Source of the DNA: Mesorhizobium australicum
GTDB taxonomy: Bacteria; Pseudomonadota; Alphaproteobacteria; Rhizobiales; Rhizobiaceae
Direction of reading: 5' to 3'
Length of the DNA stretch: 64,000 nt
Assembly (NCBI RefSeq): GCF_900177325.1
Contig: NZ_FXBL01000004.1
Span: 3,782,001-3,846,000 of the forward strand
Shown piece after piece: positions 1 to 64,000 of this stretch (position 1 is the stretch's first letter; each line of letters opens with the position of its first letter). Below the pieces are notes generated by a model. That model was not told the DNA's origin. It saw nothing but the letters and a program-made list of their open reading frames with translations, and made no database searches. Both the position numbers and the translations under genes were made by a program.

Positions 1-96
1 CAGAACGGCGCGCAGATGGACAGCGACAACCCCTATCGCCAGCCGCGCCCGCGGCCGGACCGCGAGCAACTCGTCGGGATCGCGAAGGGCGGATAA
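1..96 (+). CDS. C-terminal tail of an unknown protein (5' truncated by window edge)
   Basis: Frame 1 is open from the first base and ends at a TAA at 94-96, giving about 31 residues rich in Pro, Arg and Asp that end in IAKGG. The remainder lies left of the window. The tail is too short and too low in complexity to assign a family. It converges on the MBL hydrolase gene, whose stop codon lies only 10 bases away. That it is a real gene end is inferred from the open frame and the tight convergent spacing. Confidence 0.45.
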   Translation, partial: QNGAQMDSDNPYRQPRPRPDREQLVGIAKGG

Positions 97-105
97 CCGC
101 CCCTT

Positions 106-744
106 TCAGGTGAGGAAGGGATTAGAACGCCGTTCATCGCCGAAGCGGCTGCCCGGCCCGTGCCCGCAGATGAAGCCGATGTCGTCGCCAAGCGGCAGCA
201 GCTTTTCCTTGATCGATCGGATCAGGGCAGCATGGTCCCCGCCCGGCAGATCGGTGCGGCCGACCGAGCCGTTGAAGAGCACATCGCCGACATGCGCGAA
301 GCGGGCCGCGCGGTTGAAATAGACAACGTGGCCAGGCGCGTGGCCAGGGCAATGGAGCACCTCGAAGACATGTTCTCCGAAGGAGACAGTGTCTCCCTCG
401 GCGAGATACCTGTCCGTCGTGCAGTTTCGTACGCCGGTGATGCCGAAGCGCATCGCCTGATTGTCGATATTGGCAAGCAGTGGCGCGTCGGCGACGTGCG
501 GGCCGATGATTTCCACCCCTAGCCGCTCCTTCAGCTCCATGGCGCCGCCGGCATGGTCGAGATGGCCGTGGGTGATCCAGATCTGCTCGATCTTGAAGCC
601 GTTGTCCTCGATCGCCTTGACGAGCACGTCGACATCTCCACCCGGATCGACGATCACGCCGGCCTTCGTCTCGTCATCGAACAGGATCGTGCAGTTCTGC
701 TGGAACGGCGTCACCTGGATGATCCCGGCATTCAATCGACCCAT
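106..744 (-). CDS. MBL-fold metallo-hydrolase, glyoxalase II-like
   Basis: A 212-residue single-domain metallo-beta-lactamase-fold hydrolase. The metal-binding motif HGHLDH is at residues 59-64. The further ligands expected in the family are visible: a His in CPGHAPGH, an Asp in HVGDVLF and a C-terminal His in CGHGPG. The length fits the short YcbL/GloB-like thioester hydrolases that lack the C-terminal substrate domain of true glyoxalase II. A cytoplasmic enzyme acting on a glutathione or other thioester is likely, but the substrate cannot be read from the sequence. The ATG at 744 is preceded by an AAAGG ribosome-binding site. The small Gly-rich gene lies upstream on the same strand but is separated from it by a terminator. 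Confidence 0.85.
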   Translation of the reverse strand: MGRLNAGIIQVTPFQQNCTILFDDETKAGVIVDPGGDVDVLVKAIEDNGFKIEQIWITHGHLDHAGGAMELKERLGVEIIGPHVADAPLLANIDNQAMRFGITGVRNCTTDRYLAEGDTVSFGEHVFEVLHCPGHAPGHVVYFNRAARFAHVGDVLFNGSVGRTDLPGGDHAALIRSIKEKLLPLGDDIGFICGHGPGSRFGDERRSNPFLT

Positions 745-810
745 CGTCGGCCTTTCATGCTGTCGTGGAAGCTGCGGGGGGGCTTAGCGGCAGGGCGACA
801 GGCCGTCCAC

Positions 811-843
811 CCAAAAGAAACGGGCGGCGCATCGGCCGCCCGT
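811..843 (-). terminator. Rho-independent terminator after the small Gly-rich gene
   Basis: A perfect 9-bp stem (820-828 with 835-843) closes a six-base loop. On the minus strand it is followed by TTTCTTTTGG (811-820). It lies 26 bases past the stop of the 98-residue gene, so that gene is probably transcribed alone and not with the MBL hydrolase. Confidence 0.8.
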
Positions 844-869
844 CGGAAGCAGGGCGAGGGCCGTCCCGC

Positions 870-1166
870 TTACTTCTTCATCGCGTTCATGACGGCGCCG
901 ACGATGCCGGTCAGGATCGCGCCGCCGCCAGCACCACCCACGATGTTCTCGAGGTTGAGCGAGCTCGCGAGACCGCCGGCCGCCGCCGGATCGACCGCAC
1001 CACCCAGCAGGCTGCCGAGGATGGCCGCGCCACCGACGCCGCCGAGCGCACCGCTGATGATCTTGGGGAGCTGGCCCATTGCCGCCTGCTTGATCGCAGC
1101 ACCTACCGCCTGGCCGCCGATGATTCCCGTGACGATCTGAATGATGATCGGAAGAAGTGCTTCCAT
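870..1166 (-). CDS. Small Gly/Ala-rich hydrophobic protein, unknown function
   Basis: 98 residues, starting MEALLPIIIQ and ending in a short basic tail (MNAMKK). It is almost wholly hydrophobic and glycine-rich, with GGVGGAAILGSLLGG and GGAGGGAILTG repeats that resemble glycine-zipper membrane segments. The frame continues upstream of the ATG at 1166, but this start is preferred because GGAGG precedes it and the upstream residues look non-coding. No catalytic motif is visible. It has its own terminator and so is a single-gene unit. A membrane-inserted or oligomerising small protein is an inference from composition only. Confidence 0.7.
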   Translation of the reverse strand: MEALLPIIIQIVTGIIGGQAVGAAIKQAAMGQLPKIISGALGGVGGAAILGSLLGGAVDPAAAGGLASSLNLENIVGGAGGGAILTGIVGAVMNAMKK

Positions 1167-1264
1167 GTGCCTGTCCTTTCCCCTCCAAGGGAGGCGTGGC
1201 CGCCTATCGACCGCGCCTGCGACAATGAGAGCCTGAACAATACGAAAGTCAAATGACTCCCGAC

Positions 1265-1295
1265 CAAAGAAAACGGGCGGCCATGGGCCGCCCGT
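1265..1295 (-). terminator. Rho-independent terminator after ilvE
   Basis: A perfect 10-bp stem (1273-1282 with 1286-1295) with a three-base loop, followed on the minus strand by TTTCTTTGG. It lies 25 bases beyond the ilvE stop. It closely resembles the terminator at 811-843 in stem sequence (ACGGGCGGC core). Confidence 0.85.
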
Positions 1296-1319
1296 GGTCA
1301 GCATCGGAAAAACCCGCCT

Positions 1320-2213
1320 CTACTCGGCGGCGATAGCCCGCTTGGGCTGCACTTCGGCGGAGTAGTCGTTCATGAGATTGCGCGAGATTTCCCCGGGCGT
1401 GAAACGATACGGCCCCACTTCCGAGACCGGCGTGACCTCGGCGGCGGTGCCGGTAAGGAAACACTCCGAGAAACCTGTGAGTTCTTCCGGCATGATGGCG
1501 CGTTCGACCACACTGTAGCCGCGGCGCTTGGCCAGATCGATCACGGTACGGCGGGTGATTCCATCGAGGAAGCAGTCCGGCTTCGGCGTGTGCAGCACGC
1601 CGTCCTTGACGAAGAAGATGTTCGCGCCGGTCGCTTCGGCGACCTGGCCGCGCCAGTCGAGCATCATCGCGTCGGCATAGCCCTTGGCCTCTGCATTGTG
1701 CTTGGAGATGGTGCAGATCATGTAGAGGCCTGCAGCCTTCGACTTCGACGGCGCCGTGCGCGGATCCGGCCGGCGATACTCGGCGATGTCGAGGCGGATG
1801 CCCTTCAGCTTCTGCTCGGGATCGAAATAGCTCGGCCACTGCCAGATGGCGACGGCGCAGTTGATGCGGTTGTTCTGCGCCGACACGCCCATCATCTCCG
1901 ATCCGCGCCAGGCGATCGGACGGACATAGGCGTCGCTGAAGCCCTGCCTGCGCAGCACCTCGCGGCAGGCATCGTCGATCTCGGCGACCGAATAGGGGAT
2001 CTTGAAGCCAAGGATACGCGCGGATTCGTGCAGGCGCTCGGTATGTTCGGTGAGCTTGAAGATCTCCCCGCCATAGGCCCGCTCGCCCTCGAACACGGCG
2101 CTCGCATAGTGCAGACCGTGCGTGAGCACGTGAATCTTGGCGTCCGCCCATTTGACGAATTCGCCGTTCATCCAGATGTAACCATCGAGCTTGTCGAAGG
2201 GAACCGATGCCAT
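1320..2213 (-). CDS. ilvE: Branched-chain amino acid aminotransferase
   Basis: 297 residues, a class IV PLP-dependent aminotransferase for the last step of Leu, Ile and Val synthesis (2-oxo acid plus glutamate). The PLP lysine is K159 in SKAAGLYM, at the position of E. coli IlvE K159. The GQVAEATGANIFFV and TGTAAEVTPV segments typical of the family follow. The ATG at 2213 is chosen because AAGGAG lies 7 bases upstream; an in-frame extension to 2288 has no such site. The gene is divergent from the marR-response regulator-kinase operon with 248 bases between starts, and a terminator ends it. Confidence 0.95.
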   Translation of the reverse strand: MASVPFDKLDGYIWMNGEFVKWADAKIHVLTHGLHYASAVFEGERAYGGEIFKLTEHTERLHESARILGFKIPYSVAEIDDACREVLRRQGFSDAYVRPIAWRGSEMMGVSAQNNRINCAVAIWQWPSYFDPEQKLKGIRLDIAEYRRPDPRTAPSKSKAAGLYMICTISKHNAEAKGYADAMMLDWRGQVAEATGANIFFVKDGVLHTPKPDCFLDGITRRTVIDLAKRRGYSVVERAIMPEELTGFSECFLTGTAAEVTPVSEVGPYRFTPGEISRNLMNDYSAEVQPKRAIAAE

Positions 2214-2412
2214 GTCACACTCCTTGGCCGTGCCGGCCTCATTGTTCGCCGTCTTCCGATCATAAGCCGGACGGCGGCGAATCGCCACCGGAGGCCGGAG
2301 GTCCGGGAAACAGGACCGTCCGTGAAAAGGAAGTTACGGGAAAAGCGTTCATCCCTTGGCTTTTCAGTCGCCAAGCGCCGAAAAGCTTGGCAAAAATTAC
2401 CAGCCGGCCTAA

Positions 2413-2437
2413 TTTATGTCAACAAGGCTGACATAAA
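2413..2437. promoter_or_regulatory. Perfect 9-bp dyad, candidate MarR operator
   Basis: TTTATGTCA at 2413-2421 and its exact reverse complement at 2429-2437 are separated by 7 bases. The dyad lies 25 bases before the marR start in the ilvE-marR intergenic region, where an autoregulatory MarR operator would be expected. The symmetry is seen directly; the role is inferred. Confidence 0.6.
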
Positions 2438-2461
2438 ATTCCAAATGGCCTACGAGGACCA

Positions 2462-2986
2462 ATGCAGGCACGTATCAAGACGACCCCGGAACCGATCCGA
2501 ACCGCGCTGACCCGCGAGGCCGGGATCGATTTCGCGATCATCGAGCTCATCTACTTCGCGTATCGGGATTTCACCTCCGACCCGGACCAGATCCTGGAGA
2601 AGTATGGCTTCGGCCGTGCGCACCACCGCGTCGTCCACTTCGTCAACCGCAGGCCGGGCCTGACGGTGGCAGAGCTTCTCGACGTGCTGCAGATCACCAA
2701 GCAGTCGCTCGCGCGCGTGTTGAAACAGCTTGTCGACACGGGCTACATTGTCCAGGTGCAAGGGCTCAAGGACCGAAGGCAGCGCGAGCTCTATCCGACC
2801 GCCAAGGGCCGGGAACTTGCGCTGGCGTTGGCTACGCCACAGTCCCGCCGCATCGCGGAGGCAATCCGGGGCTACAGCTCCGCCGAGCGGGAGGCGATAG
2901 AGGGTTTCCTGCGCGGCATGGTCAAACCCGAGCTGAGGGTTCAGGTTGATGAACTTCCAGGCTCGAAATCCGCCGAGAGGGGATGA
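2462..2986 (+). CDS. MarR-family transcriptional regulator (PetP-like)
   Basis: 174 residues. A winged-helix DNA-binding domain spans roughly residues 55-120, with the helix segment LTVAELLDVLQITKQSLARV and the wing motif DRRQRELYPT typical of MarR proteins. The partner gene directly downstream is an OmpR-type response regulator, the arrangement described for PetP-PetR in Rhodobacter; the assignment to that subgroup rests on this context. The ATG is only 4 bases before the end of the response-regulator ribosome-binding region, so the two genes are almost certainly co-transcribed. A perfect dyad just upstream suggests autoregulation. Confidence 0.85.
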   Translation: MQARIKTTPEPIRTALTREAGIDFAIIELIYFAYRDFTSDPDQILEKYGFGRAHHRVVHFVNRRPGLTVAELLDVLQITKQSLARVLKQLVDTGYIVQVQGLKDRRQRELYPTAKGRELALALATPQSRRIAEAIRGYSSAEREAIEGFLRGMVKPELRVQVDELPGSKSAERG

Positions 2987-2990
2987 GGAG

Positions 2991-3698
2991 ATGACCGAGG
3001 AAAACCGGACGCCACCGGGAGACGACGCGCCCCACCTTCTGGTGATCGACGACGACACGCGCATCCGCAATCTTTTGAAGCAGTTCCTCACGAGCAACGG
3101 CTTCCGCGTCACCGTGGCGGGCACGGCGGCTGAAGCGCGGCGCCATCTGGAAGGCCTGGACTTCGATCTCCTGGTGCTCGACGTGATGATGCCGGGCGAA
3201 ACCGGCGTCGAGCTCACCAAGGCGCTGCGCGCCGACAAGAACATGCCCATCCTGATGCTGACCGCGCTCTCCGAGACCGACAGCCGCATCGCCGGCCTCG
3301 AGGCGGGCGCCGACGACTATCTGCCGAAGCCTTTCGATCCGCGCGAACTGATCCTGCGCATCAACAACATCCTGCGCCGCGGCGGTCCCCCGCCGACGCC
3401 GAAGGTCGAGCAGATCGTCTTCGGTCCCTACACGTTCCAGATCGCCCGGCGCGAGCTCAAGAAAGGCGGCGAGACGATCAAGCTGACCGACCGGGAGCAG
3501 GACATCCTGTCGGTCTTTGCCGGCCGCATCGGCGAGACCATCCCTCGGCATGAACTGGTCGGCGGCGAGGCCGAGGTCGGCGAACGCACCATCGACGTGC
3601 AGATCAACCGGCTGCGCCGCAAGATCGAGCGCGATCCGGCCAATCCCGTATGGCTGCAGACCGTGCGCGGGGTGGGCTACAGGCTGAGCGTCGAATAG
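2991..3698 (+). CDS. OmpR-family response regulator (PetR-like)
   Basis: 235 residues. The receiver domain (about 14-130) carries the acidic pair VIDDD near residue 20, the phospho-acceptor D64 in LVLDVMMPG and the conserved Lys in DDYLPKPFDP. The C-terminal winged-helix DNA-binding domain ends in RTIDVQINRLRRKIE and GVGYRL. The start at 2991 follows GATGAGGAG and lies 4 bases after the marR stop; an upstream in-frame Met at 2946 would overlap marR and has no ribosome site. The sensor kinase follows 17 bases later. The regulator is presumably phosphorylated by that kinase; its target genes are unknown. Confidence 0.92.
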   Translation: MTEENRTPPGDDAPHLLVIDDDTRIRNLLKQFLTSNGFRVTVAGTAAEARRHLEGLDFDLLVLDVMMPGETGVELTKALRADKNMPILMLTALSETDSRIAGLEAGADDYLPKPFDPRELILRINNILRRGGPPPTPKVEQIVFGPYTFQIARRELKKGGETIKLTDREQDILSVFAGRIGETIPRHELVGGEAEVGERTIDVQINRLRRKIERDPANPVWLQTVRGVGYRLSVE

Positions 3699-3715
3699 GC
3701 GCGGCCGGGGCGGAC

Positions 3716-5128
3716 ATGGCGGCGACCGATCCCACCGACGTCCGGCCCGGCGGCATCGAGGCCTTCCTGCGCCGCTGGCGCCCGCGCGGGCCGCTGATCT
3801 GGCGCAAGGCGTGGCGGCGCGTCTCCCACTACATGCCCAAGGGCCTCTACGCCCGCTCGCTCATCATCGTCATCGCGCCGATGATCCTGCTGCAGGGCGT
3901 GGTGGCCTTCGTCTTCATGGAGCGCCACTGGCAGCTCGTCACCCAGCGCCTGTCGACAGCCGTCGTCCGCGACATCGCTGCGATCATCGACATGATCGAG
4001 ACCTACCCGCCGGGCGACAACTATGCCGACGTGATCCGCATCGCCCAGGAGCGCCTCGCGCTCAAGATCGACCTCCTGCCGCCAGACCCCCTGCCCGCCC
4101 CAGGGCCGAAACCCTTCTTCTCGATCCTCGACGGCATCCTGTCGACCGAGATCACCCGCCAGATCAACCGCCCGTTCTGGATCGACACGGTGGGCAATTC
4201 GAGCATCGTCGAGGTCAGGATCCAGCTTGAGAACAAGGTGCTCAGGGTGTTTGCCCGGCGCAGCCAGGCCTATGCCTCCAACAGCCACATCTTCGTGGTC
4301 TGGATGGTCGTCACCTCGCTGGTTCTGCTCACCATCGCCATCCTGTTCCTGCGCAACCAGATCCGTCCGATCCAGAAGCTGGCGGAAGCCGCCGACCTGT
4401 TCGGCAAGGGCCGCTCGCCGCCCGCCGACTTCCAGCCGCGTGGCGCCGAGGAAGTGCGCCGCGCCGGCCTTGCGTTCATCCAGATGCGCGAGCGCATCGA
4501 GCGGCAGATCGAGCAGCGCACCGCCATGCTGACGGGCGTCAGCCACGACCTGCGCACCATCCTGACGCGCTTCCGCCTGCAGCTCGCGCTGACCGGCTCC
4601 AAGGCCGACGTCGCCGCGCTCGACCAGGACATCGACGACATGCAATCCATGCTTGAGGGCTATCTTGCCTTCGCGCGTGGCGAAGCCTCGGAGGACACCG
4701 GCACGCTCGACCTCAACGCGCTGTTCGACCGCCTCAAGGAAGAGGCGAACCTGCGCAAGAGGACGTTGAAGATCGCGCTCGTCGGCGAGCCGCAGGTGCA
4801 TGTGCGCCCGCATGCCTTCACACGGCTCGCCACCAACCTCGTCGGCAACGCATTCCGCTACGCGAAGAACGTCTCCGTTACGGCGACCCATCGCCGTGGC
4901 GCGCTGACGATGATCGTGGACGACGATGGTCCCGGAATCCCGCTCGACCGACGCGAGGACGTCTTCAAGCCGTTCGTCCGTCTCGACGAAGCCCGCAACC
5001 AGGATGCGAGCGGCACTGGCCTCGGCCTCTCTATCGCCCGCGACATCGCCCGGAGCCACGGCGGCGACATCTCGCTCGACGACAGCCCGATGGGCGGCCT
5101 GCGCGCGGTAGTGAGGGTGCCGGCTTAA
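3716..5128 (+). CDS. Sensor histidine kinase (EnvZ/RstB type)
   Basis: 470 residues. One membrane segment lies near residues 47-68 and a second near 191-213, enclosing a periplasmic region of about 120 residues. A HAMP linker (IRPIQKLAEAADLFGKG) follows. The H box is GVSHDLRT with phospho-accepting H277. The N box is NLVGNAFRY, and the G boxes are DDDGPGIP and GTGLGLS. All catalytic boxes look intact. The ATG at 3716 is chosen because the first membrane segment fits it and it follows the response-regulator stop by 17 bases. It is the last gene of the marR operon and converges on csaA with a 19-base gap. The stimulus is unknown. Confidence 0.93.
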   Translation: MAATDPTDVRPGGIEAFLRRWRPRGPLIWRKAWRRVSHYMPKGLYARSLIIVIAPMILLQGVVAFVFMERHWQLVTQRLSTAVVRDIAAIIDMIETYPPGDNYADVIRIAQERLALKIDLLPPDPLPAPGPKPFFSILDGILSTEITRQINRPFWIDTVGNSSIVEVRIQLENKVLRVFARRSQAYASNSHIFVVWMVVTSLVLLTIAILFLRNQIRPIQKLAEAADLFGKGRSPPADFQPRGAEEVRRAGLAFIQMRERIERQIEQRTAMLTGVSHDLRTILTRFRLQLALTGSKADVAALDQDIDDMQSMLEGYLAFARGEASEDTGTLDLNALFDRLKEEANLRKRTLKIALVGEPQVHVRPHAFTRLATNLVGNAFRYAKNVSVTATHRRGALTMIVDDDGPGIPLDRREDVFKPFVRLDEARNQDASGTGLGLSIARDIARSHGGDISLDDSPMGGLRAVVRVPA

Positions 5129-5147
5129 AGAAATCCGGACTAGCTGA

Positions 5148-5498
5148 TCAGAACAGCCGCCCGCCGTCCGGCACCTTGCGGTCGATCGCGCCGAGCACCA
5201 CAGCGCCTTCCTCGTCCGGGAAGCCCAGCGTCAGCACTTCGGACATGAATTTGCCGATCTGGCGCGGCGGAAAGTTCACCACAGCGAACACTTGTCGCCC
5301 GACCAGCGTCTCAGGCTCGTAGTATTTGGTGATCTGTGCGGAGGAGCGCTTCACGCCGATCTCCGGGCCGAAATCGATCCTGAGCTTGATCGCCGGCTTG
5401 CGGGCCTCCGGATAAGGTTCAGCCTCGACGATCGTGCCGGCACGAATGTCGACACGCTCGAAATCCTCGTAGGTGATCGGCGGCCTCGGCGAACTCAT
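5148..5498 (-). CDS. csaA: CsaA-like tRNA-binding domain protein
   Basis: 116 residues, a single OB-fold tRNA-binding domain like that at the end of methionyl-tRNA synthetase. Visible family features are [25 protein letters not shown] near the N-terminus and [21 protein letters not shown] with [12 protein letters not shown] in the second half. CsaA proteins are described as dimeric, tRNA-binding and chaperone-like. The ATG at 5498 lies 4 bases past the YbjN-protein stop, so the two genes form one transcript. Confidence 0.88.
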
Positions 5499-5502
5499 CG
5501 CG

Positions 5503-6003
5503 TCAGGCGTTGCCCTGCGTCTCGAACAGGGCGCTGTTGAGCGCATCGCGCGCGCTCGTTCCCGACCAGACGACGAACTGGAAGGCCTGGAAATAGGTCT
5601 CGCAGGCTTCAAGCGCCGAGTTGAGCAGCACCTCGACCTGCTGGCTGGTCGGGTCCGCGCCGCCGCAGAGCAGCAGGGCCTGGCGGAACATGATCGCGCC
5701 CTCCTGCTCCCACAGGTCGAAATGGCCGAACAGCATCTGCTCGTTGATAATCGACAGCAGCCGCATCACCTCGAGCACACGGTTCTCGGGAACCTTGATG
5801 TCGAAGGCGCAGGCGAGATGCAGCGCCTCGAAATCCTCCATCCAGGAGAAGGAGACATGGTAGTCGGTCCAGTCGCCGGCGACGGCGATCGCGATCTCAT
5901 CGTCGCCGGTTCTCTCGAAGGCCCAGTCGTTCGCGTGCGCGACCTGTTCGATCATGTCGACCGGGTGCGGGTTTCTGGAGAGATCGAGTTCAAGCAGGCT
6001 CAT
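5503..6003 (-). CDS. YbjN-domain protein
   Basis: 166 residues that match the YbjN-like fold family, which is common in alphaproteobacteria and of unclear function (proposed type III secretion chaperone-like fold). Conserved-looking stretches are [39 protein letters not shown] and [19 protein letters not shown]. The start at 6003 is taken because the frame upstream is Arg/Ser-rich and unlike protein. No signal peptide or membrane segment is present. It is the first gene of a two-gene unit with csaA. Confidence 0.8.
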
Positions 6004-6317
6004 CGTAGGCTTCCTGTCGTTACGGGAGCGCCACCGCACGCTCCACCGGGAGAGGCACGCGCGACTGGTGAACGCACTACGGCTGAGCGGAAGGAACAAA
6101 CTACCCCTGCCGGACCGCCCCGGACCGGCGCATGTTCGGTGTTCCGAATCATGCAACAATTTCAGTCTATTGATGGAGAGTCGGCGCGCTAGTCCCTTTT
6201 TGCAGGAAGCTTGCGCGAGGGTGTGGAAAGCCGGCGTGCGGCAGATTCAGCGATACCGTTAAGCGATTCAGCCGCAACGCTTTTCGCAGTGCGGCTGCCT
6301 GTGGACAGATGTCCGAA
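6004..6317. other. 314-base gap without a gene
   Basis: The gap lies between the YbjN gene start and the ubiK stop. It must contain the promoter of the YbjN-csaA unit. The only structure noticed is a short inverted repeat, AGCCGCA (6270-6276) with TGCGGCT (6290-6296), without a T-run. No convincing short reading frame or RNA gene was seen. Confidence 0.4.
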
Positions 6318-6623
6318 TTATTTTTTCGCAGCAGTCTTTTTCCGGCTCGGCGCCGGGGCCTCGGTCCCTTCCAGCGCCGCGACGCGTGCTTCCAGAGCGT
6401 CGATCCGCTTCAGAAGCGAGGCATTTTCCGCCCTCGCCCGCGCAGCCAGCTCCTTCACCGCCTCGAATTCCTCCCGCTGCGGGATCTCCATCGAGTTGAA
6501 CCATTTCTCTGCCTGTGAGCGGAAAGCTGTCTCCACCTCGCGGCGGACGCCCTGCGCGGCGCCCGCCGCGTCGGTCATCAGCTTGGCGAACTCGTCGAGG
6601 ATGCGGTTGGGTCCGTTGGACAT
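6318..6623 (-). CDS. ubiK: UbiK-family ubiquinone biosynthesis accessory factor
   Basis: 101 residues. The first half (RILDEFAKLMTDAAGAAQGV) and the coiled-coil second half (ELAARARAENASLLKRIDAL) match the UbiK/YqiC (BMFP) family, an accessory factor that helps the ubiquinone-synthesis complex with lipids. A Lys/Ala tail (SRKKTAAKK) follows. The ATG at 6623 has GAGG upstream; a second in-frame Met 9 codons earlier is less likely. It is divergent from lgt over 134 bases. Confidence 0.85.
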   Translation of the reverse strand: MSNGPNRILDEFAKLMTDAAGAAQGVRREVETAFRSQAEKWFNSMEIPQREEFEAVKELAARARAENASLLKRIDALEARVAALEGTEAPAPSRKKTAAKK

Positions 6624-6757
6624 AGGGAAAACCTCGTTGCTGAAAAGCAATTAGGAGGCCGCGCGGCCGTTTGCAAGGCGACGCGCCGCCGCCTTGACCT
6701 CGCCCGGAGCCTCGGCCAAGGTCCGCCGCTCTTCGCAACCGGTTCGACAGGCTTTCC

Positions 6758-7597
6758 GTGACCGAACTTCTCCTGCCGCTTGCGGCCCTTCCCTTCCCCG
6801 ACATCGACCCGGTGCTGATCTCGATCGGGCCGCTCGCGATCCACTGGTACGGACTCGGTTACGTAGTCGGCATTCTGTTCGCTTGGTGGTATTCGCGCAG
6901 GCTTGCCTCGACGCCACGTCTCTGGGCGCACCATACGCCGGCCATGACGCCCGAGCACCTTGATGACTTCGTCGTCTGGGCCGCCGTCGGCGTCGTCGCC
7001 GGCGGGCGCATCGGCTATATCCTTTTCTACGATTTCGCCCGCTACATCGCCAATCCGCTCGACATGCTGGCGATCTGGGAGGGCGGCATGTCTTTCCATG
7101 GCGGCCTGCTCGGCGTAATTCTCGCCATGATCCTGTTTGCGCGCCGCCGGCAGATCAACACTTGGAGCTTGTTCGACGTGGTCGCCGCCGGCGTGCCGGT
7201 CGGACTGGGGCTGGTGCGCGTCACGAATTTCGTCAATTCTGAACTTTGGGGCCGTCCTGCCGATGTGCCTTGGGCGTTCGTCTTCCCCAATGGCGGCCCG
7301 GAGCCGCGCCATCCGAGCCAGCTTTACGAGGCGAGCCTGGAAGGCATCGTGCTCTTCCTCGTCCTCGTCTGGCTGGTCTGGGGTCTGAAAAAGCTGAAGA
7401 CGCCGGGATTCATCGGCGGCGCGTTCATCTGTGGCTATGGCCTGTCGCGCATCATCGTCGAGTTCTTCCGCGTGCCGGACCCGCAGCTCGGCTACCTGCT
7501 CGGCGGCTGGCTCACCATGGGCATGGTTCTGTCGCTGCCTATGGTGCTGGCCGGCATCTGGGCGATGGCGACGGCGAAGCAGCCCGCCGCCAGATGA
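6758..7597 (+). CDS. lgt: Prolipoprotein diacylglyceryl transferase
   Basis: 279 residues, a multi-spanning inner-membrane enzyme that transfers diacylglycerol from phosphatidylglycerol to the lipobox cysteine of prolipoproteins. The Lgt signature is present: [11 protein letters not shown], then MSFHGGLLG with the conserved His-Gly-Gly, and RHPSQLYEA later. About seven hydrophobic segments are visible. It starts at a GTG (6758). The last bases overlap the start of the methyltransferase gene in an ATGA, so the two are translationally coupled. Confidence 0.96.
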
Positions 7598-8688
7598 CGC
7601 CCCTCGCCCGGCGCCTCGCCGAACAGATCGCGGCGCATGGCCCGATCTCGGTCGCCGAATACATGGCGATGTGCCTATTCGATCCGGAGGACGGCTACTA
7701 TACCACCCGCGAGCCGTTCGGTGCGTATGGCGATTTCACCACGGCCCCGGAAATCAGCCAGATGTTCGGCGAGATCGTCGGCGTGTGGCTGGTCGCGGCC
7801 TGGCAGGCGCTCGGACGCCCCCTGCCCGCCACGATCGCCGAGATCGGCCCCGGCCGCGGCACGCTGACGAAGGATTTGCTGCGCACGATCAGGCACTTGG
7901 CGCCGGAGCTTGAATCGGGATCGCAGATCGCCCTCGTCGAGGCGAGTCCGCGGCTGGCCGAGGTGCAGCGTCAGACCCTCGGCGAAGCGTCACAGCGCAT
8001 CTCCTGGCTGCGGACGGTGGACGAGCTGCCGCCGCACTCCCTGTTCATCGTCGGCAACGAGCTGTTCGACGCGATTCCCATCAGGCAGTTTGTAAAGACT
8101 CAGGCCGGCTGGCGCGAGCGCATGGTGGGGCTGGACGAGGCGGGAGCCCTCGCCTTCTTCGCCGGCATGGCGTCGCTGGACGACACCTTCCTGCCGCCGG
8201 GATCGGCGGATGCACCGGAAGGCTCGATCTTCGAGATCGCGCCGGCCCGTAGCGCCGTGATGGCCGGAATCGCGCAACGCATCGCGCAGGACGGCGGCGC
8301 CGGCCTGTTCTTCGACTACGGCCATCTCGCTTCCGGCCTCGGAGACACGCTGCAAGCAGTGCGCCGCCATACCTACGACCCCACGCTCGACCATCCGGGC
8401 GAGGCGGACCTCACCTCGCACGTCGATTTCGAGGCGCTGGCGCGGGAAGCCGAACGCCAGGGACTGAAAACGGCTGCGATGTCGCAGGGCGAATTCCTGC
8501 TCGCCATGGGCCTGCTGGAGCGCGCCAGCAGCCTGGGAGCGAATGTCGACGAGACTAGGCGCGAGGAGATCCGCGACGAGGTCGAGCGCCTGGCAGCTCA
8601 AGACCAGATGGGCGAGTTGTTCAAGGTTCTGGCCATTGCCCGAAAGCCTCCAAGCATTGCGCCTTTCAGCCACGTGAGCGGTGATTAG
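7594..8688 (+). CDS. MidA/NDUFAF7-like class I SAM-dependent methyltransferase
   Basis: 364 residues matching the DUF185/MidA family. In mitochondria the homologue NDUFAF7 methylates an arginine of a complex I subunit. Features are [21 protein letters not shown] with [19 protein letters not shown] near the N-terminus, the SAM-binding loop EIGPGRGTL near residue 87, [12 protein letters not shown], and LFFDYGH. The start at 7594 overlaps the lgt stop by 4 bases (ATGA). The bacterial substrate is unproven; complex I is the family-based guess. Confidence 0.88.
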
Positions 8689-8818
8689 TTCGCTTGGCAG
8701 GGTGGCGCACCTGGACACGCAGATTGACACGCACCGACCGTCTGTCCCAACTTCCCGCTCGCCGGGACAAGCCTGTCGCCGATTTGCCCGCAGACCCCGA
8801 GCCGCCAGAAGGCAGTTG

Positions 8819-9613
8819 ATGCAGAACAGTTCGCGCCCCGACCCGCTCAGGTCGGAACATCTTGAATTTGCTGGCGCGCCGTCCATCCGGCACGGCTTTT
8901 TCACGCGCGCCGGCGGCGTGTCGGGAGGCATCTACGCTGGCCTGAACACGGGCACCGGCTCCGACGATGACAAGGCCCATGTGGCGGAGAATCGTCGCCG
9001 CGTCGCCGAATGGATGGGTGTCGAGCCTGGGAATCTGCTGAGCGTCTGGCAGGTGCATTCGCCCGACGTGGTAACGGTGCGCGAGCCGTTCGCCGGCGAG
9101 CGGCCCAAGGCGGATGCTATAGTGACGGACCGGCCGGGCATTGCGGTCAGCGCATCGGCCGCCGATTGCGGCCCCGTTCTCTTCGCCGATCCTGAGGCGG
9201 CAGTCGTCGGCGCGGCGCATGCCGGCTGGAAGGGCGCCTTCACCGGCGTGCTCGAGAACACGGTTTCGGCCATGGAAGCGCTGGGGGCCCGGCGCGAGCG
9301 CATCGTCGCAGTCCTCGGACCCTCGATCAGCCAGCGCAACTATGAGGTCGGCCCCGAATTCGTCGAACGCTTCACCGCCGGCAACGCCGCGAACGAACAC
9401 TACTTCGCGCCGTCGCAGAAAGCCGGGCATGCTATGTTCGATCTCAACACCTATACCGTCGACCGGCTGCGGTCTGCCGGCGTCCAGGCGCATGCGCTCT
9501 ACCGTTGCACCTATGCGGAGGAGGATCTTTTCTACTCCTACCGCCGAACGACCCATCGCGGCGAGCCGGACTACGGCCGGTTGATCTCGTCGATCGTGAT
9601 TGGAGAGGAATGA
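8819..9613 (+). CDS. pgeF: Purine nucleoside phosphorylase / polyphenol oxidase family (PgeF/YfiH)
   Basis: 264 residues of the laccase-domain (DUF152) family. In this family zinc-dependent purine nucleoside phosphorylase or deaminase activity and a peptidoglycan editing role have been reported. The metal-site motifs are present: WQVHS, SAADCGP and HAGWKG, plus GPSISQRNYEVG and CTYAEEDLFYSYRR. The ATG at 8819 is preceded by GAAGG. About 130 bases separate it from the methyltransferase. Its stop overlaps the start region of the next gene (ATGATG). Confidence 0.9.
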   Translation: MQNSSRPDPLRSEHLEFAGAPSIRHGFFTRAGGVSGGIYAGLNTGTGSDDDKAHVAENRRRVAEWMGVEPGNLLSVWQVHSPDVVTVREPFAGERPKADAIVTDRPGIAVSASAADCGPVLFADPEAAVVGAAHAGWKGAFTGVLENTVSAMEALGARRERIVAVLGPSISQRNYEVGPEFVERFTAGNAANEHYFAPSQKAGHAMFDLNTYTVDRLRSAGVQAHALYRCTYAEEDLFYSYRRTTHRGEPDYGRLISSIVIGEE

Positions 9614-10764
9614 TGGCGCTTCATTTTGAACGCACCGAATTCGACGCGCGGCGCGACCGGCTCGTCCTGGAGATGGCCGACCGCAAGCTCGACGCGATCC
9701 TGCTTTTCGCGCAGGAAAGCATGTATTGGCTGACCGGCTACGACACGTTCGGCTTCTGCTTCTTCCAGTGCCTGGTGGTGAAGTCCGACGGCTCGATGGT
9801 GCTGCTGACCCGTTCCGCCGACCTGCGCCAGGCCAAGCACACCTCGATCATCGAGAACATCGTGCTGTGGACAGACCGAGACAACGCCAACCCGGCCGTC
9901 GACCTGCGCAACCTCCTGAACGACATGGATCTGCTGGGCTGCAACATCGGCATCGAATACGACACGCACGGCCTGACCGCCTTCAACGGACGTCGGCTGG
10001 ACGAGCAGATGCAGACCTTCGGCAAGATCTCCGACGCGTCCGGCATCGTCTCGCGCCTGCGGGTGGTGAAGAGCCCGGCCGAGATCAGGAAGATCGAGAA
10101 GGCGGCCGCGCTCTCAGACGACGCGCTGGACGCCGCCCTTCCCCTGATCAAGCAGGGCGGCGACGAGGGCGCGATCCTCGCGGCCATGCAGGGCGCGATC
10201 TTCGCCGGCGGCGGCGACTATCCCGCGAATGAGTTCATCATCGGCTCGGGCGTGGACGCGCTTCTGTGCCGCTACAAGGCCGGACGCCGCAAGCTGACCA
10301 AGAACGACCAGCTGACGCTCGAATGGGCTGGCGTCTTCCACCACTACCACGCCGCGATGATGCGCACAGCCATCGTCGGCAAGGTGTCGAAACGCCACCA
10401 GGAGCTCTACGACGCCTGCCGCGATGCGCTGCTGGCCGTCGAGAAAGCCATGGTGCCCGGCAAGACCTTCGGCGACGTGTTCGACGCGCATGCAAGGGTG
10501 ATGGAGGCGCACGGCATGACGCGCCATCGCCTCAACGCCTGCGGCTACTCTCAGGGCGCGCGCTTCACGCCGTCCTGGATGGACATGCCGATGTTCTACA
10601 CCGGCAATCCGGAGCCGATCGCGCCGAACATGACGCTGTTCGCGCATATGATCATCATGGATTCCGACACCGAGACGGCGATGACGCTCGGTCGTACCTA
10701 TCTGACCACCGAAGGCGATCCCCGGCCACTGTCGCGCCATGGTCTCGACTTGATCGTGCGATGA
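9613..10764 (+). CDS. M24 (pita-bread) family hydrolase without canonical metal ligands
   Basis: 383 residues with the creatinase N-terminal domain followed by the pita-bread domain. The five metal ligands of aminopeptidase P-type enzymes are not conserved: E237 stands for the first Asp (LTLEWAG), A248 for the second (HHYHAAMMRT), GYSQGARF replaces the Gly-His-Gly motif, and neither of the two late Glu positions is acidic (LFAHMIIMD, LGRTYLTTEG). This resembles metal-free creatinase and ectoine-hydrolase-like members, which hydrolyse C-N bonds without metal. The ATG at 9613 is spaced better from GGAGAGG than the ATG at 9610. It is coupled to pgeF. Confidence 0.85.
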   Translation: MALHFERTEFDARRDRLVLEMADRKLDAILLFAQESMYWLTGYDTFGFCFFQCLVVKSDGSMVLLTRSADLRQAKHTSIIENIVLWTDRDNANPAVDLRNLLNDMDLLGCNIGIEYDTHGLTAFNGRRLDEQMQTFGKISDASGIVSRLRVVKSPAEIRKIEKAAALSDDALDAALPLIKQGGDEGAILAAMQGAIFAGGGDYPANEFIIGSGVDALLCRYKAGRRKLTKNDQLTLEWAGVFHHYHAAMMRTAIVGKVSKRHQELYDACRDALLAVEKAMVPGKTFGDVFDAHARVMEAHGMTRHRLNACGYSQGARFTPSWMDMPMFYTGNPEPIAPNMTLFAHMIIMDSDTETAMTLGRTYLTTEGDPRPLSRHGLDLIVR

Positions 10765-10821
10765 GGTCTAAACTGTGCGTATCGGCCTGTAGGGCCCTGT
10801 GTAGAGGGTAAGATCGGAGCG

Positions 10822-11361
10822 ATGAACCGCTGCCTGACAGCATTCGTTCTCGCGATCGCGGCGCTTGCGGGCGCCGCCTGCACCAGTGTGGACCCCACGA
10901 TGGGTATCGCCACCAAGTCCACGCCGGAGCCGCTTCCCGTGGTCGAGCCGACCCAGACCGCGTCCACTCCGCCGCAGGTCGCCGCCCTGACGACAGAGCC
11001 GGCGCGGGTGAGCCTGGCGCCGGTGATCGGCGCGCCGACGGAAGCCGTCGAACAATTGTCGGCGGAACTTGCTGCGCGTGCGCCGTCCAAGCGCTTCGCA
11101 CTGCAGACTTCGGGCGATCCAACGGCCACATATACGCTGAAGGGCTTCTTCTCCACCTCGCCCGAGGAAGGCGAGACGATCATCTTCTACGTCTGGGACG
11201 TGATGGATACCGCAGGCAACCGGGTGCATCGCTTTTCCGGGCAGGAGCGGGTCAAGGGAAAGAACCAGGGATGGATCGACGTAACGGAAGCCAACATGCG
11301 CTCCATCGCCGATCGCACGGCGGACGAGTTCGCCGCATGGCTCGCGACCCGTGCGGGCTGA
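10822..11361 (+). CDS. Predicted lipoprotein, unknown function
   Basis: 179 residues. The N-terminus is a lipoprotein signal peptide with lipobox LAGAAC (Cys20). A Pro/Thr-rich linker of about 50 residues follows, then a compact domain (about 75-179) with SGDPTATYTLKGFFSTSPEE and TIIFYVWDVMDTAGNRVHRF, which looks beta-rich. The start has CGGAG just upstream. It lies 57 bases after the M24 gene and 120 bases before prs. Envelope location is well supported; function is not known. Confidence 0.8.
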   Translation: MNRCLTAFVLAIAALAGAACTSVDPTMGIATKSTPEPLPVVEPTQTASTPPQVAALTTEPARVSLAPVIGAPTEAVEQLSAELAARAPSKRFALQTSGDPTATYTLKGFFSTSPEEGETIIFYVWDVMDTAGNRVHRFSGQERVKGKNQGWIDVTEANMRSIADRTADEFAAWLATRAG

Positions 11362-11412
11362 GAACGGTCTGCGACTTTTTTCGCACCTGCCGTGTGCACA
11401 TCTCCTTATTGG

Positions 11413-11440
11413 CTTGAAATGCGCCGGCTTGGCGCTTAAA
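11413..11440 (+). promoter_or_regulatory. Candidate sigma-70 promoter for prs
   Basis: CTTGAA (11413-11418) and CTTAAA (11435-11440) are spaced by 16 bases, about 40 bases before the prs start. A second possible -10, CATTAT, lies at 11447-11452. The match is by eye to the rhizobial CTTGAC/CTATAT type and is weak evidence. Confidence 0.35.
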
Positions 11441-11481
11441 GGCGCGCATTATCCGAGCGAGACGAGCGCCAGGGATTCTGC

Positions 11482-12414
<933 letters not shown>

Positions 12415-12487
12415 ACCGAGGCGCGTTCGCTAAAATCCGACCATTTCGGAATTCCATGCCTTAAGGTCGGCATGGTAGACATGGGTC

Positions 12488-13720
12488 ATGTCGCGTCTCG
12501 ACAGTGCGGTATCCCAGGATCAGCGCAGCCACGCGAAGACCTCGCTGGCTTCGGGACCCTTGGGGAGGATTTTCTACTGGCTGAGTTCCAGCGGGCAGCC
12601 TGATTCTGACGAGCTGCGCGGAAGACTGATCCAGTCGATCATGGATCGGAAGGGCGCCCTTCTGGTCGGAACCGCCGTGGTCATAGCCACTGCGACGTTT
12701 GCCTATTTCATGACCGGCGCCTGGTGGCCCATCATATGGCTCGTCACCGAGATCGTGATCGTTGCCGTCCGGCTCGCCGTTATCTCCCATGCGGAGCGAA
12801 CGCTGGGGCGCCGGCGCGAGGACTATGTTCCCGCCCTTCTCACTCTCGGCGCACTGTGGACCGTCGTGTTCGGCGCCGGATCCTATGCCTGTATGACCAG
12901 CGGTGAACCGGTACTGGCCATCATCGCCTCGGTAAACACGGCCGGCGCGGTCGGCGCCATGTCGTCGCGCAATGCGCCGACGCCGCGTTTCGCCAGCCTC
13001 ATCATGGTGATCTGCTGCATACCTTTCGCGATCGCATCCTTGAACGCGCCTTATCCCGGTATCGGTTCGCTCGCGATCATCCTGCCGCTGTGGGTGGTCG
13101 GCATGCACGTCATCATGTTCCAGAACCACGACATACTGGTGCGAATGATCCGCGCCGAGAAGGTCACGCGCCGGCTGGCGATGACCGACGCCCTGACCGG
13201 CCTGCAGAACCGCATGGCGCTGGACGAAAAGCTGGCCGACATGTGCGCCCGCCTCGAACGCCGGATCGATGGCGACGGGTTCTCGCTGCTCTATCTCGAT
13301 CTCGACGGCTTCAAGGCCGTCAATGACCGCCATGGCCATACCGCGGGCGATGTCCTGCTCAAGGCAGTCGCCGAGCGCATTCGTCACGCCCTGCGGCCCG
13401 ACGACCACGCCTCCCGCAACGGCGGCGACGAGTTTTCCGTCATCCTGCCGCTCACCGGCCGGGAGGAGACGGCATTCGTGGCGAAGCGGCTGATCGCGAC
13501 GATCTCTCGGCCGTTCGAAATCGGCATCGGCGACACCATCCAGCTCGGCGTCAGCATCGGCAGCGCCTATGCTCCCGACGACGGTCTCGATCCCGCGATA
13601 CTGCTCGCCTCGGCCGACGAGGCGCTCTACGCGGCCAAGCGTGCCGGCAAGGGCATCCACCGCGAATATCGTCCTTCGGACGACGGCCCTCCAAACCTGG
13701 ACGGTCGCGCCCGCGCGTAG
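12488..13720 (+). CDS. Membrane diguanylate cyclase (GGDEF)
   Basis: 410 residues. About six hydrophobic segments lie between residues 55 and 215 and are followed by a GGDEF domain. The catalytic motif is intact (NGGDEF, GGDEF at 312-316) and so is the metal Asp region LYLDLDGFKAVND. The product-inhibition I-site RxxD (RPDD, 303-306) lies exactly five residues before GGDEF, so an active, c-di-GMP-feedback-inhibited enzyme is expected. No EAL domain is present. Two small hairpins (12436-12450, 12454-12475) lie in the leader between prs and this start. The N-terminal sensory region is of no named type that could be recognised. Confidence 0.9.
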   Translation: MSRLDSAVSQDQRSHAKTSLASGPLGRIFYWLSSSGQPDSDELRGRLIQSIMDRKGALLVGTAVVIATATFAYFMTGAWWPIIWLVTEIVIVAVRLAVISHAERTLGRRREDYVPALLTLGALWTVVFGAGSYACMTSGEPVLAIIASVNTAGAVGAMSSRNAPTPRFASLIMVICCIPFAIASLNAPYPGIGSLAIILPLWVVGMHVIMFQNHDILVRMIRAEKVTRRLAMTDALTGLQNRMALDEKLADMCARLERRIDGDGFSLLYLDLDGFKAVNDRHGHTAGDVLLKAVAERIRHALRPDDHASRNGGDEFSVILPLTGREETAFVAKRLIATISRPFEIGIGDTIQLGVSIGSAYAPDDGLDPAILLASADEALYAAKRAGKGIHREYRPSDDGPPNLDGRARA

Positions 13721-13728
13721 GCCCTCTG

Positions 13729-15072
13729 TCAGGTGGCGAACAGCCTCACCGCCACGCCCGCGGCCATCGCGCCGGCCAGCACGACGAGCATGTTGGCGTG
13801 GAAGCGGAACAGGGCGACAGCCGAGGCGGCGGCGATGAGCACGGCCCAGGGATCGAGGCTTGAGAGGTCGGGAACCCGGACCGAGAACGGCCCGGCCACG
13901 ACGTCGTCCACCGTTCCGAAAAGCACGTGCAGCCCGAACCACAGAGCGAGATTGGCGATGATGCCGACCACGGCCGCGGTCACCGCCGCGAGCGCGGCGG
14001 AAAGCCAGGCGACGCTGCGCACCGTCTCGACATAGGGCGCGCCGACGAAGATCCACAGGAAGCATGGCACGAAGGTGAACCAGAGCGTCACCGCCGCCCC
14101 CGCGAGGCCGCCGGCCAGCGGCTCCAGTCCGGACTGCCGAGCCCCGCCAAGGAAGCCGACGAAGACCAGGACCAGGATCAGCGGCCCGGGCGTGGTCTCG
14201 GCGAGCCCCAAGCCTGTCAGCATCTCGTCCGGCCGGAGCCAGCCATAAACCTCGACGGCCTGCTGGGCGACCCAGGCCAGCACCGCGTATGCCCCGCCAA
14301 AAGTCACCGCCGCCATGACCGAGAAGAACGACGCTTCGCGCGCAAACACATTCTGACTTCCCAGGAGCGTGTGGAGAAGCAGGAGTGGGCCGAACCAGAG
14401 CGCAAGCCAGACGGCGAGCGTGGAGGCAAACCGGGAAAGGCTGGGGCTCGTCCATTCCGGCATGTCCACCTCGGCAATGGCAGGCTTTGCCGCTTTCTGC
14501 GCTCCGCTCCGCCCGGCAAGATGAAGTGCCGCGCCTATCAAGGCCGCGCCGACGATGATGACAGGGAACGGCAGCTTGAGCAGGGCAATCGCGATGAAGG
14601 CCAAGATCGCGATCGCCACCATCGGCCGGCCGGTCAGCGCCCGCCGGGAGACCTTGACCAGCGCCTCCAGCACGACCGCCAGCACCGCCGCCTTGAGCCC
14701 GAAGAGCAGCCCCTGGACGACATGGATGTCCCCCAGGAGCAGATAGAGGCTCGACAACGCTGTGAGCACGATCGCGCCCGGCAGCACGAAGAGGACGCCG
14801 GCCATAAGCCCGCCCTTGATGCCGTGCAGCAGCCAGCCGGCATAGGTGGCGAGTTGCATCGCCTCCGGCCCGGGCAGCAGCATGCAGTAGTTGAGCGCGT
14901 GCAGAAACCGCGCCTCGTCGAGCCATTTCTTCTCGTCGACGAGGATGCGGTGCATCAGCGCGATCTGGCCGGCCGGACCGCCGAAGGAGAGGAGCCCGAT
15001 GCGGGCAAAGACGCGGACGGCGTCGGAAAAGGCGACCGGCTGCGGTGCAAGTGATATCGCGCCGGTGGTCAT
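13729..15072 (-). CDS. chrA: Chromate transporter, two-domain ChrA
   Basis: 447 residues, a long-chain CHR-family membrane protein with two homologous halves. The signature FARIGLLSFGGPAGQIALMH is in the first half. The second half holds AAVTFGGAYAVLAWV and LGLAETTPGPLILVLVFVGF. About twelve hydrophobic segments are visible. The ATG at 15072 has AAGGA upstream, and the frame before it lacks protein-like sequence. It converges with the diguanylate cyclase with 8 bases between. Chromate efflux is the family role; whether this one confers resistance cannot be told. Confidence 0.92.
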   Translation of the reverse strand: MTTGAISLAPQPVAFSDAVRVFARIGLLSFGGPAGQIALMHRILVDEKKWLDEARFLHALNYCMLLPGPEAMQLATYAGWLLHGIKGGLMAGVLFVLPGAIVLTALSSLYLLLGDIHVVQGLLFGLKAAVLAVVLEALVKVSRRALTGRPMVAIAILAFIAIALLKLPFPVIIVGAALIGAALHLAGRSGAQKAAKPAIAEVDMPEWTSPSLSRFASTLAVWLALWFGPLLLLHTLLGSQNVFAREASFFSVMAAVTFGGAYAVLAWVAQQAVEVYGWLRPDEMLTGLGLAETTPGPLILVLVFVGFLGGARQSGLEPLAGGLAGAAVTLWFTFVPCFLWIFVGAPYVETVRSVAWLSAALAAVTAAVVGIIANLALWFGLHVLFGTVDDVVAGPFSVRVPDLSSLDPWAVLIAAASAVALFRFHANMLVVLAGAMAAGVAVRLFAT

Positions 15073-15259
15073 CTCGGGACATCCTTGCCAAGGCAGGCCG
15101 CGGAGAGAATCGGCCTGGCATTGAAGAGCTCGGACAATGGAATGGATAGACGTGAAGGCAGCGTGACGCGAGGCATGGTTTCCTCCGCAAGGATGCGAAG
15201 GCAGAACTTGGGCCGCAGCCTTGGCGGGGAGTCCACCCATGCCCCCGATGACGTCAAAT

Positions 15260-16156
15260 CTACTCGGCCTTGCCGGACGCGACAATCGCCGCCTGCGTCG
15301 GAATCTGCGCGAAAGCCTCCCTTATCGCCTCGGCCATGCCAGCGACCGCAGCGCTACGCGACGATGGGTTGATGACGAGCACCACGTTGGAGTGGTCAAC
15401 CACCGCGAAACCTTCATCCGCCGTCAGTTCGCGGCATCCGGGTGGGATATCGCTTCGGGAGATCGGCGAAATGGCGAGGCCTGAGGTCACTGCCAGTCTG
15501 AGTCCGCCTTTGACAGCGCTGAGGAATGCGACCCGATAGTCGACGCCACAACTCTCGAGCGACGGGATCGCGAAGTCGCGGGACCATGCGGAGTCGCGGA
15601 ATAGCGCGATCGGCACAGGCCTCCGCTCATGCGTCAGGTGCTTTTCCGACGTCACCCATACCGTTGGATCGACCATGAGAACCTCGCCATCCGAATGCCC
15701 TTGCCAATCGAAGATCACGGCAAGATCCAGGTCGCCCGACTGCACGCGGGTCAGGTTTTCCTCCGACGTTCCGCAGCGGACGGTAATCTCGACGCCAGGG
15801 TGGCGACGGTCGAATGAATGGAGCGCATTCGCCAGACGCTCCTCCGCATACTCCTGGTGGATACCGATACTCACTTTGCCCTCAAGCGAGGTCGCGTCGA
15901 AGAGCGCAGCCGTTTCGTCCAGCAAGCCGACGATCCGCCGCGCATTGCCGAGCAGTTGGCCTCCCTTGGAGGTCAGCGAGACGCCACGCGCACCGCGCTC
16001 GAACAGCACCGCATCGACAGCCTCCTCCAGGCGTTTGATCTGCATGGACACCGCCGATTGCGTGCGTCCCACCCGCAGGGCGGCATGGGTGAAATTGCCG
16101 CTGTCGGCGACGGCAAGGAACGTCCGGAGCAGGTCTTCATCGAGATGCAGGCTCAT
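15260..16156 (-). CDS. LysR-family transcriptional regulator
   Basis: 298 residues. The N-terminal helix-turn-helix is typical (DLLRTFLAVADSGNFTHAA, then GRTQSAVSMQIKRLEE), followed by the periplasmic-binding-like effector domain. The ATG at 16156 lacks a clear Shine-Dalgarno sequence but gives the standard LysR N-terminus; the open frame upstream for several kilobases is non-coding. It is divergent from the DUF1127 gene. An ATTCG-N5-CGAAT dyad lies between the two starts. The effector is unknown. Confidence 0.9.
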   Translation of the reverse strand: MSLHLDEDLLRTFLAVADSGNFTHAALRVGRTQSAVSMQIKRLEEAVDAVLFERGARGVSLTSKGGQLLGNARRIVGLLDETAALFDATSLEGKVSIGIHQEYAEERLANALHSFDRRHPGVEITVRCGTSEENLTRVQSGDLDLAVIFDWQGHSDGEVLMVDPTVWVTSEKHLTHERRPVPIALFRDSAWSRDFAIPSLESCGVDYRVAFLSAVKGGLRLAVTSGLAISPISRSDIPPGCRELTADEGFAVVDHSNVVLVINPSSRSAAVAGMAEAIREAFAQIPTQAAIVASGKAE

Positions 16157-16195
16157 CAGGAGGCATTCCGAATACTCATGGCTGACATCACAGCA

Positions 16196-16210
16196 ATTCG
16201 TTTGTCGAAT
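16196..16210. promoter_or_regulatory. T-N11-A dyad, candidate LysR operator
   Basis: ATTCG (16196-16200) and CGAAT (16206-16210) form a perfect inverted repeat with 5 bases between and contain the T-N11-A pattern of LysR-type binding sites. It is 40 bases upstream of the LysR start and 46 bases upstream of the DUF1127 gene. Confidence 0.55.
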
Positions 16211-16255
16211 GTCAACGAGACGCTTATTCCCTGTCTGGACACCGAGTACACGACC

Positions 16256-16474
16256 ATGACCACTGCATATTTCGACGCTACCTATCTCCCGGCCGCTGCC
16301 GAGCAATCTGCGCCCCTGCGCCCCGCATCGCTGACCCGTGCATTGCACGACCTTCTCGCCAAGAAGGACGACCGGCTGCTGCGCGACATCGGCCTCTCCC
16401 GCGAGGACATTCTCGGTCTGGAGGAAACAGCCCGGGCCGATTGGCGGCGCACCCGCGAAACCTGGAGCCTGTAG
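16256..16474 (+). CDS. DUF1127-like small protein
   Basis: 72 residues. The C-terminal part LAKKDDRLLRDIGLSREDI is the core motif of the DUF1127 (YjiS-like) family, small Arg-rich proteins common in rhizobia; some are linked to RNA metabolism and phosphate or nitrogen responses. The N-terminal 30 residues are variable. It is divergent from a LysR regulator and ends in a strong terminator, so it is a single-gene transcript and the likely target of that regulator. Confidence 0.8.
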   Translation: MTTAYFDATYLPAAAEQSAPLRPASLTRALHDLLAKKDDRLLRDIGLSREDILGLEETARADWRRTRETWSL

Positions 16475-16522
16475 GCGAAGCAATTCGAGGGCGGGCCCCT
16501 GCCCTCGTCCGAGCCTCACTCC

Positions 16523-16554
16523 CCCGCCGTCGCAAATGACGGCGGGTCTTTTTT
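16523..16554 (+). terminator. Rho-independent terminator after the DUF1127 gene
   Basis: A perfect 9-bp stem (CCCGCCGTC 16523-16531, GACGGCGGG 16538-16546) with a six-base loop, followed by TCTTTTTT. Confidence 0.93.
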
Positions 16555-16596
16555 GCTGCCCGTTGCCACGCCGGCCAGCTTCTCCTATCGTGCCCG

Positions 16597-16734
16597 CGTT
16601 CTCAGGGCGGGGCGAAACTCCCCACCGGCGGTATGCGGCGGAAGTCGCGAGCCCGCGAGCGCCTTCGATATGAAGGGTCAGCAGATCAGGTGCGATGCCT
16701 GAGCCGACGGTTACAGTCCGGATGGAAGAGAACG
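16597..16734 (+). promoter_or_regulatory. FMN riboswitch (RFN element)
   Basis: The conserved RFN core is readable in order: CGTTCTCAGGGCGGGGCGAA at the 5' end, CTCCCCACCGGCGGTAT, AGCCCGCGAGCGCC, GGTGCGATGCCTGAGCCGAC, GGTTACAGTCCGGATGGAAG and the closing GAGAACG. The P1 strands CGTTCTC (16597-16603) and GAGAACG (16728-16734) pair exactly. It precedes ribH by about 76 bases, so FMN binding should repress ribH. Confidence 0.97.
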
Positions 16735-16810
16735 GGCAGCGGCAGACCCACGCGGGACTGCTCTGCGCGTGATCGCCTTGGGTGACGTGTCGCAACCGAA
16801 GGAGATCACG

Positions 16811-17254
16811 ATGACACCCACCCGCTACGCCTTCGTCAAGGCAAACTGGCATGCCGAGATCGTCGACAGGGCGCTCGACGGCTTTCTCGAACTCATTCCC
16901 GCCGACAAAGTCGACGTCTACGACGTGCCCGGCGCCTTCGAACTGCCGCTGCTTGCCCGCGACCTCGCCGCAACCGGCAGATACGGCGCGGTGGCCGCGG
17001 CAGCCTTCGTCGTCGACGGCGGCATCTACCGCCACGACTTCGTCGCCCAGGCGGTGGTCGACGGGCTGATGCGTGCGGGACTGGACACCGGCGTGCCTGT
17101 CCTGTCCGTCTCGCTGACGCCGCACCACTATCAGGAGACCGAGCATCACCGGGCGATCTACAGCAACCACTTCGTCGAGAAGGGCCGCGAGGCGGCGCGG
17201 GCCGCGCTGATGATCACGAGCACGCGCGCCGGGCTGTCGCGGATCGCCGCATAG
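16811..17254 (+). CDS. ribH: 6,7-dimethyl-8-ribityllumazine synthase, RibH2 type
   Basis: 147 residues. It joins the ribityl-aminouracil precursor and a butanone phosphate in the penultimate riboflavin step. Motifs are VKANWHAEIVD, DVPGAFELPLLARDLA and VDGGIYRHDFVAQAVVDGLM, then VPVLSVSLTPHHY. The GIYRHDFVA segment and the FMN-riboswitch control match the RibH2 subtype described in Brucella and Mesorhizobium, in which a second RibH serves housekeeping synthesis; assignment to RibH2 is by this similarity. AAGGAG precedes the ATG at 16811. Confidence 0.92.
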   Translation: MTPTRYAFVKANWHAEIVDRALDGFLELIPADKVDVYDVPGAFELPLLARDLAATGRYGAVAAAAFVVDGGIYRHDFVAQAVVDGLMRAGLDTGVPVLSVSLTPHHYQETEHHRAIYSNHFVEKGREAARAALMITSTRAGLSRIAA

Positions 17255-17272
17255 TGTGGCCGTGCTTGCGGG

Positions 17273-17300
17273 TTGCGCGTTTCGGGGCCTTCCGCTATAG
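17273..17300 (+). promoter_or_regulatory. Candidate sigma-70 promoter for rplY
   Basis: TTGCGC (17273-17278) and CTATAG (17295-17300) are spaced by 16 bases. Downstream, the leader has a small hairpin (GCCGCC 17345-17350 with GGCGGC 17356-17361) followed by TTTC before the rplY start at 17429. The promoter match is by eye only. Confidence 0.35.
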
Positions 17301-17428
17301 AGCCGCCACCCGCGTAGACACCCTTGGAGGCAACGCGGAGGAGGGCCGCCCATAAGGCGGCTTTCGACGTTTCCGGACAAGGCCGCGAGCCGGACCGGAA
17401 GCGCTCCATACAACCGAAAGGAACGACC

Positions 17429-18049
17429 ATGAGCCACGATACGTACGAGCTCAAGGCCGATGCACGCGAGAAGGTCGGTAAGGGGTCCGCCCGTGAAGCT
17501 CGCCGCAATGGCCAGATACCCGCAGTCATCTATGGCGACAAGCAGCCCCCGCTCGCCATCGCCCTGAACCACAAGGAACTTTACTACAAGATCCATGGCG
17601 GCGGCTTCATGACCACGATCGCCACGATCGACGTCGCCGGCAAGAAGATCCAGGTTCTGCCGAAGGACTACCAGCTCGATCCGGTGACGGACAACCCGCT
17701 CCACATCGACTTCCTCCGCGTCTCGAAGGACACGGTGGTGACGGTGCAGGTGCCGGTTCACTTCATCAATGAAGAGAAGTCGCCCGGCATCAAGCGCGGC
17801 GGCGTGCTCAACATCGTGCGCCATGAGGTGGAGTTCACGGTTCCCGCGAACGCGATCCCCGAATTCATCACCGTCGACCTCGACGGCAGCGAGATCGGCG
17901 ATTCGATCCACATCTCGGCCGTGAAGCTGCCGGCGGGCGTTAAGCCGGTCATCTCCGACCGTGACTTCACGATCGCCACCATCGCCGGCTCGTCGGCTGC
18001 CCGTTCGGAGGCAGGTGAGGAAGCCGAGGAAGCGGCGCCGAAGGAATAA
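17429..18049 (+). CDS. rplY: 50S ribosomal protein L25/general stress protein Ctc
   Basis: 206 residues, the long two-domain (CTC/TL5) form. An N-terminal 5S rRNA-binding L25 domain ([35 protein letters not shown]) is followed by the C-terminal beta domain ([20 protein letters not shown]) and an acidic Ala/Glu tail. The ATG at 17429 follows GAAAGGAAC. It precedes pth by 27 bases, a common pairing in alphaproteobacteria. Confidence 0.95.
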
Positions 18050-18076
18050 CCCGGCCGCGCCGGCGGAGCCCAAGCC

Positions 18077-18817
18077 ATGCTGATCCTCGCAGGTCTCGGC
18101 AATCCCGGCGCGCAGTACCAGAACAACCGGCACAATGCCGGCTTCATGGCGGCGGACGCGATAGCCCGCCGCCATTCCTTTTCTCCCTGGACGAAGAAGT
18201 TCCATGGCCTCGTCGCCGAAGGCACGCTCGGCGGCGAGAAGGTGCTCCTCATCAAGCCGCAGACCTTCATGAACCTCTCCGGCCAGTCGGTCGGCGAGGC
18301 GATGCGGTTCTACAAGCTCTCCCCCTCCGACGTGGCCGTGCTCTACGACGAGCTCGACCTCGCGCCCGGCAAGGTGCGGGTGAAGGTGGGCGGCGGCGCG
18401 GGCGGCCACAACGGGATCCGTTCGCTCGATCAGCACATCGGCAATGCCTACCGGCGCGTCAGGATCGGAATCGGCCATCCGGGCGTGAAGGAACTGGTGC
18501 ACGGCTACGTGCTGGGCGACTTCGCAAAAGCCGACCAGGCATGGCTCGAGCCGCTGATGGACGCGATCGGCGAGAACGCCCCGTTGCTGGCCAAGGGCGA
18601 CGACAACTCCTTCATGAACAAGCTGGCGCTCGCCGTGCCGGGCGCCTCGAAGGGCGACGGCCACGCCGCGAAGGCGGCCAGGACGGGTGAGGATGCCGGC
18701 AAGGCAAAGGGCGTCAGCCACATCCGCCAGGCTCGGCCGCAGCAGCCGGCCGTCAAGCTCCCCGAATCCGGCCCGATGGCGGCGATGCTGAAGAAGCTGT
18801 TCGGCAAGGAGGAGTGA
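18077..18817 (+). CDS. pth: Peptidyl-tRNA hydrolase
   Basis: 246 residues. It releases peptides from drop-off peptidyl-tRNA. Catalytic motifs are GLGNPG near the start, NRHNAGF with the catalytic His near residue 20, [28 protein letters not shown] and [10 protein letters not shown]-terminal extension of about 45 residues (Lys/Ala-rich, then [10 protein letters not shown]) exceeds the approximately 195-residue core and is usual in rhizobia. The end overlaps the ribosome-binding region of the next gene. Confidence 0.96.
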
Positions 18818-18818
18818 C

Positions 18819-19364
18819 GTGAACCAAGAGCAGCTTCACGAGCGGATTAAGAAGATCCGCGACGAGTATGTCGAGAGGGAATTGGAGCCAGCAATCGCTC
18901 GACTCTCTGCAAAGTCGCCTAATCCGAATAGGCCTGAAGTCAAGTTTGGGGAGATCGATGGCGTTTACAAGGGACTGGCCGCAGTAGATTGGGCTGAGAG
19001 CGGACCAGAGTTCCACGCAACTGTGGTTGCTGGCTATGTGCGAGTAAGCTTCCCTCCGATGACGGCCGACTATCGGCAGATGTCCCTGGAAATCGCACCT
19101 TTTCATTGGGATTCTCTCTCGATTGAATTCGAGAAGGACACAGTCGGTCAGTCACGTTTCGAGCAATGGTTCGATCGTTGGTTCGACATCGATGACGAGC
19201 GAGTAAGCGACGGGGGAGTGTCGGGTATCATTCACTCTGCCATCGTTGAACCGAAACGCATCTCGCTCGATATGGGCTCCGCTCCCAGCGACGCTTTGTT
19301 TGAACTGCTGGACGTTCTTCGCGAGTCAGGCGTCAAACAAGCAAGACTCGGCCCTTCCGAGTAA
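18819..19364 (+). CDS. Unknown protein of atypical base composition between pth and ychF
   Basis: 181 residues, soluble and acidic with a charged N-terminus (NQEQLHERIKKIRDEYVERE) and no signal peptide or membrane segment. It starts at a GTG (18819) one base after the pth stop, with a strong AAGGAGG site. Its codons are visibly less GC-rich than those of pth and ychF (many AAG/GAA/ATT/TTT choices), and pth and ychF are usually direct neighbours in this group; both suggest acquisition. The sequence ends in ARLGPSE. No family was recognised; an immunity-like or accessory protein is only a guess. Confidence 0.75.
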   Translation: MNQEQLHERIKKIRDEYVERELEPAIARLSAKSPNPNRPEVKFGEIDGVYKGLAAVDWAESGPEFHATVVAGYVRVSFPPMTADYRQMSLEIAPFHWDSLSIEFEKDTVGQSRFEQWFDRWFDIDDERVSDGGVSGIIHSAIVEPKRISLDMGSAPSDALFELLDVLRESGVKQARLGPSE

Positions 19365-19466
19365 CACCCGGCACGCAATGGTAACCAACAGTCGGGGGTT
19401 GACGATCGTCGATCCTTTCGCCCATAGCCCTGACCAAATTCTCGCTTCCTGACAGGACTGTCCCCC

Positions 19467-20570
<1,104 letters not shown>

Positions 20571-20638
20571 CGCCTCGGCCGGCCGGTTGATGCGCGGGAT
20601 GTGGTCTTTCGGCGGCCCAATACGACAGGATGCCTGGG

Positions 20639-20678
20639 CCAGGACGGCGACGTGCTGCTGTTCAAGCTCAACACCTGA
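20639..20678 (+). pseudogene. Remnant copy of the ychF C-terminus
   Basis: The downstream copy of the ychF end is in a frame that has no start and keeps the natural TGA. It lies just before the YiiX-type gene. Confidence 0.7.
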
Positions 20679-20707
20679 GTGATATGAAGCTCCAGGGGGC
20701 TTGTTTC

Positions 20708-21574
20708 ATGGTGGGTGTGGGAGGATGGGCGGCGAGTCTTCTTCGCCGTGCGATGATCGCGACAGCCGCGCTGGCACTCGTCGCGCTGCTGTCCGCTTGC
20801 GCCAGCGATCCGGTACACATGCGGACGGGCGCCAAATGCTGCGCCGACGCCGAGCGACAGCCGCATTGGCTGGTTGCCGTGATCGAACCCGCCGCCCCTG
20901 CCATCGGCCAGGTCATCGGGCGCATCAGCTGGCGCTCCGGCTATCTGTCCGAGCCAGCCATTCAGGCCCGGATCGTAGCAAGCCTCCAGCCCCTCGACCT
21001 CGTCTTCGTCAGCTCGAAAGGCCGACTGTCGGGTCACACGATCCCGGGTCTGTTCCAGCACGCCGCGATCTATCTCGGCACCGAACGGGAGCTGCGGGCG
21101 CTGGGCATGTGGTCGCATCCCAGCGTCATGCCTCATCGCGACGCGATCCGGCGCGGCGCGATCTTCATCGAGGCCGACATGAAGGGCGTCCACCTGTCGC
21201 CGCCTTCGGTCGTGCTCAACACGGATCGCGCCGTGACGTTGCGGCCGCGCATCGCCACGCCCGGCTGGCGGCAGCGCGCGGTGGCAACGCTCTTCGATGA
21301 ACTTGGCAAGCGTTTCGACTTCAATTTCGACGCCGGCCGGTCGGACCGGCTGTTCTGCGTGGAACTCGCCTGCCGCGCGATGCCGGAGCTGCGCCTGTCC
21401 CGGAACATGGCCTATGGCCGCGAAACAATCATTCCGGACCGCGCCGTCTACGAGGCCGCGCGCGGCCATCCGAGGCTTCGGTTCGTCGACTACGTCGCCG
21501 GCGACGGCCGCGGCGTGCGCCGTCCCGGCCGTGAGACGCTGCGCGACGACGTCGCGGGCATTTGGCCCGGATAG
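20708..21574 (+). CDS. YiiX/YebB-type NlpC/P60-like lipoprotein
   Basis: 288 residues. The N-terminus is a lipoprotein signal peptide with lipobox LLSAC (Cys31). The body resembles the permuted papain-fold YiiX/YebB hydrolases: LDLVFVSSKG, then LFQHAAIYLG with candidate catalytic H118, and RLFCVELACRA with the candidate nucleophile Cys. Members cleave amide or lipid ester bonds in or near the envelope. The ATG at 20708 is chosen because AGGGGG lies 8 bases upstream; an in-frame ATG at 20684 and an open frame back to 20630 overlap the ychF repeat. The substrate is unknown. Confidence 0.75.
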   Translation: MVGVGGWAASLLRRAMIATAALALVALLSACASDPVHMRTGAKCCADAERQPHWLVAVIEPAAPAIGQVIGRISWRSGYLSEPAIQARIVASLQPLDLVFVSSKGRLSGHTIPGLFQHAAIYLGTERELRALGMWSHPSVMPHRDAIRRGAIFIEADMKGVHLSPPSVVLNTDRAVTLRPRIATPGWRQRAVATLFDELGKRFDFNFDAGRSDRLFCVELACRAMPELRLSRNMAYGRETIIPDRAVYEAARGHPRLRFVDYVAGDGRGVRRPGRETLRDDVAGIWPG

Positions 21575-21731
21575 CCGACCGTCGCGCCATTGGCGGCTTG
21601 GCGAGTTGACCATGACAGGTCGTGGGACTAAGCCTGCCGGCGTCCGGGCGGAACGGTCGGCGTCGTATCGATTTCGATCCCCTTGACCGACTGTCTCGTC
21701 CAATCACCAACAGCTCCAGACAGAAGGATGC

Positions 21732-22712
21732 ATGACGATGATCCGGACCTTCGTGCTGGAAAACGACCGCCTTGTCGGCGTGGACGTGTCCGACCCACGC
21801 ACTGGCGACGCGGCCTGGCTCGATCTGTTCAACCCGACCAAGGAAGAAGAGCTCTTGGTCGAAAGCCTGCTCGGGCTCGCGCTGCCGACGCGCGAGGAGA
21901 TGGAGGAGATCGAGATCTCGAGCCGGCTCTATGTCGAGGACGGCGCCTATTTCATGACGGCGACGGTGCCGGCCTATGTCGAGGGCGGAGCGCCGGAGAT
22001 CTCTCCCGTCACCTTCATCCTCGCGGGCAAGAAGCTGGTGACGATCCGCTATCATGAGCCTCGCGCCTTCAAGACCTTCCCGCAACGCGCGGAAAAGGCG
22101 TCGACCGGATGTACCGGCGGAGACACGATCCTGATCACGCTGCTGGAGGCGATCGTCGACCGGCTGGCCGACATCCTCGAACGCGCGAGCCGCGACGTCG
22201 AGACGATCTCCCGCGATATCTTCGAGGCCCGCTCCAAGAAGGCCTCGAGCCGCAGCCGGGACTTCCAGGCGCTGCTGAAGGCGATCGGACAGAAGGAGGA
22301 TCTCGCGTCGAACCTGCGCGACAGCCTGCTCTCGCTCCAGCGACTCGCCGGCTTCCTCGCCCACGCCGCGACCACGATCAAGACCACGAAGGATGTCCGG
22401 GCCCGCATCAAGACCGTCTCGCGCGACATCCTCTCGCTGGCCGATCACACGACGTTCCTGTCGCAGAAGATCAACTTCCTGCTCGACGCGACGCTCGGCA
22501 TGATCTCGATCGAGCAGAACGCGATCATCAAGATTTTCTCCGTCGCTGCCGTCGTCTTCCTGCCGCCCACGCTCGTCGCCTCGATCTACGGCATGAACTT
22601 CGAGGTGATGCCGGAACTCGGATGGAGCTTCGGCTATCCATGGGCGCTCGGCCTGATGGTCCTGTCGGCGATCCTGCCGTTCCTCTGGTTCCGGAGCAAA
22701 GGCTGGCTGTGA
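21732..22712 (+). CDS. corA: CorA-family magnesium/divalent cation transporter
   Basis: 326 residues. A large cytoplasmic N-terminal domain with long helices is followed by two C-terminal membrane segments. The CorA signature is YGMNFE after the first (IKIFSVAAVVFLPPTLVASI). The short basic tail (RSKGWL) is typical. The ATG at 21732 has AAGGA upstream; a second Met lies two codons later. It is probably a single-gene unit between the YiiX-type gene and the MaoC pair. Confidence 0.93.
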   Translation: MTMIRTFVLENDRLVGVDVSDPRTGDAAWLDLFNPTKEEELLVESLLGLALPTREEMEEIEISSRLYVEDGAYFMTATVPAYVEGGAPEISPVTFILAGKKLVTIRYHEPRAFKTFPQRAEKASTGCTGGDTILITLLEAIVDRLADILERASRDVETISRDIFEARSKKASSRSRDFQALLKAIGQKEDLASNLRDSLLSLQRLAGFLAHAATTIKTTKDVRARIKTVSRDILSLADHTTFLSQKINFLLDATLGMISIEQNAIIKIFSVAAVVFLPPTLVASIYGMNFEVMPELGWSFGYPWALGLMVLSAILPFLWFRSKGWL

Positions 22713-22806
22713 GGCCCGCGCCTGGTACAAGCAATTACCTCGCAGGTGCTTGCAAGCAGCGGGCGATCGGTCCAGAACCGTTTCGACTTGAACAGGTTTC
22801 GGCGCG

Positions 22807-23271
22807 ATGAACGGCAAGACATGGACCTTTGACGACCTTGAGGTCGGAGGCACGATCAGGCTCGGCGAGAAGACCGTCACGGCCGCCGAGATCATCGAAT
22901 TCGCCTCCGAATTCGACCCGCAGGCCTTCCATCTCGACGAGGAGGCCGGCAAGGCGTCGATCCTCGGCGGGCTGTCGGCCTCGGGCTGGCATTCCTGCGC
23001 GATGTTCATGCGCATGATGTGCGACGGCTTCATCCTCGACTCGACCTCGCAGGGCGCGCCCGGCGTCGAATATGTCCGCTGGAAGAAGCCGGTGCTGGCC
23101 GGCGACACGCTGACCGGCCAGTGCACCGTGCTTGCCAAGCGCGAATCCAAGTCCAAGCCCGGGCTCGGCTTCGTCACCGTGAAGAGCACGATGTCGAACC
23201 AGCGCGGCGAAACCGTGCTGGAACTGGAAAACACCGGCATGTTCCTGACGCGGGAGGCGGCGAGCGCATGA
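22807..23271 (+). CDS. MaoC-family (R)-hydratase-like protein
   Basis: 154 residues, a single hot-dog fold. The hydratase-2 motif is readable as FASEFDPQAFHLDEEAG followed by SASGWHSCAMFMRM, with the Asp and His of the catalytic dyad in place. The C-terminal half carries VEYVRWKKPVLAGDTL. The last bases overlap the start of a second MaoC gene in an ATGA. The pair probably forms a heterodimer acting on an enoyl-CoA; the pathway is not evident. Confidence 0.88.
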   Translation: MNGKTWTFDDLEVGGTIRLGEKTVTAAEIIEFASEFDPQAFHLDEEAGKASILGGLSASGWHSCAMFMRMMCDGFILDSTSQGAPGVEYVRWKKPVLAGDTLTGQCTVLAKRESKSKPGLGFVTVKSTMSNQRGETVLELENTGMFLTREAASA

Positions 23272-23741
23272 GCCTGGACGAGTATTTCGGCGTCGGCGAG
23301 ACGACTGTTCTCGGCACCCACCTGTTCGAGCCGCAGGCAATCAAGGATTTTGCCAGGAAGTTCGACCCGCAGCCCTTCCACCTCGACGAGAAGGCGGCCG
23401 AGAAGAGCGTGTTCGGCCGGCTCTGCGCCTCGGGCTGGCACACCGCCGCGGTGTGGATGAAGAAGAACGTCGAGACGCGGATGGACACGGAGCCGCGTCG
23501 CTGGACGGGCCCCGACCCGAAGCCGGTGTTCGGCCCCTCCCCGGGCATCCGTAACCTCCGCTGGCTGAAGCCGGTCTATGCCGGCGAGACGATCACCTTC
23601 ACCCGCACCGGCGTCGATCACCGCCCTGTCGCCTCGCGCCCCGGCTGGCGCCTGCTCACCATCCGGGCCGAGGCCTTCGACAGCACCGGCGATAAGGTGA
23701 TCGAGTTCGACAGTTCGGTCCTGGTGCAGACGGAATTCTGA
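23268..23741 (+). CDS. MaoC-family protein, second of a pair
   Basis: 157 residues, homologous to the preceding gene: FARKFDPQPFHLDEKAA then LCASGWHTAAVWMKK, and IRNLRWLKPVYAGETI. It retains the Asp and His. An insertion (TEPRRWTGPDPKPVFGPSPG) distinguishes it. Translation is coupled to the first gene by a 4-base overlap. In eukaryotes and actinobacteria paired MaoC halves are fused; here they remain separate. Confidence 0.88.
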   Translation: MSLDEYFGVGETTVLGTHLFEPQAIKDFARKFDPQPFHLDEKAAEKSVFGRLCASGWHTAAVWMKKNVETRMDTEPRRWTGPDPKPVFGPSPGIRNLRWLKPVYAGETITFTRTGVDHRPVASRPGWRLLTIRAEAFDSTGDKVIEFDSSVLVQTEF

Positions 23742-23762
23742 GCGGAACCACGAAGGCGATCC

Positions 23763-24461
23763 GTGGACCGCGGCCCTGAACTGCTGCTGCTTCATGCCCT
23801 GCCGCTGGACAGGTCGATGTGGACGGGACAGATGGGCCTGCTGCCGGGCGCGACACAGGCGCCCAATCTCTACACCCTCGGCGGTGACCTTCCGGCCTGG
23901 GCGGCGTCTGCCCTTGCGACGATGCGCGGCGACAGGATCGTCGTGGCGGGCTGCTCCGTCGGCGGGTCCTGCGCGCTCGAGGTCGCCAGGCTCGCGCCCG
24001 AGCGCGTCGCCGCGCTGGTGCTGATCGGCACCAAGGCGGAGCACCGCCCGGACCCCGAATTGCACGCCGCCGCGCTGGCGATGCTGGACGACGGGCGGGT
24101 GGACGCCGCGTGGCAGACGTTCTGGCAACCGCTGTTCTCTACGGCCACGCCGGCTCATGTCGTCGAATCCGCACGCCGCTGCGCGCTGGCTCAGCCGCCG
24201 TCCGACCTCGCGCGCGGCGTGACCGCCTTTCATACTAGGGATAGCCGCACCGACGTGCTGGCCGGATTCGGCGGCCCGATCGCCATCGTCACCGGCGCCG
24301 AGGACACCGCGCCGGGCCTCGCGACAAGCGAAAGGCAGACGCGGATGGCCCGCGACGGCAGCCTGCATGTCATTCCCGACTGCGGCCACTATGTGCCGCT
24401 GGAACGCCCGGGCGAGATCAATGCGATCCTGCGCGATGTGATTGCGTCGATCGCGCGGTAG
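23763..24461 (+). CDS. Alpha/beta hydrolase
   Basis: 232 residues. The nucleophile elbow is AGCSVGGSCAL (Ser near residue 65), a late acidic residue lies in VTGAEDTAPG and the catalytic His is in IPDCGHYVPLE. It starts at a GTG at 23763, 21 bases after the second MaoC gene, so it probably belongs to the same transcript. The N-terminal LLLLHALPLDRSMW fits the oxyanion-hole region. Substrate unknown; an esterase or thioesterase working with the MaoC pair is possible. Confidence 0.82.
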   Translation: MDRGPELLLLHALPLDRSMWTGQMGLLPGATQAPNLYTLGGDLPAWAASALATMRGDRIVVAGCSVGGSCALEVARLAPERVAALVLIGTKAEHRPDPELHAAALAMLDDGRVDAAWQTFWQPLFSTATPAHVVESARRCALAQPPSDLARGVTAFHTRDSRTDVLAGFGGPIAIVTGAEDTAPGLATSERQTRMARDGSLHVIPDCGHYVPLERPGEINAILRDVIASIAR

Positions 24462-24465
24462 GAGA

Positions 24466-24552
24466 CCTCCTTCTCCCCGTTCACGGGGGAAAGATCCCCG
24501 AAGGGCGGATGAGGGGCAGCGCGAGCTTTCGAAGGGTGGGCACTGCCCCTCA
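24466..24552. repeat. Interspersed palindromic repeat, single unit
   Basis: A stretch with TTCTCCCCGTTCACGGGGGA and GGCGGATGAGGGGC. TGAGGGGCAG (24510-24519) is repeated in inverse as CTGCCCCTCA (24543-24552). It resembles the CCTTCTCCCCG/GGGGAGAAGG family found again at 33961-34120 and 54106-54238. The gap 24462-24797 (336 bases) is made up of this unit and the next doublet, and no gene is seen in it. Confidence 0.6.
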
Positions 24553-24557
24553 CCGCC

Positions 24558-24712
24558 GTCATTCCGGGTCCGCGTAGCGGAGCCCGGAACCCAGCGCGCC
24601 AACGCCTGCGCACTGCCCTGATCCACAATCCGACATGGTCGCGACGGTCGACGAACTGCTTGCTTGCCCGGCGCTCTGGATTCCGGGTTCCGCTGCGCGG
24701 CCCCGGAAAGAC
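24558..24712. repeat. REP-like inverted doublet, family A
   Basis: A 37-base unit at 24558-24594 (core TTCCGGGTCCGCGTAGCGGA) is repeated in inverted orientation at 24676-24712 with about 84 percent identity. Each unit is itself a hairpin (TTCCGGG with CCCGGAA, inner TCCGC with GCGGA). The spacer is 81 bases. The doublet lies in a convergent intergenic gap. Such units are abundant in rhizobial genomes. Confidence 0.8.
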
Positions 24713-24797
24713 GGGCATGCGAAATTGTCCTCCCCTTTTGAGGGAAGGCCGATCTCATCTGCGATGACGCTGCGATCAGGGGCACGACACGTGCTTT

Positions 24798-25256
24798 TCA
24801 GGACGTGTCGCAGAACTCGACCGGTACGGCGGCGGATATGGCGCGCCTTTCGATGAGCGCGCCCAGGCCGTGGATCGCCCCGCCCTCATTGCCGGCCTCG
24901 TCGGACGCCTGCCCCCGGTGCAGGAACGACAGCCGGCACAGCTGCGCCGCCACCGCCTGCATGTAGAGCCCGAATGCCCTGAGCGAATCGGCAAGGTCCT
25001 CCGCATCGAAGGGAGTGCTGCCGAAGCCGGCCGGCATCGGGACGGGCGTCCAGGGTCTGCGGGCGAAACTACGGAGCGTGCCTTCGACATAGGCGCTCAG
25101 CAGCGTATTCGCCTGCCAGGCGGCCCACAGCACGCACCAGCGGACCCAGAACGAGCGACCGGCGGCCTGTTCGGCCATGTCGGCGATCGAGAAGAGGCGC
25201 ATGACGATCCTCGCCATCTCCGCCTGTTCCCTCCCCGCCTTCGCCCTCCAGCCCAT
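24798..25256 (-). CDS. Unknown protein flanked by repeat doublets
   Basis: 152 residues if translated from the ATG at 25256 (GGGAG 6 bases upstream). In-frame Mets at 25217 and 25202 are alternative starts; the last has GAGG upstream. It contains SFWVRWCVLWAAWQANTLLSA, an amphipathic or hydrophobic helix, and FDAEDLADSLRAFGLYMQAV. It has no catalytic motif, signal peptide or recognised family. Its amino acid make-up and the lack of any rival frame suggest it is real. REP-like doublets lie on both sides. Confidence 0.6.
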   Translation of the reverse strand: MGWRAKAGREQAEMARIVMRLFSIADMAEQAAGRSFWVRWCVLWAAWQANTLLSAYVEGTLRSFARRPWTPVPMPAGFGSTPFDAEDLADSLRAFGLYMQAVAAQLCRLSFLHRGQASDEAGNEGGAIHGLGALIERRAISAAVPVEFCDTS

Positions 25257-25437
25257 CGCCGGCTCCCGTTTGACCTGACATAGTGTCGGGCATGCTGGAG
25301 GGGTGGGGATGGAAAAATTTGACGGGCCAACAGGAACAAGGGGTTAGCAGAAAACGGATGGAAATCGATCCATCGGATGGATGTCGCTGAACTGACCGCC
25401 GGGGCCTCTCTCAAGACAGCGCTCGCCCCTCGCGCGA

Positions 25438-25582
25438 CGTCATCCCGGCGACCGGAGGTCAGCCGGGATCGATTGACCTTGGCGGGTTGGCGCTGATCCT
25501 TTTCTTGCGACCGTTGGGTGTTTTCAGCGCGTAACCGGAGAGAAGAATAGATCCCGGCTGACCTCCGGTCGCCGGGATGACG
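25438..25582. repeat. REP-like inverted doublet, family B (perfect 33-bp arms)
   Basis: The 33-base arm at 25438-25470 and its exact reverse complement at 25550-25582 are separated by 79 bases. Each arm is also a hairpin (ATCCCGGC with GCCGGGAT, inner GACC with GGTC). The surrounding gap 25257-25697 (441 bases) holds no recognisable gene; the rest shows nothing further. Confidence 0.9.
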
Positions 25583-25697
25583 ATCGCGTGGGAGAAGAGT
25601 TGCGCAGGGCGGGCGTAACAGCGGTTGGCCGGCAAGGACCATGCAACAGGGCGGAGGGGCACAGGGCCATTCGCCCCTCTCGCCCTCGATTTCACCC

Positions 25698-26849
25698 CTA
25701 TCTCTCCGGCCATGTCCAGGCAGGCCGGTCCGCCGCGTCCACCACGGTCTCGCCGAGCGACTTGGTGAAGTCGTGGCGCAGCGCGCCGGCGTCGTGCAGC
25801 GCGTCGGCGAGCGTGGCGTCGTGCGTCACGACGACGACCTGGCAGGTCTTCGACGCCTCGCCGATCAGCCGTGCGAGCGGCGGCAGGAGGTCGGTGTGGA
25901 GGCTGGTTTCCGGCTCATTGAGCACCATCAGACCGGGTGGTCGTGGGGTCATCAGCGCGGCAAGCAGCAGCAGGTAGCGGAGCGTTCCGTCGGAGAGCTC
26001 GGCCGCCTTCAGCGGACGCAGCAGACCGTGCTGCCGCATCAGCAGTTCGAAGCGGCCGGCGGACTCTTCTATTCGAAGCTCCGCGCCCGGAAATGCATCG
26101 TCCGCCGCCTGCGCCAGCCCCTTCGGGTCGCCGATCTCGCGGATCGTCTGCAGCGCCGCGGCGAGATCGGACCCGTCGGCGCTGAGCGCGGTTGTCCGCG
26201 TGCCCGGCCGGGCGACCCTCGCCGGCGCGTCGGCATCGGTGCGGAAATGGTCGTAGAAGCGCCATGCCCGCATGCGCTCGCGCAGGAGCAGCAATTCCGG
26301 CAGGCCACGCGGATCGGCGGCATGCGTCATCATGCTGTCGAAGGGCGCAAGCAGGCTGGTCAGCGTCGAGCGCCGGCCGGACTCGTCCAGAACCGTGACG
26401 GCTGGCCCCGAGCGGGTGGCGAAGGCATTGCGCCTGCTCAGCATCTCGCCTGCCCAGACCGCTTCGGCCTTGATCTCCGGATCGAGGTTGAACATCGAGG
26501 CCGACGGGATCGGCAGGCCGAGATCGATGGCGTAGCCATAATCGTCCGAGGCGAAGCCGAGTTTCAAACTGACCGGGTTCTGGCGGCTGGTGCCCTGGAT
26601 CGCCTGGACGCCTTGCCGCATGCCGCGCGAGAACTGCTCCGGTCCCGCCCACAATGTCGACTGAAGCCCGCCTTCGGCTGCGAGCGAGGATATGACGTTG
26701 CCCTGCGCGACATCGGCCAGCAGCCGCAGCGCCTTGTAGAAGCTCGACTTGCCGGTGCCGTTGCGGCCTGTGACGACGGTCAGCTGCTCGAGCGGCAGCA
26801 CGAGGTTACGGATTGAGCGGTAGCCGGCGATGGCAAGGGTGTGGATCAT
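25698..26849 (-). CDS. AAA ATPase of the RecF/OLD-like type
   Basis: 383 residues. Walker A is GRNGTGKSS at about residues 28-36. A signature-like LSDGTLRYLLLLAAL precedes Walker B in GLMVLNEPETSLHTDLL, and the H-loop is VVVTHDATLADAL. This is the AAA_21/DUF2813-type ABC-like ATPase, without the long coiled coil of SMC proteins and without a TOPRIM domain. Such stand-alone ATPases sometimes belong to defence modules, but no nuclease partner gene is adjacent. The ATG at 26849 starts directly with MIHTLAIAGYRSI. Confidence 0.88.
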   Translation of the reverse strand: MIHTLAIAGYRSIRNLVLPLEQLTVVTGRNGTGKSSFYKALRLLADVAQGNVISSLAAEGGLQSTLWAGPEQFSRGMRQGVQAIQGTSRQNPVSLKLGFASDDYGYAIDLGLPIPSASMFNLDPEIKAEAVWAGEMLSRRNAFATRSGPAVTVLDESGRRSTLTSLLAPFDSMMTHAADPRGLPELLLLRERMRAWRFYDHFRTDADAPARVARPGTRTTALSADGSDLAAALQTIREIGDPKGLAQAADDAFPGAELRIEESAGRFELLMRQHGLLRPLKAAELSDGTLRYLLLLAALMTPRPPGLMVLNEPETSLHTDLLPPLARLIGEASKTCQVVVVTHDATLADALHDAGALRHDFTKSLGETVVDAADRPAWTWPER

Positions 26850-26894
26850 GACCGGTGCGCCCTGCCCTGGAAATCCGAAGACCTCTGTAGTCCG

Positions 26895-27440
26895 TCAATG
26901 CCCCTCGAACGACACCAGCGTCCGCACATTCACGCCCAGCGCTTCGAGCTTCTTCCGTCCGCCGAGGTCGGGCAGGTCGATGACGAAGCAGGCGGCGACG
27001 ATGTCCGCGCCCATCTGCTTCAGCAGCTTCACCGCACCCTCTGCCGTGCCACCGGTGGCGATCAGGTCGTCGACCAGGATGACTTTCTCGCCGGGCTGCA
27101 CGGCGTCGGTGTGCATCTCCATCTCGTCGACGCCATATTCGAGCGAGTAGGCGACGCGCACGGTGGTGTGCGGCAGCTTGCCCTTCTTGCGGATGGGGAC
27201 GAAGCCGCTGGAGAGCTGGTGCGCCATCGCGCCGCCGAGGATGAAGCCACGCGCCTCGATGCCGGCGATCTTGGCGACACCGGTGCCGGAATAGGGGTGC
27301 ACCAGCTCGTCGACGGCGCGGCGGAAGGCGCGCGCGTCGCCGAGCAGCGTGGTGATGTCGCGGAAAAGGATGCCGGGCTTCGGATAGTCCGGGATCGTGC
27401 GGATCGCGGACAGGAGCGTCTGTTCGAGCGTGGAGTTCAT
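26895..27440 (-). CDS. apt: Adenine phosphoribosyltransferase
   Basis: 181 residues. It converts adenine and PRPP to AMP. Motifs are [34 protein letters not shown], and the PRPP-binding [14 protein letters not shown]. The ATG at 27440 gives the standard N-terminus ([20 protein letters not shown]). It lies downstream of the cytochrome bc1 operon on the same strand, an order shared by several rhizobia, with a small prepilin-peptidase-like gene inserted between. Confidence 0.96.
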
Positions 27441-27483
27441 GCGCGGGCGATGGTCCGTTGAGGGCAGGATTGCATAGTCGGTA

Positions 27484-27873
27484 TCAACCGCCACCCCGCA
27501 TGGCAAGGAATACCACGCCAAGCACAACGACGAGGACAACGGCCGGCAGCGCGATCGCCAGGGCGGCCGGACCGGCGAACAGGAAGGCTGCAACCAGCCC
27601 TCCCCCGACCAGGGCCTCCGAGACGGGATAGATCACCGGCACACGATGACCGCAGCGCGCGCAGCGGCCGCGCGCGACGAGCCAGCCGAGCACGGGAACG
27701 AGTTCCAGCGCCGTCAGCTGCGCCCCGCAGCCGTCGCAATGCGAGCGCCCGGACAGCGCCGCCCATGCCGACTGGCCGACCGGCCGAGCGCGCAGCCGGT
27801 GCGCGGCAAGCCCGGCGAAGCTGGCGATCGAGGCGCCGAACAGGAAGAGCAGGAACGAGATGAACACTGCCAT
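27484..27873 (-). CDS. Half-size prepilin-peptidase-like protein (N-terminal zinc domain only)
   Basis: 129 residues. It starts with a membrane segment ([20 protein letters not shown]), then has two CxxC pairs (CDGC and CARC) about 25 residues apart around [17 protein letters not shown], as in the N-terminal domain of type IV prepilin peptidases. One or two hydrophobic segments end it. The aspartyl-protease (A24) domain with its two catalytic Asp residues is absent, and no continuation lies downstream, since apt begins 43 bases later. Either it is a truncated paralogue or a stand-alone domain. No pilus genes are adjacent. Confidence 0.75.
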
Positions 27874-27918
27874 GGTCGCCTCGCCGTCCCCCGCCCCATC
27901 GTCGCGCGATCATGCGCC

Positions 27919-27950
27919 TCAAAAGCAAGGGGCGCCACATGGGCGCCCTT
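27919..27950 (-). terminator. Terminator after the cytochrome bc1 operon
   Basis: On the minus strand GGCGCC (27942-27947) pairs with GGCGCC (27931-27936). The stem is extended by AAGG/CTT with one bulge, and TTGCTTTT follows. It lies 25 bases after the cytochrome c1 stop. Confidence 0.65.
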
Positions 27951-27974
27951 GTCTCAAGTCCGATCAGGTTCGGA

Positions 27975-28841
27975 TCAGTGCGGCACCGCAGCCCAGATCT
28001 TGCGCTTCGTCATGTAGACGAGGCCGGCGAAGAGGACGAGGAACACCATCACGTTGAAGCCGGTCTGCTTGCGCGCCTCCATGTGCGGCTCGGCGGCCCA
28101 CATCAGAAAGGCGGACACGTCGCGCGAATACTGGTCGACCGTCTGCGGCGAGCCGTCGTCATAGGTGACGGCGTCGTCGTTGATCGGCTTCGGCATGGCA
28201 AGCGACTTGCCGGCGATGAAATACGGATTGTAGTGCGTGCCCTCGGCGATCTCCATGCCTTCCGGCGGCGTCTCGTCGTAGCCGGTGAGCAGCGCGTGGA
28301 TGTAGTCCGGTCCGCTCTCCGCATACTGCGTGAAGATGTCGAAGACGAAGGTCGGGAAGCCGCGCTCGACAGCGCGCGCCTTGGCGATCAGCGAGAAGTC
28401 CGGCGGAACGGCGCCGCCGTTGGAAGCCGCCGCCGCCTCGTCGTTCGGGAACGGCGACGGGAAGTGGTCGGACGGGATGCCGGGGCGGGTGAACATCTCG
28501 CCATCGGCGTTCGGGCCGTCCTGCACTTCGTATTCGGCGGCGAAGGCCTTCACCTGCGCCTCGTTGTAGCCGAGCTCTTCCAAGGCGCGGAACGGCACCA
28601 GCTTCATCGAATGACAGGCCGCGCAAACTTCCTTGTAGACCTTGAGGCCGCGCTGGAGCTGACCCTTGTCGTAGGTGCCGAACGGACCGGCAAACGACCA
28701 GTCCATCTCCACCGGCTTCTTGATCGGGAAGTGGGTCGGCTCGGCGGCATTGTGGCCGGCTTCTTCCGCGCCGATCGCGAGCGCGAGGTTCGCGGTGAGA
28801 CCGAAGGCTGCGGCCGCCGCACCGATGAGGAACTTCTTCAT
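27975..28841 (-). CDS. fbcC: Cytochrome c1 of the bc1 complex
   Basis: 288 residues. A signal peptide (MKKFLIGAAAAAFGLTANLA) is followed by the haem c site CAACH at residues 73-77. The C-terminal anchor is GFNVMVFLVLFAGLVYM and a basic cytoplasmic end. GKSLAMPKPI is the likely axial-Met region. It accepts electrons from the Rieske protein and passes them to a soluble or membrane cytochrome c. The ATG at 28841 fits the signal peptide; an in-frame start 8 codons upstream is less likely. Third gene of the fbcFBC operon, 27 bases after fbcB. Confidence 0.96.
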   Translation of the reverse strand: MKKFLIGAAAAAFGLTANLALAIGAEEAGHNAAEPTHFPIKKPVEMDWSFAGPFGTYDKGQLQRGLKVYKEVCAACHSMKLVPFRALEELGYNEAQVKAFAAEYEVQDGPNADGEMFTRPGIPSDHFPSPFPNDEAAAASNGGAVPPDFSLIAKARAVERGFPTFVFDIFTQYAESGPDYIHALLTGYDETPPEGMEIAEGTHYNPYFIAGKSLAMPKPINDDAVTYDDGSPQTVDQYSRDVSAFLMWAAEPHMEARKQTGFNVMVFLVLFAGLVYMTKRKIWAAVPH

Positions 28842-28868
28842 CTCAAAAAATCCCTTGCGAGCCACGGT

Positions 28869-30173
28869 TCAGCCTTTGGTTTCCGGCGCGGCGGCGGCAC
28901 CCACCGGCTGCGCGGAGGCCGCGCCCTTGTTCTTCTCGAGCACTGCCTCGGTGATCGAGTTCGGCAGCTTGCGCGGCGTCTCGATGAGGCCAAGCACCGG
29001 CATGATGATCAGGAAGAAGCCGAAATAGTAGAGCGTGCCGATCTGCGACATGATCACGTAGACACCCTCGGCCGGACGCGAGCCCAGCCAGCCGAGCAGG
29101 ATGGCGTTGATCACGAACAGCCAGAAGAACAGCTTGTACCACGGACGGTAGACCGCCGAGCGCACCTTCGAGGTGTCGAGCCAGGGCACGAAGAACAGCA
29201 CCGCGATCGAGCCGAACATCGCCAGCACGCCACCAAGCTTGGAGTCGATCGGGCCGATGTTGAAGGTGATGGCGCGCAGGATCGCGTAGAACGGCAGGTA
29301 ATACCATTCCGGCACGATGTGGGCGGGCGTCTTCAGCGGGTTGGCGACCGTGTAGTTGTCGGGGTGGCCGAGGAAGTTCGGGATGTAGAACACGAAATAG
29401 GCAAACACGGCCAGGAACACGATCATCGCGAACGCGTCCTTGATGGTCGCATGCGGCGTGAACGGGACCGTGTCGGTCTTCGACTTCACCTCGATGCCGG
29501 TCGGGTTGGTCTGGCCGGTGACGTGCAGCGCCCAGACGTGCAGCACCACGACGCCCGCGATCATGAACGGCAGCAGGTAGTGCAGCGCGAAGAAGCGGTT
29601 CAGCGTCGGGTTGTCCACCGCGAAGCCGCCGAGCAGCAGCTGCTGGATCCAGTCGCCGACGAGCGGAATGGCGGTGAAGAAGCCGGTGATGACGGTGGCG
29701 CCCCAGAACGACATCTGGCCCCAAGGCAGCACGTAGCCCATGAAGCCGGTCGCCATCATCAGGAGGTAGATGATGCAGCCGAGGATCCAGAGCAGCTCGC
29801 GCGGCGCCTTGTAGGAGCCGTAGTAGAGACCGCGCATGATGTGGATGTAGACGGCGATGAAGAAGAACGACGCGCCGTTGGCGTGCAGGTAGCGCAAGAG
29901 CCAGCCGGAATTGACGTCGCGCATGATCTTCTCGACCGAGGTAAAGGCGAGCGTCGTGTCGGCCGCGTAGTGCATCGCCAGCACCACGCCGGTGACGATC
30001 TGCGCCACCAGCATGATCGAGAGGATGCCGCCGAAGGTGTAGGCGTAGTTCAGGTTGCGCGGCACCGGATAGGCCACGAAGGAATCGTAGATCAGCCGCG
30101 GCAGCGGCATGCGCTGGTCGATCCAGCGTCCGAGGCCCGAGCTGGGCGTATAGGTCGAGTGTCCACCGCTCAT
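28869..30173 (-). CDS. fbcB: Cytochrome b of the bc1 complex
   Basis: 434 residues, the full-length bacterial form with eight membrane helices. The Qo-site PEWY motif is in [17 protein letters not shown]. The haem-ligand histidines lie in the second and fourth helices ([29 protein letters not shown]). It holds haems bL and bH and both quinone sites. It lies 13 bases after fbcF. The C-terminal tail after [16 protein letters not shown] is Ala-rich. Confidence 0.97.
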
Positions 30174-30186
30174 CGGAATGCTCCCC

Positions 30187-30750
30187 TCAACCGATCTTGA
30201 TCTTCGTATCCGAGAGGAACTCGAACACCGGAACCGCGAGGTTCTCAGGCGCCGGGCCTTTGCGGATGCGGCCGGCCGTGTCGTAGTGCGAGCCGTGGCA
30301 CGGGCAGAACCAGCCGCCGAAATCGCCCTGCTGGCCGAGCGGCACGCAGCCGAGATGGGTGCAGGAGCCGATCATGACGATCCAGTTCTCCTTGCCCTCG
30401 CCCGCCGAGCGGTCGATGTCGGTAGCGGGCGCGTCGGCGCCGATATTGGCGTTGCGCGCGACCGGGTCCTTGAGCTCATCGAGCTTCACCGCCTTGGCGG
30501 CCTCGACTTCCTCATTGGTGCGGTTGCGGATGAACACCGGCTTGCCGCGCCATTTGGCCGTCACCGACATGCCGGGCTCGATCGCCGAGACGTCCACCTC
30601 GATCGTGGCGAGCGCGAGCGTCGAGGCGTCGGGGCGCATCTGGTCGATGAACGGCCAAGCGAGGCCCGCCACGCCAACGGCGCCGGCGGCGCCAGTGGCG
30701 ATGTACAGAAAATCGCGGCGATTGGGATCGGCTGATTCGGTCGCGCTCAC
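30187..30750 (-). CDS. fbcF: Rieske iron-sulfur subunit of the bc1 complex
   Basis: 187 residues. The N-terminus has a twin-arginine-like RRDFL followed by one membrane helix ([17 protein letters not shown]). The [2Fe-2S] ligands are in CTHLGC and CPCHGS. It starts at a GTG at 30750, with AAGGAAG 8 bases upstream; the longer open frame upstream has no protein character. First gene of the fbcFBC operon, which carries electrons from quinol to cytochrome c1. Confidence 0.95.
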
Positions 30751-31210
30751 GTGACAATCTTCCTTTTGTCTCGCACTGCCTAAAAGGCTGGACCCGGCAC
30801 CATCAGACGCCCAAACACGCGGCGTCTCCCGGCTCGGAGTCGGGCAATATTGTGGCGAGGTTTCTATGCGTCGCGTCCGGCCTTGTCCAGACGCCGACAC
30901 AGGCTGTGGGCAGTTTGTCGCGGGGGTGGCGCGGACTGTCTGCCAACGACAGGGAAGTGACGCGTTCGTCCCTCCGGGCAGCCCCATCCGCCGCCCGGCA
31001 GTCGGCAGTATTCAACAGCTCAAACCAGCGATCGAAAAGTGCGCTCGAGGCATTGGCATGATGCAGCTCGCCCAACGTCAACGGCACGTTCGAGATCGTA
31101 TGGACAGTAGTGAACTTCTGGGTAACATTTCAGGTTGCCGGCAATAGGCGGACGGCAATCGGAAGTTCAGGCGGCAGCAAGGTGCCTCTGACGAGTTGGG
31201 GGATAAACGC
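30751..31210. other. 460-base gap without a gene
   Basis: The gap lies between the divergent fbcF and the periplasmic-protein gene and must hold both promoters. Possible frames on both strands (for example 30803-31087 minus) are not convincing as protein. A GACGCC...GGCGTC inverted repeat lies near 30810-30825. Nothing else was recognised. Confidence 0.45.
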
Positions 31211-31660
31211 ATGACAAAACTACGGATCTTCGCATTCGCTCTGCTCTCGACGGTATTTGTCGACGCGCAAGTAGCAGGTGCGCTGGCCAAGGAGGAAGCC
31301 AAGAAGACCGATCGGCAGTCTACTTATGCCAAATCGAAGAAGCCCGCCAAGGCGAAATCCGCGGGACTCGCGGGCAGCGAGGGCAACGTACGTCGTCGAG
31401 TTCTCTATACGCGGGAGATGAGCGGTGGGTGCGGGAAAATGTACAAGCAGTACGTCGCCGCCTCGGGCCACTCGGCCTTCGCCTCTACGCCGATCGACTA
31501 TTTCTACGGATCGAGCGTCTGCGCCACGGCGCTCAATGCAGCGAGCGCCAAGGCCGCGGAGGAACGCGCGATGGCGTCCTGCCGGGCCGGAGCCAAGAAA
31601 TACAAGAGCGCCGGAGAAATCGGCGTGTCGGGCGCCTGCGAGATCTTCATGTCGAAGTAA
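31211..31660 (+). CDS. Secreted Cys-containing protein, unknown function
   Basis: 149 residues. A signal peptide (MTKLRIFAFALLSTVFVDAQ) is followed by a Lys-rich linker and a small domain with four cysteines (GGCGKM, SSVCATA, ASCRAG, GACEIF) that could form two disulfides in the periplasm. The Ala-rich C-terminal part is reminiscent of DUF4189-like domains, but this is weak. The ATG at 31211 has GGGGGA upstream. Its base composition is lower in GC than that of the flanking operons. It converges with the DUF6665-like gene with 7 bases between. Confidence 0.7.
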   Translation: MTKLRIFAFALLSTVFVDAQVAGALAKEEAKKTDRQSTYAKSKKPAKAKSAGLAGSEGNVRRRVLYTREMSGGCGKMYKQYVAASGHSAFASTPIDYFYGSSVCATALNAASAKAAEERAMASCRAGAKKYKSAGEIGVSGACEIFMSK

Positions 31661-31667
31661 GGCGCAG

Positions 31668-31991
31668 CTATCGGGCGCCCAGTCGCGCCAGGATGCGCTT
31701 TGGTATTCCCATCTCGCGGATGACGTCGTCGTGGCGGCGCATGCCGCAAAGTTCGCGCTGGATGAAATAGGCCTGCACAGCGGCGGCGACGGCGCGCAGA
31801 CGCTTTTCGCGCGCCTCGCCTTCGAGCCCGGCCTCGTCCTCCGCGAGCTTCGCCAGCGCCTGCTCGGCCCTGCGCCCGGCTTCGCCGAGCGAACTCGCCA
31901 TCTCGCCGAGGATCTCGTGCTCGACCGGCTGCAGCCCGGTGGCGCTTGATGCGCGCTCGACGGTGATGCGGCCGGGCAGGCGCAGCGCCAT
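31668..31991 (-). CDS. DUF6665-like small protein
   Basis: 107 residues, soluble, helical. The pattern LQPVEHEILGEMASSLGEAG, then AAVQAYFIQRELCGMRRHDD and VIREMGIPKRILARLG, matches the rhizobial DUF6665 family as remembered; no function is known. Its ATG lies 3 bases after the stop of the ABC exporter upstream, so it is the last gene of that transcript. Confidence 0.7.
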   Translation of the reverse strand: MALRLPGRITVERASSATGLQPVEHEILGEMASSLGEAGRRAEQALAKLAEDEAGLEGEAREKRLRAVAAAVQAYFIQRELCGMRRHDDVIREMGIPKRILARLGAR

Positions 31992-31994
31992 CGG

Positions 31995-33866
31995 CTACTC
32001 CGCGGCGAGCCGATCGGCGAGGAAGCCGCCCGACTGGCGCTCCCACAGCTTGGCATAGAGCCCGCCTTTGGCAATCAGGCTCTCATGCGTGCCCTCCTCC
32101 ACGATGCGACCCTTGTCGATGACGACGAGGCGGTCGAGTGCCGCGATGGTCGAGAGGCGGTGCGCGATGGCCAGCACGGTCTTACCCTCCATCATCGTGT
32201 AGAGGTTCTCCTGGATCGCGGCCTCGATCTCCGAATCGAGCGCCGAGGTCGCCTCGTCGAGGATGAGGATCGGCGCATTCTTCAACATCATCCGCGCGAT
32301 GGCGATGCGCTGACGCTGGCCGCCGGACAGCTTGACGCCGCGCTCGCCGACATGCGCGTCATAGCCCTTGCGCCCTTTCGGGTCGGACACGTTGACGATG
32401 AACTCGTGCGCCGACGCCTTCTTCGCCGCGGCGATGATCTCCTCCTCGGTGGCGTCCGGCTTGCCATAGGCGATGTTGTCGCGGATCGAGCGATGCATCA
32501 GCATCGCGTCCTGGCTGACCACGCCGAACTGGGCGCGCAGCGAGGCTTGCGTGACCGAGCGGATGTCGCGGCCGTCGAGCAGGATGCGACCGCTCTCGAC
32601 ATCGAACAGCCTGAGCGCCAGATTGACCAGCGTCGTCTTGCCGGCGCCCGACGGGCCGACCAGCGCCACCCGCTCGCCCGGGCGGATGTGCAGGTCGAGA
32701 TTGGAGATGATGCCGCTCTTCTTGCCGTAGTGGAAGGAGACGTCCTCGTAGACGAGATCGCCCTTGGCGCGCGGCATCACGGTCGCGTCCGGCGCGTCCT
32801 TGATGCCAGGCTCGACGGAGATCACCGTCGTCGCGTCCTGCACGGTGGCGAAGTTGCGGATCAGGCCGTTGATGTTGAACATCATGTAGCCCGACATCTG
32901 GTTGAGCCGGAACACCAGGCCCAGCGCCGCGGCCACCTCGCCCGTGGTGGCGGCGCCACCCATCCACTTGTTGACGGCCAGCACCGCGACGCCGGCCATC
33001 ATGAAGCCGTTGAGCAGCGCCACCGCAGCCCGCACCGTGGTGATCGAGCGTGTGAGCTGCTTCACCGCGTCGAGATAGCGCTGCATGCCCTCGCGCACAT
33101 AGTTGTGCTCGCGGCCGCCCGAATCGAACAGCTTCACCGCCATGATGTTGGTGAAGGCATCGACAATGCGGCCGTTGACGATCGAGCGCTCGTCCGCCGT
33201 GCGGCGGCCTGCCTGCCTGAGGGGCGGGAGCAGATGGTATGCGGCCCAAAGATAGCCTGCGACCCAGACGGCCAGCACCACGCCCATGATGGGATCGAGC
33301 GCGCCGAGGATCGTGGCGGCGAGGATCAGGAAGGTGAGGAAGCTCCAGACCGTCTGCAACGAGGAGACGATGAAGTCGCCCGTCGCCTCGCCGCCCTGCA
33401 GGATCTTGGTGGCGATGCGGCCCGCGAAATCGTTCTGGTAGAATTCGTAGGGCTGGTCCATCACGCGCCGAAAGGCCTGCCAGCGCACGAGCTGGTAAAA
33501 ATTCGGCACGACGACCTGCTGCTCGACGACCGCGTTGCCGATCATGACCACGGCGCGGATGACGAGGATCAGGAACAGGAACGCGGCGAGATGCGGCCAG
33601 TAGTCGGCGATCAGCGTCGCCGGATTGGCCGCGTCGAGCAGGTCGATCAGCCAGCCGACCGACCAGTAGAGCGCCGCATCGACCGCGCCCGACAGGCCAC
33701 CGGCGATCAGCAGCAGCACGAAGGGCATCTTCGCCTGGCGGGCAAAGAACAGGATGAACTGCCACGCATCGCGCGGCAGCACCGGCCGATCCGTGTCGGC
33801 GAAGGCGTCGACCACGTTCTCGAAAGGGGAGTAGAGGCGGTCCTGGAGGGTCTTGGAATCGTTCAT
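31995..33866 (-). CDS. ABC exporter (fused permease-ATPase), first of two
   Basis: 623 residues. Six membrane helices (about 40-330) are followed by an ATP-binding domain. Walker A is GPSGAGKTT, the signature LSGGQRQR, Walker B ILILDEATSALD and the H-loop AIAHRLST. All catalytic residues appear intact. It belongs to the MsbA/multidrug family. It is strongly similar in sequence and length to the exporter at 34134-36014 and could form a heterodimer with it, although a repeat element separates them. The substrate is unknown. Confidence 0.92.
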   Translation of the reverse strand: MNDSKTLQDRLYSPFENVVDAFADTDRPVLPRDAWQFILFFARQAKMPFVLLLIAGGLSGAVDAALYWSVGWLIDLLDAANPATLIADYWPHLAAFLFLILVIRAVVMIGNAVVEQQVVVPNFYQLVRWQAFRRVMDQPYEFYQNDFAGRIATKILQGGEATGDFIVSSLQTVWSFLTFLILAATILGALDPIMGVVLAVWVAGYLWAAYHLLPPLRQAGRRTADERSIVNGRIVDAFTNIMAVKLFDSGGREHNYVREGMQRYLDAVKQLTRSITTVRAAVALLNGFMMAGVAVLAVNKWMGGAATTGEVAAALGLVFRLNQMSGYMMFNINGLIRNFATVQDATTVISVEPGIKDAPDATVMPRAKGDLVYEDVSFHYGKKSGIISNLDLHIRPGERVALVGPSGAGKTTLVNLALRLFDVESGRILLDGRDIRSVTQASLRAQFGVVSQDAMLMHRSIRDNIAYGKPDATEEEIIAAAKKASAHEFIVNVSDPKGRKGYDAHVGERGVKLSGGQRQRIAIARMMLKNAPILILDEATSALDSEIEAAIQENLYTMMEGKTVLAIAHRLSTIAALDRLVVIDKGRIVEEGTHESLIAKGGLYAKLWERQSGGFLADRLAAE

Positions 33867-33960
33867 CTACGGCTAATGTAGTCCCCTGCTGCCAGCCGGA
33901 CATCCCCTCTTTGTCAGGATGAAGAAAATGTAATGGGCGGAGGGGCGGATCGAGGCGGCC

Positions 33961-34120
33961 CCCTCACCCGGCCTCCGCTTCGCTCGGCCACCCTCTCCCC
34001 GACGGGGAGAGGAGGTCTACGACCGTCGCGGCCACCTTTCCTCCGGATCGCGAAGGCGCTGGCGAACCTCCTCTCCCCTCAGGGAGAGGGTGGCCGAGCG
34101 AAGCGGAGGCCGGGTGAGGG
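33961..34120. repeat. Inverted doublet, family C (39-bp perfect outer arms)
   Basis: A 39-base outer arm (33961-33999) matches the exact reverse complement of 34082-34120. Inner similarity extends each arm to about 55 bases (CTCTCCCCGACGGGGAGAG with its inverse partner), leaving a short unique centre. It lies between two ABC exporter genes on the same strand. The same family recurs at 54106-54238. Confidence 0.92.
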
Positions 34121-34133
34121 TCGGCGACCTGCC

Positions 34134-36014
34134 CTACTCCGCTGCCGCCTCGACCTTGCCCTCCTCTTCGGGCGTCTCGTCGAGCAGGAAGCCGCCGGAC
34201 TGGCGCGCCCAGAGCTGGGCGTAGAGCCCTCCCCGCTTCACCAGCTCCTCATGCGTCCCGTCCTCGACGATCCGGCCCTTGTCCATGACGATCAGCCGGT
34301 CCATCGCTGCGATGGTGGAGAGGCGGTGCGCGATGGCGATCACGGTCTTGCCCTCCATCAGCCGGTAGAGGTTCTCCTGGATCGCCGCCTCGACCTCGGA
34401 ATCGAGCGCCGAGGTCGCTTCGTCCAGGATCAGGATCGGCGCGTCCTTGAGCATGACGCGGGCGATCGCCACGCGCTGGCGCTGGCCGCCCGACAGTTTG
34501 ACGCCGCGCTCGCCGACATGGGCGTCGTAGCCCTGGCGGCCCTTGGGGTCGCGCAGGCCCTGGATGAAGCCATCGATCTCCGCCTTGCGCGCGGCGTCCA
34601 GCATCATTTCCTCGGTCGCGTCGGGGCGGCCGTAGGTGATGTTGTCGCGCACCGAGCGGTGCAGCAGCGAGGTGTCCTGCGTGACGACGCCGATGTTGGC
34701 GCGCAGGCTGTCCTGCGTGACGCCGGCGATGTCCTGCCCGTCGATCAGGATGCGACCGCCCTCGATGTCGTAGAAGCGCAGCAGCAGATTGACCAGCGTC
34801 GATTTGCCGGCGCCCGAGCGGCCGACCACACCGATCTTCTCGCCGGCCTTGACCGTCAACGTCAGTCCCTCGATGATGCCGCGCTTCTTGCCGTAGTGGA
34901 ACCGCACGTCCTCGAAGGAGAGGTCGCCGCGCGAAACGACGATGTCCTTCGCGCCCGGCCTGTCCTCGACGAGCCGCGGCAGCGCGATCGACGTGATGCC
35001 GTCCTGCACCGTGCCGATGTTCTCGAACAGCGCCGACACCTCCCACATGATCCATTGCGACATGCCCCACAGCCGCAGCACCAGCGCCATGGCGACCGCG
35101 ACGGCGCCGATGGTGACGACGTCGCCCAGCCAGAACCAGATGGCCAGCGCCGAGATGACGAGGAGCAGGGTCGAGTTGAGCACGTAGAGCGTGCCGTAGA
35201 GGCCGGTCACCAGCCGCATCGACCGGTGGACCGTATCCAGGAACTCGCTCATGCCCTGCCGCGCATAGGCAGCTTCGCGGCGCGAATGGCTGAACAGCTT
35301 CACCGTCTGGATGTTGGTGTAGCTGTCGACCACGCGGCCGGTCATCATCGAGCGCGCGTCGGCCTGTTCCTCCGCGACCTTGCCCAGCCGTGGAATGAAG
35401 TAATAGAGCAGGCCGATATAGGCCGCGATCCAGCCGACCAGCGGCAAGGCCAGCCGCCAGTCGGACGAGCCGATGATGAACAGCATGCCGAGGAAGTAGA
35501 CGACGACGTAGTTCAGCACGTCGACGAGCTTGACGATGCATTCGCGGATGGCGAGCGCCGTCTGCATCAGCTTGGTGGCGACGCGGCCGGCGAACTCGTC
35601 CTGATAGAAGGTCATCGACTGCTTGAGCAGATAGCGGTGCACCATCCAGCGGATGCGCATGGGGAAATTGCCCATCAGCGACTGCTGGTTGAACAGCGAC
35701 TGCGCGAAGACCATGGACGGCAGCAGGATCATCACGACCACGGCCATGCCGATAAGCTTCCACTTCTCGGTCTGGAGGAAGGTCTCGCGGCTCTGCGCCG
35801 ACAGCCAGTCGACGATGTTGCCAACGAAGCCGAACATCCAAACCTCGGCGATCGCGATGCCGGCCGAGAACAGCGCGCCCGCGATGATGAGCGGCCACGT
35901 GCCCTTGGCATAGTGCAGGCAGAAGGCGAGGAAGGATCTTGGCGGTTCCGTCGGCTCCGCGGCGGGAAACGGATCGAGCAGGGACTCGAACCAGCGGAAG
36001 AGTGCAGTCATCAT
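34134..36014 (-). CDS. ABC exporter (fused permease-ATPase), second of two
   Basis: 626 residues, the same architecture as the exporter at 31995-33866. Walker A is GRSGAGKST, the signature LSGGQRQR, Walker B ILILDEATSALD and the H-loop AIAHRLST. The C-terminus ends in an acidic tail (DETPEEEGKVEAAAE). Two adjacent ATGs (36014, 36011) are possible; AGGTGAG lies upstream. A small basic gene ends 4 bases before it, so both are in one operon. Paralogous tandem exporters suggest a gene duplication. Confidence 0.92.
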   Translation of the reverse strand: MMTALFRWFESLLDPFPAAEPTEPPRSFLAFCLHYAKGTWPLIIAGALFSAGIAIAEVWMFGFVGNIVDWLSAQSRETFLQTEKWKLIGMAVVVMILLPSMVFAQSLFNQQSLMGNFPMRIRWMVHRYLLKQSMTFYQDEFAGRVATKLMQTALAIRECIVKLVDVLNYVVVYFLGMLFIIGSSDWRLALPLVGWIAAYIGLLYYFIPRLGKVAEEQADARSMMTGRVVDSYTNIQTVKLFSHSRREAAYARQGMSEFLDTVHRSMRLVTGLYGTLYVLNSTLLLVISALAIWFWLGDVVTIGAVAVAMALVLRLWGMSQWIMWEVSALFENIGTVQDGITSIALPRLVEDRPGAKDIVVSRGDLSFEDVRFHYGKKRGIIEGLTLTVKAGEKIGVVGRSGAGKSTLVNLLLRFYDIEGGRILIDGQDIAGVTQDSLRANIGVVTQDTSLLHRSVRDNITYGRPDATEEMMLDAARKAEIDGFIQGLRDPKGRQGYDAHVGERGVKLSGGQRQRVAIARVMLKDAPILILDEATSALDSEVEAAIQENLYRLMEGKTVIAIAHRLSTIAAMDRLIVMDKGRIVEDGTHEELVKRGGLYAQLWARQSGGFLLDETPEEEGKVEAAAE

Positions 36015-36018
36015 GGTC

Positions 36019-36282
36019 TCACCTGTGCCCGCTGCGCGGCGCGATCGGTTTCACGACCACGGCGCGGTCCTTGCCGCGCGGGCCGTTGGTGGCGGCCTTC
36101 ACGGCCGGTTTCGTTCCCTTCGGGCCGGTCGCACGGCCAGGATGGGGATTGGTCGCCTGCCCTCCAAGCGCCCTGCCGACGGCTGCCGACAGGGCATTGT
36201 CGGTAGGTGCGGCGGGCTTTCCGATCGTTTCGGACGGAATGGGAAGGGCGGAATGTGCGGGGTGACCCGGCTTGGCATGCAT
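36019..36282 (-). CDS. Small basic Pro/Gly/Lys-rich protein upstream of the exporter
   Basis: 87 residues, low complexity and basic (GPKGTKPAVKAATNGPRGKD), probably disordered. The ATG at 36282 has GGAG 7 bases upstream, and the stop is 4 bases before the exporter ATG, which supports co-translation. No family was recognised. Confidence 0.55.
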   Translation of the reverse strand: MHAKPGHPAHSALPIPSETIGKPAAPTDNALSAAVGRALGGQATNPHPGRATGPKGTKPAVKAATNGPRGKDRAVVVKPIAPRSGHR

Positions 36283-36370
36283 CGTCGAACTCCACGGAAA
36301 GCGATTGGCTTTACGGGCAGCCCCAGCGAACGATGCTCAAAGTGTCAGGATCGGTCGAACCAGGGTGCCG

Positions 36371-36424
36371 TCAGGCGGAAGGCCCAATCAGGCGGGCAGG
36401 CGCATAGCGCAGCTGGTAGTCCAT
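36371..36424 (-). CDS. Candidate 17-codon small ORF with a perfect ribosome site
   Basis: The minus strand reads AAGGAGGGCGGA then ATG at 36424 and encodes MDYQLRYAPARLIGPSA, stopping at 36371. The ribosome-binding site is among the strongest in the window, yet no longer frame follows. It lies 88 bases upstream of the small basic gene and the ABC exporter and could be a leader peptide or small protein. The 36283-36575 gap otherwise shows nothing. Confidence 0.4.
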   Translation of the reverse strand: MDYQLRYAPARLIGPSA

Positions 36425-36575
36425 TCCGCCCTCCTTGGTTCGAGTTGACGAGGAGCGCCGTATAGACGACTTCTCCGGCAAAGGCCAGCCCGTGTGCCGA
36501 CACTTTGCCGACAGTCGCGGATGGGTGTTGCCCGGAAGCCTCACCCGTCTCGACCTGAATCAAAGTGCGAAGTCC

Positions 36576-37040
36576 ATGACTCACGATCTCCACATCGCGC
36601 TCTACCAGCCTGAAATCCCTGGCAATACCGGCGCGATCCTGCGGCTCGCGGCCTGCTTCTCGGCCACCGTCGACATCATCCGGCCGATCGGCTTCGAACT
36701 GTCGGACCGGACGCTGAAGCGCGCCGGCATGGACTATCTGGAGATCGCCGCGATCCGCGAGCACGCCGATTTCGCCGCCTTCGAGGACTGGCGGCGCCAG
36801 AGCGGCCGAAGGCTGGTGCTGATGTCGACGAAGGCCGAGAGGGCCTACACCGATTTCGCCTTCCGGCCCGACGACGTGCTGATGCTCGGCCGCGAATCGT
36901 CCGGCGTGCCCGACAGCGTTCACGCCCTCGCCGACGCCGAGCTGCGCATCCCGATCCGCCCCGAGGCGCGCAGCCTCAACCTCGGCATGAGCGCCGCGAT
37001 CACGCTGAGCGAGGCGGTACGGCAGATTGGGCGCACTTGA
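36576..37040 (+). CDS. trmL: tRNA (cytidine/uridine-34 2'-O)-methyltransferase TrmL
   Basis: 154 residues, a SPOUT-fold methyltransferase that modifies the wobble base of leucine tRNAs. Motifs are LYQPEIPGNTGAILRLAAC at the start, LMLGRESSGVPD and the knot region IPIRPEARSLNLGMSAAITL. The start at 36576 gives the standard N-terminus, although its ribosome site is weak. parD begins 47 bases downstream, and the parD operator-like dyads start 2 bases after the trmL stop. Confidence 0.93.
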   Translation: MTHDLHIALYQPEIPGNTGAILRLAACFSATVDIIRPIGFELSDRTLKRAGMDYLEIAAIREHADFAAFEDWRRQSGRRLVLMSTKAERAYTDFAFRPDDVLMLGRESSGVPDSVHALADAELRIPIRPEARSLNLGMSAAITLSEAVRQIGRT

Positions 37041-37042
37041 AA

Positions 37043-37070
37043 ATTCGTACGAATATGGCAATCTTTGCCA
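37043..37070. promoter_or_regulatory. Two tandem dyads before parD, candidate ParD operators
   Basis: ATTCGTACGAAT (37043-37054) is a perfect 12-base palindrome. It is followed at once by TGGCAA-TCT-TTGCCA (37056-37070). Both lie between the trmL stop and the parD ribosome-binding site, where ParD/ParDE autorepression sites are found in other systems. Confidence 0.6.
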
Positions 37071-37087
37071 AAAACTGGAGATCGACC

Positions 37088-37336
37088 ATGGCTACGATGA
37101 ACATTTCCCTCCCCGACCAGATGCGCGAGTGGGTCGAGGCGCAGGCGAAGTCCGGCAGATACGGCAATGCCAGCGACTACATGCGCGACCTTATCCGGCA
37201 CGACCAAGAACGGGCCGAAAAGATCGCGCATATGCAGAAGCTGGTGGATGAGGCTCGGGCGAGCGGGATCTCGGACAAGACTGCCGATGAAGTGATTGCA
37301 ACTGCGCGGGCGAAAGCACGAGCCGGTGGCATATAG
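37088..37336 (+). CDS. parD: ParD-like antitoxin
   Basis: 82 residues. The N-terminal ribbon-helix-helix (MATMNISLPDQMREWVEAQA, then GNASDYMRDLIRHDQ) binds DNA, and the C-terminal half is a charged helix that should cover the toxin (KLVDEARASGISDKTADEVI). The ATG at 37088 has GGAG 7 bases upstream; the in-frame Met at 37037 overlaps trmL and the dyads. The end overlaps parE by 11 bases, as is usual for these pairs. Confidence 0.9.
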   Translation: MATMNISLPDQMREWVEAQAKSGRYGNASDYMRDLIRHDQERAEKIAHMQKLVDEARASGISDKTADEVIATARAKARAGGI

Positions 37337-37616
37337 CCTTTCGCCGCGGGCAGAGGCCGATCTCGAGCGGCTTTATCGCGAAGGCTTCGACCGCTTCGGG
37401 GAGAAGCAGGCCGATCTTTATGCGCTCGACCTGATCAGGGCCTTCGAACTGCTCGGCGAAAATCCGGGAATGGCGCGGCTGAGATATGAGATCGAGCCGC
37501 CTGCCCGTATCCACTCGCACCGCTCGCATCTGATCATCTACGAGGAGGTGGACGATCTCGTCGTCATCCTTCGCATTCGCCACGCCTGCGAGAATTGGGC
37601 CGAGCGCCCGCTCTAA
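37326..37616 (+). CDS. parE: ParE-like toxin
   Basis: 96 residues from the GTG at 37326, the RelE/ParE fold: YSLSPRAEADLERLYREGFD at the start and EPPARIHSHRSHLIIYEEVD followed by DLVVILRIRHACENW at the end. These match ParE (the RxxHRSHxIxYE and IRHxxxxW patterns), so gyrase is the likely target. An ATG at 37296 would lengthen it within parD and is less likely. The stop overlaps the stop of the convergent gene by 4 bases. Confidence 0.9.
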   Translation: MAYSLSPRAEADLERLYREGFDRFGEKQADLYALDLIRAFELLGENPGMARLRYEIEPPARIHSHRSHLIIYEEVDDLVVILRIRHACENWAERPL

Positions 37617-37870
37617 TCCGCCGTCGGCAACCGTCGCATCGTGAACTCGATCACGTCGTCGGGGCGTTCGCGCCAGCTTTCGATCGCGGTCCAGTACGCC
37701 TGTTTCGGCCAGCGGTCGAACCATTCGCGGGCCTTCTGGCGGGCGACCGGGCGAGGGAGTGCGAAAGTCTCCCGCACGAAGCCGTCGCGGGGAAGGCGTA
37801 TCCCCTCGGCTCTCTGCCGGTCCAGACTTCGCTTCAGGCCGTCCAGCGGCGGCCGTGTCGGAGTGCCCAC
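37613..37870 (-). CDS. Small conserved-looking protein, unknown function
   Basis: 85 residues from a GTG at 37870 with an excellent AAGGAGG ribosome-binding site 7 bases upstream. It is basic, with [20 protein letters not shown] and [19 protein letters not shown]. No family was recognised. It converges on parE with a 4-base overlap of stops and is divergent from hemF. Confidence 0.7.
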
Positions 37871-37956
37871 GCGACATCCTCCTTGACCCGTCTGGATTGA
37901 AGTTTAGGGATCGCATCCGAAAAAGACGAGTCCTTTGTGGATCGAGCGGAGTGCGC

Positions 37957-38871
37957 ATGGAACGGCCCGAGATCCCGGCAGGCCTGCCGGACGACATCGA
38001 AGACAAGAAGGCGGCGGCCCGAGCCTGGTTCGAGGAACTGCGCGACCGCATCTGCGCCGGCTTCGAGAAGATCGAGGACGAACTGACGGGGCCGCAGTCA
38101 TCGTGGTCGCCGGGCCGCTTCGAGCGCACGCCCTGGCTGCGCAAGGAGGGCGAAGGCGGCGGCGGGGTGATGTCGATGATGTACGGCCGCGTCTTCGAGA
38201 AGGTCGGCGTCCACACCTCCACCGTCCACGGCGAGTTCTCGCCGGAGTTCCGCAAGCAGATCCCCGGGGCCGAGGACGATCCGCGCTTCTGGGCGTCGGG
38301 CATCTCGCTGATCGCGCATCCGCACAATCCGAACGTGCCGGCCGTGCACATGAACACGCGCATGGTCGTCACCTCGCGGCAGTGGTTCGGCGGCGGCGCG
38401 GACCTGACGCCGGTGCTCGACCGGCGCAGGACGCAGGAGGATGCCGATTCGATCGCCTTCCACCGCGCGATGCAGTTCGTCTGCGACCGGCACGCGGCGG
38501 TCGCGGACTACGGGCGCTACAAGGCATGGTGCGACGAGTATTTCTTCCTGCCGCACCGCAACGAGCCGCGCGGCATCGGCGGCATCTTCTACGACTGGCT
38601 GCATTCGGACGAGGACAAGGGCGGCTGGGCCGCCGACTTCGCCTTCACGCAGGATGTCGGCCGCACCTTCCTCGTCGTCTACGACCACATCCTGCGCAGG
38701 AACTTCAATCTCAACTGGACCGACGCCGACCGCGAGGAGCAGTTGATCCGGCGCGGCCGCTATGTCGAGTTCAACCTGCTCTACGACCGCGGCACGACCT
38801 TCGGCCTCAGGACCGGCGGCAATGTCGACTCGATCCTGTCGTCGATGCCTCCCGAGGTGAAGTGGCCATAG
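37957..38871 (+). CDS. hemF: Aerobic (oxygen-dependent) coproporphyrinogen III oxidase
   Basis: 304 residues. It oxidatively decarboxylates coproporphyrinogen III to protoporphyrinogen IX in haem synthesis. Motifs are [46 protein letters not shown] and [18 protein letters not shown]. The ATG at 37957 has CGGAG upstream; the earlier open frame is not protein-like. A stem-loop follows the stop. Confidence 0.96.
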
Positions 38872-38872
38872 G

Positions 38873-38913
38873 CTGTCGGAGATTGCCGGACCATCCGCGA
38901 CAGCCTCCGACAG
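38873..38913 (+). terminator. Stem-loop after hemF, possible terminator
   Basis: CTGTCGGAG (38873-38881) and CTCCGACAG (38905-38913) form a perfect 9-bp stem with a 23-base loop directly after the hemF stop. There is no T-run. The whole gap 38872-39190 (319 bases) has no recognised gene and must contain the promoter of the DUF1344 gene. Confidence 0.45.
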
Positions 38914-39190
38914 GGTTGCCCGTCGGCATACATCCGTGTGCGTCGCATAGCCGCTGCGCACGCCGCCCCATTCCTTCCACAAAGCGTTGAATCCGCTGGC
39001 GAATATGGCGGTGACGCCGCGCAGGATTTTCTTTTTCGTCTAATGGCGCAGCCGTTCGGCAGGTCTATTTTCCACGCCGTGGCCGGGAAACGCCGGCGGC
39101 TCCCCCAAGCCGCGACACGACGCAACCTGACGGCCATGTCCTGCAGAGCCGCGCCCTAGAAGAGGCGGCCGATTTTCAGGAGTAACCGAC

Positions 39191-39454
39191 ATGCGCAACC
39201 ATCTCGTTCCCGTTACGGCAGCCGCCCTCGTCGCGGTGTCGTCGTTCGCCTTCGCCGCCACGCAGCATCACGCGACCGGCAGCGTGAAGACCTACGACAG
39301 CAAGGCGATGACGCTCTCGCTCGACGACGGCTCGACCTACACCCTGCCGAAGAGCTTCAAGGACCCGGGCCTCAAGACCGGCGAGAAGGTCAATGTGGCG
39401 TGGCAGCAGAGCGGAACCATGAAGATGGTCGACAAGGTCACGATCCAGAAGTGA
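39191..39454 (+). CDS. DUF1344 periplasmic protein
   Basis: 87 residues. A signal peptide (TAAALVAVSSFAFAA) is followed by a compact domain, HATGSVKTYDSKAMTLSLDD, then STYTLPKSFKDPGLKTGEKV. This matches the DUF1344 family of small rhizobial exported proteins, predicted to fold as a small beta barrel. Function unknown. A perfect 11-bp hairpin follows the stop. Confidence 0.85.
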   Translation: MRNHLVPVTAAALVAVSSFAFAATQHHATGSVKTYDSKAMTLSLDDGSTYTLPKSFKDPGLKTGEKVNVAWQQSGTMKMVDKVTIQK

Positions 39455-39462
39455 TCCAGGGC

Positions 39463-39489
39463 GGCGGCGGAGCTTCCGGCTCCGCCGCC
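39463..39489. terminator. Hairpin between convergent genes, possible bidirectional terminator
   Basis: GGCGGCGGAGC (39463-39473) pairs perfectly with GCTCCGCCGCC (39479-39489) across a five-base loop. It lies 8 bases after the DUF1344 stop and 11 bases after the end of the opposing gene. No T-run on either side. Confidence 0.5.
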
Positions 39490-39500
39490 TCGCCTGCATC

Positions 39501-39695
39501 TCACTCCCGCACCAGCGAGCGCAACTGGCCGGCGGGCAGGTCGGCGATCTGGGACAGGTTCATCGTCTCGAGTTCGGGATGGGCCAGCGGATCTCGCAGC
39601 CAGTCGGCGCAGGCCGCCGCGCAATCGGCGAAGGAGCGCGATACGCCGGCGCGGCCGGCGAGATCGGACAGCAGGGTCGTCAAAAACTTCAGCAT
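39501..39695 (-). CDS. Small helical protein divergent from a LysR regulator
   Basis: 64 residues (MLKFLTTLLSDLAGRAGVSR, then ADCAAACADWLRDPLAHPEL and SQIADLPAGQLRSL). GGAGG lies 5 bases upstream of the ATG. The C-terminal sector has the look of DUF1127 proteins (an Ile-Ala-Asp-Leu-Pro turn before a final helix), but the family assignment is unsure. It is divergent from the LysR gene over 93 bases and is the likely target of that regulator. Confidence 0.65.
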   Translation of the reverse strand: MLKFLTTLLSDLAGRAGVSRSFADCAAACADWLRDPLAHPELETMNLSQIADLPAGQLRSLVRE

Positions 39696-39746
39696 GGCAG
39701 CCTCCGTTCAAGTTCCATGCTCCAATCATGCGGCCGAAACACCACT

Positions 39747-39760
39747 TTCTCAATGGAGAA
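39747..39760. promoter_or_regulatory. Dyad between small gene and LysR gene, candidate operator
   Basis: TTCTC-AATG-GAGAA (39747-39760) is a perfect 5-bp inverted repeat containing a T-N11-A pattern, 28 bases before the LysR start. Confidence 0.45.
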
Positions 39761-39788
39761 TGCTTCGCCTATGATATAGAAAAACTGC

Positions 39789-40709
39789 ATGAACCGTCTG
39801 CAGCGCTTCCATATCAACGGCCTCAAGGCACTCGAATCCGTCGGTCGGCTGGGCTCGCTCCAGGCGGCGGCCGACGAACTGGGCGTGACGCCCGGCGCCG
39901 TCAGCCAGCACCTGATCCGCGCCGAGCGGCAACTGGGCCGCGCCGTCTTCACCCGCACGCCGAAGGGCCTGCTGCCGACCGCTCTCGGCGCCCGCCTCCT
40001 GCCGCGCCTCACCGCCGCCTTCCGCACACTGGACGACGCACTCGCCGTCGCCGAAGAGGACCGCGAGCGCGCGCTCACGGTGTCGGTGGCGCCCGTGCTC
40101 GCTTCGAAATGGCTGGTGCCGCGCCTGTCGCGCTTCCGGGCCGCGCATCCCGACATCCGCATCCGCATCGATGCCACGACGGAGATCGTCGACCTCGATT
40201 CCTCGGATATCGACCTTGCGCTGAGGGTCGGTCGCGGCGACTGGGCGAACGTGCGCCTGCGCCGGATGCTGCCGATGGAGGTCTTCCCGGTCTGCGCGCC
40301 GGCGCTTGCGCAGACGCTGCGGTCGCCGGAGGACCTGCGCAGCGCGCCGATCGTGCTCGATTCCGGTGCGCGCGGCATCTGGGACCACTGGCTGGCGCCT
40401 TACGGCATGAAGGAGACGGACCTCGGCCCGGCCGACCACTTCACCGACGCCTCGCTGTGCGCCGACGCCGCGATCGGCGGCCAGGGCGTCATGCTCGGCT
40501 GGCACACGCTGGCGGTCGACGCGATCCGGGCCGGGCTTCTCGTCGCCCCCTTCGCTCGCGCGGTCGACATCGGCACGGGCTATTTCGCCGTCACCTCGCC
40601 CACCCGGCCGGAGACCAGGCAGATGAAGGCGTTTCTCGCCTGGGTCGAGGAGGAAATGGCCGCGACGGCGCGCGAATTCGGCAGACCGACGGCGGCGAAA
40701 AGGGCGTGA
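39789..40709 (+). CDS. LysR-family regulator, GcvA-like
   Basis: 306 residues. The helix-turn-helix is LKALESVGRLGSLQAAADEL, then VTPGAVSQHLIRAERQLGRA, and is followed by the effector domain. LYxxTRxGxxLT-like FTRTPKGLLPTALGARLL and SVAPVLASKWLVPRLSRFRA place it in the GcvA/AmpR-like group. It is divergent from a 64-residue protein gene. No effector can be named. Confidence 0.92.
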   Translation: MNRLQRFHINGLKALESVGRLGSLQAAADELGVTPGAVSQHLIRAERQLGRAVFTRTPKGLLPTALGARLLPRLTAAFRTLDDALAVAEEDRERALTVSVAPVLASKWLVPRLSRFRAAHPDIRIRIDATTEIVDLDSSDIDLALRVGRGDWANVRLRRMLPMEVFPVCAPALAQTLRSPEDLRSAPIVLDSGARGIWDHWLAPYGMKETDLGPADHFTDASLCADAAIGGQGVMLGWHTLAVDAIRAGLLVAPFARAVDIGTGYFAVTSPTRPETRQMKAFLAWVEEEMAATAREFGRPTAAKRA

Positions 40710-40797
40710 GGCCGAGGCGAGCTTAGAGCGGAACGTACAAGCTCTTGCCGCATTTCCGGCTATACTCGCCGCCCATAAGAAAGAAGGGAGAAACGCC

Positions 40798-40983
40798 ATG
40801 AAGGAATTCCACTGCGGCTCGCTGGTGCCGGGATGCGAATGGCATACGCGCCACGAGGAAGAGGCCGAGATCATGCGCCGCGCGGTCCAGCATATGCGCG
40901 AGACCCACGGCGAGACCGTCATGCGCGAATCGATGATCGACGCGATCCGCTCGCGCATCGAGAAGGTGCGCCACGCCGCCTGA
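40798..40983 (+). CDS. DUF1059 small protein
   Basis: 61 residues. It begins MKEFHCGSLVPGCEWHTRHE and continues EIMRRAVQHMRETHGE, the DUF1059 pattern with two Cys and two His that may bind metal. AAGGGAG precedes the ATG. A single-gene unit; function unknown. Confidence 0.88.
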   Translation: MKEFHCGSLVPGCEWHTRHEEEAEIMRRAVQHMRETHGETVMRESMIDAIRSRIEKVRHAA

Positions 40984-41153
40984 CGCCTGTTCCGGCCGGG
41001 ACATACCTAACGAATCATCTACCTGCGACCCCACCGGCCGCGGGTAATTGCGTGCAACTTCAAGACGTTCCGTAACTTCAAAATAACACCTGTCTGTCAT
41101 TGTGCGGCGAACAACAGGCATTCCAGCCTTTCGTATGCGCCGGAGAGACAGGC

Positions 41154-42617
41154 ATGTTCAAACGGTTCCTCAGGGCCCGGGGCGGTAACTTTGCGACCGT
41201 CACGGCGGTGGCCTCGCTGCCGCTGATCCTGGCGGCTGGCGTCGCGGTCGACTACACGCGCTACCTCTCGGCCGAGAAGCACCTGCAGGACGTCGCCGAC
41301 GCCGCCGCGCTGGCGATCGCCGCCTCCGACGAGAAGGACGAGACCAAGCTGCGCGCGCTGGCCGACAGCTTCGTCAGCGGCAACTATTCCGACAGCCGGA
41401 TCCACGAACTCTCTGTCGCCAGCCTCGACCTCGGCGAGGACCAGGTCGACCTTGCTCTCCAGGGCCGCCTGCCCACCACCTTCATGGGCATCGTCCACTA
41501 CGATTGGCTCGACGTAAAAGCCTCCTCGCTCGCCGTCCGCGCCGTGACCGGCAGTGTCGAATTGGCGCTGGTGCTCGATAATACATGGTCGATGTCCGAG
41601 AAGGACAGTTCCGGTGCCACCAAGATTGCAACCCTGAAGAAGGCGGCGGGCTCGCTGGTCACCGAGCTGATGAGCAATGCCAAGGCCGATGTCAGCATCG
41701 GCCTGGTCCCCTATGCCGACTACGTCAATGTCGGGACGAAATACCGCAACGAAAGTTGGCTGAGCGTGCCTGACGATTACGATGTCGACCCGAAGCCGAA
41801 GGTCTGCGAAATCAAGGACGTCACCACCACGCCCTGTCTGGAATATGCGCCGAAATATTCCTGCACGACCTATGTCGACGGCGTCCCGCAGAACTCTACC
41901 TGTGGCGGACAATGCGTGAAGAACGGCACGCCCTATACCGAGAAAAAAGAAGTCTGCAGTGGTGGCGGCAGCGTCACGAAATACCGCTGGTACGGCTGTA
42001 TCGGCTCGCGCATGTCCGGCACCACGCGCCTCAACGACGGGTCACCGGCCGTCACCTATCCCGGCTATGTCGAGACCAGCCAGAAGTGCCTCAACCCGAT
42101 CGTGCCGCTGAGCAAGAACAAGGCGTCGCTCGCCTCGGCAATCGACGGGATGATCATCAACATATCGAGCTACAAGCCCTACACATACATCCCCGCAGGG
42201 ATGATCTGGGGCGTGAACCTGCTGTCGCCGACCGCCCCCTTCAAGGAGGCGGGCGCCTATGACGCGAAGAACGTCGCGCCGCGCAAGGCGATCGTGCTGA
42301 TGACGGACGGCGAGAACACGCTGCGCTTCAACTCCGGCAACGGTCGCCACGCCTCTTTGAGCAGCAATGCTTCCACCGCTGCGACACAGCTAGCACAAAC
42401 CAATGCCGACACGAAGGCGATCTGCGACTATGCCAAGACGAACAAGATCGAGATCTTTTCCGTCGCCTTCATGGTCGACAATGCCGACGCCAAGAGCATC
42501 CTCGAATATTGCGCGACGGATACGGAGCACTACTTCGACGCGTCGGACCCCGACAAGCTGATGGCCGCCTTCTCCGGCATCGCCCGTTCGCTCAGTCAGG
42601 TGCGCCTGGCGCGGTAG
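41154..42617 (+). CDS. TadE/TadG-like membrane protein with vWA domain
   Basis: 487 residues. An N-terminal TadE/G-like segment (RARGGNFATVTAVASLPLIL) anchors the protein, leaving an exported body. The von Willebrand A-like domain begins LALVLDNTWSMSE, where the usual D-x-S-x-S MIDAS reads DNTWS, and ends with APRKAIVLMTDGEN. The middle insert (about residues 220-310) is rich in Cys and Tyr, with eight or so cysteines, suggesting disulfides. Such proteins are linked to Flp pilus assembly, but no other tad gene is nearby. The stop overlaps the cca gene by 26 bases on the opposite strand. Confidence 0.85.
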   Translation: MFKRFLRARGGNFATVTAVASLPLILAAGVAVDYTRYLSAEKHLQDVADAAALAIAASDEKDETKLRALADSFVSGNYSDSRIHELSVASLDLGEDQVDLALQGRLPTTFMGIVHYDWLDVKASSLAVRAVTGSVELALVLDNTWSMSEKDSSGATKIATLKKAAGSLVTELMSNAKADVSIGLVPYADYVNVGTKYRNESWLSVPDDYDVDPKPKVCEIKDVTTTPCLEYAPKYSCTTYVDGVPQNSTCGGQCVKNGTPYTEKKEVCSGGGSVTKYRWYGCIGSRMSGTTRLNDGSPAVTYPGYVETSQKCLNPIVPLSKNKASLASAIDGMIINISSYKPYTYIPAGMIWGVNLLSPTAPFKEAGAYDAKNVAPRKAIVLMTDGENTLRFNSGNGRHASLSSNASTAATQLAQTNADTKAICDYAKTNKIEIFSVAFMVDNADAKSILEYCATDTEHYFDASDPDKLMAAFSGIARSLSQVRLAR

Positions 42618-43857
42618 CCCGCGCGAGCAGTTCGTCCCGCGTCAGGGCGAAGCCGGAGGCGGTCCAGTCCGCCTCGAGCCGGCGCAGCAGGTCGCCCATC
42701 GCCGGGCCGGGAGCGATGCCGAGCGCCTGGAGATCCTTTCCGGCGACCGGAAAGACCGGTCGCTTCCACGTCGAGGCGAATTTCAGCAGGCGGCCATAGC
42801 CTCCGGCCTCGATCATGTGCTTGTCGCTCGTGCCGGCATAGGAGCGGGCCGAGGCCAGTGCCAGCATCAGCCGGTCGCGATAGGCCTGGGGGTCGCCGCC
42901 ATAGAGAAGCCTGGCGAAGACCGCCTCCGCCATGTCGTGCGCCGGCAGCGGCACCGAGGCCCAGGCCACCAGCCGGTCGCGCTCGCCGTTGGAGAGCTTG
43001 AGGCGCTCCGACAGTGCGACCGCCCGCGCCGGGTCGGGCGGGACGATCGCTTCGAGACGCAGCAGTGGATCGGCCGGCCAGCCGAGGTCGCGTTCGGCCG
43101 TAACGAGGCCATGGATCGAGTCGATGCCCCATTTCTCGGTTTCAGGAACGGCGAGAGTGAGAACGCCCGCCTGGCGCATCCACAGAAGGGCGCGCGACGG
43201 GTCGGCAGCGCCGAGCAGCTTCTTCAACTCCGCCCAGATGCGTTCGACCGAAAGCCGGGCAATCCCCTCCTTCAGCCGCGCGCAGGCTTTCAGGCCCGCG
43301 GCGTCCGGCCGGCCACCGCCATACTGGGCGAAGAAGCGGAAGAAGCGCAGGATGCGCAGATAGTCTTCACGAATGCGGGTCTCGGCGTCGCCGATGAAGC
43401 GGATGGTGCGCGTCTCGAGGTCCGCCAGCCCGCCGACGAGATCGATCACGGTGCCGTCGGCCTCCGCATAGAGCGCGTTGACGGTGAAGTCGCGCCGCTC
43501 GGCGTCGGCCTTCCAGTCACGGCCGTAGGAGACGGTCGCATGCCGCCCGTCGGTCGCGATGTCGGCGCGCAGCGTGGTGACCTCGTGCGGCCTGCCGTCG
43601 GCGAGCACCGTCACCGTGCCGTGTTCGATGCCCGTGGCAATGGTGCGAAAGCCGGCGGCCTGCGCCCGGCGCACCGTCTCGTCGGGCAGCGTCGTCGTCG
43701 CGATGTCGATGTCGGTGACAGCCTCGCCGAGAAGCGTGTTGCGCACCGCGCCGCCCACCACCCGCGCCTTCTCGCTGTCGGCGGACAGGACGGAGAGCAG
43801 TTTTTGCAGCGCCGGCTCGGCCAGCCAGGCAGCCGAGGCGATCGACGCGCCGCTCAT
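42592..43857 (-). CDS. cca: CCA tRNA nucleotidyltransferase
   Basis: 421 residues, class II. The nucleotidyltransferase motif is VVGGAVRNTLLG with catalytic DIDIA (Asp49 and Asp51). The RRDFTVNALYAE and EDYLRILRFFRFFA motifs follow. It repairs or adds the 3' CCA of tRNAs. Its start overlaps the stop of the Nudix gene (ATGA), and its end overlaps the opposing tadG-like gene by 26 bases. Last gene of the DUF1285-nudix-cca operon. Confidence 0.94.
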   Translation of the reverse strand: MSGASIASAAWLAEPALQKLLSVLSADSEKARVVGGAVRNTLLGEAVTDIDIATTTLPDETVRRAQAAGFRTIATGIEHGTVTVLADGRPHEVTTLRADIATDGRHATVSYGRDWKADAERRDFTVNALYAEADGTVIDLVGGLADLETRTIRFIGDAETRIREDYLRILRFFRFFAQYGGGRPDAAGLKACARLKEGIARLSVERIWAELKKLLGAADPSRALLWMRQAGVLTLAVPETEKWGIDSIHGLVTAERDLGWPADPLLRLEAIVPPDPARAVALSERLKLSNGERDRLVAWASVPLPAHDMAEAVFARLLYGGDPQAYRDRLMLALASARSYAGTSDKHMIEAGGYGRLLKFASTWKRPVFPVAGKDLQALGIAPGPAMGDLLRRLEADWTASGFALTRDELLARATAPGAPD

Positions 43858-44492
43858 GCGTAGAGCCTGTCGTGCACCGCGCGGATGATGCCCGCCGTGA
43901 CGCCCCAGATGTGCCTGCCGTCATAGGGCATAGTGTAGAAATAGCGCTCGATATTGTTCCAGATCCGACTGTCGGTGTGGTGGTTGGCCGCGTCCATGAG
44001 GAAGCGCAGCGGCACCTCGAACGTGTCGTCCACCTCGTCGGGATTGATCGTCAGCGTGAAGCCTGGCCGCACCACCGACAGAACAGGCGTGATGCGGAAG
44101 CCGCTGCCGCTGTAGTAGTCGGACAGTTGGCCGACGATCTCGATGAACTCCCCCTTGAGGCCGATCTCCTCGTCGGCCTCGCGCATGGCGGCGGCCTCCA
44201 CCGACACGTCGCCGGGGTCGACGCGGCCTCCGGGAAAGGCGATCTGGCCCGGATGGCTCTTCAGCTTCTCCGTGCGCTTGGTGAGCAGCATCGTCGCGCC
44301 CTCCGGCCGGTCGATGACCGGGACGAGCACGGCCGCCGGCCGCAGTCCCTCGCGGACGATGTCCTTGCGCGAGTTGGGGTTGAGCCTGTGGTCGCCATTG
44401 ACGTCGTCGCTGGGGCCAGGCGCGGCGCGCTGCAAGGCGCGGGCGCGGAAATCCGCCGCCGAATAGGGTTCTAGCGCACGCTGGTCCATCAT
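43854..44492 (-). CDS. Nudix hydrolase, CoA pyrophosphatase-like
   Basis: 212 residues. The Nudix box is AFPGGRVDPGD followed by AAAMREADEEIGL, with the CoA-type upstream region AVLVPVIDRPEGATMLLTKR and TEKLKSHPGQIAFPGG typical of NUDT7/YeaB. It should cleave CoA or a related dinucleotide. Two adjacent ATGs (44492 and 44489) are possible; the first overlaps the DUF1285 stop. It is followed by cca with a 4-base overlap. Confidence 0.88.
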   Translation of the reverse strand: MMDQRALEPYSAADFRARALQRAAPGPSDDVNGDHRLNPNSRKDIVREGLRPAAVLVPVIDRPEGATMLLTKRTEKLKSHPGQIAFPGGRVDPGDVSVEAAAMREADEEIGLKGEFIEIVGQLSDYYSGSGFRITPVLSVVRPGFTLTINPDEVDDTFEVPLRFLMDAANHHTDSRIWNNIERYFYTMPYDGRHIWGVTAGIIRAVHDRLYA

Positions 44493-45124
44493 TCCCCGCT
44501 GAGCTGCTTCAGCTTCTCGACGGGCATGACCGGAAACACCGCGCCCTTCGAGCGCAGGGCGAACATTGCCCTGCCGTCGATCTCGATCTCCTCGCCGATC
44601 TCCGCCAGCTCGTACATCACCGGCCGTGCCACCAGCGCCTCCAGCCGCCCGCGCACGTGCAGATAGGGCTTGAGCCCGCCGGTGCCGTCCTCGTCGACGA
44701 AGCGCAGCGGATGGTCCGGACCGGCCTCGACCACGTCGCCGACATTGGTGCGGAAGGTGAGCACCTGGTCCTCGCCCTGCCCCGACGCATCGACCTCCAC
44801 CGCCACGAAGGGCGCGTCGACCACCCGGATGCCGACCTTTTCGACCGGCGTGACGAGATAGGTCTTCCCGTCCTCGTCCTTGCGCAGGACCGTCGAGAAC
44901 AGCTGGACCAGCGGCATGCGGCCGATCGGCGTGCCAAGGTAGAACCAGGTGCCGTCGGCGCGGATTTCCATGTCGAGGTCGCCGCAAAACGGTGGATTCC
45001 AGCGCTCGACCGGCGGCAGGCCCTTGCCCGCCCGCGTAGCGCGGGAGATGAGTGCGGTCAGGCCCGCGGTATCGCGCGCGCCGGCAAGCGTGTCCTGTGG
45101 GCTGGTCTGGCTGTCCTGCTGCAT
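44489..45124 (-). CDS. DUF1285 protein
   Basis: 211 residues, soluble. The family pattern is visible: PPVERWNPPFCGDLDMEIRA, TWFYLGTPIGRMPLVQLFST, VLRKDEDGKTYLVTPVEKVG, and GLKPYLHVRGRLEALVARPV. A GTG at 45130 is a possible earlier start. DUF1285 proteins are conserved next to nudix, cca and moxR genes in alphaproteobacteria; their role is unknown. The stop overlaps the start of the Nudix gene. Confidence 0.88.
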   Translation of the reverse strand: MQQDSQTSPQDTLAGARDTAGLTALISRATRAGKGLPPVERWNPPFCGDLDMEIRADGTWFYLGTPIGRMPLVQLFSTVLRKDEDGKTYLVTPVEKVGIRVVDAPFVAVEVDASGQGEDQVLTFRTNVGDVVEAGPDHPLRFVDEDGTGGLKPYLHVRGRLEALVARPVMYELAEIGEEIEIDGRAMFALRSKGAVFPVMPVEKLKQLSGE

Positions 45125-45311
45125 GGTCACGAAATAGTCACTGTTGTTCCGCTTGTCAGCCTAGGTCAGTGATTTAAGTTCATCTTGCAGCGCAGCGAAA
45201 CATGCGAGTCGACCGACCGCCTCTTGCGACGAACGCTGGCAAGGACGAACGCCTGCCCGGGCCGCGTCTTGAATGCCGCGGCCGGGGCACTCTTCCAGAG
45301 GATCGAGACGC

Positions 45312-46319
45312 ATGAGCGTGATGACAAGGGAAGCCGGGATCAGCGAGAAGGAGATGGTCGCCGCGGCCGAAAAGGCGCTCGACGACATCTCGAAGGTGCG
45401 CGCCGGCGTCGGCAAGGTCATCTTCGGCCAGGAAAGCGTGGTGGAGCGGACGATGGTGGCCCTCCTCGCCGGCGGCCATGCGCTGCTGGTCGGCGTGCCC
45501 GGCCTCGCCAAGACCAAGCTGGTGGAGACGCTGGGCGTCGTGCTCGGCCTCGATTCCCGCCGCATCCAGTTCACGCCCGACCTGATGCCGTCCGACATCC
45601 TCGGCTCCGAGGTGATGGAGCAGGACGACGCCGGCAAGCGCGGTTTCCGCTTCATCCCCGGCCCGATCTTCGCCCAGCTTTTGATGGCCGACGAAATCAA
45701 TCGCGCCAGCCCGCGCACGCAGTCGGCTCTGCTGCAGTCGATGCAGGAATATCACGTCACCGTCGCCGGCCAGCGGCACGACCTGCCCGCACCGTTCCAC
45801 GTGCTGGCGACCCAGAACCCGCTGGAGCAGGAAGGCACCTATCCGCTGCCGGAAGCCCAGCTTGACCGCTTCCTGATGCAGGTCGACATCCTCTATCCCG
45901 AGCTCGACGCCGAGCGCCGCATCCTTCTGGAGACAACCGGCGTCAGCGAGGCGAAGGCGGAGAACGTGCTTGACGCCGAGCGGCTCCGCGCCATCCAGAT
46001 GCTGATCCGCCGCATGCCGGTGCCCGAGAGCGTCGTGGAGGCGATCCTCACCCTCGTGCGCTCGGCGCGTCCCGGCAGCGGCAACGAGGACACCGACAAG
46101 CACGTTGCCTGGGGTCCCGGCCCCCGCGCCAGCCAGGCGCTGACCCTGTGCGCCCGCGCCCGCGCGCTCTACGAAGGCCGCCTCGCCCCGTCGGTGGACG
46201 ACGTGCATGCGCTCGCCGAACCGGTGCTGCAGCATCGCATGGCGCTAACTTTCTCGGCCCGCGCGGAAGGCATGCATGTGCGCGACGTCATCGCGCGGTT
46301 GGTGAAAGCGGCAGGCTGA
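45312..46319 (+). CDS. MoxR-family AAA ATPase
   Basis: 335 residues. Walker A is GVPGLAKTK, Walker B LLMADEINRASPRTQSALL, and the sensor and arginine-finger region is VLATQNPLEQEGTYPLPEAQ. MoxR ATPases act as chaperones for vWA-domain and membrane-complex proteins. It starts a four-gene operon: moxR, a DUF58 gene, a DUF4159 gene and a vWA/GATase-like membrane gene, each overlapping or abutting the next. The start at 45312 has GAGGATC upstream. Confidence 0.94.
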   Translation: MSVMTREAGISEKEMVAAAEKALDDISKVRAGVGKVIFGQESVVERTMVALLAGGHALLVGVPGLAKTKLVETLGVVLGLDSRRIQFTPDLMPSDILGSEVMEQDDAGKRGFRFIPGPIFAQLLMADEINRASPRTQSALLQSMQEYHVTVAGQRHDLPAPFHVLATQNPLEQEGTYPLPEAQLDRFLMQVDILYPELDAERRILLETTGVSEAKAENVLDAERLRAIQMLIRRMPVPESVVEAILTLVRSARPGSGNEDTDKHVAWGPGPRASQALTLCARARALYEGRLAPSVDDVHALAEPVLQHRMALTFSARAEGMHVRDVIARLVKAAG

Positions 46320-47236
46320 TGGCCGCATCGATCGGCGAAGCCGTCACACCGGTCGGGACCAGCGACGCGCTGGCGCGCGCCCGGCTGCGGGCCTCGCTCG
46401 TGCCCGACCTGCTGGTCGAGGCGCGCCGTGTCGTCAACACGGTCATCGCCGGCTGGCACGGCCGCCGCCGCCGCGGCATCGGCGAGAACTTCTGGCAGTT
46501 CCGGCCCTATGTCGAAGGCGATTCCTCGCGCATCGACTGGCGCCGCTCCGCCCGCGACGAGCACATCTATGTCCGCGACAAGGAGTGGGAGGCCGCGCAT
46601 ACGGTGTGGCTGTGGGCCGATCCGTCGTCGTCGATGCTCTACAAGTCGACCTATGCGACCGTGTCCAAGGAATCGCGTGCGCTGGTGCTGATCCTGGCGC
46701 TGGCCGAGCTTCTGTCGCGCAGCGGCGAGCGCATCGGCTGGCCGGGCCTCACCGACGCGTTTTCGGCCCGCAACGGCGCCGAGCGGCTGGCCTCGCACCT
46801 GGCGCATGCCTCGCGGCTTGAGGCGCGGCCGGACGTCTCCTCGATCCGCCGTTTCTCCGACATCGTCATCGCCAGCGACTTCCTCGACCCGGTCGAGGAG
46901 ACGATGGAATGGCTGGACGTGCTCGCCCGCCACGGCGTGCGCGCGCATCTGATCGAGGTTTCGGACCCGGCCGAGGAGACCTTCCCCTATTCCGGCCGCA
47001 CCGAGTTCCGCGATCCCGAGACCGGTCTGAAGCTCACCGCCGGCCGCGCCGAGACGCTGGCCGAGGACTACCGGCTGGTCTACCAGGCCCGCCGCGACCA
47101 GCTGTCCGCCTGGGCCAAGCGTCTGGGCTGGAGCTACACGGTCAATCACACCGACCGGCTCGCCTCCGAATCCCTCGTCAGGGTCCATGCAGCGATGACC
47201 GTCGACGGCGGCTATGCGTCGGGAGGCCGCGCATGA
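46319..47236 (+). CDS. DUF58 protein of the MoxR operon
   Basis: 305 residues. The DUF58 signature is IGENFWQFRPYVEGDSSRID, then WRRSARDEHIYVRDKE, with an N-terminal helix (ARARLRASLVPDLLVEARRV). The rest folds like a vWA domain: VWLWADPSSSML is a degenerate MIDAS. Such proteins partner with MoxR ATPases. The start overlaps the moxR stop (TGATG) and the end overlaps the next gene (ATGA), so translation is coupled. Confidence 0.92.
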   Translation: MAASIGEAVTPVGTSDALARARLRASLVPDLLVEARRVVNTVIAGWHGRRRRGIGENFWQFRPYVEGDSSRIDWRRSARDEHIYVRDKEWEAAHTVWLWADPSSSMLYKSTYATVSKESRALVLILALAELLSRSGERIGWPGLTDAFSARNGAERLASHLAHASRLEARPDVSSIRRFSDIVIASDFLDPVEETMEWLDVLARHGVRAHLIEVSDPAEETFPYSGRTEFRDPETGLKLTAGRAETLAEDYRLVYQARRDQLSAWAKRLGWSYTVNHTDRLASESLVRVHAAMTVDGGYASGGRA

Positions 47237-50046
47237 GCTGGCTGCCGCTCTCCTTCGGCTTCCCGGCGGTGCTGGCCGGGCTCGTCGCCCTGCCGGTGAT
47301 CTGGTGGCTGCTGCGGCTGACCCCGCCCAAGCCGCGCAGCGAGCTGTTCCCGCCGCTGAAGATCCTGGCGCGCGTGATGCGCAAGGAGGAGACGCCACAC
47401 CAGAGCCCATGGTGGCTGACGCTGCTCAGGCTGATCATGGCGGCGCTGGTGATCTTCGCGCTGGCCGAGCCGGTGTTCAACCCGCAGGAGCGCGCCGAGA
47501 CGGGCTCCGGCCCGGTCGCCGTCGTGGTGGACAACGGCTGGGCGAGCGCTTCCGGCTGGGACCTGCGGGTGGCGACGGCGCAGCGCCTGATCGCCGACGC
47601 CAACGATGCCGGCCAGCCCGTGGTGCTCGCCTTCACCGCCGAGCCGGCGGCGACCGAGATCGGCCCCTTCGAGGCGCGCGCCGCGATGGAGCGGCTGGCC
47701 GTGGCCAAACCCCGTCCCGTACCGGTGGACCGGCCGGGAACCTATGCCCGCGTCGCGACCGCGCTCGACGGCGCGGAGAACGTCACCATCGCGATCCTCT
47801 CCGACGGGTTGCGCGCCGAGGGCGACGAGACCGCCTTCGAGGCGATCTTGTCGCGCGGCGCCTCGCGCCTCGTCTGGGCCGAGCCGTCCAACCTGCCGAA
47901 GGCCGCGCTGACCGCGGTCGACAACACCGCCACCGCCTTCACGCTCACCGCCGTGCGGCCATCGTCCGACGTCGCGCCGATGCAGCTCGCCGCCGGCGCC
48001 TATGACGACCGCGGCCGCCGCATCGCCGACACGGTGCTGAGCTTCGCGCCGGGCGAAAGCTCTACCACCGCCGACGTCGCCGTGCCGTTCGAACTGCGCA
48101 ACGACTTTGCTTCGGTGTCGATCGACGGCGAGGCGCAGGCCGGCGCGATCCGCGTGCTGGACGAGAGTTCGAAACGCCGCCGGGTCGGGCTTTTGTCGCA
48201 GTCGGAGGCGGACCAGGCGCAGCCGCTGCTGTCGCCGCTTTATTACATCCGCCGGGCGCTCGAACCCTATGCGGACCTCGTCGAATCGCAGACGCCAGAC
48301 CTTGCCGTCGCGGTGCCGGAACTTTTGGCGCAGAAGCCGGCGATGGTGGTGATGGCCGATGTCGGCACCCTGCCCGATGCCGCGCGCGAGGCACTGGTCG
48401 AATGGGTGCAGGGCGGCGGCACGCTGGTGCGCTTCGCCGGCTCGCGGCTGGCGGCGGCGGAGCCGGACGAGGAACTGCTGCCGGTCCGGCTGCGCGCCGG
48501 CGAGCGCGCGCTGGGCGGCGCACTGTCCTGGACCGAGCCGCAGCCGGTCAGCGATTTCCCCGCCACCGGCCCCTTCGCCGGCCTGACTCCGCCACAGGAC
48601 GTGTCCGTCTCGCGGCAGGTGCTGGCCGAGCCGAGCCCCGACATCGTCGACCACACCTGGGCGAACCTCGCCGACGGCACGCCGCTGGTCACCGGCGCCA
48701 CGCGCGGCCAGGGCACGGTCGTGCTCTTCCACGTCACGCCCGAGGCGACCTGGTCCAACCTGCCGATCTCCGGCTCCTTCGTCGAGATGCTGCGGCGGGT
48801 CGTGCAGCTGTCGCGCAACCAGGGCCAGGTCGAGACCGCCAACGGCGCGCCGGCGACCTCGCTGCCGCCCTACCGCGTCATCGGTGCCGACGGCGCGCTG
48901 ACCACGCCCGATCCTGAAGCGCGCCCGCTCCAGCCGGGGGCGCTGCCGAAGATCACGGTCGAGAACCCGCCCGGCCTCTATGGCTCGGAGGAAGGCGTGG
49001 TAGCGCTGAACCTGTTGCCGGCGACGGCGACGCTCGACCCGATCGCGCGCCCGTCGACCACCCTCCCCGTCGGCACGGTGAGCTACGCGCTGGACGAATC
49101 CCGCGACCTCAAGGGACCGCTGATCGCGGCAGCCCTTGCGCTGATGGCGCTCGACACGCTGGCGGTGATGTGGATCGGCGGCGTATTCAGCCGCCGCCGC
49201 GCAGGATCGATGCGCGCCACGGCGGCGCTGCTGGCGCTCGCACTGGTGCTCGGCGGCACCTATGACGGCCGCGCGCAGGACGAGAAGCCCGGCGACGCCG
49301 AAGCCATCGCCTCGATCTCGCGCACGCGGCTTGCCTATGTGCTCACCGGCGATCCGGCGATCGACGCCGTGTCGCGCGCCGGCATGGAGGGGCTGCGGCG
49401 CTTCCTGACCGAGAAGACGGCGCTCGAGCCCGGCGAACCCGCCGGCGTCGACATCTCGGCGGACGAGCTCTCCTTCTACCCGCTGATCTACTGGCCGGTG
49501 GACCCTGCCACCACCATGCCGACGCAAGCCGCGATCGCCCGCGTCGACGCCTACATGCAGCAGGGCGGCACGGTGCTGTTCGACACCCGCGACCAGTTCG
49601 AGACGGGCCTCGATTTCGCGAACTCGACCAGCGCCGCCACCCAGCGCCTGCGCGACATCCTCGGCAATCTCAACGTGCCGGCGCTGGAGCCGGTGCCCGA
49701 GGATCACGTGCTCACCAAGTCGTTCTTCATCATGAAGGAGTTCCCCGGCCGCTACGCCGGCAGCCCGCTCTGGGTCGAGGTCAGCACGCCGGCGCAGCCG
49801 GGCGAGGACCGGCCGGTGCGCGTCGGCGACGGCGTGTCGCCGATCATGATCACCGCCAACGACTTCGCCGGCGCCTGGGCGGTGGACGAGTCCGGCCAGC
49901 CGCTGCTGCCCACCGTCCCCTCCGACCCGATGCAGCGGGTCTATGCGCTGCGCGGCGGCGTGAACATCATGATGTACATGCTGACCGGCAACTACAAATC
50001 CGACCAGGTGCACGTGCCCATCCTGCTCGAGAGGCTGGGGCAGTGA
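47233..50046 (+). CDS. DUF4159 membrane protein with BatA-like N-terminus
   Basis: 937 residues. The N-terminal helix pair (FPAVLAGLVALPVIWWLLRL; WWLTLLRLIMAALVIFALAE) matches BatA/aerotolerance-regulator proteins. A vWA-like central part follows. A third membrane helix lies near residue 630 (GPLIAAALALMALDTLAVMW), and after a secretion-like segment comes a C-terminal DUF4159 domain of about 200 residues (ELSFYPLIYWPVDPATTMPT; GGTVLFDTRDQF; HVLTKSFFIMKEFPGRYAG), which has a glutamine-amidotransferase-like fold. No MIDAS motif was seen in the vWA-like part. Third gene of the MoxR operon. Confidence 0.88.
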   Translation: MSWLPLSFGFPAVLAGLVALPVIWWLLRLTPPKPRSELFPPLKILARVMRKEETPHQSPWWLTLLRLIMAALVIFALAEPVFNPQERAETGSGPVAVVVDNGWASASGWDLRVATAQRLIADANDAGQPVVLAFTAEPAATEIGPFEARAAMERLAVAKPRPVPVDRPGTYARVATALDGAENVTIAILSDGLRAEGDETAFEAILSRGASRLVWAEPSNLPKAALTAVDNTATAFTLTAVRPSSDVAPMQLAAGAYDDRGRRIADTVLSFAPGESSTTADVAVPFELRNDFASVSIDGEAQAGAIRVLDESSKRRRVGLLSQSEADQAQPLLSPLYYIRRALEPYADLVESQTPDLAVAVPELLAQKPAMVVMADVGTLPDAAREALVEWVQGGGTLVRFAGSRLAAAEPDEELLPVRLRAGERALGGALSWTEPQPVSDFPATGPFAGLTPPQDVSVSRQVLAEPSPDIVDHTWANLADGTPLVTGATRGQGTVVLFHVTPEATWSNLPISGSFVEMLRRVVQLSRNQGQVETANGAPATSLPPYRVIGADGALTTPDPEARPLQPGALPKITVENPPGLYGSEEGVVALNLLPATATLDPIARPSTTLPVGTVSYALDESRDLKGPLIAAALALMALDTLAVMWIGGVFSRRRAGSMRATAALLALALVLGGTYDGRAQDEKPGDAEAIASISRTRLAYVLTGDPAIDAVSRAGMEGLRRFLTEKTALEPGEPAGVDISADELSFYPLIYWPVDPATTMPTQAAIARVDAYMQQGGTVLFDTRDQFETGLDFANSTSAATQRLRDILGNLNVPALEPVPEDHVLTKSFFIMKEFPGRYAGSPLWVEVSTPAQPGEDRPVRVGDGVSPIMITANDFAGAWAVDESGQPLLPTVPSDPMQRVYALRGGVNIMMYMLTGNYKSDQVHVPILLERLGQ

Positions 50047-50047
50047 G

Positions 50048-52114
50048 ATGAACTGGTCGATCGGCTTCGAACCCCTGCTCTCGTGGACCTGGCTGGCGGC
50101 GATCATCCTGCCGCTCGCACTCCTGGCGCTTGCCGGCGTCGCACTCGGCCAGCGCGGCAGCCTGGTGCGTGTTGGCGCGCTTGCCGCGCTCGGCCTCGCG
50201 CTGGCCAATCCGGTGTTGCTGGACGAGGAGCGCGAGCCGCTGAAGAGCGTGGTGGCAGTCGTCGTCGATCGCAGCCAGAGCCAGGATATCGGCAACCGCA
50301 CGGCCGAGACCGACGCGGCTCTTGCCGCCATTCAGGAGCGGCTCGGCCGCTTCAACCAGTTCGAACTGCGCGTGGTCGAGACCGGCAAGGCGAGTGCCGC
50401 CGACGACCGCGCCGAAACGCGCCTGTTCGGCGCGCTGGACGGCGCCTTCCGCGACGTGCCGCCGTCGCGCATTGGCGGCGCGATCATGATCACCGACGGC
50501 CAGGTGCACGACGTTCCAGCCTCGATGCCGGGCTTCTCCGCCCCCCTGCACGCGCTGATCACCGGCGAGGAGGACGAGCGCGACCGGCGCATCCGCTTCG
50601 AGAATGCGCCGCGCTTCGGCCTCGTCGGCAAACCGCTGGCGATGACCTACCGCGTCACCGGCACGGCGGGCGAGACCGGCACCGTCGAGGTGAGCATCCG
50701 CGTCAACGGCGACCTCGTGGCCACCGACCAGGCGGCGATCGGCACCGAGATGCCGCTCGACGTCACCATCCCCAATGCCGGCCGCAACATCATCGAACTG
50801 TCGATCCCGCGGGCCGAGGGCGAGATCACCGACACCAACAACCGCGCCATCGCCATGGTCGACGGCATCCGCGAGAACCTGCGCGTGCTTCTGGTGTCGG
50901 GCGAGCCGCATGCCGGCGAGCGCACCTGGCGCAATCTGCTGAAGTCGGACGCATCTGTCGACCTCGTCCACTTCACCATCCTGCGTCCGCCGGAGAAGCA
51001 GGACGGCACGCCGATCAACGAGCTGTCTCTGATCGCCTTCCCGACGCGCGAGCTGTTCGTCGAGAAGATCAACGATTTCGACCTGATCATCTTCGACCGC
51101 TACCAGCACCGCGACGTGCTGCCGATCCTCTACTACGACTACATCGCCGAATATGTCGAACAGGGCGGTGCGCTTCTGATCGCCGCCGGTCCGGAATATG
51201 CCGGCGAGCAGTCGATCGCCCGCACGCCGCTGATGGCGGCGCTCCCCGCCCTGCCGACCGGCGACGTGCTGGAGAAGGCGTTCTATCCCCGCCTGACCGA
51301 CACGGGCCGCAAGCATCCGGTGACGCGCGGGCTGGAAGGCTCGGCTCAGGAACCGCCGCGCTGGAGCCGCTGGTTCCGCCAGATCGGCATCGGCGAGGTC
51401 GAAGGCGAGACGGTGATGAAGGGCGCCGACGACATGCCGCTGCTCTTGCTCGACCGCAAGGGCGAGGGCCGCGTCGGCATGCTCCTGTCCGACCAGGGCT
51501 GGCTGTGGGCGCGCGGCTTCGAGGGCGGCGGGCCGCATGTCTCGCTCTATCGCCGGTTGGCCCACTGGCTGATGAAGGAGCCCGAGCTGGAGGAAGAGCG
51601 CCTGACCGCCGAGGGCCAGGGCATGACGCTCAACGTGCGCCGCCAGACCATGGCGGACGAGGCAGGCCAGGCGCAGATCATCACGCCCTCCGGCGCGACG
51701 CGCACCCTGCCGCTGACCCAGACCGAGCCCGGCATCTTCGCAGGCTCGATGGAGACCGACGAGATCGGCCTCTACCAGGTCGCGAACGGCGACCTGACCG
51801 CGCTCGCCCATGTCGGGCCGGTCAACGCGCCCGAATTCGCCGACACGGTCTCGACCGGCGAGATTCTCCGGCCGCTGGCGGAAGCCACCGGCGGCAGCGT
51901 GCGCCGCGTCGCCGCCGACGGCCGGATCGAACTGCCCGGCATCGTGCCGGTGCGCGGCACCGCCAACGCCTCCGGCCGCGACTGGTTGGGCCTCAAGACC
52001 ACGAACGAGAGCGTGCTGAAATCGGTCAACCGCGTGCCCCTCTTCGCCGGTTTCTTCGGCCTCTGCCTGCTGCTCCTCGCGCTCGGCGGCATGTGGTGGC
52101 GGGAGGGGCGGTAG
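50048..52114 (+). CDS. Membrane protein with vWA/GATase-like region, last gene of the MoxR operon
   Basis: 688 residues. Two N-terminal helices (TWLAAIILPLALLALAGVAL; LVRVGALAALGLALANPVLL), a large periplasmic body and a C-terminal helix (VPLFAGFFGLCLLLLALGG). The body contains VVAVVVDRSQSQDIGNR, a vWA start with a weak MIDAS, and RVLLVSGEPHAGERTWRNLL followed by YVEQGGALLIAAGPEY, a GATase-like fold. It begins one base after the DUF4159 stop. Related genes stand in this position in other alphaproteobacteria; the assembled complex has no known role. Confidence 0.85.
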   Translation: MNWSIGFEPLLSWTWLAAIILPLALLALAGVALGQRGSLVRVGALAALGLALANPVLLDEEREPLKSVVAVVVDRSQSQDIGNRTAETDAALAAIQERLGRFNQFELRVVETGKASAADDRAETRLFGALDGAFRDVPPSRIGGAIMITDGQVHDVPASMPGFSAPLHALITGEEDERDRRIRFENAPRFGLVGKPLAMTYRVTGTAGETGTVEVSIRVNGDLVATDQAAIGTEMPLDVTIPNAGRNIIELSIPRAEGEITDTNNRAIAMVDGIRENLRVLLVSGEPHAGERTWRNLLKSDASVDLVHFTILRPPEKQDGTPINELSLIAFPTRELFVEKINDFDLIIFDRYQHRDVLPILYYDYIAEYVEQGGALLIAAGPEYAGEQSIARTPLMAALPALPTGDVLEKAFYPRLTDTGRKHPVTRGLEGSAQEPPRWSRWFRQIGIGEVEGETVMKGADDMPLLLLDRKGEGRVGMLLSDQGWLWARGFEGGGPHVSLYRRLAHWLMKEPELEEERLTAEGQGMTLNVRRQTMADEAGQAQIITPSGATRTLPLTQTEPGIFAGSMETDEIGLYQVANGDLTALAHVGPVNAPEFADTVSTGEILRPLAEATGGSVRRVAADGRIELPGIVPVRGTANASGRDWLGLKTTNESVLKSVNRVPLFAGFFGLCLLLLALGGMWWREGR

Positions 52115-52190
52115 GCCGGTCCGCCTTGGGAACAATCGGATTGTCGAGCTTCAATCCCAGTTCGCATCCGTCCCCCCACTTTGTGTTGCG

Positions 52191-52315
52191 CCCCCTCCAC
52201 CACTACGTGGTTCCCCTCCCCCGTAAACGGGGGAGGATGAGGGCGTGCAAGCGGCACCGCCGATCCTCCCCTGCGAAGCGGGGGAGGGGGACCACGCGAA
52301 GCGTGGTGGAGGGGG
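52191..52315. repeat. Inverted doublet, family D
   Basis: The arm at 52191-52238 (CCCCCTCCACCAC, then CCCCTCCCCCGTAAACGGGG) is repeated in inverse at 52263-52315 with several mismatches and small gaps. Each arm contains two hairpins (CCACNNNNGTGG and CCCCCG...CGGGGG). It lies between convergent genes in the gap 52115-52325. Confidence 0.85.
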
Positions 52316-52325
52316 CCGCCCGGAC

Positions 52326-52847
52326 CTAAGCCACCACCTTCGCCGCGCGATCCTCGTGCACCACGTCGCCCTTGAGCTTCGCGAGCGAACCCTCCACGAG
52401 TTCGCGCGCCAGCAACCGCTCCGGATCGACCGGGCGCGGCATCGAGATCTGGCCGTAGGGGATCTTCTTGAACCCGAGCGGGCCGTAATAGGGCTCGTCG
52501 CCGACCAGCACGACGACGCCCCAGCCTTGCTCCTTCGCCTTGGTCACGACGATGTCGAGCAGCTTGCGGCCGATGCCGAGGTTCTTCCAGTCTGGGATGA
52601 CGGCCAGCGGCCCGAGGAGCAGCGCCCTGCCCTCGCCGGCCGCGATGCGGGTCATGCGCACCGAGCCGATGACCTTGCCCCAGTGCACGGCGACATAGGA
52701 CAGGTCGCGCTCGTGCGGGCCGCCTTCGCGGATTTTGTAGGCAGCGCGGGTGAAGCGGCCCGGCCCGAAGGCCTCGGCGTTGATCTGTTCGATCGCGCGG
52801 TCATGGGCCGGGTTTTCCGGCAGGTAGGCGATGTCGTTGACGCTCAT
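52326..52847 (-). CDS. GNAT-family N-acetyltransferase (YhbS-like)
   Basis: 173 residues. The acetyl-CoA binding region reads LGPLAVIPDWKNLGIGRKLL with the R/QxxGxG/A core, and DEPYYGPLGFKKI follows, typical of YhbS-like GNATs. The substrate is unknown. It is divergent from the glutathionyl-hydroquinone reductase gene over 256 bases. Confidence 0.88.
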   Translation of the reverse strand: MSVNDIAYLPENPAHDRAIEQINAEAFGPGRFTRAAYKIREGGPHERDLSYVAVHWGKVIGSVRMTRIAAGEGRALLLGPLAVIPDWKNLGIGRKLLDIVVTKAKEQGWGVVVLVGDEPYYGPLGFKKIPYGQISMPRPVDPERLLARELVEGSLAKLKGDVVHEDRAAKVVA

Positions 52848-53103
52848 GGAGAGGGTTCCGTTTCGGCAGACGAGAGAGCCGCAGGGCGGCGTGCGCTATC
52901 CGCGCCCGGCAGGGCGCAGTTCAGCCAATTCGTCGTCGCGGAAAACGGATGCTGGTCACGATTGATCCTTTGGCCGCCCCGCTAGCACCCTTTTTCCGCG
53001 CCGTCCATGCCCCCGCCACAACAAGTTACGCTCCGTTCACCGCGAAGCCGGTGCGTTGCGGCGCCTCTTGCCCTACATCTCGGTGAACAGGAAGGATTGC
53101 ACC

Positions 53104-54087
53104 ATGGGACTTCTGGTCGACGGCATCTGGCAGGACAAGTGGTACGACACCGGCAAGTCGGGCCGGTTCGAGCGCGTGCAGTCGCAGTTCCGCGATTTCG
53201 TGACCGTCGACGGCAAGCCCGCGCCGGGCCGCACCCGCGGCTTCAAGGCCGAGCCCGGCCGCTATCATCTCTACGTCTCGCTCGCCTGCCCCTGGGCGCA
53301 CCGCACGCTGATCTTCCGCAAGCTGAAGAAGCTCGAGGACGCGATCTCGGTCTCGGTGGTGCATCACTTCATGGGCGAAAACGGCTGGACCTTTCTCGCC
53401 GAGGACGGCGCGACAGGCGACACGCTCTACGGCCTCGACTACCTGCACCAGATCTACACCAAGGCGGACCCGACCTATTCCGGCCGCGTGACCGTGCCCG
53501 TGCTCTGGGACAAGCAGGAACAGACGATCGTCTCCAACGAATCGTCCGAGATCATCCGCATGCTCAATTCCGCCTTCGACGAATGGGGCGACGCGTCGCT
53601 CGATTTCTATCCGCAGGCGCTGCGCGGCGAGATCGACGCGATCAACGCGTGGGTCTACCCATCGATCAACAACGGCGTCTATCGCTGCGGCTTCGCGACG
53701 AAACAGGACGCCTATGAGGAGGCATTCGCCGAGCTGTTCGCAGCACTCGACCGCGCCGAGGACATCCTTTCAAGGCAGCGCTATCTCGCCGGCGACCGGA
53801 TGACCGAGGCCGACTGGCGGCTGTTTACGACGCTGGTGCGCTTCGACCCGGTCTATGTCGGCCACTTCAAGTGCAATCTGCGCCGGATTGCCGACTATCC
53901 GAACCTGTCGAACTATCTGCGCGACCTCTACCAGGTGCCGGGTGTGGCCGAGACGGTGAACCTGCACCACATCAAGCACCACTATTACGGCAGCCACAAA
54001 ACCATCAATCCGACCGGCATCGTGCCGGTGGGACCGGAGATCGATTTTTCGGCGCCGCATGATCGGGATCGGTTCGGAAAGGTGTAA
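53104..54087 (+). CDS. Glutathionyl-hydroquinone reductase (Xi-class GST, YqjG-like)
   Basis: 327 residues. It reduces glutathionyl-hydroquinones. The catalytic Cys is C62 in LACPWAHRTLI, and IVSNESSEIIRMLNSAFDEW and WVYPSINNGVYRCGFATKQ are conserved family segments. The C-terminal tail HHIKHHYYGSHKTINPTGIV is typical. GGAAGGA precedes the ATG at 53104. A single-gene unit. Confidence 0.94.
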   Translation: MGLLVDGIWQDKWYDTGKSGRFERVQSQFRDFVTVDGKPAPGRTRGFKAEPGRYHLYVSLACPWAHRTLIFRKLKKLEDAISVSVVHHFMGENGWTFLAEDGATGDTLYGLDYLHQIYTKADPTYSGRVTVPVLWDKQEQTIVSNESSEIIRMLNSAFDEWGDASLDFYPQALRGEIDAINAWVYPSINNGVYRCGFATKQDAYEEAFAELFAALDRAEDILSRQRYLAGDRMTEADWRLFTTLVRFDPVYVGHFKCNLRRIADYPNLSNYLRDLYQVPGVAETVNLHHIKHHYYGSHKTINPTGIVPVGPEIDFSAPHDRDRFGKV

Positions 54088-54105
54088 ACGGCTCGCAGGC
54101 GCAAG

Positions 54106-54238
54106 GCCCCATCATCCGGCCGCTTCGCGGCCACCTTCTCCCCGAGGGGGAGAAGGGGTCGCAGACGTTCGCGATACCCCTCTCCCCTCGGGGAGAGGTC
54201 CGCCGAGCGAAGTGGGTGCGTAGCACGGGTGAGGGGGC
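54106..54238. repeat. Inverted doublet, family C (second copy)
   Basis: The arm at 54106-54162 (with CCACCTTCTCCCCGAGGGGG) is repeated in inverse at 54171-54238 with mismatches and gaps. CTTCGC and CCTTCTCCCCGA/GGGGAGAAGG motifs match the doublet at 33961-34120. It lies between convergent genes. Confidence 0.8.
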
Positions 54239-54249
54239 TGCGGTATTGA

Positions 54250-54744
54250 TTACCAGTACGGCGATGGAGCCACGCCACCGATTGCCTCGTCGATCCGCCG
54301 CCGCGTGCCGCCGGTCGTCATCTCCGGCAGCGCATCCACCGGGAAAAACCCCGCCGCCTTGATCTCGCGGTCGGGTGACTTGGGGGCGGTCTGGCGGAAG
54401 TCCGTCACCAGGTAGACGCCGACATGGTCGCGCCGGCTGGCATGACGGTTGTGGTGGAGGCTGACCAGCGCCGGCGGGCCGGTGAGCTCGATATTGCCCT
54501 CCTCGAAAAGCTCCCGCTCCAGCGCCTGCAGCATCGTCTCGCCGGTCTCGACGCCGCCTCCCGGCAGCTGCCAGCCGGGCACGTAGGTGTGCTCGATCAG
54601 GAAGACGGCGTTCGCCGCGCGGTCGTAGACGATGCCGCGTGCGCCGAGCGTCATCGGCCGGCGGAACAGAAAATAGAGGTGGAACAGACGGCCGCGCAGG
54701 CCGGGCCAGCCGGTCTGGCGGAACGGATCGGACGGCGCGCTCAT
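54250..54744 (-). CDS. Nudix hydrolase with degenerate Nudix box
   Basis: 164 residues from the ATG at 54744; 54774 is an alternative start. The box reads PGGGVETGETMLQALEREL, then FEEGNI, so the final Gly of EExG is Asn. The metal-binding Glu residues are present. FLIEHTYVPGWQLPGGGVET resembles general housecleaning Nudix proteins. Substrate unknown. It is divergent from the metallophosphoesterase over 53 bases. Confidence 0.82.
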   Translation of the reverse strand: MSAPSDPFRQTGWPGLRGRLFHLYFLFRRPMTLGARGIVYDRAANAVFLIEHTYVPGWQLPGGGVETGETMLQALERELFEEGNIELTGPPALVSLHHNRHASRRDHVGVYLVTDFRQTAPKSPDREIKAAGFFPVDALPEMTTGGTRRRIDEAIGGVAPSPYW

Positions 54745-54797
54745 TGTGCGTCCCGGAAGCGGTGGCACGGCCATGCGCCATCCGCTACAGAGGTTCT

Positions 54798-55733
54798 ATG
54801 TTCCGGCTCGCGCATATCTCGGATGTCCATCTCGGGCCCCTGCCCCCTGTAACCTATCGCCAGCTCGCCTCAAAGCGGATCACCGGCTACATCAACTGGC
54901 AGCGCACGCGCAGCAGGAGTTTCCACGACGGCGCGCTGGGCGCGATCGTCGCCGACATGAAGGAAGCTGCCCCCGACCACACCGCCGTCACCGGCGACCT
55001 GATGAACCTGGCGCTCGCCGAGGAGATCGCGGTGTCGCGCAAATGGCTGGAGATGCTGGGCGCGCCGGCAGACGTCTCGGTCGTGCCCGGCAACCACGAC
55101 GCCTATGTGCCCGGCGCGCTGCGCAAGGCCTGTGAGGCGTGGCGGCCGTGGACGGAGGGCGAGCACGGCTGGGCGAAGACGAATGTCAACGGCTTCCCTT
55201 ATGTCCGCGTCCGCGGCCGGGTGGCGATCATCGGCGTCTCCTCGGCGCGCGCCACTGCCCCTTTCCTCGCCACCGGAAGCTTCACCGACGAGCAGGGCCG
55301 GCGCCTCGGGCGCATCCTGCATCGCGCCGGCGAGGAGGGCCTGTGCCGCGTCGTCCTGATCCACCATCCGCCGGTGCGCGGCGCGGACCCCGCCCACAAG
55401 CGGCTCTACGGCATCGGCACCTTCCAGAAGGTCGTGCGCCGCCACGGCGCGGAGGTCGTGCTGCACGGCCACACGCATCTGCCGACGCTCAACTGGATTC
55501 CCGGCAAGGGCAAAAGCCAGGTCCCCGTGGTCGGCGTGGCCGCGGCAGGCGAGAGCCTCGGCCACGAGAAGCCGCTGGCGCAGTATAACCTGATCGAGAT
55601 GGAGGCCGACGAGGGCGCCGAATGGCGCATCCGCCTCACCCGCCGCGGTCTCGTGGGCCCGACGGGCCGCGTCGAGCAATTGTCGCAGCAAGAGCTGATC
55701 GAACCGGCGAAGCGCGCCGAGGCTACGGCATGA
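54798..55733 (+). CDS. Calcineurin-like metallophosphoesterase
   Basis: 311 residues. The five metal motifs are present: HISDVHLG (D9, H11), TGDLMNL, VPGNHDAY, LIHHPPV and LHGHTHLP. This is the standard two-metal phosphoesterase domain, similar to UDP-diacylglucosamine or cAMP-type enzymes, but the substrate is not clear. The ATG at 54798 follows AGAGGTTCT. The 3' end overlaps the convergent membrane protein gene by 11 bases. Confidence 0.9.
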   Translation: MFRLAHISDVHLGPLPPVTYRQLASKRITGYINWQRTRSRSFHDGALGAIVADMKEAAPDHTAVTGDLMNLALAEEIAVSRKWLEMLGAPADVSVVPGNHDAYVPGALRKACEAWRPWTEGEHGWAKTNVNGFPYVRVRGRVAIIGVSSARATAPFLATGSFTDEQGRRLGRILHRAGEEGLCRVVLIHHPPVRGADPAHKRLYGIGTFQKVVRRHGAEVVLHGHTHLPTLNWIPGKGKSQVPVVGVAAAGESLGHEKPLAQYNLIEMEADEGAEWRIRLTRRGLVGPTGRVEQLSQQELIEPAKRAEATA

Positions 55734-56313
55734 CGGCAGGCGGCAGCTTGTCCCACAGCCAGGCGAGCACGGCGGTCACCCCGGCCGCGGCGCCGATGAC
55801 GATGAAGGTGAGCGCCCACAGGAACCACGCCCATCTGTCGCCGGTCGAGGACGGCGCCGCCTGCGTCTCGACCGCCAGGGCGGCGGGGTGAACATCGCCA
55901 TTCATCATGCGTTCGCGTTCGATCATCCGCTCGGCGATGTAGCGCGTCACCTTGTCGGCCACGTCCTTCATCTCGGCGGTTTCGGCGAGCACGACACGGC
56001 CGAGGCGGGTGTCGCGCACGAAGCGGTAGACCCGGCGATCGCGGCCCATCGCGACATGCGCGGTAGCGTCGATCCACAAGCGCGGCTGCAGGCCGGACGA
56101 GATGGTGAAGTCGAACTGCTCGCTGTCCTTCGGCGTCTCTTCGAACACGGTGCTGAGTTCCTGCGCCAGAAGCTCCAGCCGCATCCGGCTCGCCTCGCGC
56201 AGCTCGACCACGACATCGTCGCGATCGGCGAGCGCGTTCTTCATCTCGCGGATCTGCTCGGCCAAGCGGCCCAGCGACTCGGGATGCTTCGGACTCTGGC
56301 CGGACTCACTCAT
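55723..56313 (-). CDS. Membrane-anchored conserved-looking protein, unknown function
   Basis: 196 residues. The N-terminal region is charged and helical (LAEQIREMKNALADRDDVVV), the middle domain is SSGLQPRLWIDATAHVAMGR, and a single C-terminal helix (AWFLWALTFIVIGAAAGVTA) anchors it with most of the protein in the cytoplasm. GGAG precedes the ATG at 56313. The rhizobial form of this family is unnamed as far as can be recognised. It overlaps the metallophosphoesterase end by 11 bases. Confidence 0.75.
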   Translation of the reverse strand: MSESGQSPKHPESLGRLAEQIREMKNALADRDDVVVELREASRMRLELLAQELSTVFEETPKDSEQFDFTISSGLQPRLWIDATAHVAMGRDRRVYRFVRDTRLGRVVLAETAEMKDVADKVTRYIAERMIERERMMNGDVHPAALAVETQAAPSSTGDRWAWFLWALTFIVIGAAAGVTAVLAWLWDKLPPAVMP

Positions 56314-56372
56314 CGGCGAACGCTCCACACAGGCGTGTTAACCGATCATTAACACAAAACGGTGCGCCAGAG

Positions 56373-57140
56373 CTACGTCGCCCGTCGCATGGTGGTTCGT
56401 ATGGCGTGGATGACGCTCTTGCGCGCTTCCTCGGGCAGCATATGGCCGATGCCGGGCAGGACGACGAGCTGGAAGCTCTCCGGCAAGCCCTCGGACTGCG
56501 AGAACGGCAGCACCGGATCGTCCGTGCCCCACACGACGGTGACGGGCATGGCGAGCGTCGCCAGGCTGTCGCGCGGGATCTCGCCCTGCTTGCCGTCCTT
56601 CGCGATCTTGCCGACGATCTCCACCAGCTTCGCCTCCTGGCCGGGCAGCGAGCGGGTCGCGGCGAGTGCAGCGATGTTCTTGGTCGGCATGTCGAAGCCG
56701 GGCGCGCCGAGCGCATTGACCGCGGCGCGCAAGCCATCGGTGGAGCCGGGTGAGGCGAGGTTCTTCAGCCGGTCTTCGCTGATATCCGGGCCGAAGCCGC
56801 CGGGCGCCAGAAGGGTCAGCGAGGCGACGCGGTCGGGCGCGCGCAGCGCCATCAGCGTGGCAACGGCGCCGCCCATCGAGAAGCCGGCGACATGCACGCG
56901 CGCAATCCCGCGCTGGTCGAGGTCGGCGAGGATCGCCTTCGCCATGCCCGAGGCCGACCCCGCCGCCGGATGGTCCAGCGAGCGGGCATGACCGGGAAGG
57001 TCGTAGGCGAGCACGCGGGCGTCGCGCGCCAGGTCCGGCTGGATGTCGTACCAGTCCATCCAGTGGCCGCCGAAGCCGTGCAGGAGAACGAGCGTCTCGC
57101 GCCCGTTCCCCTTCTCGCGCGCGTGCAGCGTGTCGCTCAA
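56373..57140 (-). CDS. Alpha/beta hydrolase
   Basis: 255 residues. HGFGGHWMDW oxyanion region, nucleophile elbow GFSMGGAVA, acidic residue in WGTDDPVLPF and the His in GIGHMLPEE. It starts at TTG (57140), overlapping the leuA stop by 4 bases (TTGA), with AAGG upstream, so translation is coupled to leuA. No pathway link to leucine synthesis is evident. Function unassigned. Confidence 0.85.
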   Translation of the reverse strand: MSDTLHAREKGNGRETLVLLHGFGGHWMDWYDIQPDLARDARVLAYDLPGHARSLDHPAAGSASGMAKAILADLDQRGIARVHVAGFSMGGAVATLMALRAPDRVASLTLLAPGGFGPDISEDRLKNLASPGSTDGLRAAVNALGAPGFDMPTKNIAALAATRSLPGQEAKLVEIVGKIAKDGKQGEIPRDSLATLAMPVTVVWGTDDPVLPFSQSEGLPESFQLVVLPGIGHMLPEEARKSVIHAIRTTMRRAT

Positions 57141-58855
57141 GCCTTGGCTTTCCTGCCTTCGAGGATGCGGTTGGCCGCGGAGACCACCGCTTCGAGCGAG
57201 GCGGCGACAATGTTGGTGTTGATGCCCGCCCCAAACAGCCTGCCGCCCGGATGCTCCATCTCGACATAGGAGATGGCGGCTGCGTTCGAGCCGCGCTGCA
57301 TCGAGTGCTCCGAATAGTCGAGCACCGACATGTCGACGCCGACATGGCGCGACAGCGCGTCGACGAAGCCGTCGATCGGGCCGGTGCCCGTGCCGGTGAT
57401 CGTCACCTCCTTGCCGCGGTCGAGGATCGTCGCCTCGACCTTGCGGCGCTGGCGGTTCTCCGGGTCCGAGATCGTCTGGTGGTCGACGAACTTCAGACGA
57501 CCCTTCGGCTGGTCGACATAGCGCTCGAGGAACTGCTCGTAGATGCGCTTCGCCGGCACTTCCTTGCCCTCGGCATCGGTGATCGACTGGATGTGCTGCG
57601 AGAACTCGACCTGGAGGTTGCGCGGCAGGTTCAACCCGTAATCGGCCTGCAGCACGTACGCGATGCCGCCCTTGCCGGACTGCGAGTTGATGCGGATGAT
57701 CGCCTCATAGGTGCGGCCGACGTCCTTGGGGTCGATCGGCAGGTAAGGAACCTCCCATAACTCCTTGTTCGCCTTCTTGATCGCCTTCATGCCCTTGTTG
57801 ATGGCGTCCTGGTGCGAGCCGGAAAAGGCGGTGTAGACCAGCTCGCCGACATAGGGGTGGCGCTCAGGGATCTTGAGCTGGTTCGAATATTCGTAGACGT
57901 CCTTCATCCGGTTGATGTCGGTGCAGTCCAGCTCGGGGTCGATCCCTTGGGTGTACATGTTCAGCGCGAGCGTCACGATGTCGACATTGCCGGTGCGCTC
58001 GCCATTGCCGAACAGCGTGCCCTCGACCCGGTCGGCGCCCGCCATCAGTGCCAGCTCGGTGGCCGCCACACCCGTGCCGCGGTCGTTGTGCGGGTGCAGC
58101 GAGACCATGATCGAGTCGCGCCTGTCGAGGTTGCGGCACATCCATTCGATCATGTCGGCATAGATGTTGGGCGTCGACATCTCGACGGTCGCCGGCAGGT
58201 TGAGGATCAGCTTGTTGTCCGGCGTCGGATTGACGATCTCGGTGACGGCGTTGCAGATCTCCAGCGCCACATCGAGCTCGGTGCCCGTAAAACTCTCCGG
58301 CGAATATTCGAAGCGGAAGCCGCCGCCCGCCTTCGCCGCCATGTCGGTGATCATCTTCGCCGCATCGGTCGCGATCTGCTTGATGCCGCGCACGTCCTTC
58401 TCGAACACGACGCGCCGCTGCAACTCGCTGGTCGAGTTGTAGAAATGCACGATCGGATGGCGTGCGCCCTGCAGCGATTCGAAAGTGCGCGTGATGAGTT
58501 CGGGGCGGCACTGCACCAGCACCTGCAGCGAGACGTCGTCCGGAACGCCTGCTTCCTCGATTGCCCAGCGGGCAAAGTCGAAATCGGTCTGCGAGGCCGA
58601 CGGAAAGCCGATCTCGATTTCCTTGAAGCCCATGTCCAGCAGGAGCTTGAACATGCGAGCCTTGCGGTCATGGCCCATCGGGTCGATCAGCGCCTGGTTG
58701 CCGTCGCGCAGGTCGACCGAGCACCAGATCGGCGCAGTCTCGATGCGCTTCGACGGCCAGGTGCGGTCGGGAATGTCTATGAAGGGATAGGGCTGGTATT
58801 TGCGCGGGGCGTCCGGCATGCCGCGCTTCTGGGATATCGGGCTGTGCTTGTTCAT
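57137..58855 (-). CDS. leuA: 2-isopropylmalate synthase
   Basis: 572 residues. It condenses acetyl-CoA with 2-ketoisovalerate, the first step of leucine synthesis. Motifs are WCSVDLRDGNQALIDPMGHD (catalytic), SLHPHNDRGTGVA (metal-binding His), and GNGERTGNVD. The C-terminal regulatory domain after YGLNLPRNLQVEFSQHIQSI provides leucine feedback. The ATG at 58855 has GGAG 8 bases upstream; the longer frame upstream runs into leader structure. This is the long (type II) form. The stop overlaps the alpha/beta hydrolase start. Confidence 0.95.
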   Translation of the reverse strand: MNKHSPISQKRGMPDAPRKYQPYPFIDIPDRTWPSKRIETAPIWCSVDLRDGNQALIDPMGHDRKARMFKLLLDMGFKEIEIGFPSASQTDFDFARWAIEEAGVPDDVSLQVLVQCRPELITRTFESLQGARHPIVHFYNSTSELQRRVVFEKDVRGIKQIATDAAKMITDMAAKAGGGFRFEYSPESFTGTELDVALEICNAVTEIVNPTPDNKLILNLPATVEMSTPNIYADMIEWMCRNLDRRDSIMVSLHPHNDRGTGVAATELALMAGADRVEGTLFGNGERTGNVDIVTLALNMYTQGIDPELDCTDINRMKDVYEYSNQLKIPERHPYVGELVYTAFSGSHQDAINKGMKAIKKANKELWEVPYLPIDPKDVGRTYEAIIRINSQSGKGGIAYVLQADYGLNLPRNLQVEFSQHIQSITDAEGKEVPAKRIYEQFLERYVDQPKGRLKFVDHQTISDPENRQRRKVEATILDRGKEVTITGTGTGPIDGFVDALSRHVGVDMSVLDYSEHSMQRGSNAAAISYVEMEHPGGRLFGAGINTNIVAASLEAVVSAANRILEGRKAKA

Positions 58856-58869
58856 CTGTCGTTCTCCGG

Positions 58870-58999
58870 AGCCGCCGGCGCGCTGAGGCGTGTACGGACG
58901 GCGTCCTAGCATGCATTGATCGAGATTGGGACTGGCGAGGAGCGCAAGCCTGGGCGGCTATCGACCGCCGGGCGCCCCTCTTCAGCGAGCCCGGCGATC
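58870..58999 (-). promoter_or_regulatory. Candidate leuA attenuator: competing stems between leader peptide and leuA
   Basis: Stem 1 pairs 58989-58999, the end of the leader reading frame, with 58963-58973 (11 bp, one G-U). Stem 2 pairs 58965-58969 with 58953-58957 and shares bases with stem 1. Stem 3 pairs 58953-58959 with 58870-58876 and ends beside the leuA Shine-Dalgarno (58864-58867). Stems 1 and 2, and 2 and 3, are mutually exclusive. A ribosome stalled at the Leu codons would disturb stem 1. There is no U-run, so control of translation is more likely than termination. Confidence 0.6.
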
Positions 59000-59101
59000 G
59001 CCGATAAGGCCGAGAAGAAGCAGGGTCGAGGAGAACGCGCGCGCCGTCTCGCCCGCGAAGGCGGCGAAACGGGAGACGGTGATGGTCTGGCGCGACGACA
59101 T
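58982..59101 (-). CDS. Candidate leuA leader peptide with four consecutive Leu codons
   Basis: 39 codons on the leuA strand, from ATG at 59101 to TGA at 58984-58982, 127 bases upstream of leuA. It encodes SSTLLLLGLIGDRRAR at its end; the Leu run reads CTG CTT CTT CTC. A run of regulatory amino-acid codons upstream of the matching biosynthetic gene is the hallmark of leader-peptide attenuation, which is established in proteobacteria (including rhizobial trpE(G)). No strong ribosome site was seen, which lowers confidence. It sits within the 286-base gap 58856-59141. Confidence 0.6.
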   Translation of the reverse strand: MSSRQTITVSRFAAFAGETARAFSSTLLLLGLIGDRRAR

Positions 59102-59141
59102 GGCGCGCTCAATATCCGAAGCCGCGCGCCGGCGCAAGCCG

Positions 59142-59852
59142 TCAGGCCGGCTTTGCGGCATTTGCCTGTTCGATGAGCCGCGCGCTGCGGCCAACGAGCT
59201 GGCTGGAATAGATCACCGCCGCGCAGCCGATCGGGAAGATCACTTCGTTGATGATGCTCGACGCGATCTGCACGGCGCCGGGCGACAAGCCCTTCGAGAC
59301 CGCCACCTGATAGGTGAAGAAGGCGATGGCGCCGCCGAACACCACGCCCACCAGCCCGCCCGAGCCGAAATAGCGCGTGGCGCGGACCTCGCTTTTCTGG
59401 ACGAGACGCGCCAGCAGCCAGCCGAGCACGCCGTATTCGACCGCGCGCAGCACCGAGATGGCGCTGAGCGACAGGACCGGCTCCTGCTCGGCCGCGGAGA
59501 CCAGCCCCGCCATCACCTTCTGGCTGGACTTGGCGAACGCCACCGCGAGCGGCGCGACCAGAAGCGACACCAGGCCCGCAACCAGCGGCTTTGCCTTCGA
59601 CACGGCCGTGACGATGCCGACCCCGACGCAGATCAGCAGCGACCAGGAGACGCCATGCGTGAGATCGGCGATGATCGTCGAGGTCGCCGGCGTGATCCCG
59701 CCCGCGAGCTTCGAGAGGAGGATCAGGCCCTGGATGGCGAAGCCGAGCAGGATCGAGAGCAATGCGATCAGCGCGATGCGCCTGACCAGCGCGCCGGCCT
59801 GCTCCCCATCGGCGGGCTCGCCGTCCGCCACCTCGATCCGACCGTCCGTCAT
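59142..59852 (-). CDS. Multi-spanning membrane protein, unknown function
   Basis: 236 residues with about five to six hydrophobic segments (for example IALIALLSILLGFAIQGLIL; VSWSLLICVGVGIVTAVSKA; LVGVVFGGAIAFFTYQVAV; IASSIINEVIFPIGCAAVIY). The N-terminus is acidic. AGGAG lies 10 bases upstream of the ATG at 59852; a second in-frame start at 59873 is possible. It has no motif that identifies a transporter family. It lies 71 bases after the AbrB-family gene on the same strand. Confidence 0.8.
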   Translation of the reverse strand: MTDGRIEVADGEPADGEQAGALVRRIALIALLSILLGFAIQGLILLSKLAGGITPATSTIIADLTHGVSWSLLICVGVGIVTAVSKAKPLVAGLVSLLVAPLAVAFAKSSQKVMAGLVSAAEQEPVLSLSAISVLRAVEYGVLGWLLARLVQKSEVRATRYFGSGGLVGVVFGGAIAFFTYQVAVSKGLSPGAVQIASSIINEVIFPIGCAAVIYSSQLVGRSARLIEQANAAKPA

Positions 59853-59923
59853 CTCATACGGGCTCCTGCACATGCCGTTACGTAATGGCCGAGCGAGACG
59901 ATGCTTGCAAGCCCTTGGCGTTC

Positions 59924-61006
59924 CTAGTCGGGCTCGCGGACCCGCTCCGCGAGCCAGCGCACGACCGGCGGGCCGGCGAGCAGGACGATCAGGAAGCGCA
60001 TCATCTGCATTGCCATGACGAAGGCGATGTCCACCGAACTGGACGCAGCAGCGATGATGGCGACGGTGTCCATGCCGCCTGGGCTGGTTGCCAGATAGGC
60101 GGTCAGCGGGTCGATGCCGAGGGAGTGGACGAGCACCCACGCGACCGCGCCGCAGAAGCCGATGAGCAGGAGGACGGCCAGCATGACCTGCGGCAGCGAG
60201 CGGCCGGCATGCGCGAGCACCTTGCGGTCGAAACGCAGCCCGATCGACCAGCCGACCAGCACGTAGCTTATGGCGAGCAGCCAGTGCGGCAGTTGCAGCG
60301 GCAGGCCGAAGCCGGCGTGGACGACGATGCCGAGCAGCATCGGCCCGAGGAAGATCGCCGCCGGCAGGCGCACCAGCCGGCCGCCGACAACACCGGCCAG
60401 CGCGACGGCGAGCGTCGTCATGAACGGTCCCCACTGCAGCGGCGGGAACCATGCGACCGGCGACCGCTCGATCCCCGACGTGTCGACGAACAGCCTTGCG
60501 ATCAGCGCGGCGGCGATCGAGACCATGATGACGCGGACATATTGCATGAAGGCCACCAGCCGCGCGTCGGCGCCGAAGGCGTCGGCCATCAGCACCATCG
60601 CAGAGGCCGCACCCGGCGCGGAGCCCCAGATCGCGGTCGTTCCGGGAAGGATGCCGAACCGGGCGATCAGGCCGCCGAGCCCGCCGCTGGCCACCAGCGT
60701 GGCGAGCGTCGCGCCAAGCAGGATCGGCCAGTCGTCCAGAAGGGCGGCGAACAGGGCGGGCTCAAGCGAGGCCGCGATGAGGCAGCCGATGATCGCCTGC
60801 GCGCCCAGCAGGGCGACCGGCGGCAGGCTGAGCCGCGCGCCGAGGACGCCGACCACGATGCCCGCGATCATCGGCCCGATGAGGAGCCCGGCCGGCAGGT
60901 CCGCCCACTCGAACAGCGCGGAGAAGGCGACGGAAAGAACGACGAGCAGGGCCCACCAGCCCAGCTTCGCAAGACGAGATGTCGGATCGGCCTGCTGTTG
61001 TCCCAT
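59924..61006 (-). CDS. AbrB-family (AidB regulator-like) membrane protein
   Basis: 360 residues with about ten hydrophobic segments in two repeats (GLLIGPMIAGIVVGVLGARL; FLGPMLLGIVVHAGFGLPL). TTAIWGSAPGAASAMVLMAD and AYLATSPGGMDTVAIIAA are the repeated P-G motifs of the AbrB family. The name follows E. coli AbrB and should not be confused with the Bacillus DNA-binding AbrB. The transported compound is unknown. Confidence 0.88.
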   Translation of the reverse strand: MGQQQADPTSRLAKLGWWALLVVLSVAFSALFEWADLPAGLLIGPMIAGIVVGVLGARLSLPPVALLGAQAIIGCLIAASLEPALFAALLDDWPILLGATLATLVASGGLGGLIARFGILPGTTAIWGSAPGAASAMVLMADAFGADARLVAFMQYVRVIMVSIAAALIARLFVDTSGIERSPVAWFPPLQWGPFMTTLAVALAGVVGGRLVRLPAAIFLGPMLLGIVVHAGFGLPLQLPHWLLAISYVLVGWSIGLRFDRKVLAHAGRSLPQVMLAVLLLIGFCGAVAWVLVHSLGIDPLTAYLATSPGGMDTVAIIAAASSSVDIAFVMAMQMMRFLIVLLAGPPVVRWLAERVREPD

Positions 61007-61073
61007 ATACCCTTTCTAGAACCTGCGGCCCGCCGGGCGAACAGGCAATCTCGCCGGGCAGCCATGCGCGACG

Positions 61074-61982
61074 TCAGGCGAAGGGCACCGCAGCGGTGCC
61101 GAGCGGCAGCTTCGCTTCGTCGTCGGGCTCAACGTGGATGGTGACGCGAACGCTCGGGATCTCCGCCTTCAGCGCCTCCTCGATCCGGTCGCAGATCGCA
61201 TGCGAATCGCCCACCCGCATGTCGGCGTCGACGATGAGGTGGAACTCGATGAAGGTGGCGCGGCCGGCGATGCGCGTCTTCAGGTCATGCACCTCGAGCG
61301 CGCCCTTGGAATTGGCCGAGATGATCTCGCGGATGCGGATGTTCTGGTCGAGCGGCACCGCCTCGTCCATCAGGCCGCTGAGCGAAGACGTGATGACCTT
61401 CCAGCCCTGGAACAGGATGTTCAGCGCCACGATCAGCGCCAAGAGCGGATCGAGGAACACCCAGCCGGTGGCGATCGCGCCAAGCAGGCCAGCGAGCACG
61501 CCGACCGAGGTGACGACGTCGGTCATCACATGCCTGCCATCGGCAACCAGCGCCGGCGACCGCTCCTGCCGGCCGGCGCGGATCAAAAGCCACGCCCAGA
61601 ACGCATTTACCGCCGCCGCGGCGGCGTTGATGCCGAGGCCGAGGCCCGGCTCGTCGAGGGTAACGGGCGCCTGCCAGGCGCGGAACACTTCGGCGAGGAT
61701 CAACAGCGAGGCGACGACGATCAGCACGCCTTCCAGCACGGCGGAGAAATACTCCGCCTTGTGGTGGCCGAACTGATGGTCCTGGTCGGCCGGCTTGTGG
61801 CTGACATTGATCGCCCAGAACGCGGCCCCGGCCGCGATGACGTTGACGATCGATTCCAGCGCGTCCGAATAGAGCGCGACCGAGCCGGTCAGCCACCAAG
61901 CGACGAATTTGAGAGCCATCACCGCGAAGGCGACGATGATGGACCAGAAGGCGAGCCGGGCGACCCTGCGCTTGGGTGTCAT
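61074..61982 (-). CDS. Cation diffusion facilitator (CDF) transporter
   Basis: 302 residues with six membrane segments. The metal-site motifs are SDALESIVN and DGRHVMTDVVTSVG (HxxxD), and PADQDHQFGHHKAEYFSAV lies between helices II and III. A C-terminal cytoplasmic domain (about 210-295) includes FIEFHLIVDADMRVGDSHAI. It exports Zn, Fe or another divalent metal by proton antiport. It is followed by the AbrB-family gene on the same strand. Confidence 0.93.
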   Translation of the reverse strand: MTPKRRVARLAFWSIIVAFAVMALKFVAWWLTGSVALYSDALESIVNVIAAGAAFWAINVSHKPADQDHQFGHHKAEYFSAVLEGVLIVVASLLILAEVFRAWQAPVTLDEPGLGLGINAAAAAVNAFWAWLLIRAGRQERSPALVADGRHVMTDVVTSVGVLAGLLGAIATGWVFLDPLLALIVALNILFQGWKVITSSLSGLMDEAVPLDQNIRIREIISANSKGALEVHDLKTRIAGRATFIEFHLIVDADMRVGDSHAICDRIEEALKAEIPSVRVTIHVEPDDEAKLPLGTAAVPFA

Positions 61983-62002
61983 TCGCCGGCAGGCGCTCTA
62001 CG

Positions 62003-62163
62003 GCGCCCCCCTCTGTCCTGCCGGACATCTCCCCCACGAGGGGGGAGATCGGCTGTCATTTCCATCCGCGCCAATTCTGCAACGTTCAATTCTGGCGAAA
62101 AGCCGCGTGCCGGCCAATCTCCCCCCTCATGGGGGAGATGTCCGGCAGGACAGAGGGGGGCGC
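62003..62163. repeat. MITE-like inverted doublet, family E (51-bp arms)
   Basis: The 51-base arm at 62003-62053 and the reverse complement of 62113-62163 differ at only two positions. Each arm contains a hairpin (ATCTCCCCC with GGGGGAGAT). The spacer is 59 bases. It lies between trpE(G) and the CDF gene. Confidence 0.93.
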
Positions 62164-62193
62164 GAAGGAACGCCACCTTTGCCAACTCCAAGC

Positions 62194-64000
62194 TCACGCC
62201 GCCTTCACCTTCGCCCGCCGCGGCAGGTGCGCCACGACGTTCTCGATCATGCGCATGCCGGCGTTCTGGCCGAGCGTCATGATCGATTCCGGGTGGAACT
62301 GCACCGCCGCGATCGGCTCGTTGCGATGCTCGAAGGCCATGATGACGCCGTCTTCGGTCTCGGCCGTCACCAGGAACTCGTCCGGCAGCCGAACGGGATC
62401 GGCGAAGATCGAGTGGTAGCGGCCGACGGTGACTTCCTTGGGAAGGCCCGAGAAGACGATGCCCTGCTTGTTGATACGGATGCGCGACGGCTTGCCGTGC
62501 ATCGGCACGTGCAGTTGGCGCAGCTCGCCGCCATAGGCCTCCGCCAGCGCCTGCAGGCCGAGGCACACGCCGAAGATCGGCAGCCCCCTCGCCCGCGAGC
62601 GCTTGATCGTCGACTTGCAGTCGAAGTCGGCCGGCGTGCCGGGCCCCGGCGACAGGACGACGAGATCGGGGCTGAAGCGGTCGAACACTTCGTCCGGCAC
62701 TGGCGTGCGCACGGTGGTGACGTTGGCGCCGGTCTGGCGGAAGTAGTTGGCGAGCGTGTGGACGAAGCTATCCTCGTGGTCGACGAGCAGGATGTTGACC
62801 CCCTCGCCCACCCGCGCCGGCATGCGCTGCGTGACGGCGGCGTTGCCGGCCTTGGCCTCGCGGATCGCCGCCAGCATGGCCGACGCCTTGAGTTCGGTCT
62901 CCGCCTCCTCCTCGGCCGGGTCGGAATCGTAGAGCAGCGTGGCGCCGGCGCGCACCTCGGCGATGCCGTCCTGGATGCGGATGGTGCGCAGGGTCAGGCC
63001 CGTGTTCAGGTCGCCGTTGAAATGCACCATGCCGATCGCGCCGCCGTACCAGGCGCGCTGGCTCTTCTCGTTCTGCTCAATGAACCGCATCGCCCAGAGC
63101 TTCGGCGCGCCGGTGACCGTCACCGCCCAGGCGTGGCTGAGGAACGCGTCGAACGCGTCCATGCCTTCGCGCAGCCGGCCCTCGATATGGTCGACCGTGT
63201 GGATCAGCCGCGAATACATCTCGATCTGGCGCCGGCCGATGACCTTGACCGAGCCCGGCTCGCAGACGCGCGACTTGTCGTTGCGGTCGACGTCCGAGCA
63301 CATCGTCAGCTCGGACTCATCCTTCTTTGAATTCAACAGTTTGAGGATTTGTTCTGAATCAGAAATTGCATCGTCGCCGCGGCGGATCGTGCCGGAGATC
63401 GGGCAGGTCTCGACACGGCGGCCGTTGACGCGCACGAACATTTCGGGCGAGGCGCCGATCAGATACTCGTTGTCGCCGAGATTGATGAAGAAGGAATAGG
63501 GCGACGGGTTGATGGTTTTCAGCCTGCGGCAGATCTCCGACGGCGTCGTCTCGCAGCGCTCGTAGAACATCTGACCGGGCACGACCTCGAACAGGTCGCC
63601 GCGCTTGAAGGAGAGCTTCGCCTTGTCCACCAGCCTGGCGAATTCGCCGGGCTCGTGGTCGCCGCGCGGGGGGATGCGGTCGGAGGTCTTGAACGGCCGC
63701 TCCTCGCCGCCGCGCGCGAGGCCATCGGTTGAGTGGCCCTCGGCGGCAAAGTCGTAATGATCGTGCCAGGCCCGCGCGGTGTAGTGGTCGACGACGAGAA
63801 TCTCGTCCGGCAGGAACAGCACCAGGTCGCGCTGGCCGCGCGAGCGATCCAGCGTCAGCGTCACGGGGTCGAACTGGAAGGCGAGATCGTAGCCGAACGC
63901 GCCGTAAAGGCCGAGATTGGCGTCGTCATTGGTCTTGTAGAGCGCCACGATGGCACGCAGCACGGTGAAGACCGAAGGGACGCGGCTGCGCTCTTCCTCC
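62194..64000 (-). CDS. trpE(G): Fused anthranilate synthase TrpE(G), 5' end beyond the window
   Basis: 601 residues visible, open to the right edge. The N-terminal part is anthranilate synthase component I ([67 protein letters not shown]). It is fused to a C-terminal glutamine amidotransferase with catalytic Cys in [17 protein letters not shown] and the His-Glu pair in VQFHPESI. The rhizobial fused enzyme is about 730 residues, so roughly 130 N-terminal residues are missing. The rhizobial trpL attenuator, if present, would lie outside the window. Confidence 0.96.

What the first reader, a model, noticed from the sequence alone, without database searches (positions are those of the whole stretch)
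58870..59101. Candidate leuA leader peptide and attenuator with four consecutive Leu codons
On the leuA strand a 39-codon frame ends TLLLLGLIGDRRAR, with four adjacent Leu codons (CTG CTT CTT CTC). It stops 127 bases before leuA. An 11-bp stem overlaps the end of the frame; a second and a third stem compete with it, and the third ends beside the leuA ribosome-binding site. This is the logic of ribosome-mediated attenuation. Lack of a U-run points to translational control. Leader-peptide attenuation is established in proteobacteria; this specific layout at leuA was worked out from the sequence here.
Basis: partly seen in the sequence, partly recalled or inferred. Interest (0 to 1): 0.7.

Follow-up and report, generated by a model that had tools for sequence, protein, structure and literature searches.

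The report
Leucine-sensing leader in front of leuA
Just before a leucine-making gene, this Rhizobiaceae genome carries a tiny leucine-rich reading frame and a folding RNA, conserved in its relatives, that most likely lets ribosomes short of leucine turn the gene on.

Summary
A 39-codon ORF (59101-58982, minus strand) ends TLLLLGLIGDRRAR*, 126 nt before leuA. It is not chance: the 30 family-level leuA loci read first all carry it, and so do the 110 loci read next (some are duplicates), 109 with leuA still on the contig. Two helices covary: P1 (11 bp) spans the leader stop codon; P2 starts just after the stop and crosses P1, so they compete or form a pseudoknot (99% of 522 cells pair). Three additions. 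(1) A TTGC-17-TAT promoter ends 6-7 nt before the leader ATG in 112 of 129 leaders, predicting leaderless translation. (2) CTT is 54% of leader Leu codons but 3% in leuA. (3) Similar leaders precede leuA in 61 of 90 loci from other alphaproteobacterial families, against 8 on the reverse strand and 13 after shuffling; 13 loci look tandem. Leucine-responsive ribosome-mediated attenuation is the best reading. No U-run follows P2, which disfavours a canonical terminator. Translational output is only weakly favoured; U-less or Rho-dependent termination is not excluded. No Rfam or NCBIfam match to the leader was found.

The parts
59132..59137 (-). -35 box TTGCGC of the predicted leader promoter
   Evidence: Coordinates; TTGC-17-TAT pattern in 129 leaders, score 9.5 or more in 99% vs 17% of shuffles
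59109..59114 (-). -10 box TATTGA, ending 7 nt before the leader ATG (predicted leaderless start)
   Evidence: 6-7 nt in 112 of 129 leaders
58982..59101 (-). Leader ORF, 39 codons plus stop
   Evidence: conserved
59012..59023 (-). Four consecutive Leu codons CTG CTT CTT CTC (a fifth Leu, CTT, at 59008-59006)
58990..59000 (-). P1 left arm, inside the last leader codons
58962..58972 (-). P1 right arm
58974..58980 (-). P2 left arm GAGGGGC, directly after the stop codon, in the P1 loop
58937..58943 (-). P2 right arm GCTCCTC (anti-Shine-Dalgarno-like)
   Evidence: own-versus-other test
58953..58969 (-). P3, inner GGCGG/CCGCC helix of the P2 hairpin, shares bases with the P1 right arm
   Evidence: coordinates; loop folds better than shuffles, mean z -0.82 in 30 genera
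59030..59037 (-). CGTTCTCC in the leader, complementary over 8 bp to the leuA ribosome-binding site
   Evidence: this exact 8-mer is a window observation, not tested for conservation
58860..58867 (-). leuA ribosome-binding site GGAGAACG
57137..58855 (-). leuA, long-type 2-isopropylmalate synthase

Best explanation
It is a leucine-responsive, ribosome-mediated attenuator of leuA (the sensing part alone I hold about 0.93 likely). A promoter fires at the leader ATG and ribosomes translate the leaderless 39-codon ORF. When charged tRNA-Leu is short they stall on the CTT/CTC-rich Leu run just 5' of the P1 left arm, so P1 can fold; P2, whose left arm lies in the P1 loop, can stack on it as a pseudoknot or form its own hairpin. 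Anti-Shine-Dalgarno-like segments (the Leu run under the ribosome, the P2 right arm in P2) are thereby kept from the leuA ribosome-binding site and leuA is translated. When leucine is plentiful the ribosome runs to the stop codon, its footprint covers the P1 and P2 left arms, these segments become free and leuA is shut down. Shown by comparison: the ORF, its Leu identity, codon bias, promoter pattern, P1 and P2. Inferred: the leucine response, the direction of control, the pseudoknot, and translation as the output.
For: Leader with Leu run in front of leuA: 30 of 30 loci, then 110 of 110 with 109 still showing leuA. P1 and P2: 99.0% of 522 cells paired, 7 of 18 pairs changed on both sides; P1 score 24 or more in 98% of 130 vs 5.7% of shuffles, P2 score 16 or more in 127 of 130 vs 18%. 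At the Leu codons bases 1-2 are nearly fixed and base 3 drifts; CTT 93 of 173 Leu codons vs 34 of 1128 in leuA. Promoter at the ATG. No U-run. Own-versus-other complementarity to the leuA ribosome-binding site: P2 right arm p = 0.0039 in 30 genera, Leu run p = 0.0055 in 27, stable when outliers are dropped (p 0.003-0.011).
Against: No expression data. The P2-right-arm test gave p = 0.076 under the first start-codon rule and p = 0.06 without L026; the Leu-run window was one of 42 scanned and would not survive a full correction. Ribosome-position folding: the site is more open in the stalled than the stop state in 10 of 30 genera, less in 7, same in 13. L017, L021, L028 and L030 show poor complementarity of P2 right arm and leuA site. 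P1 is absent from the ribosome-free minimum-energy fold of the window. The P2 right arm lies roughly 70-130 nt from leuA.
Confidence: 0.5

Rival explanations
1. Transcription attenuation with the same sensing leader: P1 is the antiterminator, the P2/P3 hairpin a terminator of a U-less or Rho-dependent kind. With leucine the ribosome opens P1, P2/P3 forms, and transcription ends before leuA.
For: P1 and P3 share bases, so P1 excludes the full P2/P3 hairpin; the P2 loop folds better than shuffles, mean z -0.82, 13 of 30 below -1; an A/C-rich, G-poor stretch follows P2 over about +4 to +16, which could load Rho.
Against: No U-run: 2 of 30 genera have 5 or more T in 9 nt. P2 is not demonstrably conserved in other families. 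Neither Rho nor termination could be tested.
Confidence: 0.38
2. The RNA is a binding site for a protein or other factor and the leader is passive, as was proposed for the actinobacterial LEU element.
For: P1 and P2 are strongly conserved in sequence as well as pairing; the LEU-element paper argues for a protein (passages).
Against: Leu identity at drifting third positions, the CTT bias and the promoter placed for the ORF point to translation of the Leu codons as the signal.
Confidence: 0.06
3. The leader RNA or peptide acts mainly in trans, as the Sinorhizobium trp attenuator RNA and peTrpL are reported to do.
For: The trpL precedent in a rhizobium, also a leaderless leader (passages).
Against: The N-terminal part of the peptide varies widely between genera; conservation concentrates on the Leu run and the RNA arms. 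No trans target was sought.
Confidence: 0.04
4. Chance: GC-rich sequence gives open frames and hairpins.
For: The whole region folds no better than shuffles (z -0.90).
Against: Conservation and covariation, codon bias and promoter.
Confidence: 0.01

Closest known systems
Gammaproteobacterial leu operon attenuator (leuL; an Rfam Leu_leader family, recalled)
   Same: Short ORF with four adjacent Leu codons before leuA and competing helices (recalled).
   Different: No U-run terminator here; no Rfam match; leuA is the long type; predicted leaderless start.
Actinobacterial LEU element upstream of leuA (PMC1262725; passages seen)
   Same: Upstream ORF with a Leu run, a pseudoknot-like pair of helices, and a proposed pairing of the Leu codons with the leuA Shine-Dalgarno box; TIGR00970 leuA rings in Corynebacterium glutamicum too.
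   Different: Here P1 spans the leader stop codon and leuA lies about 80-200 nt further on; no actinobacterial sequence was compared, so homology is untested. There the authors cite mutations of the Leu codons without the classical effect.
Alphaproteobacterial ilvIH/ilvB leader attenuators (Vitreschak 2004, not read; cited in passages)
   Same: Branched-chain amino-acid codons in a leader before a biosynthetic operon in the same class.
   Different: Another gene and other codons; described as acting through a rho-independent terminator in Caulobacter (passage).
Sinorhizobium trpL/rnTrpL attenuator (PMC10117765, passages)
   Same: Leaderless leader ORF in a rhizobium.
   Different: Tryptophan, trpE, 14 aa peptide.
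uORFC-8-2 motif before cysS in Rhodobacterales (PMC8632094, passages)
   Same: Alphaproteobacterial leader ORF with tandem cognate codons and two stems.
   Different: Cysteine and a tRNA synthetase gene.
ermC-type translational attenuation (recalled)
   Same: Proposed output: a stalled ribosome frees a masked ribosome-binding site.
   Different: Amino-acid rather than antibiotic stalling; output unproven here.

Membership tests
Ribosome-mediated amino-acid attenuator (general kind) | Leader ORF with a run of codons for the end product of the downstream gene | tested here: met
   Leu run before leuA in 30 of 30 and 110 of 110 loci; Leu identity kept at drifting third positions
Ribosome-mediated amino-acid attenuator (general kind) | Helices overlapping the leader end that compete or cross | tested here: met
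   P1 and P2 covary
Ribosome-mediated amino-acid attenuator (general kind) | Leader is transcribed and translated | not testable with these tools
   Promoter pattern supports it; no RNA or ribosome data
Ribosome-mediated amino-acid attenuator (general kind) | Expression responds to leucine through the Leu codons | not testable with these tools
   Needs an experiment
Classical transcription attenuator with intrinsic terminator (leuL type) | GC-rich hairpin followed by a U-run | tested here: not met
   5 or more T in 9 nt after P2 in 2 of 30 genera, not in the window
Classical transcription attenuator with intrinsic terminator (leuL type) | Match to an Rfam family | tested here: not met
   None at gathering level; only chance-level matches at E up to 10
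Actinobacterial LEU element | Leu-run ORF before leuA | tested here: met
Actinobacterial LEU element | Two crossing helices (pseudoknot topology) | tested here: met
   Topology only; simultaneous formation not tested
Actinobacterial LEU element | Leu codons pair with the leuA Shine-Dalgarno box | tested here: inconclusive
   p = 0.0055, one of 42 windows; stable on dropping outliers
Actinobacterial LEU element | Common descent | not tested
   No actinobacterial sequence was fetched

The most novel reading that the evidence does not exclude
A leucine switch for long-type leuA spread through the Alphaproteobacteria, built of one or two Leu-rich leaders with stop-spanning hairpins. In Rhizobiaceae it works purely on translation: the CTT/CTC leucine codons double as an anti-Shine-Dalgarno strand for leuA, so a ribosome stalled for lack of leucine unmasks the leuA start by sitting on its own mask, while a pseudoknot around the leader stop codon holds a second anti-Shine-Dalgarno strand.
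Probability: 0.25. Interest if true: 0.7.

Novelty: new variant of a known kind. Interest (0 to 1): 0.52.

Why it matters
It gives a concrete cis element for leucine control in the Rhizobiaceae, which include nitrogen-fixing symbionts, with a predicted start site, sensing codons and two testable helices, and no match in Rfam or NCBIfam. If the output is translational, it would be a second lineage in which the Leu run and the leuA ribosome-binding site are complementary, and would make the unresolved actinobacterial LEU element testable in easily handled rhizobia. The CTT bias (54% vs 3%) offers a handle: synonymous swaps should separate codon sensing from RNA pairing.

Tried and rejected
P2 as a class-wide helix: in 31 proximal leaders of other families P2 reached score 16 in 39% vs 25% of shuffles, so P2 is claimed only for Rhizobiaceae and one genus of family f11. 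Intrinsic terminator: disfavoured, no U-run. Rho site: suggested by a G-poor stretch, not testable here.

Tests that came out mixed or against the reading: ribosome-position folding; the P2-right-arm/leuA-site test, p = 0.076 under the first start rule, 0.0039 after excluding the internal GMPxA methionine, a change made after seeing the first result, and 0.06 without L026. In the promoter test the real ATG with the best promoter was chosen among in-frame ATGs while shuffles used that one ATG, which favours the observed value somewhat. The distal-leader promoters had no shuffled control. Rows in the large sets are related, so p values and percentages overstate independence.

Rows dropped or not read: one search found 36 same-family genomes (own included) with a strong match; the 30 best loci were read. 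One search used 128. One search left out three near-duplicates of the window genus (27 rows). The class set was 90 of 111 matches. The split into distal and proximal leaders used hand-written patterns. Three weak order-level hits and four of seven other class-level hits were not followed.

Literature: ten searches showed no description of an alphaproteobacterial leuA leader; I saw listings, and passages of nine papers. Vitreschak 2004 and Lopatovskaya 2010 were seen only as references and could not be read, so priority is not excluded. Not used: the search for homologous proteins, structure prediction.

Full report
What is there. On the minus strand a 39-codon ORF runs from 59101 to 58982 and ends SSTLLLLGLIGDRRAR*; leuA begins at 58855. 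leuA is the long type (TIGR00970, 768.4 bits, cut-off 697.4). NCBIfam and Pfam gave no family for the leader at E up to 1, Rfam no match above chance level. The upstream ORF stops at 59142, so the promoter boxes fall into the 40 nt between it and the leader.

Conservation. LeuA was searched in 61 genomes. Thirty loci, the best of 36 same-family genomes with a strong match, were read: each has an ORF ending in a Leu-rich stretch and a conserved tail, followed by the same RNA arms. A covariance model of these 30 found the element in 35 of 397 genomes of the order: 19 of the 21 family members listed, 13 genomes of one genus of family f11, and 3 weak hits not followed. One of the two family members without a hit (G199) also lacks a TIGR00970 match. 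Of 110 further loci (30, 80 named Rhizobiaceae, among them Mesorhizobium, Aquamicrobium, Chelativorans, Nitratireductor and Aliihoeflea) all have the leader and 109 have leuA downstream; L058 reaches its contig end. Some of these repeat genomes of the first set. In the window's own genome the model hits only this place.

Structure. P1 pairs the last leader codons with sequence beyond the stop codon. P2 pairs the bases after the stop codon with GCTCCT-like sequence 25-51 nt on. The P2 left arm lies in the P1 loop, so the helices cross. On the 30 sequences 99.0% of 522 cells form standard pairs; 7 of 18 pairs have changes on both sides (3 of 500 shuffles reach this); sliding the register by 1-3 columns drops pairing to 33-53%. 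Examples are GGG:CCC to GGA:TCC in P1, and AGGAGC:GCTCCT to AGGGGC:GCCCCT or AGAAGC:GCTTCT in P2. Without an alignment, P1 scores 24 or more in 98% of 130 leaders vs 5.7% of shuffles, and P2 16 or more in 127 of 130 vs 18%; among the 30 first loci P2 holds in 29 vs 19% expected.

Coding and promoter. At the Leu codons bases one and two are nearly fixed and the third drifts. CTT is 93 of 173 Leu codons in the last 18 leader codons but 34 of 1128 in the leuA genes of the same 30 loci (odds ratio 37, p = 3e-64, relatedness ignored). A TTGC-17-TATnnn promoter precedes the ATG with 6 or 7 nt between -10 box and ATG in 112 of 129 leaders; scores of 9.5 or more in 99% vs 17% of shuffles. This predicts leaderless translation. 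The window has TTGCGC 59137-59132, TATTGA 59114-59109 and ATG 59101.

Wider distribution. In the class 111 of 385 genomes have a long-type leuA at E 1e-100 or better. In 90 such loci from outside the family, 61 have an upstream ORF with Leu codons near its end and a hairpin across its stop codon, vs 8 on the reverse strand and 13 after shuffling; with the stricter rule of three Leu it is 53 vs 2 and 2. Forty-eight have CGACTT[A/C] near that stop. My patterns gave 32 loci a distal leader (...LRLTxPxL*) and 29 a proximal one resembling the Rhizobiaceae leader (...RLIGGRRA*), 13 both. Of 31 distal leaders 30 have a promoter-like pair of boxes ending 5-10 nt before a 16-22-codon ORF, without a control. 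Model R1 hits just upstream of leuA in three genomes of other families (G631, G715, G792). In 8 of 9 loci of family f64 the leader ends LRL[TIM]RP with a stop-spanning hairpin; of 14 loci outside the class 4 had a Leu-rich upstream ORF and one (L256) a hairpin of like strength.

Mechanism. The sensing codons lie 5' of P1, and the stop codon and the P2 left arm lie within reach of a terminating ribosome, so the fold must depend on where the ribosome stands. What the fold does to leuA is open. Against an intrinsic terminator: 5 or more T in 9 nt after P2 in 2 of 30 genera. For a role at the ribosome-binding site: the P2 right arm and the Leu run are more complementary to their own leuA site than to others; the Leu-run signal survives dropping outliers, the P2 signal leans on L026; in the window an 8-bp helix joins the leader to the leuA site in the minimum-energy fold, in which P1 is not formed. 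Folding with ribosome masks: P2-right-arm/site pairing is higher at the stop state in 11 of 30 and lower in 3, but openness of the site is mixed, 10 up, 7 down. For termination: the P2 loop folds better than shuffles and a G-poor stretch follows. I put 0.5 on translational and 0.38 on transcriptional output.

Known or new. Leader-peptide attenuation is established. The actinobacterial LEU element is closest in logic (passages). Ten searches showed no account of a leuA leader in Alphaproteobacteria, but two key papers could not be read. I call it a new variant of a known kind.

Noticed in passing
L153, L164, L170, L171, L173, L178, L190, L191, L197, L204, L207, L215, L221: Thirteen loci of other alphaproteobacterial families appear to have two Leu-rich leader ORFs in tandem upstream of leuA (hand-written patterns).
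   Followed up: partly
58910-58936 and the same place in 128 leaders: An A/C-rich, G-poor stretch follows the P2 right arm in Rhizobiaceae (G 4-15% at most positions from +5 to +16, about 30% further on). Possible Rho-loading or simply unstructured RNA.
   Followed up: no
L256: A locus outside the class has a Leu-rich upstream ORF with an 11-bp stop-spanning hairpin before leuA.
   Followed up: no
16594-16737 (+): FMN riboswitch, 110.6 bits.
   Followed up: no
59142-60014 (-): The ORF just upstream, about 290 aa from an internal ATG, has no Pfam match at E up to 0.1; its neighbour 59924-61006 is an AbrB-family protein.
   Followed up: no
G005:C1:387414-389128: In one same-genus genome leuA reads as two overlapping frames, a frameshift or an assembly error.
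   Followed up: no
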